From: an uncultured Flavobacteriales bacterium
GTDB taxonomy: Bacteria; Bacteroidota; Bacteroidia; Flavobacteriales_D; Crocinitomicaceae
DNA length: 64,000 nt
Assembly (NCBI GenBank): GCA_903945495.1
Contig: CAJAVU010000021.1
Span: 335,594-399,593 of the forward strand
Direction of reading: 5' to 3'
A model generated the notes under the pieces. The model did no database searches. It worked only from the letters and a program-made list of their open reading frames with translations, and was not told the origin of the DNA. How positions within the stretch are numbered: the first letter of the stretch is position 1; each line of letters begins with the position of its first letter. The position numbers and the translations under genes are program-made. Of this stretch, positions 1 through 64,000 are shown piece after piece.

Positions 1-1809
1 GTAGGCAAATCCATTGTAAAACAATTCACTTGTCTTCAATTTGTTTGTCGTAAACACCAACGAACGTTTTGTGTTGAATGCGCTATCAATCAATAATTCT
101 TTTCCAACAAATGGAGCTGAAGGAGGAAGATTTTTGTTGTAATTCACACGTAAGAAATTGTAAATCGTCGGTGTAATATCCAAATGCGAAACAATTGATT
201 TCGATAATTTTCCTTCTTTTAACAAGGGCGAATAGATGAGAATTGGAACGTTGTATTTGGTTAATTTATTCGGTGCATACAATTCTGTACCGTGATCTCC
301 TGTGATAATGAAGATGGTATTTTCATACTCTTTTCGGAGTTTCCACGTCTCAAAAAAGTCACGTAGTTTTGCATCTGTATACGCAAATGAACCAAATTTA
401 CCAGCATTTTCCGCAATATTTAATCTTATTTCACGGTCTTTAATACGTTTTGATTTGCGTTTGACAATTCGTGTGTACTTGTTTTTATCTGGATAAACGA
501 ATGGATCGTGTGTTGAGATCGTCAGAAATACATCGAACAAAGGCTCTTCATTTTCTTCGGGTAAATTGACAAATGATTGCTTGAATAAATCTTCATCTGG
601 AAATCCCCAAGGACTTCCAATTGCTTCATTATGCGCAATCGCTTCTTCGGACCAATCGTCTACCAAGTAATCTGCTTTTTGGTAATTCATGAATCCGCGC
701 ATGTTCAAATACTCCAAATAAACGCCGCAGAAAAAACGTGTTTCGTAGGTCTTATTCAACAAGCGCATCAACGACCAATGATTCGGAAATTCGATTTGCT
801 GAAACACATTTCCGTCCATTACATTTGGAACCGAAGACAAGGTTGCTGGCAATACATTATGCGTACGTTGCGATGTCGAAAAGGTATTTGGAAAGTAAAG
901 TGATTTTTCAGAAAGCTCATCCAAAAACGGCATGATGTGTCCAGTTTTGTAAGCACGTTCACCACATAAATCAGATGACAAACTTTCGACAATAATGAAA
1001 ACGACATTGGGTGCTTTTCCGTTCGACGTTTTATTAAAATAAGGATCTAACGAACTTTTCGACGGTAATTTGTGCCACAAGGGAAACAAAGGATTCTCAT
1101 TCGAATTGGAATAAAAAGAAACATCCAATTGCTTGAAATCGCGTGGAAAAATTGTTTTGATATCTGATTCCGGTGTGAAACCATAACGAACACTTTGGTC
1201 AACAAACAAGATCAAACGATTGTTGGCGAGTCCTTCTTTTGCTAAATCATTGTCAAATTTGTTGTGCGCAAACGGAAGCATGAAAAAGGCGATGAAGCTT
1301 GCATAGAAAAGTAGCGTGGTTCGTTTGTTTTCAGAAGTGAGGCGTTTATTCAACCAAGAAGAGAGGTAAAAATAAAGCGCAAATATTCCGACTAAACTAA
1401 GAACCATTGCCACAGAAAGGCGCTCTTCAATACCAATAATCATCATCAATTCTTCAAACGAAAAGAAGAAAAACGATTCATCCAAGGGCTGAAACATCGT
1501 CATGTAATACTGATCCAATGCAATGCATGAAAACAATACAACAGAACCAATGAATGGAGCAAGGAAACGTTTTGGCCATTTGTTCCAAATACTGAAAAGC
1601 GCATTCAGGGATGAGGTTAAAATCCATACAGCTAAAACCAACCAAGCGTCGAATGCTAAACCAAACCAATTGACATGAAGCGAAGTGTCACGCGCAATCG
1701 AACTGTTTTGCAAAGAAAAATACAGGTAAATGCGTAACAACCATAGCAAGAGCAAAAGCGGTAAAAACCAACGTTGACTTAATCCAAAATGGTGTTTAAT
1801 TCGCTTCAA
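1..1809 (-). CDS. Sulfatase / LTA-synthase-like membrane hydrolase, C-terminus cut by window edge
   Basis: Not in the ORF track because the frame runs off the left edge; read by hand on the minus strand. The N-terminal third is hydrophobic with several membrane spans (for example FLPLLLLLWLLRIYL). It is followed by a periplasmic alkaline-phosphatase-fold domain with the sulfatase signatures NVVFIIVESLSSD (metal site and nucleophile region), TFSTSQRT and IFIITGDHG. Proteins of this form transfer or hydrolyse phospho- or sulfo-groups at the envelope (LTA synthase and phosphoethanolamine transferase relatives). An in-frame TGA lies just upstream and there is no ATG before the first membrane span, so I place the start at a TTG 20 nt after the asd stop. 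Same strand as asd, probably cotranscribed. The exact substrate is unknown. Confidence 0.8.
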   Translation of the reverse strand, partial: MKRIKHHFGLSQRWFLPLLLLLWLLRIYLYFSLQNSSIARDTSLHVNWFGLAFDAWLVLAVWILTSSLNALFSIWNKWPKRFLAPFIGSVVLFSCIALDQYYMTMFQPLDESFFFFSFEELMMIIGIEERLSVAMVLSLVGIFALYFYLSSWLNKRLTSENKRTTLLFYASFIAFFMLPFAHNKFDNDLAKEGLANNRLILFVDQSVRYGFTPESDIKTIFPRDFKQLDVSFYSNSNENPLFPLWHKLPSKSSLDPYFNKTSNGKAPNVVFIIVESLSSDLCGERAYKTGHIMPFLDELSEKSLYFPNTFSTSQRTHNVLPATLSSVPNVMDGNVFQQIEFPNHWSLMRLLNKTYETRFFCGVYLEYLNMRGFMNYQKADYLVDDWSEEAIAHNEAIGSPWGFPDEDLFKQSFVNLPEENEEPLFDVFLTISTHDPFVYPDKNKYTRIVKRKSKRIKDREIRLNIAENAGKFGSFAYTDAKLRDFFETWKLRKEYENTIFIITGDHGTELYAPNKLTKYNVPILIYSPLLKEGKLSKSIVSHLDITPTIYNFLRVNYNKNLPPSAPFVGKELLIDSAFNTKRSLVFTTNKLKTSELFYNGFAY

Positions 1810-1828
1810 TTCTTCGTATAAAGATGCG

Positions 1829-2815
1829 TTAGATCAATCCTTTCTCAATCAATAATTTTCCGATTTGAACAGCATTTGTAGCGGCTCCTTTACGTAAATT
1901 ATCTGCCACAATCCACAAGTTTAAGGTATTTGCTTGTGATTCATCACGGCGAATGCGACCAACAAAAACGTCATCTTTTCCTTCTGCATATTTCGGCATT
2001 GGATACGAATAGGTTGTTGGATCATCTTTCAAGGTAATTCCGCTTTGTTCATGCAATAACTTGCGCACATCTGCTAAGTCAAAATCGTTTTCAAATTCGA
2101 TATTCACCGCTTCTGAGTGACCTCCAACAACAGGAACACGAACAGCAGTTGCCGTTACATTGATTGCAGGATCTAATATTTTCTTTGTCTCATTCGTCAA
2201 TTTCATTTCTTCTTTCGTGTAACCGTTGTCTACGAAAGAATCACATTGAGGAATACAGTTTTTATCAATTGGGTAATTGTAAGCCATGTCGCCATTGATT
2301 CCATTACGTTCATTTTCCATTTGCTGAACCGCTTTTACACCTGTTCCAGTGATAGATTGATACGTAGAAACAACAACGCGTTTCACTTTATATGCTTTGT
2401 GCAGAGGTGACAAAGTCAAAACAAGTTGAATCGTACTACAATTTGGGTTTGCAATAATTTTATCAGTTGCTGTTAATTCATTCCCATTGATTTCTGGAAC
2501 GATTAACTTCTTTGTTGGATCCATTCTCCAAGCTGAAGAATTGTCGATCACAGTTGTACCAACCTCAGCAAACTTAGGAGCCCATTCCAATGAAGTATCT
2601 CCACCTGCCGAAAAAATTGCCACATCTGGTCGCATGTTCACAGCTGTTTCCAAACCTACAACTTTGAATTTTAAACCACCAAAATCGATTTCAGTACCAA
2701 CCGATTTTTCTGAGGCAACAGGAATTAATTCTGTAATTGGAAAATTTTGCTCACGCAAAACTTGTAATAGCACGTTTCCAACCATTCCTGTAGCACCAAC
2801 AACCGCAACTTTCAT
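1829..2815 (-). CDS. asd: Aspartate-semialdehyde dehydrogenase
   Basis: Reduces aspartyl-4-phosphate to aspartate-4-semialdehyde with NADPH, the branch-point step to lysine/diaminopimelate, threonine and methionine. The N-terminal Rossmann motif GATGMVG (residues 8-14), the catalytic cysteine in NPNCST (Cys126) and the general-base histidine in GGHSEAV (His233) are all present. The 328-residue length is normal for the family. The start is an ATG preceded by a TAATTTTG promoter-like box. The gene is divergent from the lamin-tail-domain gene, and the partial sulfatase gene follows 20 nt downstream on the same strand. Confidence 0.97.
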   Translation of the reverse strand: MKVAVVGATGMVGNVLLQVLREQNFPITELIPVASEKSVGTEIDFGGLKFKVVGLETAVNMRPDVAIFSAGGDTSLEWAPKFAEVGTTVIDNSSAWRMDPTKKLIVPEINGNELTATDKIIANPNCSTIQLVLTLSPLHKAYKVKRVVVSTYQSITGTGVKAVQQMENERNGINGDMAYNYPIDKNCIPQCDSFVDNGYTKEEMKLTNETKKILDPAINVTATAVRVPVVGGHSEAVNIEFENDFDLADVRKLLHEQSGITLKDDPTTYSYPMPKYAEGKDDVFVGRIRRDESQANTLNLWIVADNLRKGAATNAVQIGKLLIEKGLI

Positions 2816-2838
2816 AATTATTTAATTTAAACTTATGC

Positions 2839-2846
2839 CAAAATTA
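2839..2846 (-). promoter_or_regulatory. Bacteroidota -7 box for asd
   Basis: TAATTTTG on the minus strand matches the Bacteroidota -7 consensus TAnnTTTG and ends 23 nt before the asd ATG. I find no clear TTG/TTTG -33 element 17-23 nt upstream, so the call rests on the -7 box and its position. Confidence 0.45.
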
Positions 2847-2875
2847 GTATATTTAGCAGCATAGAAAAGAATCGA

Positions 2876-5464
2876 ATGAAATACTTTTTGACCTTTGTTA
2901 TTTTCTTAACTGCTCTAAGACTACAGGCGCAATTAAATGACAATTTTACAGATGGAAATTTTTCAGCAAATCCAGCGTGGATAGGCGATGACTCAGTATA
3001 CACAGTTGTGGATGTTGCGGGTGATATGCATTTGCGTTCAAACAAACTCCAAACGAATTCCAGCTTTTATTTAGCAACTCCTAGCACACAAGCGTCAAAT
3101 GCACAATGGGAATTGTATTCGAATTTAACGTTCAATACATCAAGCGCGAATTATGTTGACATTTACTTAATGTCCGATCAAGCCAATTTATTAAGTGGAA
3201 CCTTGAATGGCTATTTCGTGCGTATTGGCGGTACAACTGATGAAATTTCGCTATACAGAAAAGTAGCGGGAACAGCTGTGAAAATTATTGATGGAACGGA
3301 TGGGATTTGCAATGTGAGCAACAATACCCTAAAAATTAAAGTGATTCGAACAACGGCAAACGATTGGACCTTGTCGAGAGATATTACTGGAACGGGAACA
3401 AGTTATTTTACGGAGGGAACCATCAACGATGCTACAATTGCAACAAGTAGTTTTTTTGGTATTTCAATTACGCAATCAACAGCATCTTTTTTCCAAAAAC
3501 ACTTCTTCGACGACATCTATGTTGGACCAATCATTTTGGATGTTACACCACCTGTTTTACTTTCTGCAACGGCAATTTCGGCAACACAAGTAGATGTTTT
3601 ATTTGACGAAAATTTGGACCAAACAAGTGCTGAAACAGTTGCGAATTTTGACATTCAACCCTTTGTTTCCATTGCGTCAGCATTACGCGATGCTACTAAT
3701 TTAAGTTTGGTGCATTTGACAGTGACAGCTCCTTTAACGAATGGAAGTTCGTATCAACTATTTGCGCAAAATGTGGAAGATATTGCATTGAATGCAGCTG
3801 GAATTCAATCAACAAACTTTAGCTATTTAGTGGCCGAAACTCCTGCAATTGGTGACGTAATCATTAATGAATTTATGTGTGACGAATCTCCGAGTGTAGG
3901 ACTTCCAGCAGTTGAGTATGTTGAAATTTATAATAAGTCGACTAAGTACTTCAATATCCAAGATTGGAAATTGGGTGATGCTGCTTCGGATGGTACGGTT
4001 CAAAATGGTTGGTTGTACCCTGGGCAACATATAATTCTGTGTTCAACAGCAAATATAGATTCGTTCCCAATCATGACAGCCGCGGCAGTAACAAGTTTTC
4101 CTAGCTTGAACAATGCAGGAGACGATATCGTTTTGAAAACAGACACAGGCATTGAATTGGATCGAATTTCGTATACGGATGATTGGTACCAAGATCCAAC
4201 CAAATCCGATGGTGGATATTCCATTGAATTAATCAATCCAAATGACCCATGTTCCGCAGCGGACAATTGGAGAGCAAGCAATGGAATTCTTGGAGGTTCA
4301 CCAGGTGCTCAAAATTCAGTGTATGATATCACTGCAGATTCACAAAATCCATTTATTACGGAATTAATTGCCCTTTCGCCGAATCTCTTGACCATCAACT
4401 TTTCAGAAGGAATGGATTCAACCTTGTTGGCAGATGCACTTGTTTCTGTAAATCCAACCTTAACACTTTCGAATACGTATATTTTAGATCCATTTCCAAC
4501 TACGGTTACGTTTGAATTCAATGAGAATTTAGTTGGAAGTCAAACCTATGCAATTTCGCTACAAAATGTAGGCGATTGTTGGTTAAACACGACCAATTTA
4601 AACGGAATATTTGTTTTACCAGAAAATCCAGTAAAGGGCGATATTGTAGTGAATGAAATTCTCTTTGATCCTTATACTGGCGGTTATGATTGGATTGAGT
4701 TGTTGAATACATCAAACAAAACAATCGATTTAAAAGATTGGCAAGTAGCGAATTATGACAACGACACAATTGACAATAACAAGGTAATTGCAAATCATTA
4801 TATTCTTTCACCGGGAGAGTATGTAGTACTTGGGAAAGATTCCAATTTTGTCAAAATGAATTATCCAGTAACGATTCCAGGCACCTTTATTCAAATGGAT
4901 TTACCGAGTTTGAATGTAGACTCGAGTACGGTTTATTTGATTTGGAATTTTCAAGTAATGGATAAAGTTTCATACACAAGTGACTGGCATTTTGCATTGT
5001 TGGATGTGACAGATGGAGTTTCACTTGAACGAATAGATCCAGATGGAGTTTCTGATAATTCTTCAAATTGGCATTCGGCTGCTGAAGCAATTGGTTTTGC
5101 AACACCGGGTGGAAAAAATTCGCAATATTATCCAGCGATTTCAAACGGAGAATTCAATTTTACAAGTGAAACGATATCTCCTGACAATGATGGATTTGAA
5201 GATGTGTTGATTGTAAGTTACACGATGAATGAACCTGGATTATTGGGGAAATTCACTATTTACGATGACCGTGGCCGTTTAATTAAATCTTTGTTCTCAA
5301 ATGAATTATTAGCAACAAGTGGAACCTTTTCATGGGATGGCGTTACAGATGAAAATGTGAAAGCCAGTATTGGAACCTATGTTGCAGTTTTTGAATCCTT
5401 TTCTTTGGATGGTGAAACAAAATTTTCAAAAACCAAAGCCTTTGTTGTAGCTGGTAAGCTTTAA
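2876..5464 (+). CDS. Secreted lamin-tail-domain protein with Ig-like and FlgD-like domains
   Basis: 862 residues with a signal peptide (MKYFLTFVIFLTALRLQAQ). Domain reading: an N-terminal beta-rich, lectin-like region (about 20-215); an SbsA-type Ig-like domain starting near DVTPPVLLSA (about 221-320); a first lamin-tail domain starting GDVIINEFM (about 325-465); a second SbsA-like domain (about 490-580); a second lamin-tail domain starting GDIVVNEILFDP (about 588-745); and a C-terminal FlgD-like Ig fold beginning SPDNDGFEDV (about 765-862). It is probably a cell-surface or secreted adhesive or nucleic-acid-associated protein. The C-terminus lacks the usual type A PNP motif, though SPDNDG resembles the start of type B T9SS domains. 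It is followed 11 nt later by a small barrel protein, suggesting an operon. Confidence 0.8.
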   Translation: MKYFLTFVIFLTALRLQAQLNDNFTDGNFSANPAWIGDDSVYTVVDVAGDMHLRSNKLQTNSSFYLATPSTQASNAQWELYSNLTFNTSSANYVDIYLMSDQANLLSGTLNGYFVRIGGTTDEISLYRKVAGTAVKIIDGTDGICNVSNNTLKIKVIRTTANDWTLSRDITGTGTSYFTEGTINDATIATSSFFGISITQSTASFFQKHFFDDIYVGPIILDVTPPVLLSATAISATQVDVLFDENLDQTSAETVANFDIQPFVSIASALRDATNLSLVHLTVTAPLTNGSSYQLFAQNVEDIALNAAGIQSTNFSYLVAETPAIGDVIINEFMCDESPSVGLPAVEYVEIYNKSTKYFNIQDWKLGDAASDGTVQNGWLYPGQHIILCSTANIDSFPIMTAAAVTSFPSLNNAGDDIVLKTDTGIELDRISYTDDWYQDPTKSDGGYSIELINPNDPCSAADNWRASNGILGGSPGAQNSVYDITADSQNPFITELIALSPNLLTINFSEGMDSTLLADALVSVNPTLTLSNTYILDPFPTTVTFEFNENLVGSQTYAISLQNVGDCWLNTTNLNGIFVLPENPVKGDIVVNEILFDPYTGGYDWIELLNTSNKTIDLKDWQVANYDNDTIDNNKVIANHYILSPGEYVVLGKDSNFVKMNYPVTIPGTFIQMDLPSLNVDSSTVYLIWNFQVMDKVSYTSDWHFALLDVTDGVSLERIDPDGVSDNSSNWHSAAEAIGFATPGGKNSQYYPAISNGEFNFTSETISPDNDGFEDVLIVSYTMNEPGLLGKFTIYDDRGRLIKSLFSNELLATSGTFSWDGVTDENVKASIGTYVAVFESFSLDGETKFSKTKAFVVAGKL

Positions 5465-5475
5465 ACAAAACATGT

Positions 5476-5955
5476 ATGAGGACTTTTCTAATCGTCATTT
5501 TCGGAATGACAATTTCATTTGTTGCATATAATCAGCAATACAATGTTGCACTTGGTATTAAAGGTGGATACCATTATAACGGCGGTGCTTCCTTAAGTCT
5601 AAAACATTTTGTTAGAAGCAATGGCGCTTTTGAATGGAATTTTGGAGGAGGAAAAAATGATTTGTGGCTCCAAGGACTTTTTGAAATGAATTATCCTTTG
5701 AGCAAAGGTGTAGAATGGTATTGGGGAGCAGGCGCTGATTTTGGAACGTGGAGAAATGGCTTTCAATTTTACAGTAAACCAAATCAATCTTACTATTCTG
5801 GTGTGTGGGGTGGAGTTGAAGGTGTAATCGGTTGGGAATACACGTTTAAGCAAGCTCCAATTAACTTAGCAATGGACATTGGCCCAACGGTTCGGGTGTA
5901 TCCTTATTTTGGTGTTACAATTTGTGGAGGAATGGCGCTTCGATATGCGTTTTAA
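5476..5955 (+). CDS. Small exported beta-barrel-like protein
   Basis: 159 residues with an N-terminal hydrophobic signal (MRTFLIVIFGMTISFVAYNQ). The rest alternates polar and aromatic residues rich in Gly, Tyr and Trp, and ends in a terminal phenylalanine (LRYAF), the typical outer-membrane barrel C-terminus. I recognise no family. The 11-nt gap after the lamin-tail-domain gene suggests cotranscription. It could be an OmpW- or OmpA-barrel-sized porin or a periplasmic beta protein; function unknown. Confidence 0.6.
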   Translation: MRTFLIVIFGMTISFVAYNQQYNVALGIKGGYHYNGGASLSLKHFVRSNGAFEWNFGGGKNDLWLQGLFEMNYPLSKGVEWYWGAGADFGTWRNGFQFYSKPNQSYYSGVWGGVEGVIGWEYTFKQAPINLAMDIGPTVRVYPYFGVTICGGMALRYAF

Positions 5956-6048
5956 GAGGATAGTTTTTAGCGTCAGCTTATTTCGTTAGAATGGCGAATT
6001 TTGGCTAAAAACATGAGATATATCATTCATTATAAGGATAAGAAACCT

Positions 6049-6056
6049 TAACTTTG
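6049..6056 (+). promoter_or_regulatory. Bacteroidota -7 box upstream of the 184-residue barrel gene
   Basis: TAACTTTG fits TAnnTTTG and ends 21 nt before the ATG. No convincing -33 TTTG is visible. A long-loop inverted repeat (TTTTTAGC / GCTAAAAA, about 5964-6011) lies between this box and the previous gene. Confidence 0.4.
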
Positions 6057-6077
6057 TCCATACATAATTAAGAAAAC

Positions 6078-6632
6078 ATGAAAAAAGTATTATCAATTAT
6101 TGCAATTGCGATGCTATCAAATTTAGCAAACGCGCAAGCATTCGAAAACAAAGGAAATTACGTAAATTTTGGATTTGGATTAGATCCAACGGGAAGAGTA
6201 GCTGCAACTTTTGTTGGCTATAATTATTACAATATAGGTCCACTAGTTGTTGGATACGAAAGAGGAATCACAGAAAAACTTGGAATTGGTCGTTTAGGAG
6301 TTGGTGGAATTATTGGGCATTCTTTTCAAGGAGAGAAATATGGGACTTATAAAACACATTGGACACGTACAACGGTTATTTTAAGATGTGCCTATCACTT
6401 TGATTTTAACATCGATAAAATGGATGTGTATGCTGGTGTAGGAGCAGGAACACATATTTATAGTAGAGAGAGTACGAATGATGCATCGTATATTACTTCT
6501 TCTGGAAGAATTGGTGCTACGCATTATGTATTTGGTGGAATTCGTTACTATTTCTCCAACAATTTAGGCGTTTATGCTGAGGTTGGAGATGGTTTAGCAA
6601 CATTCCACGGAGGACTTGTTCTGAAGTTCTAA
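6078..6632 (+). CDS. Outer-membrane beta-barrel protein
   Basis: 184 residues with a clear signal peptide (MKKVLSIIAIAMLSNLANAQ) and a body of short amphipathic beta strands with turn glycines, ending GGLVLKF with a terminal phenylalanine. This is the pattern of small eight-stranded Bacteroidota barrels (OmpW/OmpA-barrel-like). It has its own predicted promoter box and a strong intrinsic terminator, so it is probably monocistronic. No specific substrate can be inferred. Confidence 0.65.
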   Translation: MKKVLSIIAIAMLSNLANAQAFENKGNYVNFGFGLDPTGRVAATFVGYNYYNIGPLVVGYERGITEKLGIGRLGVGGIIGHSFQGEKYGTYKTHWTRTTVILRCAYHFDFNIDKMDVYAGVGAGTHIYSRESTNDASYITSSGRIGATHYVFGGIRYYFSNNLGVYAEVGDGLATFHGGLVLKF

Positions 6633-6651
6633 CAACAAAAGAATTTATTAT

Positions 6652-6682
6652 AAAGCGCTTCGAGAGAAGCGCTTTTCTTTTT
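6652..6682 (+). terminator. Intrinsic terminator
   Basis: Perfect 10-bp stem AAAGCGCTTC / GAAGCGCTTT with a GAGA tetraloop, followed by TCTTTTTG. It lies 20 nt after the barrel gene stop and just before the promoter box of the LETM1-related gene. Confidence 0.85.
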
Positions 6683-6686
6683 GTTG

Positions 6687-6694
6687 TAATTTTG
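6687..6694 (+). promoter_or_regulatory. Possible -7 box, near-leaderless
   Basis: TAATTTTG matches TAnnTTTG and ends only 6 nt before the chosen ATG of the LETM1-related gene, directly after the preceding terminator. No -33 element seen. If used, transcription would start at or near the start codon. Confidence 0.35.
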
Positions 6695-6700
6695 TTTCCA

Positions 6701-7975
6701 ATGAATTCAAAAATGTTGCAACCAGGTTCCAAAGGATGGATTAACAAATATTTCGATTTGGTAGAAAAAAACCAATTCGATTTAATGTGTGATTTGCCAG
6801 ATGAGGTGGATAAACATTCGTTTATGCATGCTGCTTTGGGTAGAACAGGAATTATTTTTGGATTTCCTTCTCGCTTGCAATTTGCCAAGGAATTGGATGA
6901 TTCGAAATGGACATCAGAGGAAAAGTTGAAGCTACTTTTGTTTGAATGCCATTTATTTGCTTACAAGGTGAATCTTGCCGATCCAAATCAATTTAGCAAA
7001 GAAGATTTTATTAATGCACTTGTTGACTTTTACGGGAAATACAATGCACGATCGATTTCTAAAATCTTTACCTTCTTTTTAAAAGAAACAAAAGTTGAAA
7101 AGTTGGAGGCTGTTCTTGCAAAACGTGTGGACATCAAAGCCAATTTCTTAGAAAATCGTTTTTGGGTTAACTACCTGAACAATGTGTTTATTTACCTCGA
7201 TGTTATTTTGTTCAATGATTTCATGGAGCACCGCAAGAAAAGTACATTTTATAATTACGATGAGCTGGCGATGAATGCCTTAACTGCTATTACCTTGGCA
7301 GCTTATTCAGATGGTGAAATTGAGTCGCAAGAAAAGTCAATGTTTTCTGTGTTTTTAGCTTCGGCAAATTTATCGGATATCCACAGAGATCTAGCAGAGT
7401 CGCGCTTTAAATCAGGAGCAAGTTTTGATGATTTTACAGATGTAGTTGAATCGAATTGGTTGTTTAAACGCTTTTTGGTTGACTTGTCTTCGTTTGTTAT
7501 TTTTTCGAACCACGAAGCCGATATTGAAGAAAAGAAATACTTAGCTCAACTTGGCGAAAAATTGGGTTTAACAGAACTCGAATTGAACGAATCATTGGCG
7601 TTGACTGAGCAATTTATTTTGACCAATCAAAGCACAATACCCTTTCTGAACAATTCTACTTCCGTGGAAAAGGTGTATAGTAGTTTATCGAAAAGATGGG
7701 TGAAGATTCTTGGAAGAAATAAGGATAAACTTGCTGTAGAATTAAAACAAAGTAAAGAACTTGTTCAACTCATCCGAAAATCAACTACAACGGAATTAAG
7801 CAAAGAAGAAAAAGAAGCTGTAAAAACACAATTTAAGGATCTGGTCAAATCAATGCCTTCCTTGGCTATTTTTATGTTGCCTGGAGGTGCTGTGTTACTT
7901 CCAATTGTTCTAAAGGTAATCCCAGATCTAATTCCTTCTGCTTTCAGGGATAATGAGGTTGATAAAGAAAAATAA
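6701..7975 (+). CDS. LETM1-related protein with TerB-like helical domain
   Basis: The ORF track begins at an upstream TTG; I prefer the ATG three codons later (MNSKMLQPGSKGWINKYF). 424 residues, largely alpha-helical. Residues about 185-300 resemble a TerB-like acidic helical domain (AYSDGEIESQEKSMF). The C-terminus (about 370-415) contains PSLAIFMLPGGAVLLPI and DLIPSAF, which match the conserved LETM1 core (compare FLLPVAVK.FPNMLPSTF in mitochondrial LETM1). Flavobacterial proteins of this layout are annotated as LETM1-related biofilm-associated proteins, from memory of the family name. Ion transport is not demonstrated. It probably associates with the inner membrane through the C-terminal hydrophobic stretch. 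Transcribed alone after a terminator. Confidence 0.7.
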   Translation: MNSKMLQPGSKGWINKYFDLVEKNQFDLMCDLPDEVDKHSFMHAALGRTGIIFGFPSRLQFAKELDDSKWTSEEKLKLLLFECHLFAYKVNLADPNQFSKEDFINALVDFYGKYNARSISKIFTFFLKETKVEKLEAVLAKRVDIKANFLENRFWVNYLNNVFIYLDVILFNDFMEHRKKSTFYNYDELAMNALTAITLAAYSDGEIESQEKSMFSVFLASANLSDIHRDLAESRFKSGASFDDFTDVVESNWLFKRFLVDLSSFVIFSNHEADIEEKKYLAQLGEKLGLTELELNESLALTEQFILTNQSTIPFLNNSTSVEKVYSSLSKRWVKILGRNKDKLAVELKQSKELVQLIRKSTTTELSKEEKEAVKTQFKDLVKSMPSLAIFMLPGGAVLLPIVLKVIPDLIPSAFRDNEVDKEK

Positions 7976-8086
7976 CACGTGTTTAAAAAGTTATTTATTG
8001 TTTAATTTACGGCAATAATGTTAAATTAACAACATTTAGCTAAATCCGTTTAGTTATCTCAAAATGAATGTTCTAACTTAGCATTC

Positions 8087-9697
8087 ATGAAACTACTACT
8101 CTCCACTCTAGTGCTAATCGCGTGTCCATTTGTGCGTGCGCAAACATTTAACACAACTTCTTCTGTTCCTTTTGATTTAGATGGCGGTACGAACTATGCT
8201 TCTTGTGCAAGTCCCGGAACCAAAGCTTTTTCGTTTACCGTTTCTGGTGTTGGAACCCTGAATACATCAACAAATCAATTAGCGGAAATTGATATTCGCT
8301 TGAATGCAGCTTGTGGTGCAAGTTTAACAACGATTGGTTGTTACTTAAAATCGCCAGCAGGAACCTGCGTGCAAATTTCCAGTGTGATGGGAACCACGAC
8401 AAATTATTCCGGTAATCCAACAACTTATTTAGATTATGCCTTTCGTAATGCTGTTAGTTGTTTAAACAAGACACCTGATTATGCAGCTTTTCCATCAACT
8501 GTTCCTAGTGAAGCAAGTTTGGATGGTCGCTTTGGCATTTTTTCAACAGTTGGAAATTTGGCTACTGGATTTAATGGTCAAAATGCAGATGGCGTTTGGA
8601 CATTGTATTTTACTGAAGGAACAGCAAGTGCGCCATGTGTTGAAAGTGCATCGCTGTTGTTTGGTGATCCTACGGTTTCGAATCAAACACCGAATGGTGA
8701 TAATTGTGTTACTGCAATTCTTTGGGATGGTTCTCCGATTTGCGCAAGTACGAATGGAAAAACATCAAGCACAAATATGCCAGGTTGGAATGGAGCAACG
8801 TTTACAGGTTGTCAGTGGAATGCAGCAAACAATAACGACGTATGGATTAAATTCCAGGCGACTTCTACTAGTGTTTGTTTAGCAATCAGTGGTTTAGTTG
8901 ATAATTTACAATCCGTAATTGTTACTGATCCAAACGCTGATGGAGATGGAAACCCTTGTACTGGTGCTGGAAATGGAACCTATTGGACGAATGTAAATTG
9001 TCCGCGTACATCCGATAATATTTATGCGGCAGTAACAGGTACGACTAGAAATCAAAATCATTGTTTCACTGCTACAGTGGGTCAAATGTACTACTTGGTA
9101 GTCGATGGAAATGGTGGAGCTGAATCGCCGTTTTATATTACAGGAATTAATGGATTGAATGAAGTTTTACCAATCGAATTGGTTGAATTTTCTGCATCTT
9201 GTTCGGATAAATTTGTTGAATTGAATTGGTTAACGGCAACTGAGCGTAACAATGATTATTTTGTCGTTGAAAGAAGTACAGATGGAATGAATTGGGAGAA
9301 GGTGAGTACAGTGCAGGGACAAATCAATTCTGATAAACACCATTCGTATCAAATAACTGATTATACGCTTCTTCCAGTAGTTAGCTACTATCGTTTAAAA
9401 CAAGTTGATTTAGACGGACGTTTTTCATATTCTAACATCGTGTCAATTGATTGTTTCAAAAATCAACATGAGTTACGTTTAATGCCAAATCCAACGAATG
9501 GAGAATTTTATTTAACAGGATTGAATGAACGTGAACAAATTACGATTCTTAATGCGGTTGGAGAAGAAATTACTTCAGTTACAGCAAAATCAATTACTGA
9601 AAAAATGCATCTTGAAGGTCACGCTGCTGGTTTGTATTACATTCGGGTAATGCGCAACAATGGCACTATAGAAACGCTTAAAATCGTTTTATACTAA
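8087..9697 (+). CDS. T9SS type A secreted protein with P-domain-like region
   Basis: 536 residues. Signal peptide MKLLLSTLVLIACPFVRAQ, then a cysteine-containing beta region (about 25-205) resembling the proprotein-convertase P domain (GVWTLYFTEGTASAP). A second beta-sandwich follows (about 210-365, with repeated Cys). The protein ends in a T9SS type A sorting domain beginning LMPNPTNGEFYL (about 465-536, ending IETLKIVLY). It should be exported by Sec, moved across the outer membrane by T9SS, and its C-terminal domain cleaved. No catalytic domain is evident, so an adhesin or surface protein is more likely than a protease. Confidence 0.85.
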   Translation: MKLLLSTLVLIACPFVRAQTFNTTSSVPFDLDGGTNYASCASPGTKAFSFTVSGVGTLNTSTNQLAEIDIRLNAACGASLTTIGCYLKSPAGTCVQISSVMGTTTNYSGNPTTYLDYAFRNAVSCLNKTPDYAAFPSTVPSEASLDGRFGIFSTVGNLATGFNGQNADGVWTLYFTEGTASAPCVESASLLFGDPTVSNQTPNGDNCVTAILWDGSPICASTNGKTSSTNMPGWNGATFTGCQWNAANNNDVWIKFQATSTSVCLAISGLVDNLQSVIVTDPNADGDGNPCTGAGNGTYWTNVNCPRTSDNIYAAVTGTTRNQNHCFTATVGQMYYLVVDGNGGAESPFYITGINGLNEVLPIELVEFSASCSDKFVELNWLTATERNNDYFVVERSTDGMNWEKVSTVQGQINSDKHHSYQITDYTLLPVVSYYRLKQVDLDGRFSYSNIVSIDCFKNQHELRLMPNPTNGEFYLTGLNEREQITILNAVGEEITSVTAKSITEKMHLEGHAAGLYYIRVMRNNGTIETLKIVLY

Positions 9698-9714
9698 ACA
9701 ATCAAACGAATAGA

Positions 9715-9744
9715 TGAGGCTCGAATATGTTTACTCGAGCCTCA
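9715..9744. terminator. Bidirectional hairpin between convergent genes
   Basis: Perfect 10-bp inverted repeat TGAGGCTCGA / TCGAGCCTCA with a 10-nt loop between the stops of two convergent genes. T-runs are weak on both sides, so termination efficiency is uncertain. Confidence 0.6.
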
Positions 9745-9755
9745 GTTCGTCTTGC

Positions 9756-11141
9756 TTAATGTAAGCCTTTGATCCAAACCGTCATTTCCCTTAAGACAGT
9801 TTCAGAGAACGTTTCTTCCAATTCGCCGTATTCGCTTATTGTACAAGTTGTACATTTTTGAAACAAGTGATTCAATCCATCAATAACAATGGCTTTCGAT
9901 TGGGGAAGGGATTTTTTTGAAAAGTTGTTTGCAAATCCAGCTTGATTGCTCACTGGCGGAACTTGTATGTCTTTTGAACCGTTGATTGCTAAAATAGGGA
10001 CTTTAATTTTCTTCAAATAAGTGGCTGTCTGAAAACCTAAAAACTGTCTTCCCCAATCGTTGTTTAACATCATTTGTATTCCCATTTGATAGTTAGAAAG
10101 ACTCGTTACATCCGTAAATTCTTTCGGAGCCATTGCATAACGTGACTCAATGTACTTTGTCAATGGGTCAAGTGCTTTATCAACTGAATTCGCAGCTAAA
10201 ATTCCACAAATCCCTGTGATGGTTTCTTTTGCCCAAATTCCTACTTCTTCTGAACTTCCACTTGTGACAGAGATTAAATAGTTTTGTTCTGCTAAAACTT
10301 CTCCACCCGAGGTTCCAACAGATGCTAATTGAACAATGAATTGAATTTTCTTATTCGATTTAGCCGCAATCAATGTGTGCATTCCTCCTTCTGAATGACC
10401 TGCAACACCAATTTTATTTCCTGCAAAACGTGGATCTTGGACAAGATAAGTGACGCAGGCATTCACATCGGAAGCGAAATCTTCTAAACTTGCTGTTTGA
10501 AATGAACCTGTACTTTTTCCAACTCCTCGATCATCAAAACGCAAAGAACCGATTCCATTGCGCGCCAAATAATCAGCTATGACTAAGAAGGATTTGTGCC
10601 CGACTAACTCACAATTGCGATCTTGCGCACCAGAACCAGAGGCTAACACGACAATTGGATAATTTGAACCTGCATTCAATGGCAAAGTTAACGTTGCCCC
10701 TAGCACATTTTCTCCATTCTGAATCAAGATTTCCTCTACAGGATAAGCAAATGGTGCTTTTGGTTCTTGCGGACGTTTCACAACAATTTTTTCTTGTTCC
10801 GTTCGTGTGAAATTTGCTGCCCACTTTACATCCATTTGTGACATTACACCAACAATTGAATCTCCTGTTTTTGAAAATTTACCGTCAAATGTTAGTCCGA
10901 TTTTGGTCCATAAAAATGAAAGTGTTGAATCCGTTATTTTCAGTTTATCCATCACAATATTCTCGTAACTTCCATCGGGATCAGACATTTTTGACACAGG
11001 ATTAAACGGATAATTCGATATGGTTAAATCCATTCGATTCGAATTCCCCATAATACTAAAGCTAGTGTGCCAAGTTCCGTTGATTTGTCCGAATGTTGAA
11101 GTTGTAAGTAAAATCAGCGTGAATAAAAGGATTGGTTTCAT
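9756..11141 (-). CDS. Exported alpha/beta hydrolase (peptidase S9-like)
   Basis: 461 residues with a signal peptide (MKPILLFTLILLTTSTFGQ). The N-terminal 100 or so residues form a small beta domain, followed by an alpha/beta hydrolase core from about residue 150. The serine nucleophile elbow is GHSEGGM; the conserved SLRFDDRGVGKSTG loop precedes it. The acid is probably in NGSKDIQVP and the histidine in GLNHLFQ. This architecture is common among Bacteroidota periplasmic esterases and dienelactone-hydrolase-like proteins; the substrate cannot be told. It starts 9 nt after the stop of the glycosyltransferase gene, so the two are likely cotranscribed. Confidence 0.85.
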   Translation of the reverse strand: MKPILLFTLILLTTSTFGQINGTWHTSFSIMGNSNRMDLTISNYPFNPVSKMSDPDGSYENIVMDKLKITDSTLSFLWTKIGLTFDGKFSKTGDSIVGVMSQMDVKWAANFTRTEQEKIVVKRPQEPKAPFAYPVEEILIQNGENVLGATLTLPLNAGSNYPIVVLASGSGAQDRNCELVGHKSFLVIADYLARNGIGSLRFDDRGVGKSTGSFQTASLEDFASDVNACVTYLVQDPRFAGNKIGVAGHSEGGMHTLIAAKSNKKIQFIVQLASVGTSGGEVLAEQNYLISVTSGSSEEVGIWAKETITGICGILAANSVDKALDPLTKYIESRYAMAPKEFTDVTSLSNYQMGIQMMLNNDWGRQFLGFQTATYLKKIKVPILAINGSKDIQVPPVSNQAGFANNFSKKSLPQSKAIVIDGLNHLFQKCTTCTISEYGELEETFSETVLREMTVWIKGLH

Positions 11142-11150
11142 AAGGTTAAT

Positions 11151-12284
11151 TTATGGGTGAATGAGCGATAGTAATTTGAGCGTTTTCGGCTCATTATCAA
11201 AAGGTTTTAAGAATTCTTGACGTTTGTTCAATTCATCTTCGTTGAACGATTTTTGCATCAGAACTTCTACGAGATGCTTGAAATCTGAAGGCGATTGCGC
11301 GACTGAAACGAGTTGTTTTAAATCACCTGTTCCCGCAAGCATGTGTGGATTACAAACAATGAATTTTCCCGAATAAAGTACATTGATTAATTTTAATTTC
11401 AAACCAGTTGGTTGATTCGTATACAACAAGTGAATGTGCGCATGTTGAATCAATTCAGTCATCGTTTGATCATCTGGACTATTGACCAAGCGAATATTCT
11501 TTTTAGTTGAAAGATCTGCGATTAGTCGTTCACTTGGATTTAATCCAGCAACCACAAATGGATACGGTAACTCAAAAACACCTGCTTCAGCGAGTGAATA
11601 ATACGCCAGTACATTTTCTTGAACACTCAAATTCCCATGAAACAAAATGTACGGTTCTTCGACAGATTTTGTGGAAACGTGTAATACATCATTAGCATGG
11701 AAACTTGGAAGATAACTAACCTTATTTGTTGGAAATTGTTTTTCGAAATAGGCTGTGTCTTCTTGCGAAACAATCAGCATGTGTTTTGCTTTTGCTAAGT
11801 GTTTTTCGTAGGATTTTAACTTACGTGCTTCAAGCAGAAAAAAGCATTTTTTAATCCAATTGCGCTCGGCCTTTGCCAAACCATTGTAATAATCATGTTC
11901 AATATTGCTTTCCCTGAAAATCGTAAGGCGATCTTTGAAACGATCATCTAAAAGCAAACCTGTTGTATGCAAACCTTCCATTAAAATGGGAAAATTGTCT
12001 TGCAACAAGCGTTCATTTAATTCTTGTGAAATTCGGGATTTTACAATGTATGGAATCTTAGAAAATTGCTGAAAAAACGAAGTTGAACGTTTGTAGTAAT
12101 GCACTTCCAACGCAAGTTTATTCAAATAAGCTTGTTCGCCACGGCCGTATTCAAAGCAATGCAAAATCACATCGACGCCTTGTTTTTTTAAGCAACGAAT
12201 TTTGTGAAACACATCAATCACACCACCATAATTTGCAGGATATGGAACATCGAATGAGATGATATGTACTTTTGTGTTAGTCAA
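11151..12284 (-). CDS. Glycosyltransferase
   Basis: 377 residues. It begins VHIISFDVPYPANYGG, the N-terminal nucleotide-sugar glycosyltransferase pattern (GT-B fold) with the glycine-rich loop. The middle contains YILFHGNLSVQENVLAYY, typical of the second Rossmann domain of GT4-like enzymes, although the C-terminal E-x7-E motif is not obvious. The start is a TTG, 8 nt inside the end of the upstream glycosyltransferase gene; there is no nearby ATG, so translational coupling is likely. Probably acts with its partner on a surface polysaccharide or glycolipid; specificity unknown. Confidence 0.8.
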   Translation of the reverse strand: MTNTKVHIISFDVPYPANYGGVIDVFHKIRCLKKQGVDVILHCFEYGRGEQAYLNKLALEVHYYKRSTSFFQQFSKIPYIVKSRISQELNERLLQDNFPILMEGLHTTGLLLDDRFKDRLTIFRESNIEHDYYNGLAKAERNWIKKCFFLLEARKLKSYEKHLAKAKHMLIVSQEDTAYFEKQFPTNKVSYLPSFHANDVLHVSTKSVEEPYILFHGNLSVQENVLAYYSLAEAGVFELPYPFVVAGLNPSERLIADLSTKKNIRLVNSPDDQTMTELIQHAHIHLLYTNQPTGLKLKLINVLYSGKFIVCNPHMLAGTGDLKQLVSVAQSPSDFKHLVEVLMQKSFNEDELNKRQEFLKPFDNEPKTLKLLSLIHP

Positions 12285-13404
12285 CTTTTGGATATATTTC
12301 TTCTAAAATATGTTGCTCACTTTCCCAATTTTCTACCTTCGCTGCAAGTGCACAATTGGCTTTAAATTGTTCCAATTTACTTGGGTTTTCTTGTAAATCA
12401 CGAATTGCGTTTGCTAAGTTTTCAGGTGTTAATTCTGGCAGAATAGTTCCCAATTCATGTTGTTCTATGATGCGCTTAATTTCAACCAAATCTGTTGCAA
12501 TAATCGGCGTTGAAGCATGAATGTAATCGAAAACTTTATTGGGCAAGGAATACAAATAATTCAAATTCGTTGGTTTATCTAAGGTTAAACCAACATCGGC
12601 ATGATGCGTGAAAGCCATCATCTCAGCGTATGGACGTTTTCCATAGAAACGTACTTTTTCATTTAGCTGTTCTCGTTCAACCGTTTCTTTCAACTGCGCT
12701 ACAACATCGCCATCTCCAACAATCATCAAACATGTGTTCTCAAGTAATTTCATTGCTTCAATTGCTTCTTCAGATCCGCGATCCACATTGATTCCAGCAC
12801 CTTGAATAATTACTAAAAATGTATTTTCTGGAATATCCAATTCTGCTTTCGTGGGAAGATGATTTAAGTGGAAAGTGGGTGAAATGTTTCGAACGACCAA
12901 TACTTCTTTCTTGTATTTTTCACGGTACAATTTTGCGATGGATTCATTCACTGTGTAAATGGTTTTCAGCTTAGGAAAAATCCAACTTTCGATTCCTTCC
13001 CACACTTTTTGAACACGTGGACGATGAATCAATTCAGGCACTTCCGTAAAATACTCATGTGAATCGTATACCAATCGAGCATTCGGTTTAAATTTACTTG
13101 CAGCGTAATTGGCAAGTAAAGTATCCAAATCATTCGACACCAATAAACTTGCACGTTTTGTCAACAAGAAAAAGAAAAGGCGAAGATTGTAAAGTGCATA
13201 AAAACCTGCTCCTTTTTCTTTCGCTAATTTGAATCGTTTGGTCGCATAACTGCGTTTTGGAAGCTCAATGCTGTCTTTCTTTTGACGACCAACAAGTAAA
13301 ACGTCATATCCTTGCTGCTGCAGAAACAAACAAATTTTATTCACCCTATTATCGGTGTACAAATCATTGGTAACAGATACAATTGCACGTTTTTTTCTAG
13401 CCAT
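12277..13404 (-). CDS. Glycosyltransferase family 4-like protein
   Basis: 375 residues, GT-B fold. The N-terminus RAIVSVTNDLYTDNRVNK is a common GT4 donor-binding start. The C-terminal half has VIIQGAGINVDRGSEEAIEA, MIVGDGDVV, VRFYGKRPYAEMM and the HADVGLTLDK...YLYSLPNKVFDYI block, the hallmark of family 4 retaining transferases. The 3' end overlaps the next glycosyltransferase by 8 nt. Predicted cytoplasmic enzyme of cell-surface glycan assembly. Sugar and acceptor are not predictable. Confidence 0.85.
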   Translation of the reverse strand: MARKKRAIVSVTNDLYTDNRVNKICLFLQQQGYDVLLVGRQKKDSIELPKRSYATKRFKLAKEKGAGFYALYNLRLFFFLLTKRASLLVSNDLDTLLANYAASKFKPNARLVYDSHEYFTEVPELIHRPRVQKVWEGIESWIFPKLKTIYTVNESIAKLYREKYKKEVLVVRNISPTFHLNHLPTKAELDIPENTFLVIIQGAGINVDRGSEEAIEAMKLLENTCLMIVGDGDVVAQLKETVEREQLNEKVRFYGKRPYAEMMAFTHHADVGLTLDKPTNLNYLYSLPNKVFDYIHASTPIIATDLVEIKRIIEQHELGTILPELTPENLANAIRDLQENPSKLEQFKANCALAAKVENWESEQHILEEIYPKVD

Positions 13405-13436
13405 CGTTCAAAGGTAGAAAAACCAAATTGATTAAT

Positions 13437-14018
13437 TTAAAGAAACATTAGAACTAAGAAAAATAATAGGAAAAGCAACGATATTCCGATAATTACGGCA
13501 TCAATAATTAAAAACACGCGGCTTAAACGCAGGTTGCGCTCACCGGCTAAAGTGATGTAACGCGATTTACTTGCTCTTTTGTAAAACACCAATCCTAAAA
13601 TGGTCATAATAATTCCTAATAAAGGAATGAATGGTGTAACAATGCCAATACCGGATTGAATGGCTGCAGCTTTTGCATTTCTTTCTGCTTGCAAGGCTTG
13701 GTCGACGATTTCTGAGTTGTCTTGTGTTAAGGAATCGTCAATACTTGTTTGTTGAATGTCTTGTTGTTGCTCAATTGCTATATCAGAAGCGATTTCCGCA
13801 TCCGAACGATTTACATCACTGCTTTGAACGGGTGTTTCGATAGATGTTGTTGTCGCGAAAGAATGCGTTCTGTCTTCGGTTTCGATAGGTTTGGCTGAGG
13901 TTTCTATGATTTCGCGTTGTACATTATCCGTTTTCACAAAACGTAATTTACCGTTGTTGAAACTTCCGCACGAAGCAACCAAAAAGGAAAGAGTCAAAAA
14001 GAATAAAACGTATTTCAT
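13437..14018 (-). CDS. Lipoprotein with two C-terminal membrane spans
   Basis: 193 residues. A lipobox signal (FFLTLSFLVASCGSF, modified Cys near 17) precedes a Gln/Ser/Thr/Asp-rich disordered middle (about 30-110). Two hydrophobic spans follow (IGIVTPFIPLLGIIMTILGLVF and VFLIIDAVIIGISLLFLLFFLVLMF) with a basic linker between them. A lipoprotein with membrane helices suggests an inner-membrane retained protein. No family recognised. It lies 33 nt before the glycosyltransferase pair on the same strand. Confidence 0.6.
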   Translation of the reverse strand: MKYVLFFLTLSFLVASCGSFNNGKLRFVKTDNVQREIIETSAKPIETEDRTHSFATTTSIETPVQSSDVNRSDAEIASDIAIEQQQDIQQTSIDDSLTQDNSEIVDQALQAERNAKAAAIQSGIGIVTPFIPLLGIIMTILGLVFYKRASKSRYITLAGERNLRLSRVFLIIDAVIIGISLLFLLFFLVLMFL

Positions 14019-14138
14019 AGAATATTTTTTCTAGTTAACGTAGAAAGAGCGCGTTTAGTTTATTCGGCCAATGTTTTTTCAGCATGAAGACCATTGTAAA
14101 AGTAATTCAAAGTGAAAACACGATGAATAAAATGATTT

Positions 14139-17100
14139 CTAATTATTTTGCAATGGTTTTACAATGCTACTGATTTGCTCAAAAGCATGCTTGATATGTT
14201 TCACATCGGCAAAGACAATGCGCAACTTATCGTTTTGCTCGCTCAATTTACATCCCTGTCCATTGCGCTGAATGTAATTTAAGACTTGCTGGAACATATC
14301 GGTTTCGTAGAACGGCGATTGCGGATTCGAAATGAAGTAACCAACCATTTTTCCTGATTTAATTACCAAACGTTCTAGGCCAATTTCTTCTGCCAACCAA
14401 CGCAATTTAAACGATAACACCAATTCATTCACTTGTTTTGGAAGCGGACCAAATCGGTCGATCAACATTTCTGAGAATTTCTGTAATTCGGCTTCGTCTT
14501 TCAAGTTGTCCATTTCTTGGTACAAACTCAAACGCTCAGCAACATTATTTACGTAATCATCTGGAATACGCACTTCCAAATCGGTTTCCAAAATACAATC
14601 CTTCACGAAATGCAACATGGAATCAGTCGTGCGCTCATCAAATAATTCTTTGAACTCACTTTCACGTAATTCTTCAATCGCTTCATTCAAGATTTTCTGA
14701 TACATCTCAAATCCAATTTCTGAAATGAAACCACTTTGTTCGCCACCCAACATATTTCCAGCACCTCGAATGTCTAAATCTTTCATCGCAATATTGAAAC
14801 CTGAACCCAAATCTGAGAATTGAACCAAAGCCTCCAAACGTTTGCGCGAATCAGATGTCATGATGCTAAACGGTGGCGCCACCAAGTAACAGAATCCTTT
14901 TTTATTGCTTCGACCAACGCGACCACGCAACTGGTGCAAATCGCTCAATCCAAAATTGTGCGCATCGTTGATGATAATCGTATTGGCATTTGAAATATCA
15001 ATTCCAGATTCAATAATCGTTGTTGCCAACAAGACATCGTATTCGCCATTGATGAAATCAAACATGATTTTTTCCAATTGCTTTCCGTCCATTTGTCCGT
15101 GACCAATTCCAACGCGCACACCTGGACACAAACGACTAATCATTCCTGAAATTTCACGAATATTGGCCAAACGGTTGTGCACGAAAAATACTTGTCCTCC
15201 GCGACTTACTTCGTATGCAATGGCATCGCGAATCGTTTCTTCGTTGAAGAGAATAATATCAGTTAAAACGGGTTGTCTATTTGGTGGTGGCGTATTGATA
15301 ATGCTCAAATCGCGCGCTCCCATCAACGAAAACTGTAAAGTTCGTGGAATCGGAGTTGCAGTTAAAGTCAAGGTATCAACTGTCGCACGCAAGGTTTTCA
15401 ATTTGTCTTTTACAGCCACACCAAATTTTTGTTCCTCATCGATAATCATCAATCCAAGGTCTTTGAATTTGACGCGTTCGGCAACAACGGCATGTGTTCC
15501 AATCAAAATATCGATTTTCCCATCCGCCAATTTCTTTAAGGTTTCCGTTGTGTCCTTCGACGATTTAAAACGATTGATATAATCAACTGTCACCGGGAAA
15601 TCTTTCAAACGTTCTTTGAAACTGCGGTAATGTTGCATCGAAAGAATCGTTGTTGGAACCAATACGGCAACTTGTTTTCCGTCAGTAGCAGCTTTGAACG
15701 CAGCGCGAATGGCAACTTCGGTTTTACCAAATCCAACATCACCACAGATCAATCGATCCATTGGCGTTGGCGATTCCATGTCTTTTTTAATGGCTTCCGT
15801 TGCTTTCAGCTGATCAGGAGTATCTTCATACATGAACGATGCTTCCAACTCGTTTTGCAAATACGTGTCTTCGTTGAATGCAAAGCCCGGCTGACTTTTG
15901 CGTTTCGCATATAATTGAATTAAATCGAAGGCAAGTTCCTTGATTTTTTTCTTGGTCTTATTTTTTAAGTTCGTCCACGCCTGCGTTCCTAATTTGTTCA
16001 TTTTCGGAACAGAACCATCTTTTCCAGTGAACTTCGAAATGCGGTGAAGCGAGTGAATTCCAACATACAAAACGTCGCCGTCTTTGTACACCAAACGAAT
16101 CGCTTCTTGTGGTTTTCCGTTTACATCAATCGTTTCTAAGCCCGAAAATTGTCCAACACCGTGATCGATATGCGTCACATAATCACCTTTTTGAAGGTTG
16201 TAAATTTCTTTAAGTGTTAACGCTTGTTTTGCCTGACGGAATCCTTCTTTCAAACGGAAACGATGGTAGCGCTCAAACAATTGATGATCGGTATAACACA
16301 CCAATTTCTGACTCGGAGAAATAAAGCCTTCGTGCAAGGCAATCGGAATAGGTTTGAAATCTACTCCGCCGCCAATGTCTTCAAAAATCTGATACAAACG
16401 ATCAATTTGTTTCGGCTGATTGGAGAAGATGAGGTTGGTGAAACGTTGTTCTGTTCTGTTCACCAAATCCTGACGCAATAAGTCAAAGTTCTTATTGAAA
16501 CTTGGTTGTGGAAGAAAATCGAAGTTATAAACTTGATCTGCTTTGAAATGAAATTCTGGACCCCATTCAATGCAATTATAGGCTTCAATTTCCTTTTTCA
16601 CATCACTTGGATGCAAGTACAATTCACTCGGAATCGTGCGTTTTACTGTATCCGATAAACCAGAGAAAATTTTCACCGATTTCTCGTATTCTTTTTCCAA
16701 AGTAGAAGTCAATTGATCGAAAGACGAAAGCCAAAGCGTTACATTCTTTCCTAAAAATTCAAAGAAACTTCCATTGCCTTCCAAGTTCAATTGTCCTTGG
16801 ACGTTTGGAATGATATTAAAATGTTTGTGGGTTGTTAACGACAATTGTGAACTCGCATCGAATGTTCGGATGGATTCTACCTCATCGCCAAAAAACTCAA
16901 TGCGGAACGGATGATCGTTGGAATACGAGAAAACATCGATAATTCCACCACGAATGGAAAATTGTCCAGGTTCGTAAACGAAATCAACGCGCTCAAAATG
17001 GTATTCCATCAACAACTCATTGATAAAATCAATCGAATAGGTTTTTCCAACTTCAATGCGCAAGGTGTTTTCGCTCAGTTTCTTTTGGGTAGGAACTTTT

Positions 17101-17489
17101 TCAAACAAGGCTTTCGGATAGGTAACAACCCAAACATTGCTGCCATTGTTGATTTTTTCCAATACTTCAGCACGCGAAACAACATTGGCGTTATCCGTTT
17201 CTTCCAATTGATAGGGAACACGATACGATGCTGGATAGAACAACACACGTTTATCGTCAGGAAATAAACCTTCTAAATCATTCAAGAAATAAGCAGCATC
17301 TTCTTTATCGTTCAAGACAAATAAATGATGTCCGGGCGTTTGATCCGCTAATGCAGAAGCACACAAACTGCGGGAAGAACCAACAAGTCCTTTCCAATGA
17401 ATATGTGTTCCAGCAAATTGCAGTTGATTCGCCGTTGCGTCAATCTGAGAAAGTTTCGAGAAGAGTTGTTTAAGTTCCTTTTGTTCCAT
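14139..17489 (-). CDS. mfd: Transcription-repair coupling factor
   Basis: 1116 residues, normal for Mfd. It displaces stalled RNA polymerase and recruits UvrA to start nucleotide excision repair. Order seen: an N-terminal UvrB-homology region (about 1-350), the CarD-like RNA polymerase interaction domain beginning KGDYVTHIDHGVGQF (about 430-500), the translocase module with Walker A GDVGFGKTE (near 583), DEEQ Walker B (near 684) and motif TATPIPRTL, then helicase domain 2 with QLRGRVGRS and the C-terminal TRCF domain. fbp lies 23 nt upstream on the same strand, so the two are probably cotranscribed. Confidence 0.97.
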   Translation of the reverse strand: MEQKELKQLFSKLSQIDATANQLQFAGTHIHWKGLVGSSRSLCASALADQTPGHHLFVLNDKEDAAYFLNDLEGLFPDDKRVLFYPASYRVPYQLEETDNANVVSRAEVLEKINNGSNVWVVTYPKALFEKVPTQKKLSENTLRIEVGKTYSIDFINELLMEYHFERVDFVYEPGQFSIRGGIIDVFSYSNDHPFRIEFFGDEVESIRTFDASSQLSLTTHKHFNIIPNVQGQLNLEGNGSFFEFLGKNVTLWLSSFDQLTSTLEKEYEKSVKIFSGLSDTVKRTIPSELYLHPSDVKKEIEAYNCIEWGPEFHFKADQVYNFDFLPQPSFNKNFDLLRQDLVNRTEQRFTNLIFSNQPKQIDRLYQIFEDIGGGVDFKPIPIALHEGFISPSQKLVCYTDHQLFERYHRFRLKEGFRQAKQALTLKEIYNLQKGDYVTHIDHGVGQFSGLETIDVNGKPQEAIRLVYKDGDVLYVGIHSLHRISKFTGKDGSVPKMNKLGTQAWTNLKNKTKKKIKELAFDLIQLYAKRKSQPGFAFNEDTYLQNELEASFMYEDTPDQLKATEAIKKDMESPTPMDRLICGDVGFGKTEVAIRAAFKAATDGKQVAVLVPTTILSMQHYRSFKERLKDFPVTVDYINRFKSSKDTTETLKKLADGKIDILIGTHAVVAERVKFKDLGLMIIDEEQKFGVAVKDKLKTLRATVDTLTLTATPIPRTLQFSLMGARDLSIINTPPPNRQPVLTDIILFNEETIRDAIAYEVSRGGQVFFVHNRLANIREISGMISRLCPGVRVGIGHGQMDGKQLEKIMFDFINGEYDVLLATTIIESGIDISNANTIIINDAHNFGLSDLHQLRGRVGRSNKKGFCYLVAPPFSIMTSDSRKRLEALVQFSDLGSGFNIAMKDLDIRGAGNMLGGEQSGFISEIGFEMYQKILNEAIEELRESEFKELFDERTTDSMLHFVKDCILETDLEVRIPDDYVNNVAERLSLYQEMDNLKDEAELQKFSEMLIDRFGPLPKQVNELVLSFKLRWLAEEIGLERLVIKSGKMVGYFISNPQSPFYETDMFQQVLNYIQRNGQGCKLSEQNDKLRIVFADVKHIKHAFEQISSIVKPLQNN

Positions 17490-17512
17490 TTTTTAATTGA
17501 AGCAGAATGCTT

Positions 17513-18517
17513 TTAGTACTCCAAAAGACTCAATGCTTTTTCAACCATTTGTTTTGAGCCAATGAACAATGGAACACGTTGGTGTAAACGTGTTGGTTTA
17601 ATATCTAAAATACGTTCTTTACCTGTTGATGCCAATCCGCCAGCTTGTTCAGCGATAAAAGCCAATGGATTGCATTCATATAACAAACGCAATTTTCCTT
17701 CTGGAGAAGTTGTTGTATCTGGGTAAATGTAAATTCCACCTTTGATCATGTTGCGGTGAAAATCTGCCACCAACGAACCGATGTAACGACCTGAATAAGG
17801 TGCACCTTTATCGTTTTCGAAGCTTTGACAGTATTGTGTATATTTCTTAATTCCTGGGTTACAAATGTCGATGTTTCCTTCGTTCATCGCATACATTCTA
17901 CCTGTTTCAGGCATTTTCATGTTTGGATGTGATAAACAAAATTCACCGATCGAAGGATCCAAGGTAAATCCGTTTACGCCTTTTCCGGTTGTATACACCA
18001 ACATCGTTGATGAACCATACAACACGTAACCTGCTGCGATTTGGTCTGTTCCAACTTGTAACATGTCTTCCTCAGTTGCCAAAGTTCCTTGTGCACTTGT
18101 GCGTTTGTAAATCGAGAAAATCGTACCGATTGAAACATTCACATCGATGTTTGAAGAACCATCCAAAGGATCAAACAAAACAACATATTTTGCATTTTTC
18201 GCAGTTTCAGATTCGAAAGCAACGAAATCGTCATTTTCTTCAGATGCAATTCCACATACTTCACCACCATTGCGGAAAGCTTTGATAAATTGCTCATCAG
18301 CTACCACGTCAAGTTTTTGTTGTTCTTCACCTTGCACATTTGTTGCTCCGTGCGCACCCAAAATGTGGTCTACCAATCCAGCTTTACGTACATCGCGGCT
18401 CACCATTTTCGATGCAACAGCAATATCGTTTAAGATGCGAGACAATTCACCAGTGGCATTTGTGAAATCCGCTTGGCGGTCCATGATGAATTCATTCAGT
18501 GTGATAAGATTTGACAT
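17513..18517 (-). CDS. fbp: Fructose-1,6-bisphosphatase class 1
   Basis: Gluconeogenic hydrolysis of fructose-1,6-bisphosphate to fructose-6-phosphate. The ORF track starts at a TTG 26 codons upstream; I choose the ATG giving [15 protein letters not shown], which yields 334 residues, the family's usual size. Signature metal site [17 protein letters not shown] and the downstream [13 protein letters not shown]-type active-site region are present. The gene lies 23 nt upstream of mfd. Confidence 0.97.
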
Positions 18518-18636
18518 GACGCTAATTTTTTTGCAAATATCGTTATTTCTGCCGTATAACTTTTGATAATCCAGGATAAAAATCCCTAAGTCCAATATGT
18601 CTTCCAGTTCATTGTCTTTTGTCCTTCGTCTTTCCG

Positions 18637-18687
18637 TCCTAACATCTTAAAGTCCTAAAGTCTTAATATCCTAAAGTCCTAATATCC
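18637..18687. repeat. Degenerate 8-nt tandem array overlapping the yqaA stop
   Basis: Six units plus a partial, in register: TCCTAACA, TCTTAAAG, TCCTAAAG, TCTTAATA, TCCTAAAG, TCCTAATA, TCC. The array runs into the 3' end of the YqaA-like gene, encoding its last residues and stop. The same octad class occurs in other spacers of this window. Confidence 0.8.
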
Positions 18688-19099
18688 AAATCAAAACAGC
18701 ATACCGCAACACTTTCCCCAACACCATCAAACCAAAGAAGCGCCAGAACGAAACCCTGAAATAGCCGAGTGCCACTGAAAGCGGATCACCAATAAACGGC
18801 ACCCACGAGAAAAAGGCCAACCAATAACCATAAGTATGAATGCGATGTTCGAAAGAACGAATTTTCATGTGACTGATGCCGATGCGTTTGAGCCAATTGG
18901 GATTCCCGAGCAAACCGAGCGCATAATTCGTTAAACCACCGAGTGAATTTCCAATGCTCGCAACGAGTAAACAGAGCGTTGGGTCATATCCCTGCGTAAG
19001 CATTAAGAGTAGAATTCCTTCCGAACTCAATGGCAGAATCGTTGCCGAAAGAAAACTGGCAAAAAACAATCCTACATAACCCGCGGTGAAATACTCCAT
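18671..19099 (-). CDS. YqaA/DedA-family (VTT domain) membrane protein
   Basis: 142 residues from the ATG (the track's first codon is a TTG one codon earlier). Several hydrophobic helices and the conserved SNARE-associated/VTT features: SFLSATILPLSSEG near the N-terminus (re-entrant loop), the GNSLGGLTNYALGLL motif, and SWVPFIGDPLSVALGYFR. These match YqaA-type small DedA proteins, which are implicated in lipid scrambling or membrane homeostasis. The last residues and stop are formed by the octanucleotide repeat array. A TATCTTTG box sits 4 nt before the ATG. Confidence 0.85.
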   Translation of the reverse strand: MEYFTAGYVGLFFASFLSATILPLSSEGILLLMLTQGYDPTLCLLVASIGNSLGGLTNYALGLLGNPNWLKRIGISHMKIRSFEHRIHTYGYWLAFFSWVPFIGDPLSVALGYFRVSFWRFFGLMVLGKVLRYAVLIWILGL

Positions 19100-19103
19100 C
19101 AAC

Positions 19104-19111
19104 CAAAGATA
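19104..19111 (-). promoter_or_regulatory. Possible leaderless promoter box of the YqaA-like gene
   Basis: TATCTTTG on the minus strand fits TAnnTTTG and ends 4 nt before the ATG. No -33 TTG at the usual distance. Use would give a leaderless mRNA. Confidence 0.35.
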
Positions 19112-19120
19112 GGTTTAAAT

Positions 19121-19635
19121 AAAGAAAGTGCCTTGTGTTTCCTAGTAATTCCCTTCCGCGAAACTCTGCGAAATCAGCGGGAGAATTAGGATATTGGTGT
19201 TTTGGTTTCCCACAGATTACGCAGAAAACCGCAGATTGGTATTTTTCAATATCCACTACGAACCTTTGCGCTCTTTGCCCCTCTCACTTCGTGGCTGCTC
19301 CGCGGTGCGTTAAAGAAAGTGTTCTACATCCGGAAAATTCGGACAAATGGAATCTAGAATCAACAAAGTTGATGAGCAACCCTTGTGTCTACATCCAGCA
19401 CATCCATTTGTGAACTCCGTGCCTTTGTGGTGAAATAAAAAAGTGCTTAGTGTTTCCAAGTTTTTTGCCTTTCAGCGAAACTCAGCGAAATCAGCGGGAG
19501 ATTTAGTTATGGTTGTTTTAGTTTCCCAACATGAATGACAAGTCGCATTAAAATCAACTTGTTGATGCGCAACCATTGTGACAACATCCAGCACATCCTC
19601 TTTTGAACTCCGTGCCTCTGTGGTGAAAAAAAAAT
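19121..19635. repeat. Composite intergenic repeat (A-x-B-A'-B' layout)
   Basis: This stretch has no credible gene. Two modules occur twice. Module A (about 19121-19213 and 19437-19530) shares GCGAAA-CTC-GCGAAATCAGCGGGAG. Module B (about 19358-19439 and 19551-19634) shares CATCCAGCACATCC and GAACTCCGTGCCT-TGTGGTGAA. Between the first A and B lies a unique insert with other short periodic words (CACAGATTACGCAGAAAA, CCTTTGCGCTCTTTGC). Copies are diverged, about four in five bases by eye. Short ORFs here are repeat-derived. Confidence 0.8.
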
Positions 19636-19642
19636 CTAAGAC

Positions 19643-19678
19643 ACAAAAAAACCGTCCCTCTTGCGAAGAACGGTTTTC
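19643..19678 (-). terminator. Intrinsic terminator of the 667-residue T9SS gene
   Basis: On the minus strand AAAACCGT / ACGGTTTT forms a stem with an inner CTTCGCAAG hairpin, followed by a run of T, 18 nt after the stop codon. Confidence 0.85.
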
Positions 19679-19695
19679 CAATCTATAATCAAAAA

Positions 19696-21693
19696 TTATT
19701 TTTTGATGAATTTTTGTGTTGCAACTGAGTTATCAGTGTTAATGTTCACATAGTAAACACCACTTGACAAGTTAGAAGCATCAAAAGAAGTTTTTTGCGT
19801 TCCAGCTGTTAAGTTGTTTTCAGTTACAGTTGAAATTACTTTTCCTGTTACGTCAACAATTTGGATAGTTACTGTTGCATCATTTTTCAATGAGTAAACA
19901 ACTGTTGTTTCACCTGATGTTGGATTTGGAGCAATAGTTCCTACTGTTACATCTGAAGATAATTCATTCACATTCAATGATTGGTTCAAGTTCAATTCAG
20001 TAACTACTTGAGTTCCCATTGTAAACCAGTTGTTTCCTGGAGTTGAACCGAAATCACCAAATACGTGTGTTGAAGCGTCATCATCAAATGGGTTTTCTAA
20101 GTAACAGAAGTGATTAGCCTCACCACCATCGTGTTGAATCAATGCTAAGTAGTAGTTACCTGCTAACAAAGTTGGTATTGAAGATGGTCCAGATGCTGCT
20201 TGGTGGAAATTCAAAGTAACATCTTTAGAACTGTTGTTTGAAGAAGGATACATTGCAGAAGTGATAGGGAAATACCAGTCACCAGCTTCAACGATATGTG
20301 CATCAGCAAATGTTGTAGCATTCGTGAAGTCAACCAAATACAAAGCAACGTACAATTCACTTCCAACTGTTGTTGGGTAATTTGTTGAACGACCAACTTT
20401 CAAGTTGATTCCGTGTAAGTCAGCATCTGTAGGGATGAAGAATACAGATCCTAAGCCCATAAATGCACTTGACGTTGCTGTAGCACCCAGGTCTTTACCG
20501 ATACTTCCGAAGTACAATGGTTGTTGTAAGTCTGTTTGACCATAAACACCATCCGTAATTTTAAATGTACGTGTGAAATCATTATCAGCTGTATTTTCAT
20601 CAACTTCTGTCATACCTATAGTATAAGCTACAGTGTATGTACCAGCAGCGAACGCAGACATGTCAATTGTTGTTGCGAATGTAATTGTATCCGCTTCTAA
20701 ACTGAAGTCATTTGTTAAAACACCACCTGTTTCAGTAACGTTTACTCCTCCAGGACCTGTAACTGTAACAGTTAATGCAGTGTTTGTTGGAGTTAATTTA
20801 CCTAAGTTTTTAACTTTTGCTTGAACAGTTAAGTTTCCTGCGAATACAGTTGGAATACTTGTGTATTCATAACCAGCAGCGATATCACCTAACCATGCAT
20901 CAACTAATTCTAAGTTGTAATTAGGTTTCTCATAGATTTGAATATCATCAATCAACCAGAAATAATGTGTATTAGCTTGACCATTTTGATCTGTATTAAC
21001 ACCATCCCAAATGAATTTCACTTTAGATGTTGCAGACAATGTCAATGCATAAGGAGTTAAATCAATTGATACATCCATTGGTTGTACAATGTCTTCAGTT
21101 GGTTGATTTCTATCAACACCTAAATCAACTGGAATTGGAGCAGACCAAGTTGTTCCGTTATCTTCTGATACAGCAATAGCGAAAGGAATTTCTGTTGCAT
21201 TACAACAGTACATTGCTTCCGTTTTGAACGTCATTACAATTCCGTTTGTACCAGTTGAAAAGTCAATTGTTGGAGAAACTACCTCTCCATCAACTGGTGT
21301 AGAAGCGAAGTCTACTTCAGTTGGGTAAAGTGGTCCAAATGAATTCCAAGTCAAGAAACGACCTGTTAAGTTATCAGTGTAACCATATGCACTCATCGGG
21401 TGAGTAGAACCTAATGTCCAGTAAACTCCTGGGTTACCAACTGCAGAATAAACTCCGTTTGGCGTTGTCATTGCTGTTGTTCCACTGAAATCTTCAGTCC
21501 ATAATACGTTTAATGCTTTTTCAGCTTCTTCTTTTTGTGCTGGAGTAGAAGGTTTTACAGCAACAACAGAAGGTTGAGTTTTCGGAGTTGTGATTTTACC
21601 ATCAACACCGAAATTGTACTCTTTTGTTAAGTTTTGCCCCAAAGCCGTTGCACAAAGTGCCAAGGAAGCAATCGAAAAGTATACTTTTTTCAT
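19696..21693 (-). CDS. T9SS type A secreted protein, adhesin-like
   Basis: 665 residues from the second in-frame ATG (MKKVYFSIASLALCATALGQ, a clear signal peptide). Residues about 65-260 look like a MAM/cleaved-adhesin jelly-roll (HYFWLIDDIQIYEKP at its end). A CARDB-like Ig domain with LTVQAKVKNLGKLTPTNTAL follows (about 265-380), then a further beta domain. The protein ends in a type A sorting domain starting IAPNPTSGETTVVYSL (about 590-665, ending TQKFIKK). It should be secreted and anchored or released through T9SS. No catalytic motif seen; surface adhesin or structural role inferred. Confidence 0.88.
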   Translation of the reverse strand: MKKVYFSIASLALCATALGQNLTKEYNFGVDGKITTPKTQPSVVAVKPSTPAQKEEAEKALNVLWTEDFSGTTAMTTPNGVYSAVGNPGVYWTLGSTHPMSAYGYTDNLTGRFLTWNSFGPLYPTEVDFASTPVDGEVVSPTIDFSTGTNGIVMTFKTEAMYCCNATEIPFAIAVSEDNGTTWSAPIPVDLGVDRNQPTEDIVQPMDVSIDLTPYALTLSATSKVKFIWDGVNTDQNGQANTHYFWLIDDIQIYEKPNYNLELVDAWLGDIAAGYEYTSIPTVFAGNLTVQAKVKNLGKLTPTNTALTVTVTGPGGVNVTETGGVLTNDFSLEADTITFATTIDMSAFAAGTYTVAYTIGMTEVDENTADNDFTRTFKITDGVYGQTDLQQPLYFGSIGKDLGATATSSAFMGLGSVFFIPTDADLHGINLKVGRSTNYPTTVGSELYVALYLVDFTNATTFADAHIVEAGDWYFPITSAMYPSSNNSSKDVTLNFHQAASGPSSIPTLLAGNYYLALIQHDGGEANHFCYLENPFDDDASTHVFGDFGSTPGNNWFTMGTQVVTELNLNQSLNVNELSSDVTVGTIAPNPTSGETTVVYSLKNDATVTIQIVDVTGKVISTVTENNLTAGTQKTSFDASNLSSGVYYVNINTDNSVATQKFIKK

Positions 21694-21767
21694 AATCATG
21701 ATTATTTTAGATTAACAAATATAAACCATTTATAGTAATATTGATTCACCACTTAACTATTTAACTA

Positions 21768-22541
21768 CTACCGATCCTTCAAAAAAGGCAACAGTTCACG
21801 CGTTGAGCTTAAGTTTTCGTTCAGTAATGTCACAATTTTAACTTCTTCATTTCCAGGTTCGCAAAAATTAACAGCTCCCAAGGCGTCCACAACAACAGAG
21901 TCTCCTGAATAACTTAATCCATTTGCGTCTTCACCTACTCGGTTCACCCCGACAACATAACTTTGGTTTTCGATTGCACGTGCTTTCAAAAGTGCTTTCC
22001 AATGTTCGTTTCTTCGAGCGGGCCAATTGGCGATATACAGAATAACGTCGTAAACTGGCGATTGGTTGGAAGCAATGCGATTTCTCACAATTTCAGGAAA
22101 ACGCAAGTCGTAGCAAATTTGCAGTTGTAGGTTCCAACCTTTAAAACAAACGATTCTTTCTTCCGTCCCTGCGCTGTATGTTAAATCTTCACCAGCCAAG
22201 CCAAAGGTCTTCCTTTTATCGTAAACAGTGATGGTTCCATTCGGCTCAACAAAAAGTCCACGGTTGAAAAACTTACCATGTTCACGTACAATCATCGACG
22301 TATAAATAGCCGCATTTTTTTTCGATGCCAAATCCTTTAACCACTTGATAGAAACAGAATCGCTCATTTCTTCGGCCAATTGCTCGGCATTCATGGAAAA
22401 TCCTGTTTGAAACATTTCAGGAAGGAGAATAAGATCAACTTGTTCCGTCTCGGACAATAAAGCTGAAAAATGAGCCAAGTTGGCGTTTTTATCTTCCCAA
22501 ACTTGGTGGGCTTGTAGGAGGGCAATTCTTAAATCTTGCAT
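21768..22541 (-). CDS. Nitrilase-superfamily amidohydrolase, probable omega-amidase
   Basis: 257 residues. The Glu-Lys-Cys triad is visible: LLPEMFQTGFSM (Glu), YDKRKTFGLAGE (Lys) and LQICYDLRFPE (Cys). The FQTGFSMN and YDKRKTF segments are characteristic of the YafV/Nit2 omega-amidase group, which hydrolyses alpha-ketoglutaramate and related omega-amides. The start overlaps the end of the aminotransferase gene by 13 nt, so they are cotranscribed. This supports a glutamine-transaminase/omega-amidase pair that drives transamination of methionine or aromatic keto acids. Confidence 0.85.
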   Translation of the reverse strand: MQDLRIALLQAHQVWEDKNANLAHFSALLSETEQVDLILLPEMFQTGFSMNAEQLAEEMSDSVSIKWLKDLASKKNAAIYTSMIVREHGKFFNRGLFVEPNGTITVYDKRKTFGLAGEDLTYSAGTEERIVCFKGWNLQLQICYDLRFPEIVRNRIASNQSPVYDVILYIANWPARRNEHWKALLKARAIENQSYVVGVNRVGEDANGLSYSGDSVVVDALGAVNFCEPGNEEVKIVTLLNENLSSTRELLPFLKDR

Positions 22542-23656
22542 AAACGTTCAGCGGCTTGTGTGAGTGTATCTGTGTCTTTTGCAAAACAAAAACGAATCAA
22601 TTTTAGATCTTTTCCATCGGCATTGAAAACGGATAAAGGAATCGTTGCAACACCGTGTTCCAACACTAGTCGCTTACAAAATTCGGTATCTGCTTCTTGA
22701 CTAATGTTTGCATAAGAAGCCACTTGAAAATAGGATCCTTCGGAAGGCAATAGTTCAAAGCGACTTTCGGTGATGAGGTTACGGAACAAATCGCGTTTAT
22801 CCTGATAAAACGATCCTAGTTGCAATACGTCCACTTTATCCAAGTATTCGCTCAAGGCAACTTGCGCTACACTGTTTACGCTAAAGACTAAAAACTGATG
22901 TACTTTTTTGATTTCTATCATCAAATGTTCAGGTGCAACTAAGTAACCAACTTTCCATCCAGTGATGTGAAATGTTTTTCCAAACGAGGAAACAACAATT
23001 GTGCGATCGATCAATGCTGGTCGAGTATTCGCAGAAATATGGCGTTCTTCAAAGGTGATGAATTCATACACTTCGTCGGAAAGCAACAACAAATTCGGAT
23101 GTTTCGCTAGTACGTTTTCCAATTGCTCAATGTCTTCAAGCGAGAAAATGCGTCCAGAAGGATTGTGCGGATTGTTGACAATTAATAAACGCGTTTTTGG
23201 CGTAATTGCTTGTTCGATGCGTTCCCAATTGGGTGTAAAATCATCATTCAAGGAAATACGAACAGGTTTTGCGCCAGTCAAAATCACAGGAGGCTCGTAG
23301 CAATCATAACTTGGATCTAAAATAAGTACTTCTTCACCTGCTTGAACCAAAGCTTGGATAGTTGCGTAGATTGCTTGCGTTGCTCCAGCGGTCATCAAGA
23401 CTTCTGTTTCGGGAACAACATTTCGTCCATAACAACGCTGAATCATTCCACAGATTTTTGCCAACAAGGGCGGATAACCAGCCATTGGAGCATATTGATG
23501 AATGGAATCTTTGGCAATGCGCTGCAGAATATCAGTCAATTGTTCATCGACAGGAAAATTTGGAAATCCTTGTGAAAGATTGATAGCATTGTGCTCCACC
23601 GCCAATTTTGACATAACAGTGAAGATGGTCGTTCCAACATGAGGTAATTTAGACAT
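22529..23656 (-). CDS. Pyridoxal-phosphate aminotransferase, YbdL / glutamine-transaminase-K type
   Basis: The track starts at a TTG; the ATG seven codons later (MSKLPHVGTTIFTVM) is the family start, giving 375 residues. Class I fold: INLSQGFPNFP substrate loop, GATQAIYATIQAL, NNPHNPSGRIF, and the PLP-binding lysine in SSFGKTFHITGWKVGY. Closest in type to methionine aminotransferase YbdL and to kynurenine/glutamine transaminase K. Overlap with an omega-amidase gene supports glutamine or methionine as amino donor. A kynurenine aminotransferase role is possible because kynU/kmo lie 3 kb away, but this is inference. Confidence 0.88.
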   Translation of the reverse strand: MSKLPHVGTTIFTVMSKLAVEHNAINLSQGFPNFPVDEQLTDILQRIAKDSIHQYAPMAGYPPLLAKICGMIQRCYGRNVVPETEVLMTAGATQAIYATIQALVQAGEEVLILDPSYDCYEPPVILTGAKPVRISLNDDFTPNWERIEQAITPKTRLLIVNNPHNPSGRIFSLEDIEQLENVLAKHPNLLLLSDEVYEFITFEERHISANTRPALIDRTIVVSSFGKTFHITGWKVGYLVAPEHLMIEIKKVHQFLVFSVNSVAQVALSEYLDKVDVLQLGSFYQDKRDLFRNLITESRFELLPSEGSYFQVASYANISQEADTEFCKRLVLEHGVATIPLSVFNADGKDLKLIRFCFAKDTDTLTQAAERLCKI

Positions 23657-23674
23657 GTGCGAATTTTTGTAACG

Positions 23675-23702
23675 CAAATATAGAGAATCAGATGAATCTC
23701 AA
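23675..23702 (-). promoter_or_regulatory. Promoter of the aminotransferase/omega-amidase operon
   Basis: Minus-strand TTG, 17-nt spacer, TATATTTG. Both elements fit the Bacteroidota consensus TTTG-n17-23-TAnnTTTG. The -7 box ends 18 nt before the ATG. Confidence 0.55.
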
Positions 23703-23796
23703 TAGACCGTTCAACAAGCCATTAGTCAAATTTAACAGTTGTGTTTTTGAATCGATTCCTTTTTTAACTATTATTGTTTCACAAATTTATATACAA

Positions 23797-24261
23797 ATGA
23801 AACAGACATATATAGTTATTGCCACTGCACTTTTAAGTTTAATTGCATTCGGATCTCAAGCGCAAGAAGTGAAAGAACTTAAAAAAGAAGTGCGTAAAGA
23901 GGTGAATTTACAAGAAGAAAATGGTGTAAAAACCTTAACCATTACGACAACTGAAAATGGTGTAATAACTGAAGAAGTTTACAAAGGTGAAGCAGCTGAA
24001 GCGAAAATGGCGGAGTTTGAAACCAAAGAAGGTGAAGTACGCGAAGAGGTGAATGTAATTGAAAACAACGGCGAAAAAACTGTAACAGTTACAAAAACAG
24101 TCAATGGTGAAACGACAGTTGAAGTATTTACTGGAGCCGAGGCGGATGCTAAGTTAAAAGAAATGGAGCTTGGATCATCGAAAGAAACGAGTCCAAAAAA
24201 ATTAGATGTGAAATTGGAGAAACGTGAATTTCCAAAAACTGAACCAGTTAAGAAAAATTAA
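23797..24261 (+). CDS. Exported protein with a duplicated 45-residue module
   Basis: The track ORF starts 35 codons too early; the ATG at MKQTYIVIATALLSLIAFGSQAQ gives a clean signal peptide and 154 residues. The mature part contains two tandem copies of a charged beta module: residues 31-75 (EVRKEVNLQEENGVKTLTIT...) and 80-124 (EVREEVNVIENNGEKTVTVT...). A basic tail follows. No known family. Highly charged, likely periplasmic or surface exposed. A terminator follows. Confidence 0.65.
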   Translation: MKQTYIVIATALLSLIAFGSQAQEVKELKKEVRKEVNLQEENGVKTLTITTTENGVITEEVYKGEAAEAKMAEFETKEGEVREEVNVIENNGEKTVTVTKTVNGETTVEVFTGAEADAKLKEMELGSSKETSPKKLDVKLEKREFPKTEPVKKN

Positions 24262-24282
24262 ATTGTTGGTTTAAAATAACCT

Positions 24283-24311
24283 AAGCTGTCTTGTAAAAGG
24301 CAGCTTTTTTT
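24283..24311 (+). terminator. Intrinsic terminator
   Basis: Stem AAGCTGTC / GGCAGCTT (8 bp with one T-G wobble), loop TTGTAAAA, then six to seven T. Confidence 0.8.
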
Positions 24312-24322
24312 ATATTCGTAAA

Positions 24323-24577
24323 ATGAAAAAGATACTTTTAGTAGCATTGCCATTGTTGGTTTTTTCCTGTTCATCAAAGGATGAGCAATTTTGTAAGTGT
24401 TTGCAAGCAGGTGAAGAATTGAATGATTTTTCTGCAAAAATGATGACGGAAGAAGTCACTCAAGAGAAAGCAAACAAAATGCAGCAATTAAAAGATGTAA
24501 AGAAAAAAGAATGCGTCGACTATCAAACTATGATGGGCGATGAAATGTTGAAGCGTAAAGCAGAATGTAACAACTAA
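24323..24577 (+). CDS. Small lipoprotein
   Basis: 84 residues. Signal MKKILLVALPLLVFSCSS with a lipobox cysteine, followed by a helical charged body containing a CKC pair and two further cysteines. Function unknown. A TATATTCG box, one base off TAnnTTTG with a TTG 17 nt upstream of it, ends 4 nt before the ATG. The next gene starts 10 nt downstream. Confidence 0.6.
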   Translation: MKKILLVALPLLVFSCSSKDEQFCKCLQAGEELNDFSAKMMTEEVTQEKANKMQQLKDVKKKECVDYQTMMGDEMLKRKAECNN

Positions 24578-24587
24578 AACGAAACAC

Positions 24588-24908
24588 ATGTTAGGCCTAC
24601 TACTCATTTACTTTATCGGAAAATACTTCTATCAATTGGCAGAAGACAACAACCGCAACAAATGGCTTTACGCTATTTTGGGAGTTGTTGTGTATTATAT
24701 CGGAATGATTGTATTAACAGTCGTTTTTGGTGTGATCATGTCATTTACAATCTATCCTTATTTCTTTGACATGAACGATGTATTACTTACCCTCATTGCA
24801 ATTCCTTTTGGATTGTTGAGTGTATGGATCTTTTATTCAATTCTAAGAAAGGCGTGGAAAAACAAACCTGTCATAAAAGAGAATGATAATTTGATTGATG
24901 ATTTTTGA
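24588..24908 (+). CDS. Small integral membrane protein
   Basis: 106 residues with about three hydrophobic spans (LGLLLIYFIGKYFYQL, WLYAILGVVVYYIGMIVLTVVFGVIM and LLTLIAIPFGLLSVWIFYSIL) and a charged C-terminus. No family recognised; such proteins are common and unannotated in Flavobacteriales. Probably cotranscribed with the preceding lipoprotein. Confidence 0.6.
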   Translation: MLGLLLIYFIGKYFYQLAEDNNRNKWLYAILGVVVYYIGMIVLTVVFGVIMSFTIYPYFFDMNDVLLTLIAIPFGLLSVWIFYSILRKAWKNKPVIKENDNLIDDF

Positions 24909-24919
24909 TTGAAAATAGA

Positions 24920-24949
24920 AAAAGGCTGCTAAATAAGTAGCAGCCTTTT
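24920..24949. terminator. Bidirectional intrinsic terminator
   Basis: Perfect 12-bp stem AAAAGGCTGCTA / TAGCAGCCTTTT with loop AATAAG, U-rich in both directions, between convergent genes (small membrane protein and hemL). Confidence 0.9.
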
Positions 24950-25003
24950 GCCTATCAAATTATTCTCAATGAACTTCTAAATATTTAAATTTATTGAAGT
25001 TAC

Positions 25004-26311
25004 TTAATTGAAGATCACATCTAACGCCTCACAGAATTTACTAGCTGTATGCGCTAAAATTTCTTTCGTATGTGCAGCTGAAACAAAACCAACTTCGTAT
25101 CCACTCGGTCCTAAATAAACACCACGATTCAATAATTCACGGTGAATGTTTTTGAATCCTGTCATGTCTGGGTTGATTTCATCCGCTTTGTGAATGCTTT
25201 TCTTTCCATCAAAAGACAACCAGAAAATAGATCCAATGGTTACCAGTTCAAAGTTGTATGCATTTGCTTTTGCATGTGTGTTGATGATGTCAACAAAATA
25301 GCGTGTGCGTTCTGCTTGCTCTTCGTAAAATCCTGATTTCGCGCATTCTGTTAATTGCGCAATTCCAGCGGCCATTGCTACTGGATTCCCAGATAAGGTT
25401 CCAGCTTGATAAACAGGTCCATCAGGTGAAATTTGTGCCATGATTTGTGCTTTAGCACCGTATGCCCCAACTGGTAAGCCACCACCTATAATTTTTCCAT
25501 AAGTAACGATATCTGGTGCAATTCCATACAATTCAGCAGCACCTGAAAAAGCAACTCTGAATCCTGAAATTACCTCATCAAAGAACAATAAAATGCCTTC
25601 TTCAGTACAAATTTCTCTCAAGGCTAACAAGAATGTTTTTTCTTGCAATAACAAACCATTGTTCGCTGGAATTGGTTCGATAATCGCACAAGCAATTTGA
25701 TCTTTATATTCTGCTACACATTGTTTTAATGCGTCTAAATCGTTCAAAGGTAAAACCAACGTATCTACTGCAACATTCACAGGAACACCAGCGCTGGATG
25801 TTTCCCCAAACGTTACCAATCCACTTCCGGCTTTCACCAATAAGGCATCCGAATGTCCATGATAACAACCTTCAAACTTGATAATTTTTGTTTTACCAGT
25901 ATACCCGCGTGCTAAACGTAAAGCAGACATCACCGCTTCCGTTCCTGAACTAGTAAAACGGATTTTATCAATAAATGGATTGCGACTCAAAATCAAATCC
26001 GCCAATTCATTTTCTAAACGGGTAGGCGCTCCGAAGCTCGCACCGTTTTGCAATGCTCCAACAATTTTTTCATAAACAGCTGGATGATTGTGACCTAAAA
26101 TAAGTGGTCCCCAACTACAACAATAATCGATAAACTGATTGTCGTCTTCATCCCAAATGTAACAACCGTCACCTTTCTTAATAAAAAGAGGTGAACCTTC
26201 AACCGATTTAAACGCACGAACAGGAGAATTTACACCACCTGGAAAATACGTTTTTGCTGTTTCAAATAGCGCTTCAGAAGTTGAGCGTTTTATCGTGTGT
26301 TGCGTTGACAT
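25004..26311 (-). CDS. hemL: Glutamate-1-semialdehyde 2,1-aminomutase
   Basis: Converts glutamate-1-semialdehyde to 5-aminolevulinate in C5-pathway heme synthesis. The track ORF begins 26 codons upstream at a TTG; the ATG at MSTQHTIKRSTSEALF gives 435 residues, the family size. The characteristic start FPGGVNSPVRAFKSV, the phosphate-loop SSGTEAVMSALRLARGYTG, and the PLP lysine in VTYGKIIGGGLPVGAYG (Lys273) are present. A promoter with both boxes lies upstream. Monocistronic, ending at a shared terminator. Confidence 0.97.
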   Translation of the reverse strand: MSTQHTIKRSTSEALFETAKTYFPGGVNSPVRAFKSVEGSPLFIKKGDGCYIWDEDDNQFIDYCCSWGPLILGHNHPAVYEKIVGALQNGASFGAPTRLENELADLILSRNPFIDKIRFTSSGTEAVMSALRLARGYTGKTKIIKFEGCYHGHSDALLVKAGSGLVTFGETSSAGVPVNVAVDTLVLPLNDLDALKQCVAEYKDQIACAIIEPIPANNGLLLQEKTFLLALREICTEEGILLFFDEVISGFRVAFSGAAELYGIAPDIVTYGKIIGGGLPVGAYGAKAQIMAQISPDGPVYQAGTLSGNPVAMAAGIAQLTECAKSGFYEEQAERTRYFVDIINTHAKANAYNFELVTIGSIFWLSFDGKKSIHKADEINPDMTGFKNIHRELLNRGVYLGPSGYEVGFVSAAHTKEILAHTASKFCEALDVIFN

Positions 26312-26329
26312 GCTTATCTGTTTTGAGTG

Positions 26330-26358
26330 CAAAATTAGTACATAAATACCGATTTCAA
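26330..26358 (-). promoter_or_regulatory. hemL promoter
   Basis: Minus-strand TTG, 18-nt spacer, TAATTTTG. The -7 box ends 18 nt before the hemL ATG. Confidence 0.55.
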
Positions 26359-26465
26359 CAGAAAAATAAAGTGTCTTTCTGTTAATCATTAAACAACTAA
26401 AAGGAATATTTAGCTCACTTATTAAGAATAATTAACAAAAATTTGGATTATTGTTGTTGATTTCA

Positions 26466-26591
26466 ATGAAATGGTTCCGCGACATGGGTGAAGGTGGTGG
26501 AATGTTCTCATATGGTTTAGGATTGATCTTATTCTTGATTGGTTCTTCTTTGGGAGCAATTTCTTCAATCTTAGGATTCATGAAAAAATAA
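26466..26591 (+). CDS. 41-residue small membrane protein
   Basis: Too short for the ORF track. Starts ATG with MKWFRDMGEGGGM, continues into one hydrophobic glycine/serine-rich span (FSYGLGLILFLIGSSLGAISSILGF) and ends MKK. Support for being real: start and stop in a 420-nt region otherwise lacking a gene, a membrane-span composition, and an intrinsic terminator 19 nt after the stop. Function unknown. It could be a small-protein subunit or a type I toxin-like peptide, though no antisense RNA is evident. Confidence 0.55.
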   Translation: MKWFRDMGEGGGMFSYGLGLILFLIGSSLGAISSILGFMKK

Positions 26592-26610
26592 TAAACGACT
26601 TTCGTTTGGA

Positions 26611-26639
26611 AAAGGTCTTCTTCGGAAGGCCTTTTTTTT
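26611..26639 (+). terminator. Intrinsic terminator
   Basis: Stem AAAGGTCTTC / GAAGGCCTTT (10 bp, one T-G wobble), TTCG tetraloop, then eight T. It lies after the 41-residue ORF and before the kynU promoter box. Confidence 0.88.
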
Positions 26640-26704
26640 GCGTTTTACATTCCTATCGGTTAATTACTTTTTTTCAGCGAAACCCTTCCCTTTCAATCTT
26701 TCAT

Positions 26705-26712
26705 TATCTTTG
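26705..26712 (+). promoter_or_regulatory. -7 box of kynU
   Basis: TATCTTTG fits TAnnTTTG and ends 18 nt before the kynU ATG. The -33 region is only TTTC. Confidence 0.45.
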
Positions 26713-26730
26713 AAGTGAAATCTAGATATA

Positions 26731-28017
26731 ATGAGCCATTTCGAAAATTCTTTAGCTTTTGCACAAGGTTTGGACGCAAAAGATCCATTAAAATCCTTCC
26801 GCGATAAGTTTTATTTCCCAACATTTCACGACAAAACTGTTCGATATTTCACAGGAAACTCGCTTGGATTACAACCAAAATCAACCAAAGAATACATTCT
26901 TGAAGAATTGGACGCTTGGGCTGAATACGGTGTTGAAGGACATTTTTTAGCAAAGCGTCCGTGGTTTGCTTACCACGAAAATTTAACGCAAAAAGCTGCG
27001 AACGTCGTTGGCGCATTACCAGTTGAAGTGGTGGTGACTCATTCCTTAACAACCAATCTACATTTATTGATGGTGTCGTTCTATCGCCCAGAAATCAACG
27101 GTAAACGAACAAAGATTTTATGCGAAGCGAAAGCTTTTCCAAGTGATCAATACGCTTTGGAATCACAAGTGAAATTTCATGGACTTGACCTAGCTGAACA
27201 TTTAGTGGAAGTAGCACCACGCGAAGGAGAGCAATTGATCCGTGAAGAAGATATTTTAGCGAAAATTGATGAATTAGGTGACGAATTAGCAATGGTAATG
27301 ATTGGTGGTGTAAACTATTACACGGGACAATTATTCGACATGGAAAAAATCACAAAGGCGGGTCATGCTGTTGGTGCAATCGTTGGTTTTGACTTGGCGC
27401 ATGCCGCAGGAAACATTAATCTTAAATTGCACGATTGGGGCGTAGATTTCGCTGCTTGGTGTGGTTACAAATACTTAAATTCTTCACCAGGTGGAGTAAG
27501 TGGAATGTTCGTACACGAACGTCATGCTTACAATCCTGAATTACCGCGTTTTGCTGGCTGGTGGGGTTACGACAAAGAAACGCGTTTCTTGATGCAACCA
27601 GGATTCAATCCAATGAAAGGAGCGGAAGGTTGGCAATTGAGTAACGCACCAATTCTTGGAATGGCAGCGCATTTAGCATCTTTAGATATTTTCGAAGAAG
27701 CAGGAATGGAGCGCATCGGAGAAAAACGCGATTTGATGACAGCCTACATGGAATTTGTCATTGACAATATTTCAGAAAAAAACAAAGAACGTTGCACATT
27801 TGAATTAATAACGCCGCGCGACAAAACAAAACGTGGAGCCCAATTGTCTATCATGGCGAAAGGACAAGGAAAAGCATTGTTTGATGCCTTGTCAGCTGAA
27901 GGAGTAGTAGCAGATTGGAGAGAACCAAATGTCATCCGAATCGCACCTGCACCATTATACAATTCATACGAGGATTGTTACTGGTTCGGGCAACTATTGG
28001 AAAAAGCAATACAATAG
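26731..28017 (+). CDS. kynU: Kynureninase
   Basis: PLP enzyme that cleaves kynurenine to anthranilate or 3-hydroxykynurenine to 3-hydroxyanthranilate, plus alanine. 428 residues, the normal size. Signature regions: RYFTGNSLGLQPKST, the cofactor aspartate in GFDLAHAAGN, the PLP lysine in WCGYKYLNSSPGG (about Lys247), and the FAGWWGYDKETRF segment diagnostic of kynureninase. kmo follows after an inserted four-helix-bundle gene. The presence of kmo suggests the physiological substrate is 3-hydroxykynurenine. Confidence 0.96.
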   Translation: MSHFENSLAFAQGLDAKDPLKSFRDKFYFPTFHDKTVRYFTGNSLGLQPKSTKEYILEELDAWAEYGVEGHFLAKRPWFAYHENLTQKAANVVGALPVEVVVTHSLTTNLHLLMVSFYRPEINGKRTKILCEAKAFPSDQYALESQVKFHGLDLAEHLVEVAPREGEQLIREEDILAKIDELGDELAMVMIGGVNYYTGQLFDMEKITKAGHAVGAIVGFDLAHAAGNINLKLHDWGVDFAAWCGYKYLNSSPGGVSGMFVHERHAYNPELPRFAGWWGYDKETRFLMQPGFNPMKGAEGWQLSNAPILGMAAHLASLDIFEEAGMERIGEKRDLMTAYMEFVIDNISEKNKERCTFELITPRDKTKRGAQLSIMAKGQGKALFDALSAEGVVADWREPNVIRIAPAPLYNSYEDCYWFGQLLEKAIQ

Positions 28018-28072
28018 GATTCGTGATTTATAATTTATAATTCATGATTCATGATTTGATTTTTGAAAATTG
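28016..28072. repeat. Heptad (7-nt) quasi-periodic array, left side
   Basis: In register from the kynU stop: GATTCGT, GATTTAT, AATTTAT, AATTCAT, GATTCAT, GATTTGA, TTTTTGA. Its opposite-strand counterpart lies on the far side of the four-helix-bundle gene, sharing the perfect 13-nt inverted repeat AGGATTCGTGATT / AATCACGAATCCT. Confidence 0.75.
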
Positions 28073-28112
28073 TGATTAACTTAATTTAGAGTATTCACAA
28101 AACGCAAGATAA

Positions 28113-28532
28113 ATGATAAAGAAATTTGAAGATTTAGGAGTTTGGCAAGAAGCAAGAGAGTTGTGTAAGGAAATTTATATGCACATTTCAAAGACTCCAT
28201 TTTCAAATGACTATGCACTTGTGAACCAAATCAATCGTTCAAGTGGATCTATCATGGATAATATTGCAGAAGGTTTTGAACGATCTGGAAATCGCGAGTT
28301 TATTCAATTTTTGACAATCAGTAAAGCATCTTGTGCAGAAGTAAAATCGCAAGTTTATCGTGCATTCGATCGCCAGTATTTGTCAGAAAGTGAAGTAGAA
28401 AAACTAAGTGCTAAAACACAAAGCCTCATCAATCAATTGGGAGGTTTTATACATTATTTAAAACAATCAGAATTTAAAGGAACGAAATTCAAGGAACCAG
28501 ATTTAGTCTATTTCCCAAATAACGAATCCTGA
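28113..28532 (+). CDS. Four-helix-bundle protein (23S rRNA IVS / S23 family)
   Basis: 139 residues. The family pattern is clear: FEDLGVWQEARELCKEIY, ALVNQINRSSGSIMDNIAEGFERSGNREFIQFL, SKASCAEVKSQVYRA. Members fold as a four-helix bundle and pentamerise, are related to the accessory protein Avd of diversity-generating retroelements, and are found in rRNA intervening sequences. Here it is free-standing between kynU and kmo, flanked by oppositely oriented heptad arrays, so it looks inserted. No reverse transcriptase is near. A second, divergent copy lies in the ssb cluster. Molecular role unknown. Confidence 0.9.
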   Translation: MIKKFEDLGVWQEARELCKEIYMHISKTPFSNDYALVNQINRSSGSIMDNIAEGFERSGNREFIQFLTISKASCAEVKSQVYRAFDRQYLSESEVEKLSAKTQSLINQLGGFIHYLKQSEFKGTKFKEPDLVYFPNNES

Positions 28533-28568
28533 ATCACGAATCCTGAATGACAAATTATGAATTGCAAG
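28520..28568. repeat. Heptad (7-nt) quasi-periodic array, right side
   Basis: In register: ACGAATC, CTGAATC, ACGAATC, CTGAATG, ACAAATT, ATGAATT. It overlaps the last codons of the four-helix-bundle gene and reaches the kmo start. It is the reverse-complement sense of the left array. Confidence 0.75.
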
Positions 28569-28569
28569 T

Positions 28570-29916
28570 ATGGAAAATAATAAAAAAGTAATCATCGTTG
28601 GAGCCGGCTTGGTTGGTTCATTGTGGTCAGTTTATTTATCAAAAGCAGGTTATTCTGTCACGATTTATGAACGTCGTCCCGATATTCGTAAAGCAGAAAT
28701 TTCTGCTGGAAAGTCAATTAATTTGGCCTTATCAAACAGAGGTTGGAAAGCATTGGATACTGTTGGTGTTGGTGATGAAATTCGCAAAATCGCGATTCCA
28801 ATGCACGGACGTGTGATGCACGACATGAAAGGAGATTTGACGTATCAACAATACGGTAAAGACGGCGAAGCGATTTACTCTGTTTCACGTGGAAAAGTCA
28901 ATGCAACCATGATGGACATTGCAGAAACACATGGAAAAGCAACGATTCATTACAACCACGATTGTCGAAAAGTGGATTTGAAAAACGGGATTGTTTACTT
29001 GACAAATTCCGTAACAGGTGAAGAAATCGTTGACAAAGCAGATTTAGTATTCGCTGCCGATGGAGCATTTTCTTCTGTGCGTTACAACTCAATGCAAAAA
29101 ACAGATCGCTTCCAATACAGTCAAAATTACATTGCTGATGGTTACCGCGAAATTTTACTTCCTGCAAATCCAGATGGTTCATACAGAATGGATAAAAACG
29201 CTTTGCATATTTGGCCACGTGGTCGTTTCATGATGATTGCCTTGGCAAACGAAGATGGTTCATTTACGTGTACTTTGTTCATGCCGCATGAAGGTGGAGA
29301 AAATGCCTTTGATAAATTAACATCGAAAGAAGCAGTTGATAATTTCTTCAAATCAACCTTCCCAGATTTCTATGAAATGATGCCAAACATCGCCGATGCG
29401 TGGGAAGATCATCCCTTATCTGCCTTGGCAATTGTTCGTTGTTATCCTTGGCACAATGGAAAAGTAGCTTTGATGGGTGACGCGGCGCATGCGACAGTTC
29501 CTTTCTACGGACAAGGAATGAATGCTGGTTTTGAAGATTGTACAGTTCTAAATGAATTGATGATCAAACACAACCACGATTGGGATGCAATTTTTGCGGA
29601 ATACAGTCCATTGCGTAAACCAGATGGTGATGCTTTACAAGATTTGTCGCTTGATAATTACTATGTAATGCGCGATTTTGTTGCAGATCCAGCGTTCTTA
29701 TTGCGTAAAAAAATCGAAGCAAAATTCAGTACTTTGTATCCAGAAAAGTGGATGCCGTTATACTCGCAAGTAACCTTCAGTGAAATTCGCTACAGTGTTG
29801 CGTATAAGCAAGGTCAAGTGCAAAATGGAATCATGGATCAAGTAATGGAGATGCCAAACATCGAACAAAACTGGGATTCAGAAGAAGTGATGCAAAAAAT
29901 CCTTTCCTTGTGTTAA
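28570..29916 (+). CDS. kmo: Kynurenine 3-monooxygenase
   Basis: FAD/NADPH-dependent hydroxylation of kynurenine to 3-hydroxykynurenine. 448 residues. N-terminal FAD motif VIIVGAGLVGSLWSVYLSKAG with a terminal acidic ERRPDIR, the aromatic hydroxylase motif DLVFAADGAFSSVR, and the second FAD motif MGDAAHATVPFYGQGMNAGFED are all present. The C-terminal helical segment (residues about 380-448) fits the KMO type. With KynU this supplies 3-hydroxyanthranilate. Tryptophan 2,3-dioxygenase and 3-hydroxyanthranilate dioxygenase are not in the window. Confidence 0.95.
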   Translation: MENNKKVIIVGAGLVGSLWSVYLSKAGYSVTIYERRPDIRKAEISAGKSINLALSNRGWKALDTVGVGDEIRKIAIPMHGRVMHDMKGDLTYQQYGKDGEAIYSVSRGKVNATMMDIAETHGKATIHYNHDCRKVDLKNGIVYLTNSVTGEEIVDKADLVFAADGAFSSVRYNSMQKTDRFQYSQNYIADGYREILLPANPDGSYRMDKNALHIWPRGRFMMIALANEDGSFTCTLFMPHEGGENAFDKLTSKEAVDNFFKSTFPDFYEMMPNIADAWEDHPLSALAIVRCYPWHNGKVALMGDAAHATVPFYGQGMNAGFEDCTVLNELMIKHNHDWDAIFAEYSPLRKPDGDALQDLSLDNYYVMRDFVADPAFLLRKKIEAKFSTLYPEKWMPLYSQVTFSEIRYSVAYKQGQVQNGIMDQVMEMPNIEQNWDSEEVMQKILSLC

Positions 29917-29933
29917 TTGATTAAATAAGAACT

Positions 29934-30824
29934 ATGAATAGAATTCTTTCAGCTGTATTTATACTGTCAGCGTTTGTTGTTTTTTCTCAACGCGATTTAA
30001 CTCCTGGTAAGAAAAGAGGCGATGTTTTTGGAAAGTCAGATTACAAAGATTACCGTTATTTTGGTTTACAAGTTTCTGGAGGGCCAACGTACATGTTTAC
30101 GCGCTCGAACAAAAACAATCCAACGTATGCAACAACAGATGCAATTGGAAGACCATTGGATTACACCTTTGATCCAGCTGGAAAATTAGGATTCTTCCTT
30201 GAAGTTGGAATGGCACATTTCCCGAAAAAACGCTCGAAATTGTCAACTAAATTGAAGACGGTTCTTGTGTCGTATTATGATTGGGGACTTGGCTTCAAAT
30301 ACCTTGGAGGAACTGAAACAACAACAATTAATTACTACAACCTTTCGAATCAATTATTGTCAACAACAACCGGAAAAGGTTCGTTTTACAATGGTTCGAT
30401 TTACGGTCGTTTTACCTTGCACAAAAACATCAACCTTACGAAAAAATACTTCATTGACAATGGTTTAGGTGTGAATTTCGATTACCGTTTAGTAAATGGA
30501 AATCAAGCGTATGATGGTGCTTCACTTCCGGGTGATCAATCCTTTGCGAAACCGTTTGCAGCACAATTGCACTATGATTTAGGATTTGGAATTAAAATGA
30601 GTCGCAGAAGTTACTTCATTCCAGGTGTTCAAATGCCAATTGTTGGTTTTGCACAATGGCGTGGCGGATGTGCAGCAACACATTGGTTTTCATCAAACTA
30701 TGTTCCTGCCTTGTTCCACTTGAAATTGATTTATTTATTCGAAAAGAAAGCAAAAGGTTGTCCTGCTGCGAAAGGCAACGACGACGACAATAAACGTTAC
30801 CGCGAAGGTCAAGGAGGAAATTAA
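29934..30824 (+). CDS. Exported, probably outer-membrane beta-barrel protein
   Basis: 296 residues with a signal peptide (MNRILSAVFILSAFVVFSQ). The body has aromatic-rich amphipathic strands (KDYRYFGLQVSGGPTYMF, VLVSYYDWGLGFKYLGG, IYGRFTLHKNI). The C-terminus is a hydrophilic tail (GNDDDNKRYREGQGGN) rather than a terminal aromatic residue. No family recognised. It lies 17 nt after kmo and 6 nt before the ArsC-like gene, so it is in the same transcription unit. Confidence 0.6.
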   Translation: MNRILSAVFILSAFVVFSQRDLTPGKKRGDVFGKSDYKDYRYFGLQVSGGPTYMFTRSNKNNPTYATTDAIGRPLDYTFDPAGKLGFFLEVGMAHFPKKRSKLSTKLKTVLVSYYDWGLGFKYLGGTETTTINYYNLSNQLLSTTTGKGSFYNGSIYGRFTLHKNINLTKKYFIDNGLGVNFDYRLVNGNQAYDGASLPGDQSFAKPFAAQLHYDLGFGIKMSRRSYFIPGVQMPIVGFAQWRGGCAATHWFSSNYVPALFHLKLIYLFEKKAKGCPAAKGNDDDNKRYREGQGGN

Positions 30825-30830
30825 ACAAGG

Positions 30831-31184
30831 ATGAAAAAGATCTATTATTTAAGCACATGCGATACGTGTCAACGTATTTTAAAGGAAATTAATCCGGGAA
30901 AAGACGTTGAATTGCAAGATATAAAAGCACAAAACATTGATGCAACAACCTTGGATTGGATCAAAGAAAAAGTGGGTTCTTACGAAGCGTTGTTTTCAAA
31001 ACGTGCAATTAAATACCGTTCACTTGGACTCAATGAAATGAGTTTAACAGAAGCAGATTACCGAAAGCATTTATTGGAAGAATACACCTTTTTGAAACGT
31101 CCGTTTATGATCAACGGCGATGAGGTATTCATTGGCAATGCAAAGAAAGATGTTGCCGCTGCGGTGGAATCGTTTAACAAGTAA
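30831..31184 (+). CDS. ArsC/Spx-family thioredoxin-like protein
   Basis: 117 residues. N-terminal IYYLSTCDTCQRILKEI has the thioredoxin-fold CxxC; the family features QDIKAQNI, YRSLGLNEMSLTEADYR and TFLKRPFMINGDEVFIG are present. Resembles YffB/ArsC-type reductases. Without arsenical genes nearby a true arsenate reductase role is not supported. The EamA gene starts directly at the next base. Confidence 0.85.
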   Translation: MKKIYYLSTCDTCQRILKEINPGKDVELQDIKAQNIDATTLDWIKEKVGSYEALFSKRAIKYRSLGLNEMSLTEADYRKHLLEEYTFLKRPFMINGDEVFIGNAKKDVAAAVESFNK

Positions 31185-32111
31185 ATGAAAAACAAAACAC
31201 TTTCTGCGCACATTGCACTTTTCTTGGTAAATACATTGTATGGCGCCAGTCACGTGCTTGCGAAAGGTGTAATGCCAGCTTATTTAACACCCAACGTTTT
31301 CATCTTGTTTAGAGCTTTTGGAGCAACTGTGTTGTTTTGGATGGTGAAAGCCTTTTTTGTGCGTGAACGTGTTGAACGAAAAGATTTACTCTTACTCGCT
31401 TTTTGCGGATTGTTCGGCGTAGCCATTAATCAATTGTTCTTTTTTCATGGCTTGAATTTATCCTCATCCATCAACTCGGGAATCATCATGGCCTTTAACC
31501 CAATTTTGGTCGTTATTCTCTCGTTTTTTGTCTTAAAAGAATCGATTACGGTCACAAAAGCAGTGGGAATTCTCTTGGGAACAAGCGGCGCCATCTTACT
31601 CACCTTAACCGCCGGAACAGGAAAAGGCGATTCCATGTTGGGCGATTTCTTTCTCTTCATCAACGCCTTGAGTTATGCCATTTACTTGGTGATCGCAAAA
31701 CCATTGATGAAAAAATATTCTCCTTTAACGGTCATCACCTATGTCTTTACCTTTGGCTTGGGAATGTTGTTCGTGTATCCACCAGTCTTAACTGAATTGT
31801 TCCAAACAAATTTTACTGTTATTCCAACCGAAGCGTGGTTGAAAATCGTGTATGTGGTGGTGGGCGTTACCTTCATGACGTACTTGCTTACGATGTACGG
31901 CTTAAAATACCTCACGCCATCCGTTTCAAGCGCCTACATTTATTTCCAACCAGTAATGGTGATGTTCTTCGCATTTTCCTTCAGCGCACTTGGCATTGCA
32001 GCCGATTACACAGGAACCATCACCCTCGAAAAAATTGCCTACATGTTGGTGATTTTCTTAGGCGTTTACATTACTTCCCACAGCGCCATTCGATCGCGAT
32101 TGAAGGGGTGA
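31185..32111 (+). CDS. EamA / DMT-superfamily exporter
   Basis: 308 residues with ten predicted membrane spans arranged as two EamA repeats. Typical features: LVNTLYGASHVLAKG at the N-terminus, SSINSGIIMAFNPILVVILSFFVLKES closing the first repeat, and SSAYIYFQPVMVMFFAFSF in the second. Exports small metabolites or amino acids; the substrate is not predictable. It begins immediately after the ArsC-like stop codon, so the two are translationally coupled. Confidence 0.9.
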   Translation: MKNKTLSAHIALFLVNTLYGASHVLAKGVMPAYLTPNVFILFRAFGATVLFWMVKAFFVRERVERKDLLLLAFCGLFGVAINQLFFFHGLNLSSSINSGIIMAFNPILVVILSFFVLKESITVTKAVGILLGTSGAILLTLTAGTGKGDSMLGDFFLFINALSYAIYLVIAKPLMKKYSPLTVITYVFTFGLGMLFVYPPVLTELFQTNFTVIPTEAWLKIVYVVVGVTFMTYLLTMYGLKYLTPSVSSAYIYFQPVMVMFFAFSFSALGIAADYTGTITLEKIAYMLVIFLGVYITSHSAIRSRLKG

Positions 32112-32356
32112 GTATCACAATATGGTAAAACTAATTTAATACTTTGTTAAAATACAAACAAGTGTAAAGGGCTTACTTTGTCGAAGAAATGCAATGTGTT
32201 CAACTCATGCCTATTAGCAGATTAAATAATCTCTTAAACTCCTAACTTACTAAATATCAATGTATGAAAGATTGCTTTTTTTGAATCAAAAAGAGTTCAA
32301 ACATAAAGCAAACAAATAAACTAAACCTATCACTTGATGATTCGTCTATCAGATAG

Positions 32357-33448
32357 ATGAAGTCAACACGCCTACTCATGCGAAATTGCCGAAATGGTGT
32401 TGCTCAGCCAACGAGGAATTTACTAAATTTACTAAAATCTTATTATTTGAATAAAGTACTTTTTATATTATTTCTAATTGTCATTAATATTGGTTACGGC
32501 CAAACGTACATTGATGTTACGAACCAATTTATTCAAAACCCAAGCTTTGAAGACTACACTGCTTGCCCACAAAGCAACTCCGCATACCCAAATTCAATGT
32601 GGATTGATAGCGTATTAGGTTGGTATGCACCAACACTAGGAACTAGTGATTATTTTAACGTTTGCAATACGAATAACCTTAATAGTGTTCCAAATAATAC
32701 CGCAGCTGGTTATCAATATGCTTATCATGGGAGTGCCTATTGTGGATTTTTAGCATATTCACTTTGGTCAAATCATATGTGGAGCGAGTATATTCAAACC
32801 CAATTGTTACAACCGCTTGAGGTTTCTAAGTATTATAAATTCACCATGAGAATAAATCGGGCAAATGATTATAATTTAGCAGTAAAGAATATCGGGGTAA
32901 ATTTCTCCGAATTCTCTGATACGGATCATACCAGTGCTAAATCTTTAAATATTTTACCGACTATTTTTAATGGTGCTGGCTATATTACAGATACGCTAAA
33001 CTGGATTGTTGTGCAAGGTGTTTTTCAAGCGTCAGGAGACGAAAATTATCTAACGATAGGTTGGTTTGGAGACACCATAACGGATGATTATACATTTTTT
33101 ATTCCACCAGACATTGACCCAATTACGGGAGATTCACTTTACTTAACAGATACATATTATTTGGTTGATAGTTTAAAACTCTACGAAATTGAATATGACT
33201 ATGAAGATTTTAATATCAACGTAATTACTCCAAATGGTGACAATATCAATGATGTATTTGAATTACCATTTTCTTATTCAAAAGTTTCCTTACTCAATAG
33301 ATGGGGAAACTTAATTTGGGAAAATACTGGAATGCAGTTTTGGAATGGTAAATCACAAGATGGTAATGATGTGAGTGATGGTGTTTACTTCTATGTGATT
33401 GAAACAGAAAATAAAACTTATAAAGGATTTGTTCAAGTAGTAAGGTAA
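32357..33448 (+). CDS. T9SS type B secreted protein (gliding-motility-associated C-terminal domain)
   Basis: The C-terminus is a classic CHU_C/type B sorting domain: VITPNGDNINDVFELP, KVSLLNRWGNLIWEN, DVSDGVYFYVIE and GFVQVVR (about 290-363). The rest is a beta-sandwich (NQFIQNPSFEDYTACPQSNSAYP onward) common in Bacteroidota secreted proteins. The signal peptide is LNKVLFILFLIVINIGYGQ, preceded in the track ORF by about 30 atypical residues (NCRNGVAQPTRNLLNLLK). The true start may be a later ATG (8th codon) or the TTG just before NKVLF. I keep the longest ATG form. Confidence 0.85.
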   Translation: MKSTRLLMRNCRNGVAQPTRNLLNLLKSYYLNKVLFILFLIVINIGYGQTYIDVTNQFIQNPSFEDYTACPQSNSAYPNSMWIDSVLGWYAPTLGTSDYFNVCNTNNLNSVPNNTAAGYQYAYHGSAYCGFLAYSLWSNHMWSEYIQTQLLQPLEVSKYYKFTMRINRANDYNLAVKNIGVNFSEFSDTDHTSAKSLNILPTIFNGAGYITDTLNWIVVQGVFQASGDENYLTIGWFGDTITDDYTFFIPPDIDPITGDSLYLTDTYYLVDSLKLYEIEYDYEDFNINVITPNGDNINDVFELPFSYSKVSLLNRWGNLIWENTGMQFWNGKSQDGNDVSDGVYFYVIETENKTYKGFVQVVR

Positions 33449-33597
33449 AAATCAATTTTAAATGAATTTGTTCCCCAAATCACTTTAGCTTTTCAAGCAT
33501 CCCTTGCGCTGAAAAATCAAAAATAGCTTAAAAACGCTGTTTTTTCTTCAATTTACGCATTTCTAAACCCCAGTATTCACGGCACTTTCAGAAGAAT

Positions 33598-33674
33598 GAG
33601 CTATAGATGCTAGATGGATAAAGCATAGATAAGCCATAGATAAAGCATAGATACTGTATGGATAGTGTATGAAA
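33598..33674. repeat. Degenerate 11-nt tandem array
   Basis: Seven consecutive 11-nt units ending ATAGAT or ATGGAT: GAGCTATAGAT, GCTAGATGGAT, AAAGCATAGAT, AAGCCATAGAT, AAAGCATAGAT, ACTGTATGGAT, AGTGTATGAAA. It lies in a 307-nt gene-free spacer between convergent genes. Confidence 0.85.
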
Positions 33675-33755
33675 AAGAAATGGTAAAATCCTATTTATTG
33701 AAAATTATAGGATTTCAAGAAAGATACAAAGGTGCATCACCAAAGAATACCACGT
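33675..33755. other. Remainder of convergent spacer with a weak hairpin
   Basis: Contains a perfect 9-bp inverted repeat AAATCCTAT / ATAGGATTT (33686-33715) without a T-run. The part of the spacer before the 11-nt array (33449-33597) shows nothing I can name. Confidence 0.4.
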
Positions 33756-35363
33756 TTAAAACAACTCCAAAATTCCGTACAAATCAACAACAGTGAAATA
33801 CGTTCCTTTGTCGCCCGTGAGTAAAAGCTTATTTGTACCCGGTTGAGGGTTCTCTAAATAGTAAATGGTATTAATTCCTTCTGTATAATTGATGTCCACT
33901 TCTGTAAAATGATGATCGAAGCTCTTGGAAGGTAATTCCGCTTGGTTTTTTGGCGTTTTATACTTGCCTAATTTGTTACCCGGAACAAACAACACCTGCT
34001 CATAACTGTTCAAGTGTAAATTGATACTCGCGCCTTTTTTCACAACTGCCGAATAAATGTCGCCCTTCTTTTGATTGCTGTACACAAAACAATACACGTC
34101 ATAACCCGATTCGTTTTTCAATAGCGTTAAGTGCTTGCCAGTTTTTTTGTTCAAGTCATTCACGTCTGAATAAAAGGTGTTCGCACGTTGTTTCGATGTA
34201 AAAACAGGACGCGTTGTATCGTAAACGCCTAAATTGTGTAAATCAGCATCGATCAAAAAATCCTTATACAATTCTTCCATGCGCTCGTTTTTCAGAGGAA
34301 CACGAATCGCCAACGAAACACCATTGCCCATCAACGGATTGTAGGCTGCCGTATCGTATAAATCCGGCTGGTATTTGTGCTCGATTTCCGTTAGCATGGA
34401 ATCAATTTTGATGCGCTCTTCTTTGGTGAATTGTTCAAACGATGTGGCTGATTGATTGATATCGTTCGGTGTTTCAGAAAAGGGTTTCTTCCAGACAATC
34501 CAAACAACCAAGGCTAAAAGTCCAACAATCAGTGAACTTGCTGCAATCGAACGAAATGAAATATGAATCTTGTTTTGAATCAAGGTGTTTTTCACGCGGA
34601 TCTTTCCATCTTTTAAGTCGCGCTTCAGTTCAGTGATCTTTTCTAAATGTTCTGGATTGAGTTCAATCTTCTCCAACTGTTTCAACAACCAATTGGCCAA
34701 GCGAACGGTACACGCTTTTTGCTTTACAATCCACAGCAATTGATCAACGTACCACAATTTTGTAGCATACGACGAGCGCGATAAATAATTCAATCCGCGG
34801 AGCATGTCATCCGAACAAAAAGCATGGATTTCTTCCAACAAAGCTTGTTCATTTTCTGCTGCTTCAATCTTATCCTTCGAAGCTGTAAAACGCTCTTGAA
34901 TTCCTTTAAACAACAATTGTTCAATGAACATGCGATCCGTTTCAGGCAATAATTGCGCATAGGAAAACGCACGAACCGTAACTTCTAAGACTTCATTTTC
35001 TTTGAAACGCAACAGCTGCGGCAACAAATATGGACTTAAAAATCCTTGAAAAGGCGCATACATCGTATGACCTTTCCAGTTTTGAGCATCGGTAAAATCG
35101 TTCGTTGGAACCTTTCCGATAAGCAACGATTTTAAAGAAGCGTATTGGTCGATCCAATCCAAGAAAACAACTTTCGTTAAATCGAGTTCTTGTAAGAAGA
35201 GTTGAAGTTCAGCGCTTGAATAGCTTTGTCCATCGATGGTCAATTCGCCATTTTCACTCTTTGCTTCAAGCGAAGAAAGAAGTTCATTCAGCTGCGTTTT
35301 GTCGGTAAAATCTCCGTCAAATTGGAATGCTGCTCGTAGCGATTGTAGCGAGATGAACTTCAT
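33756..35363 (-). CDS. Unknown protein with a central membrane anchor
   Basis: 535 residues, no family recognised. Residues 1-265 are charged and alpha-helical without a signal peptide. A single span follows at about 272-292 (SIAASSLIVGLLALVVWIVW), then a 240-residue mainly beta domain (repeated YDVYCFVYSNQKKGDIYSAVV, LHLNSYEQVLFVPG). This predicts a cytoplasmic helical half and a periplasmic C-terminal half. It starts 12 nt after the stop of the C-terminal processing protease gene, suggesting a functional link such as an adaptor or substrate, which is inference only. Confidence 0.6.
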   Translation of the reverse strand: MKFISLQSLRAAFQFDGDFTDKTQLNELLSSLEAKSENGELTIDGQSYSSAELQLFLQELDLTKVVFLDWIDQYASLKSLLIGKVPTNDFTDAQNWKGHTMYAPFQGFLSPYLLPQLLRFKENEVLEVTVRAFSYAQLLPETDRMFIEQLLFKGIQERFTASKDKIEAAENEQALLEEIHAFCSDDMLRGLNYLSRSSYATKLWYVDQLLWIVKQKACTVRLANWLLKQLEKIELNPEHLEKITELKRDLKDGKIRVKNTLIQNKIHISFRSIAASSLIVGLLALVVWIVWKKPFSETPNDINQSATSFEQFTKEERIKIDSMLTEIEHKYQPDLYDTAAYNPLMGNGVSLAIRVPLKNERMEELYKDFLIDADLHNLGVYDTTRPVFTSKQRANTFYSDVNDLNKKTGKHLTLLKNESGYDVYCFVYSNQKKGDIYSAVVKKGASINLHLNSYEQVLFVPGNKLGKYKTPKNQAELPSKSFDHHFTEVDINYTEGINTIYYLENPQPGTNKLLLTGDKGTYFTVVDLYGILELF

Positions 35364-35375
35364 AGCACCAGTTAT

Positions 35376-36965
35376 TTATTTCAACTGTTTTATAGCTGTT
35401 TGCACTTCGCGATCAAACTTGTTCGACACTTGGTAGTAGCCATCTTCTAGCCACATTTGTCGTGCAATTTCAGCTTTCAAAGTGCGCGCAATCAATCCTT
35501 TACTGTGATTAAAATCGCTCTTAACAAACTTAATTTTATACTCTTTTGCAGCAAATGCCGTGAAGTGATTTAAGATAGCATCGTTCACCGTGAATTTCTT
35601 ATCGAATTCTGCTACAGATTTCCAAGTATTGCGTTTGTTTTGCACGAAATCGAAGGCAAAGGCATTAAAGGATTGCGAATAACGTAAGTCGGTGAAATAC
35701 CAACTTGAACCAGAAGAATCAAGTGGAACAAATACATCCGGCATGATTCCACCACCACCGTAAACGATTTTACCTTTTGGTGTTTTGTACTTCAGTGAAT
35801 CATTGAAATACGTTGAGTCTTGCACATACAATTCTCCGCTATCGTAACGATCCAATTGATCATTCATGTATTCTTCGTAACCTTCCTTATACGGTTTTTG
35901 GATACAACGTCCAGTTGGTGTGTAATAACGAGCAATTGTTAAACGCAAGTTACTTCCATCGCGTAATTTCACATCTTCTTGCACCAAACCTTTTCCAAAT
36001 GAACGGCGTCCAACAATGGTTCCGCGGTCATTGTCTTGAATTGCTCCAGCCAAAATTTCACTTGCAGAAGCTGATTGTGCGTTGATGAGTACTACTAATT
36101 CTGTGCTTTCCAACATTCCTCCGCCAGTAGAGCGATAAACTTCAGATCGTGTATGTTCGCCTTTCGTTTTCACGATCACCAAATCCTTTATCAAAAATTC
36201 ATCTGCAATATCTGTAGCTGATTGTAAAATTCCACCGCCGTTGTTGCGCAAATCGAGGATCATTTTGGTCATTCCTTTTGATTTCAAATACTCAGCAGCC
36301 TTTCTAAATTCATCCGTTGTGGTTGCAGAAAACTGTTCAATTTTAATGTAGCCAATTTTTGGTTGAATCATGTAGGCCGATAAAACCGATTCAATTGGAA
36401 TAGCACCTCTTACAATTTCTTTGGTAAACTGTTTTCCATTGCGGTCAATTTTCACGGTGACAATCGTATTTTCTTTTCCTTTCAACAAGGACATCACTTT
36501 ATCGTTTGTGATTTTCTTTTTAGCGATTTTTTTACCATTCACCTCAATGATTTTATCACCCGCTTTCAACCCAGCTTTTGAAGAAGGCGAAAAGGCGATG
36601 ACATTTGTAATGCAAACCGTATCACGTAAAATGAAGAAGCGCACACCAACACCACCAAACTCACCATTGATGGATTCCGTCATTTCCGCTAAATCTTTTG
36701 CCGCGATGTAATTGCTGTGCGGATCCAATTTGTGAAGCATGTCAGAAATCGTTTGCTCGAACAACTCTTCGCCATTTAAAGAATCCACGTATTTTTTATC
36801 CAAGACTTCAATGATGTCTTGCATTTTTCGGTATTTCGCTGCACCTCCAGAAAGTTGATATTCTGAACTTCCAGTACTCAACAAGTTTCCAAGGTATAAA
36901 CCAATTATTAGCGTTAGAGCCAATAAAAGTGGTAAGCGATAATTAACGTTAGAATTTTCCTCCAT
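35376..36965 (-). CDS. C-terminal processing protease, S41 family
   Basis: Start chosen at MEENSNVNYRL (the track's upstream ATG is less likely); 529 residues. An N-terminal membrane anchor (LPLLLALTLIIGLYLGNLL) puts the enzyme in the periplasm. PDZ domain: FGGVGVRFFI to GLKAGDKIIEVNGKKI (about 85-165). Catalytic domain: LDLRNNGGG, the nucleophile in NAQSASASEILAGA and the lysine in RRSFGKGLVQE form the Ser-Lys dyad. Members trim C-termini of periplasmic proteins or activate cell-wall enzymes. The 5' end overlaps the dCMP deaminase gene by 17 nt. Confidence 0.93.
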   Translation of the reverse strand: MEENSNVNYRLPLLLALTLIIGLYLGNLLSTGSSEYQLSGGAAKYRKMQDIIEVLDKKYVDSLNGEELFEQTISDMLHKLDPHSNYIAAKDLAEMTESINGEFGGVGVRFFILRDTVCITNVIAFSPSSKAGLKAGDKIIEVNGKKIAKKKITNDKVMSLLKGKENTIVTVKIDRNGKQFTKEIVRGAIPIESVLSAYMIQPKIGYIKIEQFSATTTDEFRKAAEYLKSKGMTKMILDLRNNGGGILQSATDIADEFLIKDLVIVKTKGEHTRSEVYRSTGGGMLESTELVVLINAQSASASEILAGAIQDNDRGTIVGRRSFGKGLVQEDVKLRDGSNLRLTIARYYTPTGRCIQKPYKEGYEEYMNDQLDRYDSGELYVQDSTYFNDSLKYKTPKGKIVYGGGGIMPDVFVPLDSSGSSWYFTDLRYSQSFNAFAFDFVQNKRNTWKSVAEFDKKFTVNDAILNHFTAFAAKEYKIKFVKSDFNHSKGLIARTLKAEIARQMWLEDGYYQVSNKFDREVQTAIKQLK

Positions 36966-37398
36966 CAGTATTTTCAATTTGAATTAGTTCAATTCCCGCA
37001 TCTTTTAGGAAATCAATTCCCGCCGTATCTTTGTATGAATCCTTAAAAACAACACGTGTGATACCTGCTTGAAGCACTAATTTACTACAATCTTTGCACG
37101 GAGAAAGGGTTAAATACAAGGTTGCTCCTTTGCAGTTGTTCGTAGATTTCGCCACTTTTAAAATCGCATTTGCTTCGGCATGTAGCACATACCAATTCGT
37201 TTCACCGTTCTCATTTTCGCAACAATTGTCAAATCCAGCAGGCGTTCCATTGTAGCCATCGGAAATAATCATTCCATCATTCACGATAATTGCTCCTACT
37301 TTTTTGCGTTGACAATGTGATAATTGTGACCAAGATTCAGCCATTTTTAAATAAGCTGTATCGTAACGTAATTGTTTTTGTAATTCTTTATTCTCCAT
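36949..37398 (-). CDS. Deoxycytidylate deaminase-family zinc enzyme
   Basis: 149 residues. Zinc/catalytic motifs HAEANAILKVA and SPCKDCSKL match the cytidine/dCMP deaminase family (His-Ala-Glu plus Pro-Cys-x-x-Cys). N-terminal KKVGAIIVNDGMIISDGYNGTPAGFDNCCE is typical of dCMP deaminases, which feed dUMP for thymidylate synthesis; ComEB-type relatives look similar. The first gene of a minus-strand unit with the S41 protease and the membrane-anchored unknown. Confidence 0.93.
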   Translation of the reverse strand: MENKELQKQLRYDTAYLKMAESWSQLSHCQRKKVGAIIVNDGMIISDGYNGTPAGFDNCCENENGETNWYVLHAEANAILKVAKSTNNCKGATLYLTLSPCKDCSKLVLQAGITRVVFKDSYKDTAGIDFLKDAGIELIQIENTDGGKF

Positions 37399-37412
37399 AA
37401 TTCTTCAATGCG

Positions 37413-37420
37413 CAAAAATA
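37413..37420 (-). promoter_or_regulatory. -7 box of the dCMP deaminase operon
   Basis: Minus-strand TATTTTTG fits TAnnTTTG, ending 14 nt before the ATG. No -33 element seen. Confidence 0.4.
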
Positions 37421-37475
37421 ACAAATTGAACTTCTAAAGATTGGTTTTTAAGCTTATTTGGGATAAAAGTGGGAC

Positions 37476-38162
37476 TTAAACAGTGAATTTGTAACCAACC
37501 GCTCGAATCGAATGAAAATAAATTGGATTTTTTGGATCGTCTTCAAACAATTTACGGAAGGAGAGAATATAATTATCAATTGTTCGTGAAGTTGGAAACT
37601 GGTCTTTCCCCCAAATTTTATCCAAGATTTCGTCGCGAGAAATAACGATACCTTCTTTCTCAGCAAATAATTTCAATAGTTCGATTTCTTTCTTCGAAAT
37701 GGTTACACCAACGTTGGAACGAATATCAATGACTTCATACGTTTCAAAATTCACTTCTTTCCCGCCAATAATCAAGGTGCTCGGCTGGCTATTTTTTTGC
37801 GTTAAATGTTTCGTCAGAATATTGACGCGCAACAACAATTCTTCGAGATCAAAAGGTTTACTCAAGTAATCGTTCCCGCCCAATTTCAATCCAGCGATGC
37901 GATCTTCGGTTGTGCCTTTGGCAGATAGAAACAAAATTGGAACGTCGCCGTGCTTGCGGATTTCTTTGCAAATGTCTAAACCGCTTACTTCAGGCAGCAT
38001 CACATCCAAGATAATCAAATCCAATTTCGCCAACTCTTGCGCTTGTTGAAACGCCACTCGGCCGTTGTGAATGCATTGCACGTCGTATTGATCCAATTCT
38101 AAATTCAACTGAATTAAATCAGCCAAACTTTTCTCATCTTCAACCAAGCAAACCTTAATCAT
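37476..38162 (-). CDS. OmpR/PhoB-family response regulator, orphan
   Basis: 228 residues from ATG (MIKVCLVEDEKSLADLI; the track adds two codons from a TTG). Receiver domain with acidic pocket VEDE, phospho-acceptor in LIILDVMLPEVSG (about Asp51), conserved Ser/Thr in ILFLSAKG and lysine in YLSKPFDLEELLLRV. The C-terminal winged helix (about 130-228) ends TIDNYILSFRKLFEDDPKNP...IRAVGYKFTV. No histidine kinase is adjacent on either side, so its partner is elsewhere; the kinase at 59-60 kb is of a different type. Confidence 0.93.
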   Translation of the reverse strand: MIKVCLVEDEKSLADLIQLNLELDQYDVQCIHNGRVAFQQAQELAKLDLIILDVMLPEVSGLDICKEIRKHGDVPILFLSAKGTTEDRIAGLKLGGNDYLSKPFDLEELLLRVNILTKHLTQKNSQPSTLIIGGKEVNFETYEVIDIRSNVGVTISKKEIELLKLFAEKEGIVISRDEILDKIWGKDQFPTSRTIDNYILSFRKLFEDDPKNPIYFHSIRAVGYKFTV

Positions 38163-38282
38163 AAGCAAATTTGTTTCAACGAAGTTAAGGAATTTTAAGC
38201 AGTGATAAATCGCTCAAAAAAGTTCAAATTTAAAGACTTAAGAAAAGATAGGTGAATTTCATCCCTTTTTTGTTTTTAAACC

Positions 38283-38312
38283 TTGATGGTCAGAAAATTT
38301 AGACTAATTTTG
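38283..38312 (+). promoter_or_regulatory. purH promoter
   Basis: CTTG with TTG as the -33 core, 19-nt spacer, TAATTTTG as the -7 box, which ends 22 nt before the purH ATG. This is the best two-box match in the window. Confidence 0.6.
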
Positions 38313-38334
38313 CACTTTCTTACATTTTCAGGAG

Positions 38335-39864
38335 ATGAGTACATCAAAAAAAATCAATTCTGCATTAATTTCAGTTTTCGACAAAACCGGTTTAGCACCG
38401 ATTGTCCAAGAGTTACACAAAAACGGCGTCGTTATTTATTCGACAGGTGGAACGCAATCGTTCATTGAAGAGATGAATATTCCAGTTGAGCGCGTTGAAG
38501 ATTTAACGTCTTACCCTTCTATTTTGGGAGGTCGTGTGAAAACATTACACCCAAAAGTATTTGGTGGTATTTTGAACCGTCGTGACTTACAAGAAGACCA
38601 AGAGCAAATTGCAGAGTTTGACATTCCTGAAATTGATTTAGTGATTGTTGATTTGTATCCATTTGAGGCAACGGTTGCTTCAGGAGCAGATCATGCTGCC
38701 ATTATTGAGAAAATTGATATCGGTGGAATTTCCTTGATTCGCGCAGCTGCGAAAAATTACAAGGATGTTGTGATTATCCCATCTCAAGCTCAATATGCTG
38801 AATTTCTCGAAATGCTTGTTAACCAAAACGGTACAACATCAATCGAACAACGTGAATCATTCGCTCGCGATGCCTTCAATGTTTCTTCTCACTACGATTC
38901 AATGATTTTTAATTACTTCAATAAAGGAGAAAAAGAAATCTTGAAAGTGAGCACGCAACAATCACAGGTTTTGCGTTACGGAGAGAATCCACATCAAAAA
39001 GGAATTTTCCATGGCGATTTGGATGCAATCTTTGATAAATTACACGGTAAAGAATTGTCATACAACAACTTATTGGATGTTGATGCGGCAGTAAACTTAA
39101 TGGCTGAGTTCAAAAACGAAGCACCAACGTTTGCTATTTTAAAGCACAACAATCCTTGTGGTTTGGCGATTCGTCCAACAATGAAACAAGCGTATGTGGA
39201 TACCTTAGCAGGTGATCCTGTAAGCGCTTTCGGTGGAATTTTAATTGCCAACGGAGAAATTGATTTGGAAACAGCTGTTGAAATCAACGAATTATTTTGT
39301 GAAGTTGTAATTGCACCAAGCTACAATGCTGAGGCTTTGGAATTGCTGAAAAGCAAAAAGAACCGAATCATTTTGGTACAAAAAGAAGTTGCTTTACCAA
39401 AACGTCAAATCAGAACAATTTTGAACGGAATCTTAGAACAAGATAAAGACTTAATTACTGAAACGGCTGATCAGTTGGAATCAAGAACAAATGTGAAACC
39501 AACGGATGCTGAAGTGAAAGATTTATTGTTCGCAAATAAAATTGTGAAACACGTAAAATCAAACACGATCGTTTTGGCAAAAAACAATCAATTGTTGGCA
39601 TGTGGAACAGGACAAACATCACGTGTTGATGCCTTGACACAATCCATTCATAAAGCAAAATCGTTTGGTTTTGACTTGAAAGGAGCTGTGATGTCTTCGG
39701 ATGCATTTTTCCCGTTCCCTGATTGTGTAGAGATTGCAGACAATGCTGGAATTTCTGCTGTTATTCAACCAGGTGGATCGATAAAAGACGAGTTATCAAT
39801 TGATTACTGCAACGAGCACAACATGGCAATGGTGTTCACAGGTAACAGACATTTTAAACACTAA
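38335..39864 (+). CDS. purH: Bifunctional AICAR transformylase / IMP cyclohydrolase
   Basis: Catalyses the last two steps of IMP synthesis. 509 residues. The N-terminal MGS-like cyclohydrolase domain runs ALISVFDKTGLAPIVQEL through SYPSILGGRVKTLHPKVFGGIL (about 1-145). The C-terminal transformylase domain has QVLRYGENPHQKG, the catalytic KHNNPCGLA and the terminal DAFFPFPDCVEIADNAGI and AIVQPGGS-like (AVIQPGGSIKD) blocks. It has its own promoter and precedes mreB by 96 nt. Confidence 0.98.
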   Translation: MSTSKKINSALISVFDKTGLAPIVQELHKNGVVIYSTGGTQSFIEEMNIPVERVEDLTSYPSILGGRVKTLHPKVFGGILNRRDLQEDQEQIAEFDIPEIDLVIVDLYPFEATVASGADHAAIIEKIDIGGISLIRAAAKNYKDVVIIPSQAQYAEFLEMLVNQNGTTSIEQRESFARDAFNVSSHYDSMIFNYFNKGEKEILKVSTQQSQVLRYGENPHQKGIFHGDLDAIFDKLHGKELSYNNLLDVDAAVNLMAEFKNEAPTFAILKHNNPCGLAIRPTMKQAYVDTLAGDPVSAFGGILIANGEIDLETAVEINELFCEVVIAPSYNAEALELLKSKKNRIILVQKEVALPKRQIRTILNGILEQDKDLITETADQLESRTNVKPTDAEVKDLLFANKIVKHVKSNTIVLAKNNQLLACGTGQTSRVDALTQSIHKAKSFGFDLKGAVMSSDAFFPFPDCVEIADNAGISAVIQPGGSIKDELSIDYCNEHNMAMVFTGNRHFKH

Positions 39865-39960
39865 AAAACATTTATTTGTCGAAAAGTGTAACAAAAATTC
39901 AAATTTTACGAAGAAACTGCTTAACATTATAAGCTACTAAAAAGAAGCGAGCAAAAAAAC

Positions 39961-40986
39961 ATGGGATTATTTAGCTTTTTAACGCAAGAAATTGCAATCG
40001 ACTTAGGGACGGCAAACACGCTTATCATCATGAATGATAAAGTGGTTGTTGACGAACCTTCAATCGTTGCAAAAGATATTCAATCGGGCAAAGTTGTCGC
40101 CATCGGAAAGAAGGCACAACAAATGCATGGGAAAACCCACAAATTGATTGAAACCGTACGTCCTTTGAAAGATGGTGTAATTGCCGATTTCCAAAGTGCC
40201 GAACAAATGATTCGTGGAATGATCAAAATGATCAATCCAGGAAGAAGCTTGTTCAACCCTACATTACGAATGGTTATCTGTATCCCATCAGGTATTACCG
40301 AAGTTGAAAAACGTGCAGTACGTGACTCTGCTGAACATGCAGGCGCGAAAGAAGTATATTTGATTCACGAACCGATGGCAGCAGCAATTGGTATTGGAAT
40401 CGATGTTGAAGAACCAATGGGTAACATGATTATTGATATCGGTGGTGGTACTTCTGAAATTGCTGTCATTGCTTTGGGTGGAATTGTTTGTGATAAATCA
40501 ATCCGTATTGCAGGTGATGATTTCACAAATGACATTGAAGAATACATGCGTCGCCAACACAACATTTTGGTGGGTGAACGTACAGCAGAACAAATTAAAA
40601 TTGAAGTGGGTGCCGCTTTACCTGAATTAGATAATCCACCAGAAGATTTCGCCGTACGTGGTCGTGACCTTATGACGGGAATTCCAAAGGAAATTATCAT
40701 TACGTATTCGGAAGTAGCTCACGCCTTGGATAAAACAATTTCGAAAATTGAAGAAGCGATTTTAAGTGCTTTGGAGATGACACCACCAGAACTTTCTGCA
40801 GATATCTATAAAACAGGTATCTACTTAGCAGGTGGAGGTTCGATGTTGAGAGGTTTAGATAAACGAATTTCAGCGAAAACAAAGCTACCAGTTCACATTG
40901 CGGAAGACCCGCTAAGAGCTGTAGCCAGAGGAACGAGCATTGCTTTGAAAAACATTGATCGCTTCCAATTCTTGATTAGAGATTAA
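39961..40986 (+). CDS. mreB: Rod-shape-determining actin homologue MreB
   Basis: 341 residues. Actin-fold motifs: phosphate 1 IAIDLGTANTLI, connect 1 GVIADFQSAEQMIRGM, phosphate 2 IIDIGGGTSEIAVIALGG, adenosine motif TGIYLAGGGSMLRGLDKRI. It polymerises under the inner membrane and positions the elongasome. The N-terminal MGLFSFLTQE provides the amphipathic membrane-binding start. A strong terminator separates it from mreC, so stoichiometry is probably set by read-through or a second promoter. Confidence 0.98.
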   Translation: MGLFSFLTQEIAIDLGTANTLIIMNDKVVVDEPSIVAKDIQSGKVVAIGKKAQQMHGKTHKLIETVRPLKDGVIADFQSAEQMIRGMIKMINPGRSLFNPTLRMVICIPSGITEVEKRAVRDSAEHAGAKEVYLIHEPMAAAIGIGIDVEEPMGNMIIDIGGGTSEIAVIALGGIVCDKSIRIAGDDFTNDIEEYMRRQHNILVGERTAEQIKIEVGAALPELDNPPEDFAVRGRDLMTGIPKEIIITYSEVAHALDKTISKIEEAILSALEMTPPELSADIYKTGIYLAGGGSMLRGLDKRISAKTKLPVHIAEDPLRAVARGTSIALKNIDRFQFLIRD

Positions 40987-40990
40987 TTTG

Positions 40991-41023
40991 AAAGTCCCGG
41001 TACATATTTACCGGGACTTTTTT
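40991..41023 (+). terminator. Intrinsic terminator between mreB and mreC
   Basis: Perfect 12-bp stem AAAGTCCCGGTA / TACCGGGACTTT, loop CATATT, then a T-run. It begins 4 nt after the mreB stop and lies inside the mre cluster. Confidence 0.9.
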
Positions 41024-41030
41024 ATCTTTG
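41023..41030 (+). promoter_or_regulatory. Possible mreC promoter box, leaderless
   Basis: TATCTTTG fits TAnnTTTG, starts at the end of the terminator T-run and stops 3 nt before the mreC ATG. No -33 element outside the hairpin. Confidence 0.35.
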
Positions 41031-41033
41031 TGC

Positions 41034-41876
41034 ATGCGCAATTTGATAGCCTTTTTTAGGCGTTTCCGTGTATTCTTGTTTTTTGTGGTGTTGCAAATCT
41101 TTGCACTGTCCACTTATTTCTCTTTTTTACAGTTTCCACGTTCGCAATATTTAACAACTGCATCTTCCATCAATGGTTCAATTTTGGAAATGCGCAACGA
41201 TGTAACGAAGCATTTTAACTTGAGCAAAAACAACGATGCCTTGCAACGTGAAAACATTTTGTTGCGAGAACGCTTGCCTCAAAGCTTCCACCGTTTGCAA
41301 TATGGATTGGTTAAAATTGATGATACTTTGTACCGTCAACAGTATGAATATATTCCTGCGACGGTTATTAACTCTACTGTCACAAAACGCAATAATTACT
41401 TTACCTTGAACATTGGTTCTAAACAAGGGATTAAACGCAACATGGGCGTGTTCTCTGAAAAAGGAATTGTTGGAATTATTCACAACACAAGTGAAAATTA
41501 CAGTGTTGTAAAATCTGTGTTAACGGAAGACATCAATTTGGACGTGATGATTGAGCCAATTGGAATGGTTGGTTTGTTGAAATGGGATGGACGTGATCCT
41601 CGAATTGGTTCAATTACTGGGATTTCAAATGACTTAAAAATTAAATTGTGGTCGAAAGTTGTTACACGTGGTGGTTCAGGCTATTTTCCACGTGGACTAA
41701 CGGTTGGACATGTACGAAAATTGAATGCAGTTGAAGGAAAACCATTGTGGGATGTTGCTATTCGCTATTCAGAAGATTTTAGAACGATACAACGTGTTTA
41801 CGTCATTAAAAACTTAATGCAAGAAGAACAACAAGCCATTGAGGCATTAATTCCAGCGGATAAAGAAGATGAATGA
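41034..41876 (+). CDS. mreC: Rod-shape-determining protein MreC
   Basis: The track begins at a TTG two codons before the ATG I use; 280 residues. One N-terminal transmembrane helix (FRVFLFFVVLQIFALSTYFSF), a short coiled coil (about 45-80, NDALQRENILLRERL), and the periplasmic beta domain with KQGIKRNMGVFSEKGIVGII and VVTRGGSGYFPRGLTVGHV. Links the cytoplasmic MreB filament to periplasmic penicillin-binding proteins. Overlaps mreD by 8 nt. Confidence 0.95.
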   Translation: MRNLIAFFRRFRVFLFFVVLQIFALSTYFSFLQFPRSQYLTTASSINGSILEMRNDVTKHFNLSKNNDALQRENILLRERLPQSFHRLQYGLVKIDDTLYRQQYEYIPATVINSTVTKRNNYFTLNIGSKQGIKRNMGVFSEKGIVGIIHNTSENYSVVKSVLTEDINLDVMIEPIGMVGLLKWDGRDPRIGSITGISNDLKIKLWSKVVTRGGSGYFPRGLTVGHVRKLNAVEGKPLWDVAIRYSEDFRTIQRVYVIKNLMQEEQQAIEALIPADKEDE

Positions 41877-42384
41877 GGTAATTAAACATAGTATTCGTTT
41901 TATTGTGTTGGTGATTCTTCAATCATTGATACTTAATCAGTTGGAAATTGGTTGGGGAATCCAATTGATGGTCTACCCGTTGTTGATTATCCTTTTGCCG
42001 TTTGAATTAGGCACAATTTATCTCTTGACAATTGCGTTTGTTATGGGAATGGCGATTGATTCAATTTCCAATACCTACGGATTACACACGTCTTCCTTGT
42101 TGTTGGTGGCCTATCTAAGACCACAAATTTTCAAAATGTTCGCTCCTCGAGATGGTTACGATAATCTGAAAGAAGGAAATATCTATGAAATGGGAACGCG
42201 TTGGTTTATCTACGTATTCGGAACACTTTTATTCATTCATCATTTTTGGTTTTTCATCTTAGAAATGTTCCGATTGAATGATATTCTGTTAATTCTTCAA
42301 AAAACACTCTTGAGTTTGCCTCTTTCTTTTTTAATTTGTTTGTTATTGCAAGCATTACTTGTTTCTAAGCCGCAAGAAAGATGA
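41869..42384 (+). CDS. mreD: Rod-shape-determining protein MreD
   Basis: 171 residues, polytopic with about five membrane spans (FIVLVILQSLILNQL, LMVYPLLIILLPFELGTIYLLTIAFVMGMAID and others). Identity rests on size, topology and position between mreC and mrdA; the sequence family diverges quickly. Part of the elongasome core. Its stop overlaps the mrdA start as ATGA. Confidence 0.88.
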   Translation: MNEVIKHSIRFIVLVILQSLILNQLEIGWGIQLMVYPLLIILLPFELGTIYLLTIAFVMGMAIDSISNTYGLHTSSLLLVAYLRPQIFKMFAPRDGYDNLKEGNIYEMGTRWFIYVFGTLLFIHHFWFFILEMFRLNDILLILQKTLLSLPLSFLICLLLQALLVSKPQER

Positions 42385-44240
42385 ATTTCGACGCACGTAA
42401 ATACGTAATAATCACATTTGTGGTATTGGTAGGTCTTATCTATGCCATGCGTATTTTTTATATGCAGGTGATGGATGATACCTGGACACTGCGTGCGCAA
42501 GAAATCGCTGAGAAACGAAAAGAAATTACACCACCACGTGGAGTTTTGTTTGACCGTAACGGCAAGAAAATCGTATCCAACCGCACGTATTACAACTTAA
42601 TGATGGTTGAGGCAGATATCAAAAACTTGGATACTGTCGCATTTGCTAAATTAATCGGTTGGACAAGAGAAGAAGTACGTGAACGATTCATTGCCATTCG
42701 TGAAGGTGAAGGAGTGTATCGCAACAAGCATACTGGAAAAACAACGCCGAATTATCAAAAGATTAGAGCGTATCCTTTCCTAAAGGAATTAACGCTTGAT
42801 GAAATTGCAAACATTGCTCCTCACTTAGAGGATTTCCCTGGATTTTATGAAGAAGTAACGAGCATGCGTTCCTATCCATTTGCGAATGGAGCGAACATTG
42901 TTGGTTACTTATCCGAAGTGAATGCTGAAGAAGTAAAAGCGGATCATTTCTACAAACCAGGAAACAATATCGGTCGCGCTGGATTGGAACGTTATTACGA
43001 AAATGAATTAAGAGGCCGAAAAGGAATTCGTTATATCGTTACGTCAGCAATGAACAATGCGATTGAACCGTATGCGGATGGAAAATACGATACAACTGCT
43101 TTGCAAGGTCCTGCCTTGAAATTGGGTGTTGATATTATCCTTCAAGCGTATGGAGAAAAATTATTGCAAAACAAACGTGGTTGTATTGTGGCAATTGAAC
43201 CAAACACAGGTGAAATATTGGCCTTGGTTTCTGCTCCGTCGTACGATCCAAACTTATTAATTGGGAAGCGTAATATTTCCATGAATTATCCGAAACTGTT
43301 GAAGGATCCAAATATGCCTTTACTTCCACGACCGTTGTCATCAGAATATCCACCCGGTTCAACCTTCAAATTGCTGAATTCCTTAATTGGTTTGCAAGAA
43401 GGTGTTATTACACCTGAATCAGGGTTCCCTTGTAACAAATCCGTTGTTGGATGTCACAATCACGCTAGTGCGGGAAATTTAGCGGACGCCATCAAACATT
43501 CCTGTAATCCCTATTATTACGCTGTAACAAGAAGAATTATTCAACAAGGAAAGAAACGCAGTAATTTTGAAGATGCAGAAATCGGATTGAATATCTGGGC
43601 AAAATACATGCATAGCTTTGGACTTGGACAACGTTTAGAAACAGATATTACAGGTTTGCGCTCAGGAACAATTCCAGATGCAGCGTATTATGATAAATGG
43701 TACGGACATCATCGTTGGGCCTTTTCTACGATTCGTTCAATTTCGATTGGTCAAGGAGAAGTCATGTTGACACCTTTGCACATGGCCAATATTGCTACCA
43801 TTATTGCGAATCGAGGCTGGTACATTACACCACATTTCGTGAAATCAATTGGAAAAGACGGTCCTTTACCTGAATTCCGCAAGAAGCATTACGCGATGGT
43901 CGAATCGAGACATTACGCTACAATTGTAGAAGGAATGCGTCGTGTAGTGCATGAACCAGGAGGAACGGGAAAGCGTGCGCAATTAAAAGATATTATTGTG
44001 TGTGGTAAAACAGGAACGGTTCAAAATCCGCATGGAGACGATCACTCGGTTTTTGTAGCTTTTGCTCCGATGTATAAACCGAAAATTGCCATTGCAGTGT
44101 TCATTGAAAACGCAAAAGGTGGTGGTGGACTTTGGGCCGCTCCAACTGCAGGTTTGATGATTGAAAAATACTTAACACGAAAAATCACGGAGAAAGAACG
44201 TGAGAAAATAATTTTGGAAGCAAACTTTGCTTATAAATAA
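42381..44240 (+). CDS. mrdA: Penicillin-binding protein 2 (class B transpeptidase)
   Basis: 619 residues. N-terminal membrane anchor (YVIITFVVLVGLIYAMRIFYM), a pedestal/dimerisation domain starting RGVLFDRNGKKIVSNRTYYN, and the transpeptidase domain. Catalytic motifs: SxxK as SSEYPPGSTFKLLNSL, SxN as KHSCNPYYY, and KTG as VVCGKTGT-type (IVCGKTGTVQNP). It cross-links elongation-specific peptidoglycan with RodA, encoded directly downstream without a gap. Confidence 0.97.
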   Translation: MNFDARKYVIITFVVLVGLIYAMRIFYMQVMDDTWTLRAQEIAEKRKEITPPRGVLFDRNGKKIVSNRTYYNLMMVEADIKNLDTVAFAKLIGWTREEVRERFIAIREGEGVYRNKHTGKTTPNYQKIRAYPFLKELTLDEIANIAPHLEDFPGFYEEVTSMRSYPFANGANIVGYLSEVNAEEVKADHFYKPGNNIGRAGLERYYENELRGRKGIRYIVTSAMNNAIEPYADGKYDTTALQGPALKLGVDIILQAYGEKLLQNKRGCIVAIEPNTGEILALVSAPSYDPNLLIGKRNISMNYPKLLKDPNMPLLPRPLSSEYPPGSTFKLLNSLIGLQEGVITPESGFPCNKSVVGCHNHASAGNLADAIKHSCNPYYYAVTRRIIQQGKKRSNFEDAEIGLNIWAKYMHSFGLGQRLETDITGLRSGTIPDAAYYDKWYGHHRWAFSTIRSISIGQGEVMLTPLHMANIATIIANRGWYITPHFVKSIGKDGPLPEFRKKHYAMVESRHYATIVEGMRRVVHEPGGTGKRAQLKDIIVCGKTGTVQNPHGDDHSVFVAFAPMYKPKIAIAVFIENAKGGGGLWAAPTAGLMIEKYLTRKITEKEREKIILEANFAYK

Positions 44241-45638
44241 ATGAGAAAAGGAGAATCGCTGGTAGCTCACTTAGATTGGGCATTGTTCATTGTCTACATG
44301 ATTTTATTAATCATGGGAGTGGCAACAGTGTATTCAACCGCCTACAATGAAGATCATCCAAACATTTTTGATTTTTCACAGAAGTATGGAAAGCAAATCA
44401 TGTGGGTGGGCGTTTCGCTTTTCCTTGGATTAATGGTCTTTCTAATTGATTCGGATATCTATCGAAAATTCTGTGTACCGATTTATTTGTTTACACTCGT
44501 TTTGTTGGTCATTGTACTATTCATGCCCGCTGTAAATGGTGCGCATGCATGGTTAGGAATTGGTTCAATGGGTATTCAACCCGCTGAGTTCGCCAAAATC
44601 GGAACAGGACTTTTACTTGCTCGATTTATCAGTAATGTAAACGTAAAACAACAGAACATTCAAACAGTTTTATTGGCGAATGCAATCATTTTGGTTCCAA
44701 TGTCCTTAATTCTGCTTCAACCAGATGCTGGAACCTTTGTCGTTTTTACGTCCTTTCTGTTTGTAATGTACCGCGAGGGAATTACGTATGATCCATTGAT
44801 TTTGAAAATGGTAAACAGTATTCCGGGAGTTAAATTCAAACAAACATGGGTGGGAAGTCACTTCATTCCTATTCTTTTTGTTGTCGTTTTCTTAAGTGTT
44901 GTTACGCTATTAATGAGTAATGAAACCTTAGAATTCTCTTGGCTGGGTGATGTAAAAATTCCTGGTTTTTGGAGTGTAATTATTGCCTTAACCATTTTTG
45001 CGCTAATCATGTTCTTGATTCTGCGTTTCTTATCATCGCGAAGAGATCGAAACAGAGCAACGTTTGTTGTACTCTTTGGGTATATTTTAGCATCTGGATT
45101 GGCAACAACGGTGAATTATGGCTTCCAAGGATTAGCGACGCACCAAAAAGATCGTATTGAACTTTTTCTTGGTTTGAAAGAAGATCCAGATGGAGATGAT
45201 TATAACCGAAATCGTGCGATGGCGGCTGTTGGATCTGGTGGTTTTACAGGAAAAGGCTACAACAAAGCTTCAGTTTCAAGTGTTGAAAGTAACCACGTTC
45301 CTGAAAGTGAAACGGATTTCATTTTTTGTCCATTTGCAGAAGAATGGGGCTTCATCGGTGTTTTTGTTTTGTTTGGACTATACATGTTTATGTTGCTGCG
45401 AATCATTGTGATTGCAGAACGTCAACGATCTTCCTTTAATCGTATTTACGCGTATACTGTTGCAATGATTTTATTTTATCACTTTGCCATAAATATTGGG
45501 ATGAACATTGGATTTGCGCCGGTTATCGGGATTCCATTGCCGTTCTTTAGTTATGGTGGTTCCTCGATGATGTCGTTCTCGATGATGATGTTCATTTTAT
45601 TAAAATTGGATAGTCAACGAAGGGATGTTCTTCAATAA
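44241..45638 (+). CDS. rodA: RodA, SEDS peptidoglycan glycosyltransferase
   Basis: 465 residues with about ten membrane spans. SEDS features: GVATVYSTAYNED in the first helix region, GAHAWLGIGSMGIQPAEFAKIG, PDAGTFVVF, the long loop ending SSVESNHVPESETDFIFCPFAEEWGFIGV, and GIPLPFFSYGGSSMM. Polymerises lipid II for side-wall growth with PBP2. It starts at the base following the mrdA stop. It is longer than Escherichia coli RodA because of an insertion around residues 180-285 that includes two extra hydrophobic stretches. Confidence 0.96.
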   Translation: MRKGESLVAHLDWALFIVYMILLIMGVATVYSTAYNEDHPNIFDFSQKYGKQIMWVGVSLFLGLMVFLIDSDIYRKFCVPIYLFTLVLLVIVLFMPAVNGAHAWLGIGSMGIQPAEFAKIGTGLLLARFISNVNVKQQNIQTVLLANAIILVPMSLILLQPDAGTFVVFTSFLFVMYREGITYDPLILKMVNSIPGVKFKQTWVGSHFIPILFVVVFLSVVTLLMSNETLEFSWLGDVKIPGFWSVIIALTIFALIMFLILRFLSSRRDRNRATFVVLFGYILASGLATTVNYGFQGLATHQKDRIELFLGLKEDPDGDDYNRNRAMAAVGSGGFTGKGYNKASVSSVESNHVPESETDFIFCPFAEEWGFIGVFVLFGLYMFMLLRIIVIAERQRSSFNRIYAYTVAMILFYHFAINIGMNIGFAPVIGIPLPFFSYGGSSMMSFSMMMFILLKLDSQRRDVLQ

Positions 45639-45697
45639 ATTTTAAAACGAATTTACGAATCAAAGAAATCTTTATTTTTACATAAATAAATCTGAAT

Positions 45698-48214
45698 ATG
45701 AAGGATAGAAAAGAAACAAAAGTTACTTTTTCTGAAGGGGGTAAAAAGAAAATGACCTATGCTTTTTGGGCATTTGGAATGTTTCCTTTTTTGATTGTTT
45801 GTGCCTTGCTTTTGTTCCAATCTGAAGATGATTTGCCACCAGTAGAAATGTTGGCAGATCCACCCGAATTGCAAGCATCTGTTGTGTTTGCAGCGGACGG
45901 TGAAACGGAGTTGGGACGTTATTGGAAAGTAAACCGCACAAGTGTGGAATACAAAGAAATTTCTCCGTTTGTAACAGATGCGTTGATTTCTACTGAAGAT
46001 GAACGTTTTCATGATCACTCCGGAGTAGATTTTAGAGCGATTGGACGTGCAATTATGAGTGTTGGTGGTGCTGGTGGAGCATCGACAATTTCTCAGCAGT
46101 TGGCAAAATTATTATTTACCCTGCAACAACGCGATCGTGAAAAATTGGCGCAAGCAACTGGTGAAGCAGTTGAAGGATCTGATTTAGGTTACATCGGTCG
46201 TAAACTAAAGCGTATCAATGAAAAAGCACGTGAGAATATCATCGCAATTCGTTTAGAAAAATTGTATACGAAGGAGGAAATTATCACGATGTACTTGAAT
46301 CAGTTTGATTTCTTATACAACGCCGTTGGAATTGAGAATGCAGCGAAAGTTTATTTCAATAAAAAACCGAAAGATTTAACGAAAGAGGAAGCAGCAATGT
46401 TGGTTGGAATGTGTAAAAACCCTTCATTGTACAATCCTTATTCGTTTAAAGTCGAAAACTATAGACGTAAATTAGCTGCGCGCATGGAAATTGCTCCAGA
46501 GGCAGTAACTAGAGAACAAATTGCAGAGGCACGCGCTTCAGATTCATTGCGCGCAGTTTCACGTAGAAATCAAGTTTTGTTTCAATGGTTGAAAAATAGC
46601 AATGAAGAGAATGAAGCATTGCGCAATAAAATTACGCAAGAGGAATACGATAAATTGAAAGAAAAACCACTTGTAGTTGATTACCAAGAAGTAGATCACA
46701 AACAAGGTATGGCGCCTTATTTCCGTGAAGCAGTTCGTAAAGAATTGTCAGCAATCTTATTGGAAAGAAATACAGATGGAAGCTGGAAATACAAACGTCA
46801 AGATGGTACGCCATGGGATATTTACCGTGATGGTTTAAAAATATACACAACAATTGACGCTAATCTTCAAGAATATGCTGAAGAAGCTGTTGAAAGACAT
46901 TTGAAAGAGAATCTTCAAAGTGCATTTGATGACAATAACCGTGGAACGCGCAATTATCCTTTTAGTAATGCAATTACAGATGACGCAGCTGAAGGAATCA
47001 TGCGATCTGCTCGATTGAATTCACCTCGATACGCTGAATTGAAAGACCAAGGAATGTCTGACGGTGAAATTGTTGCGAATTTTAATACCCCAACGTCAAT
47101 GCGTGTATTCTCTTGGAAACACGGTGAAGTAGATACTTTAATGACACCAAATGATTCAATTCGTTATTACAAATCTTTCTTGCATGCAGGATTAATTTCA
47201 ATTGAGCCACAAACGGGATTCGTAAAAGCTTGGGTGGGTGGTGCAAATTTCCAACATTTTGCCTTTGACCACGTGCGACAAGGTAAACGTCAAGTTGGTT
47301 CAACTATCAAACCGTTCGTTTATAGTACCGCAATGGCAATGGGTGTTGTTAAACCATGTACGCAATTCGAAAACAGAGCGTATTGTGTGGATTTACAAGA
47401 TGCTGAAGGAAACATTGACGATCGTTGGTGTCCTAAAAATGCTGGTGGATCGGATGCAAGCGTTGTTACAGCATCAACTGGTTTAGCGCAGTCGATGAAC
47501 AACATCACCGTTGCTGTAATGGCAAAAATGGGTGGTTATGCTGGACCAAAAACCATTTCTAAATTATTGAAAATGATGGATATCAATCTTCGTCCTGAGG
47601 ATGAGGTTCCAGCATTGTGTTTGGGAATTATGGATTTATCCTTGTATGAATTGGTAGGCGCGCAATGTATTTTTGCGAACAACGGAATTTACAATCGTCC
47701 AACAACCATTTTACGTGTTGAAGACAGAAATGGAAACGTGATTTATAACGCGAAACCATATTCGAAAGAAGTATTGAATGAGAATGTTGCCTACGAAACG
47801 TTGTTAATGATGAAGAAAGTTGTGACGCAAGGAACAGCAGGAAGTCTTCGTGGGGGACAATCGTGGGGGAATGTTTTGGCACCAACGGCTGGTAAAACAG
47901 GAACAACACAAAATAACTCTGACGGATGGTTTGTTGGTTTAACACCAGAATTAGTAACAGGTGTTTGGGTAGGAGCTGAAGATCGTGCTGTACGTTTCCG
48001 TTCAATGAACTGGGGACAAGGAGCAAGAATGGCTTTGCCAATTTATGGATATTATATGCAGAAAGTGTACAAAGATCCGGTCGTTGCTTTGTCGACAACT
48101 GATTTTGAAGCGCCTGCAAATTATGATCCTCAGCAGTTTTCATGTGCAGGTGAGGCTTCTCTGGAGCCAGCAGCAGATGAAGTAAGCCCTGAAGATCCAC
48201 TTTTTGATTTTTAA
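45698..48214 (+). CDS. Bifunctional class A penicillin-binding protein (PBP1A type)
   Basis: 838 residues. Cytoplasmic basic start, one membrane anchor (MTYAFWAFGMFPFLIVCALLLF), then the GT51 glycosyltransferase domain with STEDERFHDHSGVDFRA, GGASTISQQLAK, KEEIITMYLNQ (about 95-270). The transpeptidase domain carries SxxK as VGSTIKPFVYS, SxN as SMNNIT and KTG as GKTGTTQNNSDGWFVG. Ends with an acidic tail. Polymerises and cross-links peptidoglycan. It follows rodA by 59 nt and scoA by 3 nt, so it probably belongs to the mre/mrd unit. Confidence 0.96.
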   Translation: MKDRKETKVTFSEGGKKKMTYAFWAFGMFPFLIVCALLLFQSEDDLPPVEMLADPPELQASVVFAADGETELGRYWKVNRTSVEYKEISPFVTDALISTEDERFHDHSGVDFRAIGRAIMSVGGAGGASTISQQLAKLLFTLQQRDREKLAQATGEAVEGSDLGYIGRKLKRINEKARENIIAIRLEKLYTKEEIITMYLNQFDFLYNAVGIENAAKVYFNKKPKDLTKEEAAMLVGMCKNPSLYNPYSFKVENYRRKLAARMEIAPEAVTREQIAEARASDSLRAVSRRNQVLFQWLKNSNEENEALRNKITQEEYDKLKEKPLVVDYQEVDHKQGMAPYFREAVRKELSAILLERNTDGSWKYKRQDGTPWDIYRDGLKIYTTIDANLQEYAEEAVERHLKENLQSAFDDNNRGTRNYPFSNAITDDAAEGIMRSARLNSPRYAELKDQGMSDGEIVANFNTPTSMRVFSWKHGEVDTLMTPNDSIRYYKSFLHAGLISIEPQTGFVKAWVGGANFQHFAFDHVRQGKRQVGSTIKPFVYSTAMAMGVVKPCTQFENRAYCVDLQDAEGNIDDRWCPKNAGGSDASVVTASTGLAQSMNNITVAVMAKMGGYAGPKTISKLLKMMDINLRPEDEVPALCLGIMDLSLYELVGAQCIFANNGIYNRPTTILRVEDRNGNVIYNAKPYSKEVLNENVAYETLLMMKKVVTQGTAGSLRGGQSWGNVLAPTAGKTGTTQNNSDGWFVGLTPELVTGVWVGAEDRAVRFRSMNWGQGARMALPIYGYYMQKVYKDPVVALSTTDFEAPANYDPQQFSCAGEASLEPAADEVSPEDPLFDF

Positions 48215-48217
48215 GAG

Positions 48218-48913
48218 ATGAATAAAGTTGTAAAAAATGTTGAAGAAGCATTGGTTGGTATCGAAGACGGTATGACTTTAATGCTTGGCGGTTTTGGATT
48301 GTGTGGAATTCCTGAAAATTCAATTGCTCAATTGGTAAAAATGGGCACAAAGAATTTAACATGTATTTCAAACAATGCAGGTGTTGACGATTTTGGTTTA
48401 GGCTTGTTGTTGCAACAAAAACAAATCAAAAAAATGATTAGTTCATATGTTGGTGAAAATGCTGAATTTGAGCGTCAAATGCTTTCCGGTGAATTGGAAG
48501 TTGATTTGATTCCACAAGGAAGTCTGGCAGAAAGATGTCGTGCTGGTGGAGCTGGTATTCCTGCGTTTTTTACACCTGCTGGTTACGGAACTGAAGTAGC
48601 TGAAGGAAAAGAAGTGCGTATTTACAATGGAAAACCACATATTTTGGAATCTGCTTTAACGGCTGATTTCGCAATTGTAAAAGCATGGAAAGGGGATACA
48701 GAAGGAAATTTAGTTTTCAAAGCAACGGCTCGAAACTTTAATCCAATGATGGCAATGGCTGGTAAAATCACAATTGCTGAAGTGGAAGAATTGGTTCCAG
48801 CTGGAGAATTGGATCCGAACTATATTCATACACCAGGAATATTTGTTCAACGTATTTTCAAAGGAGAGAAATTTGAGAAACGCATTGAGCAACGAACTGT
48901 TAGACAGAAATAA
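48218..48913 (+). CDS. scoA: 3-oxoacid CoA-transferase subunit A
   Basis: 231 residues. Glycine-rich start [35 protein letters not shown], and IRSY-like [13 protein letters not shown] and [24 protein letters not shown] are standard for the alpha subunit of succinyl-CoA:3-oxoacid CoA-transferase. Works with ScoB in ketone-body/acetoacetate activation. Only 3 nt from the PBP gene upstream; an octad-repeat spacer separates it from scoB. Confidence 0.95.
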
Positions 48914-48916
48914 AAT

Positions 48917-48997
48917 GATCATATAATTCGAGAATTTGAAGATTCGAGTATTCACTGTTTCGCTTCAAATTTTCAAATTCAAGAATTTTCAAATTTG
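48917..48997. repeat. 8-nt quasi-periodic array in the scoA-scoB spacer
   Basis: First block in register: ATTCGAGA, ATTTGAAG, ATTCGAGT, ATTC. Then ACTGTTTCGC. Second block, reverse-complement sense: TTCAAATT, TTCAAATT, CAAGAATT, TTCAAATT. The two halves can fold into an imperfect long hairpin inside an otherwise tight operon. Confidence 0.75.
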
Positions 48998-49001
48998 AGT
49001 T

Positions 49002-49658
49002 ATGGCTTTAGATAAAATTGGAATTGCAAAACGCATTGCACAAGAGTTAAGAGATGGTTGGTATGTAAATCTTGGGATTGGCATTCCGACACTTGTTGCA
49101 AATTATATTCCTGAAGGAATTGAAGTTGAATTTCAATCTGAAAATGGTGTTCTTGGAATGGGCGCATTTCCGTTTGAAGGTGAAGAAGATGCTGACTTAA
49201 TTAATGCTGGTAAACAAACGATTACTGTGCGTGAAGGTGCTGCTTTTTTCGATTCAGCGATGTCTTTTGCAATGATTCGTGGACAGCACGTTCAATTGAC
49301 AGTTCTTGGAGCAATGGAAGTTTCTCAAAATGGTGATATCGCCAATTGGAAAATTCCAGGTAAAATGGTGAAAGGAATGGGTGGTGCGATGGATTTAGTT
49401 GCGTCTGCTGAAAACATTATTGTTGCCATGATGCATTCAAACAAAGCTGGTGAATCGAAGATTTTAAAAGAATGTACGTTGCCATTAACCGGCGTTGGTT
49501 GCGTAAAAAAAGTCGTGACGGAATTGGCGGTAATGGAAATCAAAGACAATAAATTTCATTTAATTGAACGCGCGCCTGGTGTGACGGTTGAAGAAATTAT
49601 TGCACTTACTGAAGGTGATTTAGTTGTGCCTGATTTCGTTCCAGAAATGGTTCTTTGA
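49002..49658 (+). CDS. scoB: 3-oxoacid CoA-transferase subunit B
   Basis: 218 residues. WYVNLGIGIPTLVANYIP, the catalytic glutamate motif EFQSENGVLGMGAFP, GAAFFDSAMSFAMIRGQHVQLTVLGAMEVS and MVKGMGGAMDLV are diagnostic of the beta subunit. Transfers CoA from succinyl-CoA to acetoacetate through a glutamyl-CoA thioester. Partner of scoA upstream. Confidence 0.96.
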   Translation: MALDKIGIAKRIAQELRDGWYVNLGIGIPTLVANYIPEGIEVEFQSENGVLGMGAFPFEGEEDADLINAGKQTITVREGAAFFDSAMSFAMIRGQHVQLTVLGAMEVSQNGDIANWKIPGKMVKGMGGAMDLVASAENIIVAMMHSNKAGESKILKECTLPLTGVGCVKKVVTELAVMEIKDNKFHLIERAPGVTVEEIIALTEGDLVVPDFVPEMVL

Positions 49659-49662
49659 TTCG

Positions 49663-51459
49663 ATGATTAACTCCATTCGGAACGTATCTTTTTTAAAGTA
49701 CATCGTACTTGCGTTTTGTGTTGTTTGGTTAATTTATTTCATGCTTAACAATGAAATCCCAACTGATCCAGGTGACGGGATTATGCATTTTTTCATTGCG
49801 CAAGGTTCATGGCATCAACCGGAGCTTTTTTTACATCATTGGGGAAAACCATTCTTCATTCTTGTAAGTTCGCCTTTCGCCCAATTTGGTTTCAACGGAA
49901 TGGTTGTGTTCAATATTCTTGTTTTTACCTGTACAGTTTTACTTGGCTTTCGCATTTTATCAAAACACGGTGTTTCTGTTTGGTTGCAAGTGCTTTTTCC
50001 ACTCATTTTATTGGTTGCACGTGATACAATAGATACACTACTTGGTGGATTAACAGAGCCTTTGTTTAATCTGGCTGTTATGCTGTCTTTATTGCTATTG
50101 CTTGAAAAGAAATGGATGTGGTTTGCTATCCTAGTTTCGTTTATGCCGTTTATGCGTAGTGAGGGACAATTGCCCATTGTACTAGGAATCATGCTTTTAT
50201 TATTCAATCGATCGTACAAAACCATTCCTTTTATTTTCACCGGTTTCATTGTTTATGCTTTAATTGGTCTCATTGGATATAATGACTTTTGGTGGTATTT
50301 CACAAAAAGTGCTTACAGCATGGGTAATTCAATGTATGGCCATGGAACGTGGGATCACTATCTTCTTTCGTATAGGTACTACTTGGGAAATCCGGGACTT
50401 TATATTCTTCTGCTCGGAATTCCGTGCATGCTAGTTTTACTTATTAAGAAGCGTTGGAGTGCCTTTCAATTCAATTGGGCGTTTTATAGCTATGGCATTT
50501 TTTTAGGAATTGTCGTTTTACATTCGTATTTCTGGGCAACTGGACAAAATGGATCGGCAGGATTGACACGAATTGCCACACAAGGCGTTCCAGTGGTAAT
50601 ACTCTTAAGCCTCTATTATATAAGTCGATTTAAACTGTCGAATCACTTGATTTCATCCATTATTTTCCTTGTTTTTACTGGAATAATGACACTTACATTG
50701 GTACAAACCGAAATTTATCCTAAAAAAGCAACTGCACTTGAACATCAATTAATTGCTGCTGCTGATTTTATGAAGACCCAAAAAATGGGCGACAATAAAG
50801 TTTATTACCATTATCCGCTTTTTAGTTTTCGTTATGGTGAAAATCCGTTTCAACCAGATCGAAAATTAATTCATTATAGTTTCGCTGATTTGGATACATC
50901 AATGAAATACACGCTTAAACCTGGCGATTTTATTGTCCGCGATAGTCATTTTGGTCCGATGGAAGCCAATGTACAATTGAAAGATGTAAAGAAACATCCT
51001 GAATTAGTGATTGTGAAAGAATTTGTGAGTTCGGAGCAATTGAATGATGCGTTGAACGAAATAGAAGGTGTGATTATTTACCAGTATATTCCGCTAAAGA
51101 AGCAAGTGAAAGTGCAAACTGTTAAACAAGTAATTGCAGCAAACAAAGTTCTACACATTAAAGCAAATGAAGAATTTACAGCATTGCCCTCTGTAAAAGA
51201 ATTTTATTCGACAGAAACGAAATTATGGGTGAATTTGGTGGCTAAGTCAAATGGTTTGAAAATCGTTTACGATTATAATAACAAAGAAGACTACAGCTTT
51301 GTGGAATTAAAAGCAAATGAAGCAATTGAAAATTCTTACGTGTTCAAAACCGTTGGAAAGGGTAAACTTTACATCTGGAATCCAGATAAAGTGGCAACTG
51401 ATTTAATTGTGAATTCCATTCAACAAGAAAAAGTAGCATACCATCCGATTATGAGATGA
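49663..51459 (+). CDS. Polytopic membrane protein, GT-C glycosyltransferase-like
   Basis: The track ORF starts inside scoB; the ATG 4 nt after its stop (MINSIRNVSFLKYIVL) gives 598 residues. About eleven membrane spans occupy residues 1-350, followed by a soluble C-terminal region (about 360-598). The first extracytoplasmic loop contains PTDPGDGIMHFFIAQ, with an acidic pair after the first span as in GT-C enzymes of the PMT/ArnT type. No family signature is firm. Downstream of scoAB, possibly cotranscribed. Substrate unknown. Confidence 0.65.
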   Translation: MINSIRNVSFLKYIVLAFCVVWLIYFMLNNEIPTDPGDGIMHFFIAQGSWHQPELFLHHWGKPFFILVSSPFAQFGFNGMVVFNILVFTCTVLLGFRILSKHGVSVWLQVLFPLILLVARDTIDTLLGGLTEPLFNLAVMLSLLLLLEKKWMWFAILVSFMPFMRSEGQLPIVLGIMLLLFNRSYKTIPFIFTGFIVYALIGLIGYNDFWWYFTKSAYSMGNSMYGHGTWDHYLLSYRYYLGNPGLYILLLGIPCMLVLLIKKRWSAFQFNWAFYSYGIFLGIVVLHSYFWATGQNGSAGLTRIATQGVPVVILLSLYYISRFKLSNHLISSIIFLVFTGIMTLTLVQTEIYPKKATALEHQLIAAADFMKTQKMGDNKVYYHYPLFSFRYGENPFQPDRKLIHYSFADLDTSMKYTLKPGDFIVRDSHFGPMEANVQLKDVKKHPELVIVKEFVSSEQLNDALNEIEGVIIYQYIPLKKQVKVQTVKQVIAANKVLHIKANEEFTALPSVKEFYSTETKLWVNLVAKSNGLKIVYDYNNKEDYSFVELKANEAIENSYVFKTVGKGKLYIWNPDKVATDLIVNSIQQEKVAYHPIMR

Positions 51460-51469
51460 CAACGGGGGA

Positions 51470-51537
51470 ATTTGATAATTTGTAGATTCAAAAATTCGAG
51501 GATTAAATCTTCAAATCTTTCAAATTTTTGAATCCTT
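51470..51537. repeat. 8-nt quasi-periodic array forming a hairpin between convergent genes
   Basis: Octads in register: ATTTGTAG, ATTCAAAA, ATTCGAGG, ATTAAATC, TTCAAATC, TTTCAAAT, TTTTGAAT. Arms GATTCAAAAATTCG (51485-51498) and CAAATTTTTGAATC (51521-51534) pair with one mismatch and may act as a bidirectional terminator. Confidence 0.7.
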
Positions 51538-51541
51538 TTAA

Positions 51542-52156
51542 TTATCGATAGAAGTTCATTTCCTCAATGTACTTGTGAACGGGTTCTGTCAGCAAATAAC
51601 GCACATCTTTACCATCACGAATGGCATTGCGCACAAAACTCGCTGAAACTTTCATTACTGGAGCTTCATCGCAAAAAACAACATTCGCATCTTTTGCAAA
51701 ATCATTTCCAATGTGTGAATTGATTCCAGTTACTTCTGCTTCTTCTTGAACCGTTAAGACACGAGGGTAAACGTAGATTTTGTGATTTTTAAGAATCACA
51801 TCGTGGTTGTACCATTTGTGCAACGTTCTCAAATTATCTTCGCCCATGATTAAGGCAAAATTGTGCTGTGGATAATGGTCTTTTAAATATGCTAAGGTTG
51901 TGGCAGTATAGCTTGGTTTTGGCAAAGAAAACTCGATATCACTTGCGCGCAACTTGGTATTGTCATCGATGGCAACTTTCACCAAGGCCAAACGGTGTAA
52001 ATCAGTTAGCAGTGTCGATTTTTCTTTAAGTGGATTATGCGGTGAAACAATCAACCAAACTTGGTCCAAATCGGTAAAGTCGGCCATGTAGTTAGCAATG
52101 ACCAAATGTCCGACATGAATCGGGTTAAACGTTCCAAAGTATAATCCTATGTTCAT
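51542..52156 (-). CDS. nadD: Nicotinate-nucleotide adenylyltransferase
   Basis: 204 residues. Nucleotidyltransferase HxGH motif IGLYFGTFNPIHVGHLVIAN, LIVSPHNPLKEKSTLL, MGEDNLRTLHKWYNHD and the C-terminal VSASFVRNAIRDGKDVRYL. Forms deamido-NAD from nicotinate mononucleotide. Start overlaps the gmk stop as ATGA, so translation is coupled. Confidence 0.96.
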   Translation of the reverse strand: MNIGLYFGTFNPIHVGHLVIANYMADFTDLDQVWLIVSPHNPLKEKSTLLTDLHRLALVKVAIDDNTKLRASDIEFSLPKPSYTATTLAYLKDHYPQHNFALIMGEDNLRTLHKWYNHDVILKNHKIYVYPRVLTVQEEAEVTGINSHIGNDFAKDANVVFCDEAPVMKVSASFVRNAIRDGKDVRYLLTEPVHKYIEEMNFYR

Positions 52157-52725
52157 TTTTCGATAAATTCAACAACAAGGTTTTTTGCCTTTTCAATGGC
52201 TTTTTCCAAGTCGTCGTTGATTAAAACAACATCAAATTCAGGAGCAGAACTCAATTCCGTGTGCGCCTTGCTCATGCGTTGCTGTATTTTTTCTTCCGTT
52301 TCCGTACTTCTGTAGCGCAAGCGTTTCTCTAATTCTTCATAACTCGGAGGTTGAACAAAGATAGCCAAAGCAGCATCGCCAAAAATGCGTTTTAAATTTA
52401 AACCACCAATCACATCCACATCAAAAATCACCGTTTTACCGTTTGACCAAATGCGTTCGATTTCGGATTTCAAGGTTCCGTAAAAGTTGTTGGTGTACAC
52501 TTCTTCCCATTCGATAAACGAACCATTTTCAATTTCTTCTTTGAATTTTTCGATTCCAAGAAAATGGTAATCTTTACGATCAAGCTCATTCGGACGAGGA
52601 TCTCTACTACACGCAGAAACAGAAAATTCCAAGCCAATTCCAGCGCTCAACAAGGCGTGAACGATGGTTGTTTTTCCAGCACCTGAAGGAGCAGAGAAGA
52701 TAATGCATTTGCCGCTTTTAGTCAT
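52153..52725 (-). CDS. gmk: Guanylate kinase
   Basis: 190 residues. P-loop IFSAPSGAGKTTIVHALL, GMP-binding SVSACSRDPRPNELDRKDYHFL and IEWEEVYTNNFYGTLKSEI, lid region RLRYRSTETEEKIQQRM. Phosphorylates GMP to GDP. Middle gene of the yicC-gmk-nadD unit, a common arrangement in Bacteroidota. Confidence 0.97.
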   Translation of the reverse strand: MTKSGKCIIFSAPSGAGKTTIVHALLSAGIGLEFSVSACSRDPRPNELDRKDYHFLGIEKFKEEIENGSFIEWEEVYTNNFYGTLKSEIERIWSNGKTVIFDVDVIGGLNLKRIFGDAALAIFVQPPSYEELEKRLRYRSTETEEKIQQRMSKAHTELSSAPEFDVVLINDDLEKAIEKAKNLVVEFIEK

Positions 52726-52753
52726 AAATTAAAAGTCAAAAGTGTATTCTTTA

Positions 52754-53620
52754 TTACAAGGTATTTAAAATCTGTTCTTTCAGTTTTTCCAGATTGTCTT
52801 TCATATCAACTACCAATTTTTGCATTTCGGCGTGATTGCTTTTGCTTCCAAGTGTGTTGATTTCACGACCAATTTCTTGAGAAATGAATCCTAATTTTTT
52901 ACCAGATTTTGGTAAAACCATCGTTTCCAAATAATAATCAAGGTGATTCGCTAAACGCATTTTTTCTTCCGCAACGTCCAATTTCTCAATGTAGAAAATC
53001 ATTTCTTGCTCCAAACGATTATCGTCGTGTTTGCTATTTTCTAATTCTTCCAAGCCTTTTTTGATGCGCTCACGAATCGTATCAATGCGCTCATTTTCAT
53101 ATTTTGGAACTTCATTCAACAAAGAGCGAATGTCTTCGATGCGATCAGTAAACTCATTCTCCAACGCAATTCCTTCTTGACGTCTGAACTCATTCAATTT
53201 AACACATGCATCTTTCATTAATTCCAAGACCCACGCTTTTTCCTCGTCTGATAATTCTTCACGCTCATTCACATAAATGTCTGGCATGCGCAAAATCAAG
53301 GCTAAATAATCTACCGTTGATTCACCAATTGCTTCATTTACCGCTTTCAAATCAGTATAATACGCCTTGGCTAAATCTTTATTGATGGTAAAATTCTTTG
53401 TGTCGCCTGTACTGTCCAAATTCACGTTCACATCGACTTTCCCACGATCCAAGTGTTCACTCACGATGTTGCGAATCGCTAATTCCAATTCACGGTAAAC
53501 AGGTGGAGTTCTTACATTTAAGTCCAAGGATTTACTGTTCAGCGAACGAATTTCGATTGATACTTTTTTACTTTGGTATGTTCCGGTTGTTTTCCCGAAA
53601 CCTGTCATGGACATGAGCAT
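52754..53620 (-). CDS. YicC-family endoribonuclease-like protein
   Basis: The track ORF starts 22 codons too early; MLMSMTGFGKTTGTYQ matches the family start (MxxSMTGFG) and gives 288 residues. The N-terminal YicC domain has SIEIRSLNSKSLDLNVRTP and the conserved GKVDVNVNLD. The C-terminal DUF1732 portion ends EMQKLVVDMKDNLEKLKEQILN. YicC proteins were reported as RNases in Escherichia coli. First gene of the unit with gmk and nadD. Confidence 0.94.
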   Translation of the reverse strand: MLMSMTGFGKTTGTYQSKKVSIEIRSLNSKSLDLNVRTPPVYRELELAIRNIVSEHLDRGKVDVNVNLDSTGDTKNFTINKDLAKAYYTDLKAVNEAIGESTVDYLALILRMPDIYVNEREELSDEEKAWVLELMKDACVKLNEFRRQEGIALENEFTDRIEDIRSLLNEVPKYENERIDTIRERIKKGLEELENSKHDDNRLEQEMIFYIEKLDVAEEKMRLANHLDYYLETMVLPKSGKKLGFISQEIGREINTLGSKSNHAEMQKLVVDMKDNLEKLKEQILNTL

Positions 53621-53742
53621 AGAATCTATTTTTAGGTAAAAATAGGAATTTTCAAGGAATGACGTTTCGATTCCGGTCCTCATCAATTGTTCAAGGCAAT
53701 GTTGAGCAGATATAATTTGAGTTTATTCCTTAACTTTACGCC

Positions 53743-54054
53743 ATGATTTTATACAATGTCACAGTAAGTATTGACCCAGCAATTGCAGAAGATTGGGTGA
53801 ATTGGATGCGTTCGAATCACATTCCTGATGTAATGGCAACGGGTTGTTTTGTAGAAAGTAGAATTTCACGTGTGCACGGTGAAGAGGAAGGCGGAGTAAC
53901 ATACGCAATTACGTATTTGTCGCCAAGTCAGGAAAAAATGGACGAGTACCAGCAACAACACGCACCTGTTTTGCAAAAAGATCATGCTGAACGTTATGCC
54001 GGAAAATTCGCAGCGTTTAGAACTATTTTATCAGTAATTGAAGAATTTAAATAA
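53743..54054 (+). CDS. DUF4286-family protein
   Basis: 103 residues of ferredoxin-like alpha/beta pattern: ILYNVTVSIDPAIAEDWVNWMRSNHIPDVMATGCF and YAITYLSPSQEKMDEYQQQHAPVLQKDHAERYAGKFAAFRT. Small cytoplasmic protein widely conserved in Bacteroidota, often next to rsmA, with unknown function. A TAACTTTA box (one base off consensus) ends 4 nt before the ATG. The rsmA ATG follows the stop directly. Confidence 0.85.
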   Translation: MILYNVTVSIDPAIAEDWVNWMRSNHIPDVMATGCFVESRISRVHGEEEGGVTYAITYLSPSQEKMDEYQQQHAPVLQKDHAERYAGKFAAFRTILSVIEEFK

Positions 54055-54831
54055 ATGTCAGTAAGAGCAAAAAAACACCTTGGACAGCATTTCTTGACGG
54101 ATAAAAACATTTGTCAAAAAATTGCAGCCCAACACAAGGGGCATCAAGATTGCACGAAAGTGTTGGAGATTGGTCCAGGAATGGGCGCGATTACTGAATA
54201 CTTGTTGCAACAGGAGAATCAGGATTTGTATGTCATGGAAATTGACCGCGATTCGATTGCCTATTTGAAACAACATTTTCCGCAATTGGAAGGAAAAATT
54301 ATTGAAGCCGATTTCCTTAAAATGGATTTGAAAAAAATCATGGGCGATGATAAATTTGCCGTGGTTGGAAATTTCCCTTACAATATTTCGTCTCAAATTC
54401 TTTTCAAATGTTTGGATTACCGTGATCAGATTCCTGAAATCATGGGCATGTTCCAAAAGGAAGTAGCTATGCGTGTTGCAGAAAAACCAGGGACGAAAAC
54501 GTACGGAATTATGAGTGTGCTGCTTCAAGCATTTTACGATATTGAATACTGTTTTACGGTAGATGAGCACGTGTTTAATCCACCACCAAAAGTAAAATCA
54601 GGAGTGATTCGTTGCACGCGAAACGAACGTGGATCTTTGCCGTGTGATGAAAAATTATTCATTCGCATCGTAAAAATGAGTTTCAATCAACGTAGAAAAA
54701 CGATTCGTAATTCGATTAAACAATTGATCAATGGGAAAGAATTCGATCATCCGTTTTTGACCTTACGCCCGGAACGTTTATCGGTGGAAGATTTCGTTGA
54801 ATTGACACAAGCGGTTCAAAAAATACTTTAA
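54055..54831 (+). CDS. rsmA: 16S rRNA dimethyladenosine transferase
   Basis: 258 residues. KKHLGQHFLTDKNICQKI start, SAM motif VLEIGPGMGAITEYLL, VMEIDRD, and catalytic VVGNFPYNISSQILF (NxPY). C-terminal helical RNA-binding part has NPPPKVKSGVIRC and MSFNQRRKTIRNSIK. Dimethylates two adjacent adenines in the 3' hairpin of 16S rRNA. Directly abuts the DUF4286 gene. Confidence 0.97.
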   Translation: MSVRAKKHLGQHFLTDKNICQKIAAQHKGHQDCTKVLEIGPGMGAITEYLLQQENQDLYVMEIDRDSIAYLKQHFPQLEGKIIEADFLKMDLKKIMGDDKFAVVGNFPYNISSQILFKCLDYRDQIPEIMGMFQKEVAMRVAEKPGTKTYGIMSVLLQAFYDIEYCFTVDEHVFNPPPKVKSGVIRCTRNERGSLPCDEKLFIRIVKMSFNQRRKTIRNSIKQLINGKEFDHPFLTLRPERLSVEDFVELTQAVQKIL

Positions 54832-54916
54832 CTTTTTCATGAGCCATAAATATTTTCAGGGAATCTAGCGTTGATTTAAGAAAAATGATTTTCTTTGTAC
54901 TACTAAATAAAGGATT

Positions 54917-55096
54917 ATGAATAATTTTTGGCACTCACTTGGAGATTTATTGAACGGAGCATGGTTCTATGATAATATCGGGAACATGTTTAACTATTCA
55001 GTAATTGTACTTGGATTTTTCGGTTTGTTCTACTGGTTGAGAACACAAAAAAAATTAAGCGATAAAGCAGCAAAAGATCCGAATCAATTAAAATAA
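54917..55096 (+). CDS. 59-residue small membrane protein
   Basis: One residue under the track limit. MNNFWHSLGDLLNGAWFYDN, a single span (YSVIVLGFFGLFYWL) and a basic, hydrophilic C-terminus (RTQKKLSDKAAKDPNQLK). Support for being a gene: in-frame ATG to TAA, a composition typical of single-span proteins, and a strong terminator 20 nt after the stop. Bacteroidota have short single-span proteins of similar build (DUF6341-like), but I cannot confirm membership. Confidence 0.65.
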   Translation: MNNFWHSLGDLLNGAWFYDNIGNMFNYSVIVLGFFGLFYWLRTQKKLSDKAAKDPNQLK

Positions 55097-55116
55097 TTCG
55101 GTTTTAAAAATAGTTG

Positions 55117-55151
55117 AAGGTTGTTGGTTTTATTATCAACAACCTTTTTTT
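55117..55151 (+). terminator. Intrinsic terminator
   Basis: Perfect 10-bp stem AAGGTTGTTG / CAACAACCTT, 10-nt loop, then seven T. Immediately precedes the ispD promoter box. Confidence 0.88.
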
Positions 55152-55157
55152 GTTTCG

Positions 55158-55165
55158 TATATTTG
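55158..55165 (+). promoter_or_regulatory. Possible leaderless promoter box of ispD
   Basis: TATATTTG fits TAnnTTTG and ends 4 nt before the ispD ATG, seven bases after the terminator. No -33 TTG at 17-23 nt. Confidence 0.4.
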
Positions 55166-55169
55166 ACTC

Positions 55170-55847
55170 ATGAGTCATTTTTCAATAATTATCACAGCAG
55201 GAGGAATTGGTAAACGCATGGGGGGAACGCTTCCAAAGCAGTTTATGTTAGTTCAAGGAAAACCTATTTTACTGCATACCATGGAAATTTTTCATGCGTA
55301 TGATTCAACGGCTCAATTGATTATTACGCTACCAAACGAATGGGTTTCGTATTGGAAAGAACTGTTACACGAACGCAATTGTACTATTCCACATAAATTG
55401 GTGGATGGCGGTTCAGAGCGTTATCACTCAATTAAAAATGCACTTTCAGTTTGTACGGGTGAATTTATTGCAGTTCACGATGGTGTGCGGCCGTTGGTCA
55501 ATCATAAAACGATCAAAAACTGTTTTGATACAGTACACGAAAAAGGACAAGTAATTCCTGTTGTTTCGGTGAAAGAATCATTACGAATGATTTTCGATGA
55601 TACCTCGAAAGCAGTTCCAAGAGCTAATTATTGTTTGGTTCAAACGCCTCAAGTATTTAAAGCCGAAGTTCTGAGAATAGCCTACGAACGCGAATTTCAC
55701 GCAGCAATAACGGATGACGCAAGTTTGGTAGAAGAAGCTGGTTTTCCAATCACTTTGGTTGAAGGAAATGAAGAGAATATCAAAATCACGACGCAGCTGG
55801 ATTTAAAAATTGCAGAAATAACCGTCTTAAAAAATGGTAATTTTTAG
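55170..55847 (+). CDS. ispD: 2-C-methyl-D-erythritol 4-phosphate cytidylyltransferase
   Basis: 225 residues. CTP-binding loop ITAGGIGKRMGGTLPKQFM, DGGSERYHSIKNAL, VAVHDGVRPLV-type (IAVHDGVRPLV) and ITDDASLVEEAG. Third step of the MEP isoprenoid pathway, making CDP-methylerythritol. metF follows 56 nt downstream with its own promoter box. Confidence 0.96.
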   Translation: MSHFSIIITAGGIGKRMGGTLPKQFMLVQGKPILLHTMEIFHAYDSTAQLIITLPNEWVSYWKELLHERNCTIPHKLVDGGSERYHSIKNALSVCTGEFIAVHDGVRPLVNHKTIKNCFDTVHEKGQVIPVVSVKESLRMIFDDTSKAVPRANYCLVQTPQVFKAEVLRIAYEREFHAAITDDASLVEEAGFPITLVEGNEENIKITTQLDLKIAEITVLKNGNF

Positions 55848-55877
55848 CTGTAAAATTCCGAATTCAGATTTCTAAAG

Positions 55878-55885
55878 TATCTTTG
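55878..55885 (+). promoter_or_regulatory. -7 box of metF
   Basis: TATCTTTG ends 18 nt before the chosen metF ATG, the same spacing as for kynU, hemL and the aminotransferase gene. No -33 element seen. Confidence 0.4.
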
Positions 55886-55903
55886 CACTTCACGAATAAA
55901 GAA

Positions 55904-56854
55904 ATGAAAGTAACAGAACACCTTAAAGAAGCAAAAGACACCTTATTCTCTTTTGAAATTTTACCTCCATTAAAAGGAAAAAGTATTCAATCAATTTATG
56001 ACGGAATCGATCCTTTGATGGAATTTAAACCTCGTTTTGTCAATGTTACTTATCACCGTGAAGAATTCATCTACAAAGAGCGTGAAAACGGTTTGTTAGA
56101 GAAAATTGCCATTCGCAAACGTCCAGGAACTGTTGGGATTTGTGCGGCAATTATGAATAAATACCAAGTCGATGCTGTTCCTCACTTAATTTGTGGAGGA
56201 TTTAGTAAAGAGGAGACAGAAAATGCATTGATTGATTTGCAGTTTTTAGGAATTGACAATGTCTTAGCCTTACGTGGTGATTCAATCAAAACAGAATCAA
56301 CGTTTCGTCCGCACAAAGATGGTCACAAATATGCCGTTGAGTTAATTCAGCAAATTGGTGAAATGAATCATGGAACATACATGATGGATGATATTCAATT
56401 GGAACCAACTGATTTTTGTATTGGTACAGCTGGATATCCTGAAAAGCACTTTGAGGCAATGAATATGACAACCGATTTGCAATATTTGAAAGCGAAAGTA
56501 GATGCTGGAGCGGATTATATTGTGACACAAATGTTTTTCGATAATAAAAAATATTTTGATTTTGTTGCAGCTTGTCGTGAAATAGGAATTAACGTTCCAA
56601 TCATTCCAGGATTGAAGCCAATTAAGACAATGGATCACATTACGTTCCTTCCGAAATTCTTCAAGATTGATTATCCTGAAGCCTTGTCAAATGAGTTACT
56701 GAAATGCAAAGACAACAAGCAAGTTGAGCAATTGGGTATTGAATGGGGAATTCAGCAATCAAAAGAGTTGAAAGAAGCAGGCGCTCCATGTATTCATTAT
56801 TACACGATGTCTAATTCATCGATGGTAAAAGCGATTGCAAAAGAAATTTTTTAA
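55904..56854 (+). CDS. metF: Methylenetetrahydrofolate reductase
   Basis: The track starts at a TTG seven codons upstream, inside the promoter box; I use the ATG at MKVTEHLKEAKDTLF, giving 316 residues. FAD-barrel motifs: FSFEILPPLKGKSI (catalytic Glu), FVNVTYHREE, LALRGDSIK, CIGTAGYPEKH, DAGADYIVTQMFFDNK and PIIPGLKPI. Reduces methylene-THF to methyl-THF for methionine synthesis. Confidence 0.95.
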   Translation: MKVTEHLKEAKDTLFSFEILPPLKGKSIQSIYDGIDPLMEFKPRFVNVTYHREEFIYKERENGLLEKIAIRKRPGTVGICAAIMNKYQVDAVPHLICGGFSKEETENALIDLQFLGIDNVLALRGDSIKTESTFRPHKDGHKYAVELIQQIGEMNHGTYMMDDIQLEPTDFCIGTAGYPEKHFEAMNMTTDLQYLKAKVDAGADYIVTQMFFDNKKYFDFVAACREIGINVPIIPGLKPIKTMDHITFLPKFFKIDYPEALSNELLKCKDNKQVEQLGIEWGIQQSKELKEAGAPCIHYYTMSNSSMVKAIAKEIF

Positions 56855-56881
56855 TTAATACCAACTAATCAACGTAAGCAT

Positions 56882-57418
56882 ATGAAAAATTTGACTTTAT
56901 TACTCCTTCTCTTAGTTGCTGTGAATGTGCAAGCGCAAAAAGAATCAATTCAATTGAAAAATGCATTGGTGGTTGGTCAATTAGATAAAGCAGAAGATCG
57001 TTATTCAGTGGAAATAAATTTAACTGAGTTGTTAACTGAAGCAGGTGTTAAGGCAATCCCATCGTTGAATATTTTAAAAATGGGAAGTGATGCTTCAATT
57101 ATTGCGACAGACTCAATTCAAAAGCTAATTGCCGCTAAAGGAATTGATACGTACATTTTAGTTTCAGTTCGTGGTTATGATAAAAAATTCAAAAAAACGC
57201 ATCGTAAAGATGAATTGAAAACAGCATTAGATGCTGGTAATTTATTTCCTATTTACCGTGATGAGGTTGTTTCCGTTAGTTTTGAGTTTATGTTCTACAG
57301 AAATGGTCAATTCATCGGAACGGACATTGTTAAGTGTGGAAATGTATCAAGTCGTGACACTGTGATCAAACGTTTCAGAAAGAGTGTTGCTAAACGAATT
57401 GAGAAGAGTTGGAAATAG
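56882..57418 (+). CDS. Exported protein of unknown function
   Basis: 178 residues with a signal peptide (MKNLTLLLLLLVAVNVQAQ). Alpha/beta periplasmic-type domain with IAAKGIDTYILVSVRGYDKKFKKTHRKDELK and a basic C-terminus (DTVIKRFRKSVAKRIEKSWK). No family named. Probably cotranscribed with metF (27-nt gap). Its stop codon directly abuts the stop codon of the convergent ribE. Confidence 0.65.
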   Translation: MKNLTLLLLLLVAVNVQAQKESIQLKNALVVGQLDKAEDRYSVEINLTELLTEAGVKAIPSLNILKMGSDASIIATDSIQKLIAAKGIDTYILVSVRGYDKKFKKTHRKDELKTALDAGNLFPIYRDEVVSVSFEFMFYRNGQFIGTDIVKCGNVSSRDTVIKRFRKSVAKRIEKSWK

Positions 57419-57997
57419 TTATTTCCCCATCATCTTAGCAACGTATTTCCCGATAATATCAAATTCTAGATTAACCGTCGCACCAACTTCTAAGGTATGA
57501 AAGTTAGTATGATCATACGTATACGGAATAATGCAAACGGAAAATTCATGTGTTTTTGAATCAACAACTGTTAAGCTTGTTCCATTAATTGTAATAGAAC
57601 CTTTTTCAACGGTTAAATCAGCACTTTCATATCGGAAAGTATATTTCCAGCTGCCGTTTTGATCTTCAATTGCAATACAGGTTCCAGTTGTATCGACATG
57701 GCCTTGAACAATGTGTCCATCCAAACGTCCATTCATTTGCATGCAGCGTTCAAGATTGACTTTCGTTCCAACTTTCCATGAACCTAAATTGGTTTTAATC
57801 AGCGTTTCTTGAATGGCTGTAACGACGTATTCATTTCCAGAAATTTCAACAACAGTAAGGCAACAACCATTGTGTGCAACGCTCTGATCTATTTTCAATT
57901 CAGAGGTAAAAGGTGCTTCCAACGTGAAGTGAATATTTTCACTTTCCTTTTGAATGGATTTAACCACTCCTAATTGTTCGATGATTCCTGTAAACAT
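57419..57997 (-). CDS. ribE: Riboflavin synthase alpha chain
   Basis: 192 residues with the two lumazine-binding repeats: MFTGIIEQLGVVKSI at the N-terminus with VAHNGCCLTVVEI, and GHIVQGHVDTTGTCI with GSITINGTSLTVVDS in the second half. Dismutates two 6,7-dimethyl-8-ribityllumazine molecules to riboflavin. No FMN riboswitch is visible upstream. The stop abuts the neighbour's stop with zero spacing. Confidence 0.97.
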   Translation of the reverse strand: MFTGIIEQLGVVKSIQKESENIHFTLEAPFTSELKIDQSVAHNGCCLTVVEISGNEYVVTAIQETLIKTNLGSWKVGTKVNLERCMQMNGRLDGHIVQGHVDTTGTCIAIEDQNGSWKYTFRYESADLTVEKGSITINGTSLTVVDSKTHEFSVCIIPYTYDHTNFHTLEVGATVNLEFDIIGKYVAKMMGK

Positions 57998-58042
57998 TGT
58001 ATTTTTGCATAAAGTTACTTCAAAATTAATAGTTAGCCATTC

Positions 58043-58969
58043 ATGAAATCAAAATTCCTACTCGCGATTACTCTTCTTGTTCTTGGTTCTTGCAATTTGG
58101 TCAGAATGAAGAACAATCATACAGCGAAAGTTTTATTGAAAGATTCTATTGAAACAGCCAATTTTGATCTTGATTCCTTACATATAAAATATTGGAAAGG
58201 TGGTCAAGGTCCAACGCTTGTTTTTGTTCATGGTTTTGGTGGCGATGCCTTGATGACATGGGACCGTGAATTGGCACATTTTGCAAAAACACATACAGTT
58301 ATAACATACGATTTGTTATGGTTCGGAAAAAGTTATTCGAACGAGACACCCAATTTGTTAACCCAAACAGCCGCGTTAGAAAAGTTGTTGGCCTATCTGA
58401 AAGTCGATTCTGCAACCTTTGTTGGTCAAAGTTATGGCGGTTTTATTGCCCTAGATTTTGCAACACAACATCCTGAAATGATTCAAAAATTGGTGATTGC
58501 GAATAGCCCTGGATCTACATTTGATGTCTCATATTTAGATACAGTTTGCAAGAATTATGGGGTTACTAGAATAGATGAATTGTTTGTAATGGAACAGCCA
58601 AAGGATTTACAACGCTTGGTAAATATGTCAACCTACAAAAAACCTCACATCCCGAAATTTCTTTTGAAACAGATGTATACTGAATTTTGTGATCAGTATC
58701 ATCAAGAACAACGTTTATTATTGCAAACATTGCCAGCTGAAAAAGCACGCATTTCGAATATAGATCAAATTAAACAAATTCCAACCTTGGTTTTATGGGG
58801 TGAAAATGATGAATTGTTTCCAAAAGCTGAAGGGATAAAATTTGCCAATGCAGTGAACGCAAACTTCGTTTCGATTCCTAAATGTGGACATGCTGCTCAA
58901 ATTGATGATCATGACTCATTCCTAAAGTCTTTAAACGAGTTTATTAATGGTGTTAATCGTCAAGATTAG
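58043..58969 (+). CDS. Alpha/beta-hydrolase lipoprotein
   Basis: 308 residues. Lipoprotein signal FLLAITLLVLGSCNLV (Cys near 17). Hydrolase motifs: oxyanion region FVHGFGGDALMTWD, nucleophile elbow VGQSYGGFIAL, acid in WGENDELFPKAE and histidine in KCGHAAQIDDHD. Periplasmic-facing esterase/lipase-like enzyme of unknown substrate. The 3' end overlaps the convergent sensor kinase gene by 17 nt. Confidence 0.88.
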   Translation: MKSKFLLAITLLVLGSCNLVRMKNNHTAKVLLKDSIETANFDLDSLHIKYWKGGQGPTLVFVHGFGGDALMTWDRELAHFAKTHTVITYDLLWFGKSYSNETPNLLTQTAALEKLLAYLKVDSATFVGQSYGGFIALDFATQHPEMIQKLVIANSPGSTFDVSYLDTVCKNYGVTRIDELFVMEQPKDLQRLVNMSTYKKPHIPKFLLKQMYTEFCDQYHQEQRLLLQTLPAEKARISNIDQIKQIPTLVLWGENDELFPKAEGIKFANAVNANFVSIPKCGHAAQIDDHDSFLKSLNEFINGVNRQD

Positions 58970-60167
58970 AAAGTTTGAAACTATATAAGGTTCCTGTTTC
59001 TGTTGAATTTCTGGAATATTCTCCGTCCAATTGTTCTGTTAGTGTTTCGATTAATTGAAGGCCAAAAGAAGATTGATTTTCCTGTTCTTTCCAAGATCCA
59101 TTGTCTTCGTATGTAAGCAGTAATTGTCCGTCGAGTTCTGAAGTAAAGATGATATTAATAATTCCTTGGTTCTCAAAGGCATGCTTCATTGAATTAGAAA
59201 CGAGTTCAGCAACAAGAAGTGCCAGAGGAACAATTGTTTTGGAACCAACTTTATCTAAATTCGAAGTAACATTCACTTGAATAGGCAGCTGTACAGAAGT
59301 TGATCGAATTAAATCGTCGATGAGGGTTTTGAAATAATCCGATGCATCCATTTGCGACAAGTTCTTTTCTTGATACATTTTTTGGTGAATCAATGACATA
59401 GTCATCACACGGTTTATGGCATCGGTAAAGTGAACTTTTGCATCTTCGGATTCGATTTCAGCCGATTGTAAGCGCAAGAGACTCGTGATTACCTGTAAGT
59501 TGTTTTTTACACGATGATGAATTTCCTGTAAAAGAACTGTCTTTTCCTCGTTTTGAAGGCGAATCATTTTGTATTGTTCATTCAATTCTCCATTAGCTTG
59601 TCTAAACTTCCCTTCAGCGTGCGCTGTTGTATTTATAAAAATGTGAATGAAATAACCAATAATGAACATACAAAGGGTAAATTCTAGCATTAAACCAATC
59701 AATTCCATTTGAGAATAATTCTCTTTTAATGTTTCATTGGTATTCATAAAAAAATAGAAGTACAAAGAAACGCTAATGGCAATGATTGCCAATATAGTGT
59801 GTCCAACTTTCTTTCCAAGGTTAAAGAAGCCAAAAATGGCGATGATAATCATCCAAAGTGGTTCAATTATGTGAGGATTATTCTTAACCAAGAACATGGA
59901 TGAAATAACCAGGATCAAGGATGCTATTACATTGAAATAGGATACGATAATGAATCGTTTCGTAACAAGTAAATAGATTAAACCCGTTAATGAAATAAGA
60001 AATCCACTTAGATATTGGATAAAGGTTGTGATATTATGAAAGGAAAAGAATGCGGATATCACAAAAAGCCCAATGCATAAAATGACATTTACTCTCCATG
60101 CCGATTTAAATCGAGCGATGTCATAAAAATCTGTATAAGAATGTTTTGGTTCTTTAAAGAAGAGCAC
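58953..60167 (-). CDS. Sensor histidine kinase, HisKA_2 / HWE-like
   Basis: 404 residues beginning at a GTG; no ATG occurs before the first membrane span, so GTG is the likely start. Six membrane spans fill residues about 20-185. A short coiled coil (EQYKMIRLQNEEKTVLL) leads to the phospho-acceptor block EIHHRVKNNLQVITSLLRLQS (His about 218). The ATPase domain has PLALLVAELVSNSMKHAF (N box) and YEDNGSWKEQENQSSFGLQLIETL (G boxes). No response regulator is adjacent. 53 nt upstream of the MORN gene's stop. Confidence 0.92.
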   Translation of the reverse strand: MLFFKEPKHSYTDFYDIARFKSAWRVNVILCIGLFVISAFFSFHNITTFIQYLSGFLISLTGLIYLLVTKRFIIVSYFNVIASLILVISSMFLVKNNPHIIEPLWMIIIAIFGFFNLGKKVGHTILAIIAISVSLYFYFFMNTNETLKENYSQMELIGLMLEFTLCMFIIGYFIHIFINTTAHAEGKFRQANGELNEQYKMIRLQNEEKTVLLQEIHHRVKNNLQVITSLLRLQSAEIESEDAKVHFTDAINRVMTMSLIHQKMYQEKNLSQMDASDYFKTLIDDLIRSTSVQLPIQVNVTSNLDKVGSKTIVPLALLVAELVSNSMKHAFENQGIINIIFTSELDGQLLLTYEDNGSWKEQENQSSFGLQLIETLTEQLDGEYSRNSTETGTLYSFKLSNLDD

Positions 60168-60219
60168 GGTCTAAATTTCAGTGAGTGATGAAGATAGCGT
60201 AAATTATAACATAAATCAA

Positions 60220-60639
60220 TTAGGGAACAAAATTATTTGCTTTCCATTTGCCTTTTTGAACAATTCCGTTAGCGAACCATAAAGTACCTTTTCCTTCTAG
60301 CAATCCATCTACGAATCCTCCTTCGTAATAATCTCCATTGGTCCAAGACATTGATCCTTTACCATTTTGTAAGCCCATGACCCAATTTCCTTCATAGGTT
60401 TCGCCAGTTTCCCAAACCATTTTTCCTTTTCCGTTTTGGAAATTATTTTTCCAGTTCCCTTCGTAATACGCACCACCTGACCAGAACATTTTTCCGAATC
60501 CATTGGCTAATCCATTTTCCATCTCGCCGATGTACTTATCACCAGAATCGTAAAATATTGTATCACCAAACTCCTGTGATAGAGAATCAAAACTGATAAA
60601 CGAAAATGAAATCAAAACAAGAAAAAGAGCTTTTTTCAT
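60220..60639 (-). CDS. Exported MORN-repeat protein
   Basis: Start chosen at MKKALFLVLISFSFISF (signal peptide ending DSLSQ), eight codons inside the track ORF; 139 residues. Four MORN repeats: YIGEMENGLANGFGKMFW, YEGNWKNNFQNGKGKMVW, YEGNWVMGLQNGKGSMSW, YEGGFVDGLLEGKGTLWF. MORN repeats form beta-hairpin rows that bind lipids or proteins. Probably periplasmic or surface attached. It may be cotranscribed with the sensor kinase downstream. Confidence 0.85.
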   Translation of the reverse strand: MKKALFLVLISFSFISFDSLSQEFGDTIFYDSGDKYIGEMENGLANGFGKMFWSGGAYYEGNWKNNFQNGKGKMVWETGETYEGNWVMGLQNGKGSMSWTNGDYYEGGFVDGLLEGKGTLWFANGIVQKGKWKANNFVP

Positions 60640-60764
60640 ACAATTGGGTTTTAGAATTCTCAAAGATATTCATTTGATTTTCAAAATTCTTGAAAAAAGT
60701 TTGATTTTTTGAAAAATTCGCGAATGCTTTTAAAGTATTGAAAATCAATTATAAAAACGGTATT

Positions 60765-60822
60765 AACCGACAACAAACGAAAAATAGTCGAAAGAAAACG
60801 ACAAATAACCGAATCACGAAAT
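60765..60822. promoter_or_regulatory. Helically phased CGA motifs upstream of the ssb cluster
   Basis: CGA trinucleotides within A-rich sequence occur at 60768, 60778, 60789, 60799 and 60810, spacings 10, 11, 10, 11, with another at 60817. This in-phase pattern about 100 nt before the first ssb ATG could be an operator or intrinsically curved DNA. No protein is known to bind it. Confidence 0.25.
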
Positions 60823-60914
60823 TGAACCATCACAACTTTGCATCGTCGAATTCAGAATACGACTTCTGATCAGACACTTAACAAATTTTTCAAACTTTTT
60901 AAATTATTACAAAC

Positions 60915-61268
60915 ATGAACACATTACGCAACAAAGTAAGTTTGATTGGACGCCTTGGGGCACAACCAGAAGTAACAACTTTCGAATCTGGAAGTACATT
61001 AGCACGCTTCACATTAGCAACAAACGAAAGCTACAAAGACAAAAACGGGCAATGGCACGAAAACACACAATGGCATACAATCAATGCCTGGGGAAGAATT
61101 GCTGAACGTGTAAAAAAAGCGCTGAACAAAGGTCAAGAAGTGATTGTCGAAGGCAAATTAGTACACCAAACCTACGAAACAAAAACGGGTGAAAAACGCT
61201 ATGGCACAATCATCGAGGCAACGGAATTCTTGTTGTTGCAACCGAAATCAGAAACAACTCAAAAATAA
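60915..61268 (+). CDS. Single-stranded DNA-binding protein, short form without acidic tail
   Basis: 117 residues: one OB fold with NKVSLIGRLGAQPEV, ARFTLATNESYKDKNGQW, TQWHTINAWGRIAERV and VEGKLVHQTYETKTGEKRYGTIIEA. Unlike housekeeping SSB, it ends right after the OB fold (LLLQPKSETTQK) and lacks the acidic DDDIPF-type C-terminal tip that recruits partners. First of three paralogues; a hairpin separates it from the second. Confidence 0.9.
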   Translation: MNTLRNKVSLIGRLGAQPEVTTFESGSTLARFTLATNESYKDKNGQWHENTQWHTINAWGRIAERVKKALNKGQEVIVEGKLVHQTYETKTGEKRYGTIIEATEFLLLQPKSETTQK

Positions 61269-61283
61269 ACCTAATCTACCACC

Positions 61284-61309
61284 AATGGAGCCGTTAAGGC
61301 GGCTCCATT
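61284..61309 (+). terminator. Hairpin between the first two ssb genes
   Basis: Perfect 9-bp stem AATGGAGCC / GGCTCCATT, 8-nt loop, followed by a weak T stretch. Terminator or attenuator controlling read-through into the second ssb. Confidence 0.55.
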
Positions 61310-61323
61310 TAAAATCGTACAAA

Positions 61324-61635
61324 ATGAATCACGTTAATTTAATTGGAAAAGTGTGCTCAGCACCAAAAGTTGTTCAACTTCCTAGTGGAAGAAAAATCGC
61401 AAAATTTACCATGTCAACCAAAGAAATGTACTTGGATGAAACGGGTAAAACAAAATCAAGAAGCCAATGGCACCAACTTACAGCTTGGGGAAGATGGGTA
61501 CAAGTAATTGAAGAACTTGGTCAAGTGGGAATGGATTTGGCAGTGGAAGGAAAGTTAGTTTCTCGTTTCTATCAGCAGGAAGGACAGCGAAAATTTGTTT
61601 CTGAAGTTGAAGTGAATGATCTAATTATTCTGTAA
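61324..61635 (+). CDS. Second tail-less single-stranded DNA-binding protein
   Basis: Start at MNHVNLIGKVCSAPKVV; the track's upstream extension overlaps the first ssb and is not real. 103 residues, OB fold only: KFTMSTKEMYLDETGKTK, SQWHQLTAWGRWVQVIEEL, VEGKLVSRFYQQEGQRKF. No acidic tail. The stop overlaps the next ATG by one base (TAATG), so the four-helix-bundle gene is translationally coupled. Confidence 0.88.
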   Translation: MNHVNLIGKVCSAPKVVQLPSGRKIAKFTMSTKEMYLDETGKTKSRSQWHQLTAWGRWVQVIEELGQVGMDLAVEGKLVSRFYQQEGQRKFVSEVEVNDLIIL

Positions 61636-62042
61636 TGGAAACGACAATCATGACTCAGCGAAAAGATACTTTCTCCTTCGAAGATTTAATCGCATGGCAA
61701 AAAGGACATAAATTGCTCATTACTGTTTTTAAGCAATTGAAAGAAAAGGAAAGTACAGTTGATCGACAATTTGATGTTCAAATGAAGCAAACCGCAATTG
61801 CCATTTGCAGCCAAATCGCAGCGGGATACGAACAAAGTATTCCTTCAATAACGATTGATTTTCTTCGGAATGCAAAAGGTGCAGCAGCTTCCTTGACAAC
61901 GCAGATCATTCTAGCAAAAGAACTAGGTTATTTTGAAGCTGATTTAACATCAGAATTATATGCCTTAGCAAAAGAAGTTTCAAAAATTATCCAAGGCTTA
62001 ATCAATTACATCAGCAATAAAAATGAATCAAATTTAGCCTAA
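61635..62042 (+). CDS. Divergent four-helix-bundle protein (S23/IVS family)
   Basis: 135 residues. Family start FSFEDLIAWQKGHKLLITVFKQL, then QMKQTAIAICSQIAAGYEQS and FLRNAKGAAASLTTQIILAKELGYFEADLTSELYALAKEVSKIIQGLINYI. It corresponds to the helix-bundle pattern of the gene between kynU and kmo, but the central NIAEGFERSG motif is degraded to QIAAGYEQSI. Embedded between two ssb genes with a one-base overlap, suggesting function with single-stranded nucleic acid; inference. Confidence 0.8.
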   Translation: METTIMTQRKDTFSFEDLIAWQKGHKLLITVFKQLKEKESTVDRQFDVQMKQTAIAICSQIAAGYEQSIPSITIDFLRNAKGAAASLTTQIILAKELGYFEADLTSELYALAKEVSKIIQGLINYISNKNESNLA

Positions 62043-62113
62043 GCGCTTTTCATGCATAACTCATTATACACAACTTAAATACACAATTCATTTCACCTTT
62101 AAAATTCACAAAT

Positions 62114-62437
62114 ATGACACTTAGAAATCACATTACACTTGTAGGAAACATTGGCACACAAGCTGAAATCACAAATTTCGATAACGGAAACAAAGTTGCA
62201 CGATTCAGCATTGCAACGGACAAAACGTATCGAGCAAACAATGGAAAAATAAAATCCGACACCGAGTGGCACCGCGTTTTTGCCTGGGGAAACATGGCTC
62301 AGTTCATCGAACAATACGCCGAAAAGGGTAAAAAAGTGGCAATTCACGGAAGACTGGTTAACCGCACATATTTAAATCAAGAAGGTGTGAAACGCAGTGT
62401 CACCGAAGTCGAATTACGACATATAATTGGATTATAA
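62114..62437 (+). CDS. Third tail-less single-stranded DNA-binding protein
   Basis: 107 residues, OB fold: NHITLVGNIGTQAEITNF, ARFSIATDKTYRANNGKIK, TEWHRVFAWGNMAQFIEQY, IHGRLVNRTYLNQEGVKRSVTEVE. Ends at HIIGL without an acidic tip. Last gene of the cluster before a convergent terminator. Confidence 0.9.
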   Translation: MTLRNHITLVGNIGTQAEITNFDNGNKVARFSIATDKTYRANNGKIKSDTEWHRVFAWGNMAQFIEQYAEKGKKVAIHGRLVNRTYLNQEGVKRSVTEVELRHIIGL

Positions 62438-62583
62438 ACGGCGATTCGATTAGTAGAGAGGTTCCCAAAAATTTAGGTGATAGATGGATATAGGTAAGTT
62501 TAAACTTCTCCACTAATTGACTCCCGTTTTTAATGAAGCTCCCGACACTTAACCTACCAATTTTACGATGTGCAGGGACTCAA

Positions 62584-62615
62584 AAAAAGCGATCATAGAA
62601 ATATGGTCGCTTTTT
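62584..62615. terminator. Bidirectional intrinsic terminator
   Basis: 14-bp stem AAAAAGCGATCATA / TATGGTCGCTTTTT (one T-G wobble) with a GAAA tetraloop, T-rich on both sides, between the third ssb and the convergent outer-membrane gene. Confidence 0.9.
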
Positions 62616-62619
62616 ATGT

Positions 62620-64000
62620 TTAATAATTTCTATAATCGTTCCATAAAGAACTTCGAATCCCAATCATTGGAATGTACATTGTTGATTTAAACGCACTATC
62701 GTAGCGCAATTGGTTTTCGAAAAATGCTTGAAGATTCCCATGAGCAACCAATTGATAGGAAACAGTTAAACTCAATCGCAAACCATTATTTCCTATTCCT
62801 TGTCCAATAAAATTACCATAATCGTTTGGTCGCAACGTATAAGATTGATATAAATTTCCACCATAACTATATCCATCTTTGTCATATCCTCGAAGAAAGT
62901 AACTCGCAAATCCTTTGAAGGACCACTTATTAACTTGCATTTTATATTCTCCTAGAAGTTCCATAAAATTAGAACCATAAGGATGCGACAAAGTCATACC
63001 TTGGTTCCCGTAATTCTGACCTGAATTCAAATGCGCATACGTATATGGACGAACAAAATTGTACTCCAAACGATAAAATGATTTAGCTTTTCTACTTCCA
63101 AATCTACCTTTGATACCCAACTGACCACCGTATTTATTAGCCCACCAGCCAGATTTTGCTTTCACTTCTGCCAAAAAGAACTCATCTAGAATAAATTGAC
63201 CATACAACATGTGTTTCTTGTATTTGGCACTGAAACTCAATCCCAAAACAACATTATCCGAAGACCCCATCGCGTATTCTTGAGGTCGATAGAAAATAAC
63301 AGGATTCAAGTATTCAGCATCGTAGCCACGATTCAACAAGGTGTCTTTAGGTTGGAATATTACAGATTCAAAAACACCAATGTTCAACCATTTTGTTGCG
63401 TTTAAACTAATATGATGCGAAACACCATTTTTCATTTTCCACTTTTCGCCAGATTGTTCGCGGAAAAATTGATATAAAACACTGTATTCAACTCGCCAAA
63501 AACGCACTTTAATTGATCCAAACGGATAGGGTTTTCCATAATCACTTAAAAATAAAGAGCGATTTCCTTCACCTATAAAATTATGATCTAATCCTACCTG
63601 AAAATTGAAGATAGAATTTGGTGTATAAGACAATCTTCCTCTTAAATCGGTGTATAGGAAATTGCGGCCCATAGAATCAATGATAAACGCTTTTGGTTCA
63701 AATAGTGAATCAGCGTGCGACAGCCCTTCAACAGCGCCTATACGAATAAACCATTTTTCTTTAAATGTACTTTCCAATTGAACGCCTAATCCACCACGAA
63801 ATTCGGATTGATTGGAATAGCGGAAACCAGCGTCGATTAAACCAGTTATTGATAAGTATGATTTTTTTTCACCGGTTGAATCTGATGTTTTATTTATTAA
63901 ACGCGTTTGAGGTAAATAACCTGAATGGACGGTAACTGAATTTTTTTGAATAGAATCAGAAGGCATTTCTTCATACAACAGTCCTACAGTTCCTTGTGAA
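62620..64000 (-). CDS. Outer-membrane beta-barrel, Wzi/RemB-like, N-terminus cut by window edge
   Basis: The track starts at an internal TTG, but the frame stays open to the right edge (SQGTVGLLYEEMP precedes it), so the signal peptide lies outside the window. At least 459 residues of long amphipathic strands: SITGLIDAGFRYSNQSEFRGGLGVQ, DLRGRLSYTPNSIFNFQVGLDHNFIGEG, RPQEYAMGSSDNVVLGLSF, and a terminal IGIRSSLWNDYRNY. The FIGEGNRSLFLSDY region and overall pattern resemble the capsule-assembly Wzi family and gliding-associated RemB of flavobacteria. Family assignment is tentative; the barrel nature is clear. Confidence 0.65.
   Translation of the reverse strand, partial: SQGTVGLLYEEMPSDSIQKNSVTVHSGYLPQTRLINKTSDSTGEKKSYLSITGLIDAGFRYSNQSEFRGGLGVQLESTFKEKWFIRIGAVEGLSHADSLFEPKAFIIDSMGRNFLYTDLRGRLSYTPNSIFNFQVGLDHNFIGEGNRSLFLSDYGKPYPFGSIKVRFWRVEYSVLYQFFREQSGEKWKMKNGVSHHISLNATKWLNIGVFESVIFQPKDTLLNRGYDAEYLNPVIFYRPQEYAMGSSDNVVLGLSFSAKYKKHMLYGQFILDEFFLAEVKAKSGWWANKYGGQLGIKGRFGSRKAKSFYRLEYNFVRPYTYAHLNSGQNYGNQGMTLSHPYGSNFMELLGEYKMQVNKWSFKGFASYFLRGYDKDGYSYGGNLYQSYTLRPNDYGNFIGQGIGNNGLRLSLTVSYQLVAHGNLQAFFENQLRYDSAFKSTMYIPMIGIRSSLWNDYRNY

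Follow-up and report, generated by a model that had tools for sequence, protein, structure and literature searches.

Between two genes of an uncultured Flavobacteriales bacterium lies an intergenic stretch built of short periodic words (positions 19121-19635 of the window, i.e., the whole 64,000-nt stretch of DNA that was analyzed), which raises the question of how such a composite came to stand there and what, if anything, spreads and maintains chains of this kind.

Duplicated modules in an inserted composite

Self-comparison of the window delineates two copies of a module A (19151-19189 and 19468-19506; 39 nt, 90% identity) and two of a module B (19368-19441 and 19561-19634; 74 nt, 88% identity), placed along the locus in the order A-x-B-A'-B'. 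A sequence-only reading of this DNA had described a composite of diverged modules in just this order, and self-comparison confirms both points. Beyond A and B, the only other direct repeats between 18900 and 19900 are one 19-nt and one 16-nt match. The features of the locus are as follows.

19117-19636, no strand: inserted word-chain composite, with borders taken from empty orthologous junctions and approximate to a few nt
19157-19184, minus strand: module A copy 1, reverse arm CGCGAAACTCTGCGAAATCAGCGGGAGA, from self-comparison and relatives
19206-19239, plus strand: module A copy 1, forward arm TTTCCCACAGATTACGCAGAAAACCGCAGATTGG, pairing with the reverse arm at 19157-19184
19263-19313, minus strand: chain x CCTTTGCGCTCTTTGCCCCTCTCACTTCGTGGCTGCTCCGCGGTGCGTTAA, a reverse chain with head GGTGCGTTAA, from dispersed copies
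19368-19441, minus strand: module B copy 1, with reverse chain CTCCGTGCCTTTGTGGTGAA at its right end
19468-19506, minus strand: module A copy 2, reverse arm only
19561-19634, minus strand: module B copy 2, resembling the right half of the gene-less unit L003
18671-19102, minus strand: flanking gene for a putative membrane protein, left border of the junction
19696-21699, minus strand: flanking gene for a probable secreted protein

The periodicity of 9-10 nt given in the sequence-only reading holds in kind, with the words of the repeat family as a whole (CRCNRAG) spaced by 8-10 nt (mode 9), and a word it had listed separately is in fact the second, inverted arm of module A (19206-19239). The module A word pattern CTSNGCGAAATCWGCGGG, allowing up to 3 mismatches, is found 4 times in the window versus 0.18 expected, with none of 100 shuffles reaching 4; three of the four matches fall inside the locus. 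Neither are the modules unique to this place, since a search of the genome (3.64 Mb in 114 contigs) yields 7 further, weaker matches to the locus outside it. The chain pattern CACCRCRGAGNNRCRGAG, with 2 mismatches, matches the genome 21 times versus 3 for its backward control. Chain x has copies at C44, C45 and C112 of this genome, the last adjoining a GxxExxY gene, as well as in the relative G304, and ATCAACTTGTTGAT, which stands just ahead of module B copy 2, is common to the 3' flank of the GxxExxY element L009.

Folding, which had been proposed as a check, favors one module only: the two-armed module A hairpin unit folds well (z -4.05), whereas no better folding than in shuffles is seen for module B (z about 0) or for all 515 nt together (z +0.37). 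An RNA element spanning the entire region is unsupported at that last value; Rfam covariance models gave no match in the window at gathering cut-offs, and a plasmid DNA similarity search gave none either.

The orthologous junction between the membrane-protein and secreted-protein genes measures 49-73 bp in eight congeners, including a terminator-like hairpin, versus 593 bp in this genome (G000). Here, the hairpin lies at ~19649-19681, adjoining the stop of the 19696-21699 gene, and it is what stays in the empty sites. The composite is thus inserted DNA. In the nearest relative, G304, the same junction holds 519 bp of a different word-chain mixture between flanks that are 83-93% identical. Because the congeners are empty and the composites of G000 and G304 differ, word chains at this junction appear to build up and turn over fast.

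This bears on the origin proposed in the sequence-only reading, i.e., repeated duplication of one larger unit, such that local tandem duplication of A-B would have built the region. Both modules do recur with their order kept, along with a lead-in (AAAGTGCxTxGTGTTTCC), and one local A-B duplication in the window may therefore still have taken place, at most as a late local step. As the main origin, we hold it to be very improbable: the spacing between copies differs (317 for A versus 193 for B), the modules are separable, each with its own relatives, and G304 has another composite at the junction where eight congeners have none. Module A is found alone, in arrays of 9-12 copies and as solo copies, and a sequence similar to module B forms the right end of a gene-less unit at another locus of the genome. 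The explanation that we favor instead, and consider fairly probable, is that the locus is a graveyard of inserted chain elements, spread in trans by a lineage-matched GxxExxY nuclease.

Inverted chains around GxxExxY genes

This genome has three GxxExxY genes (TIGR04256 / PF13366, above the curated cut-off), none of them in the window, which contains gene-less pieces only. Inverted chains enclose two of the three on both sides, the words differing from gene to gene (CACAAAG, CACAGAT); at the third (CACATAAG), one flank carries strong chains and the opposite flank a weak trace. When genome contigs were scanned, 80 GxxExxY relatives from many phyla came up, and their flanks follow one plan: a chain of ACC-CACAGAG type before the gene and its reverse complement after. 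The claim of the sequence-only reading that similar word chains occur in unrelated bacteria is thereby borne out.

Among 106 usable GxxExxY loci, a forward chain lies within 300 bp upstream in 72, a reverse chain lies downstream in 64, and both are present in 54, versus 16 and 17 for chains in the wrong orientation. Words reach a density of 1.4 per 100 bp adjoining the gene versus ~0.02 beyond 500 bp, and unbiased 7-mer enrichment at the flanks returns CACAGAG (62-fold), CACGGAG (38-fold) and CGCAGAG (36-fold). At loci titled as lying outside Bacteroidota (n = 27, three of them of unnamed phylum), the chain is found upstream in 21, downstream in 19 and on both sides in 18. Left and right arms of one element are more alike (23.7) than arms of different elements (13.3). 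Counting against the favored explanation, about a third of gene flanks have no recognized chain on one or both sides. In-frame stop codons interrupt the matched stretch in 7 of 74 contig loci checked, so some copies have probably decayed.

At L041, L045, L050, L053, L077, L085 and L086, the GxxExxY match contains one or two in-frame stops with the chains still there, and some of these stops come only at the very end. At L033, a Chitinophagaceae contig, a tandem chain unit (ACCGCAAGGTGCGCAAGG...CTTTGCGGTTAA) runs from position 1323, directly downstream of the GxxExxY gene.

Co-occurrence was scored across 297 genomes of the phylum, the gene being counted as GxxExxY above cut-off and the chain as a strict three-word pattern, whose backward control gives only a handful of matches. 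The gene is found in 149 genomes and the chain in 98; 91 have both, 58 the gene only, 7 the chain only and 141 neither (p = 1.5e-27; odds ratio 32), and all 27 genomes with at least 10 chain matches carry the gene. Stratification by family leaves 85 genomes with both versus 71.6 expected, reached in 0 of 20,000 within-family permutations (Mantel-Haenszel odds ratio 21). We regard the association of chains with GxxExxY genes as practically certain. Speaking against the favored explanation are the 58 of 149 gene-bearing genomes in which the strict pattern is absent, as well as the 7 genomes with chain matches but no gene, one of which has five.

The same genome set bears on whether RAYT (Y1) transposases move the chains, which would then be ordinary REP/REPIN sequences. 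REPINs, too, form inverted hairpin doublets and lie in intergenic arrays, and RAYTs are widespread in this phylum, being found in 210 of 297 genomes; however, none of 20 Y1_Tnp loci has a chain within 700 bp, RAYT is absent from 8 of the 98 chain-bearing genomes and, in genomes without GxxExxY, it is no predictor of chains (odds ratio 1.1). By inspection of the units read, their ends show no GTAG or CGTC tag. We therefore give this explanation next to no credence, and RAYT as mobilizer of the chains was dropped on the flank counts and that odds ratio.

Lineage-matched words and gene-less units

Module A can be followed to one GxxExxY lineage. In the sister species G298, it forms tandem arrays of 9 and 12 copies with a unit of 108-109 bp, accompanied by two solo copies that are 89-90% identical over 84 nt. 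Module A copy 1 of the window matches L198 over 84 nt (90% identity) and the tandem units in L193, L194 and L284 at 72-79%. One G298 array begins directly upstream of a GxxExxY gene (C123), and module A units likewise precede the G304 orthologue of that gene (C16; 83% over 144 aa, 87% over 110 aa). In G000, the orthologous junction lacks the gene and is occupied by the gene-less composite L003. Since the arrays adjoin the gene in G298 and G304 and the gene is absent from G000, this genome has probably lost the gene of the lineage to which module A belongs, leaving the module orphaned; its upkeep here is probably over, with the lineage's gene surviving in two sister species. The right half of L003 resembles module B of the window (74% over 78 nt). 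L003 also has short stretches in common with the GxxExxY element L009, those of the left arm exceeding all 300 shuffles and those of the right arm being reached by 2 of 300.

The G298 arrays (L193 658-1679, L194 387-1695 and L284 from ~1911) are made of 108-109 bp hairpin units and show a higher-order period of ~431-435 bp, equal to four units.

In this genus, words track protein lineage, as seen for GCCACAGATGCACAGAT around L010 and CCACAGATGCACAGAT around L290 at another site, and for ACATA words around L011, L289, L287 and L288. Between genomes, word flavor correlates with protein lineage in a Mantel test (r 0.50, p 0.0002), also with same-site orthologues left out (r 0.35, p 0.0002); the flavor lineages were grouped from the same data (18 elements), and the Mantel test is independent of that grouping. 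GxxExxY proteins paired within the same genome (15 pairs) share no more than 54% identity, with the best match in another genome at 61-90%. No recent within-genome duplication of a gene-bearing element was seen among these, and self-mobility of the gene is thus unsupported. RAYT genes likewise have their nearest relatives in other genomes and are divergent within a genome (PMC3116915).

Units without a gene are the form that multiplies. Those of G250 form near-perfect hairpins, heads outward, with arms identical over up to 40 nt, and fold very strongly (z -13 to -18). Arms are more similar within a unit (28.9) than between units (14.8), and their identity extends past the words into unit-specific sequence, which suggests that one arm serves as the template of the other, in the manner of hairpin template switching. 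Heads are ACC, CCC or GCC in the units inspected. Solo copies of module A have their heads inside, versus heads out in most units, which counts against the favored explanation.

At L249-L252, the perfect inverted arms go on outside the chain into unit-specific AT-rich DNA (e.g., AGATTTTATTGAACC), as though flanking DNA had been copied in inverted orientation.

Such arms could be taken to mean that no enzyme is needed, i.e., that replication slippage and hairpin template switching suffice to create and alter the chains and would also keep arms alike. Perfect arms running beyond the words into unit-specific sequence and the tandem arrays of 108-109 bp are as this would have it, but it leaves unexplained why the same words occur across phyla, why they are positioned around one gene family, and why there are empty sites with target duplication. 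We deem it improbable as a full account; the mechanism may well include a template-switching step.

Gene-bearing insertions are seen in Chryseobacterium. In many species, the site is empty, and the stop of a permease gene and the start of a thioesterase gene overlap (GAAAGAAAACAAAATGCAGTCTAAAG); in others, chain-GxxExxY-chain lies between two copies of this permease/thioesterase junction. The filled site of L222 reads AAAGAAAACAAAATGCAGT / TTAACCAC ... GTGGTTAAAA / AAGAAAATAAAAATGCAGTC, its target duplication being imperfect (AAAGAAAACAAAATGCAGT on the left, AAAGAAAATAAAAATGCAGT on the right), so that the length of roughly 17-20 bp is an estimate. No chain stands in the empty site, where the gene is missing as well, and the duplicated target sequence is external to the chains. 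A tree of 38 Chryseobacterium loci requires at least 5 state changes on well-supported branches; this patchiness may reflect repeated gain, precise loss or interspecies recombination, the last of which could account for part of it, a point against the favored explanation.

These sites weigh on a further possibility: that the chains, as hairpin repeats of the host or of selfish nature, have a role or origin of their own, and that the GxxExxY gene is a guest that inserts into or captures them. It would suit the very strong folding of the units and the great excess of gene-less units over genes (G184 has 36 chain matches and 1 gene). Nevertheless, we find it unlikely, given a Chryseobacterium empty site without a chain, a target duplication that falls outside the chains, chains that are nearly confined to gene-bearing genomes, and flavors that follow the lineage of the gene.

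A candidate nuclease and its parallels

The favored explanation places a GxxExxY nuclease at the center. The genes in full-length elements belong, above the curated cut-off, to TIGR04256 / PF13366 (PDDEXK_3). Their 126-aa protein has D67, E77 and K79 invariant in 36 sequences, with E27 of the GxxExxY motif conserved. In its structure model (pLDDT 95), an alpha-beta core and a D...ExK active site point to a PD-(D/E)XK nuclease, and Foldseek gives Cas4, lambda exonuclease and AdnB as the nearest solved folds. By sequence, the PDB has no match; PHROGs gives only weak ones, including one to a family labeled 'CRISPR/Cas system associated'. Of 72,556 plasmids, 8 carry GxxExxY, and a phage search yielded none, so it does not appear to be mainly phage or plasmid cargo.

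The element is an inverted chain pair, each chain with a head (ACC/CCC/GCC) followed by CRCNRAG-like words at intervals of 8-10 nt, close to a helical turn. It can fold into a hairpin, either in an empty form of ~60-110 bp or enclosing one GxxExxY gene. The nuclease would recognize chains of its lineage, the likely form being a cruciform or a folded single strand, and cut them, such that host repair copies units to new places and into tandem arrays. This action in trans may be likened to that of RAYT transposases, which are thought to act on REPINs. In the genomes compared, gene-less units do multiply and the gene stays single-copy per lineage. We judge a causal role of the nuclease in moving or maintaining chains to be rather likely. 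The broader proposition has, in our estimate, slightly less than an even chance: that a minimal Cas4-like nuclease, without a transposase or recombinase of its own, maintains and spreads lineage-specific chains via host repair, and so underlies most intergenic chains of CACAGAG/CTCTGTG type across phyla.

Several known systems offer parallels. With REPIN-RAYT (PMC3116915), the chains have in common inverted hairpin doublets, an intergenic position, arrays, repeats flanking a single-copy gene, gene lineages paired with their own repeats, and multiplying gene-less units. Here, however, the gene appears to encode a PD-(D/E)XK nuclease rather than an HUH/Y1 transposase, and arms are periodic word chains, whereas REPs are palindromes with a GTAG or CGTC tag. 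The chain system thus works like REPIN-RAYT yet is not one, as its flanks lack the transposase that defines REPIN-RAYT. MITEs and insertion sequences likewise have terminal inverted repeats, gene-bearing and gene-less forms, empty sites and target duplication; the system described here differs in having no DDE or serine/tyrosine recombinase, in arms that vary between units and match within them, in an imperfect duplication of ~17-20 bp, and in showing no recent within-genome copies of the gene form. The predicted fold and active-site residues resemble those of nucleases of the Cas4, lambda-exonuclease and AdnB type, but GxxExxY is only 126 aa long and, in the alignment of 36 sequences, has no Cas4 iron-sulfur cysteine set, only C33 being nearly invariant.

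Searches by repeat letters, family accession and description, with subscription papers and preprints outside their scope, found no paper tying GxxExxY to chains and no published description of the combined system. A report on TAACTGA direct repeats (7 nt; Beggiatoaceae, Cyanobacteria and Bacteroidetes) gives their origin as unexplained (PMC4679880). As described there, these resemble the chains as short intergenic words common to distant phyla, but are direct repeats of another sequence, and inverted arms are not their pattern. Class 4 of the Geobacter 'multicopy sequences' was dismissed as prior art, its repeat being CCYTC. CACAGAG-type chains, present in many phyla and without a named maker in the literature searched, now have a likely and testable one, and a candidate function is offered for GxxExxY, a widespread family named only by its motif. 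If true, REPIN-like repeat populations would have evolved with a second, unrelated kind of enzyme.

Other repeats occur in this genome as well. In the window, a second, different chain (TCCTAAAGTCTTAATATCCTAAAGTCCTAATATCC), with words every 9-10 nt, occupies ~18598-18690, in the gap before the 18671-19102 gene, and matches dozens of places in most congeners. Another dispersed intergenic family, AAAAAGTAAGCACCACGCAGTAGCAGCG, is present in the same genome at L023 (C54), L028 (C17) and L031 (C92).
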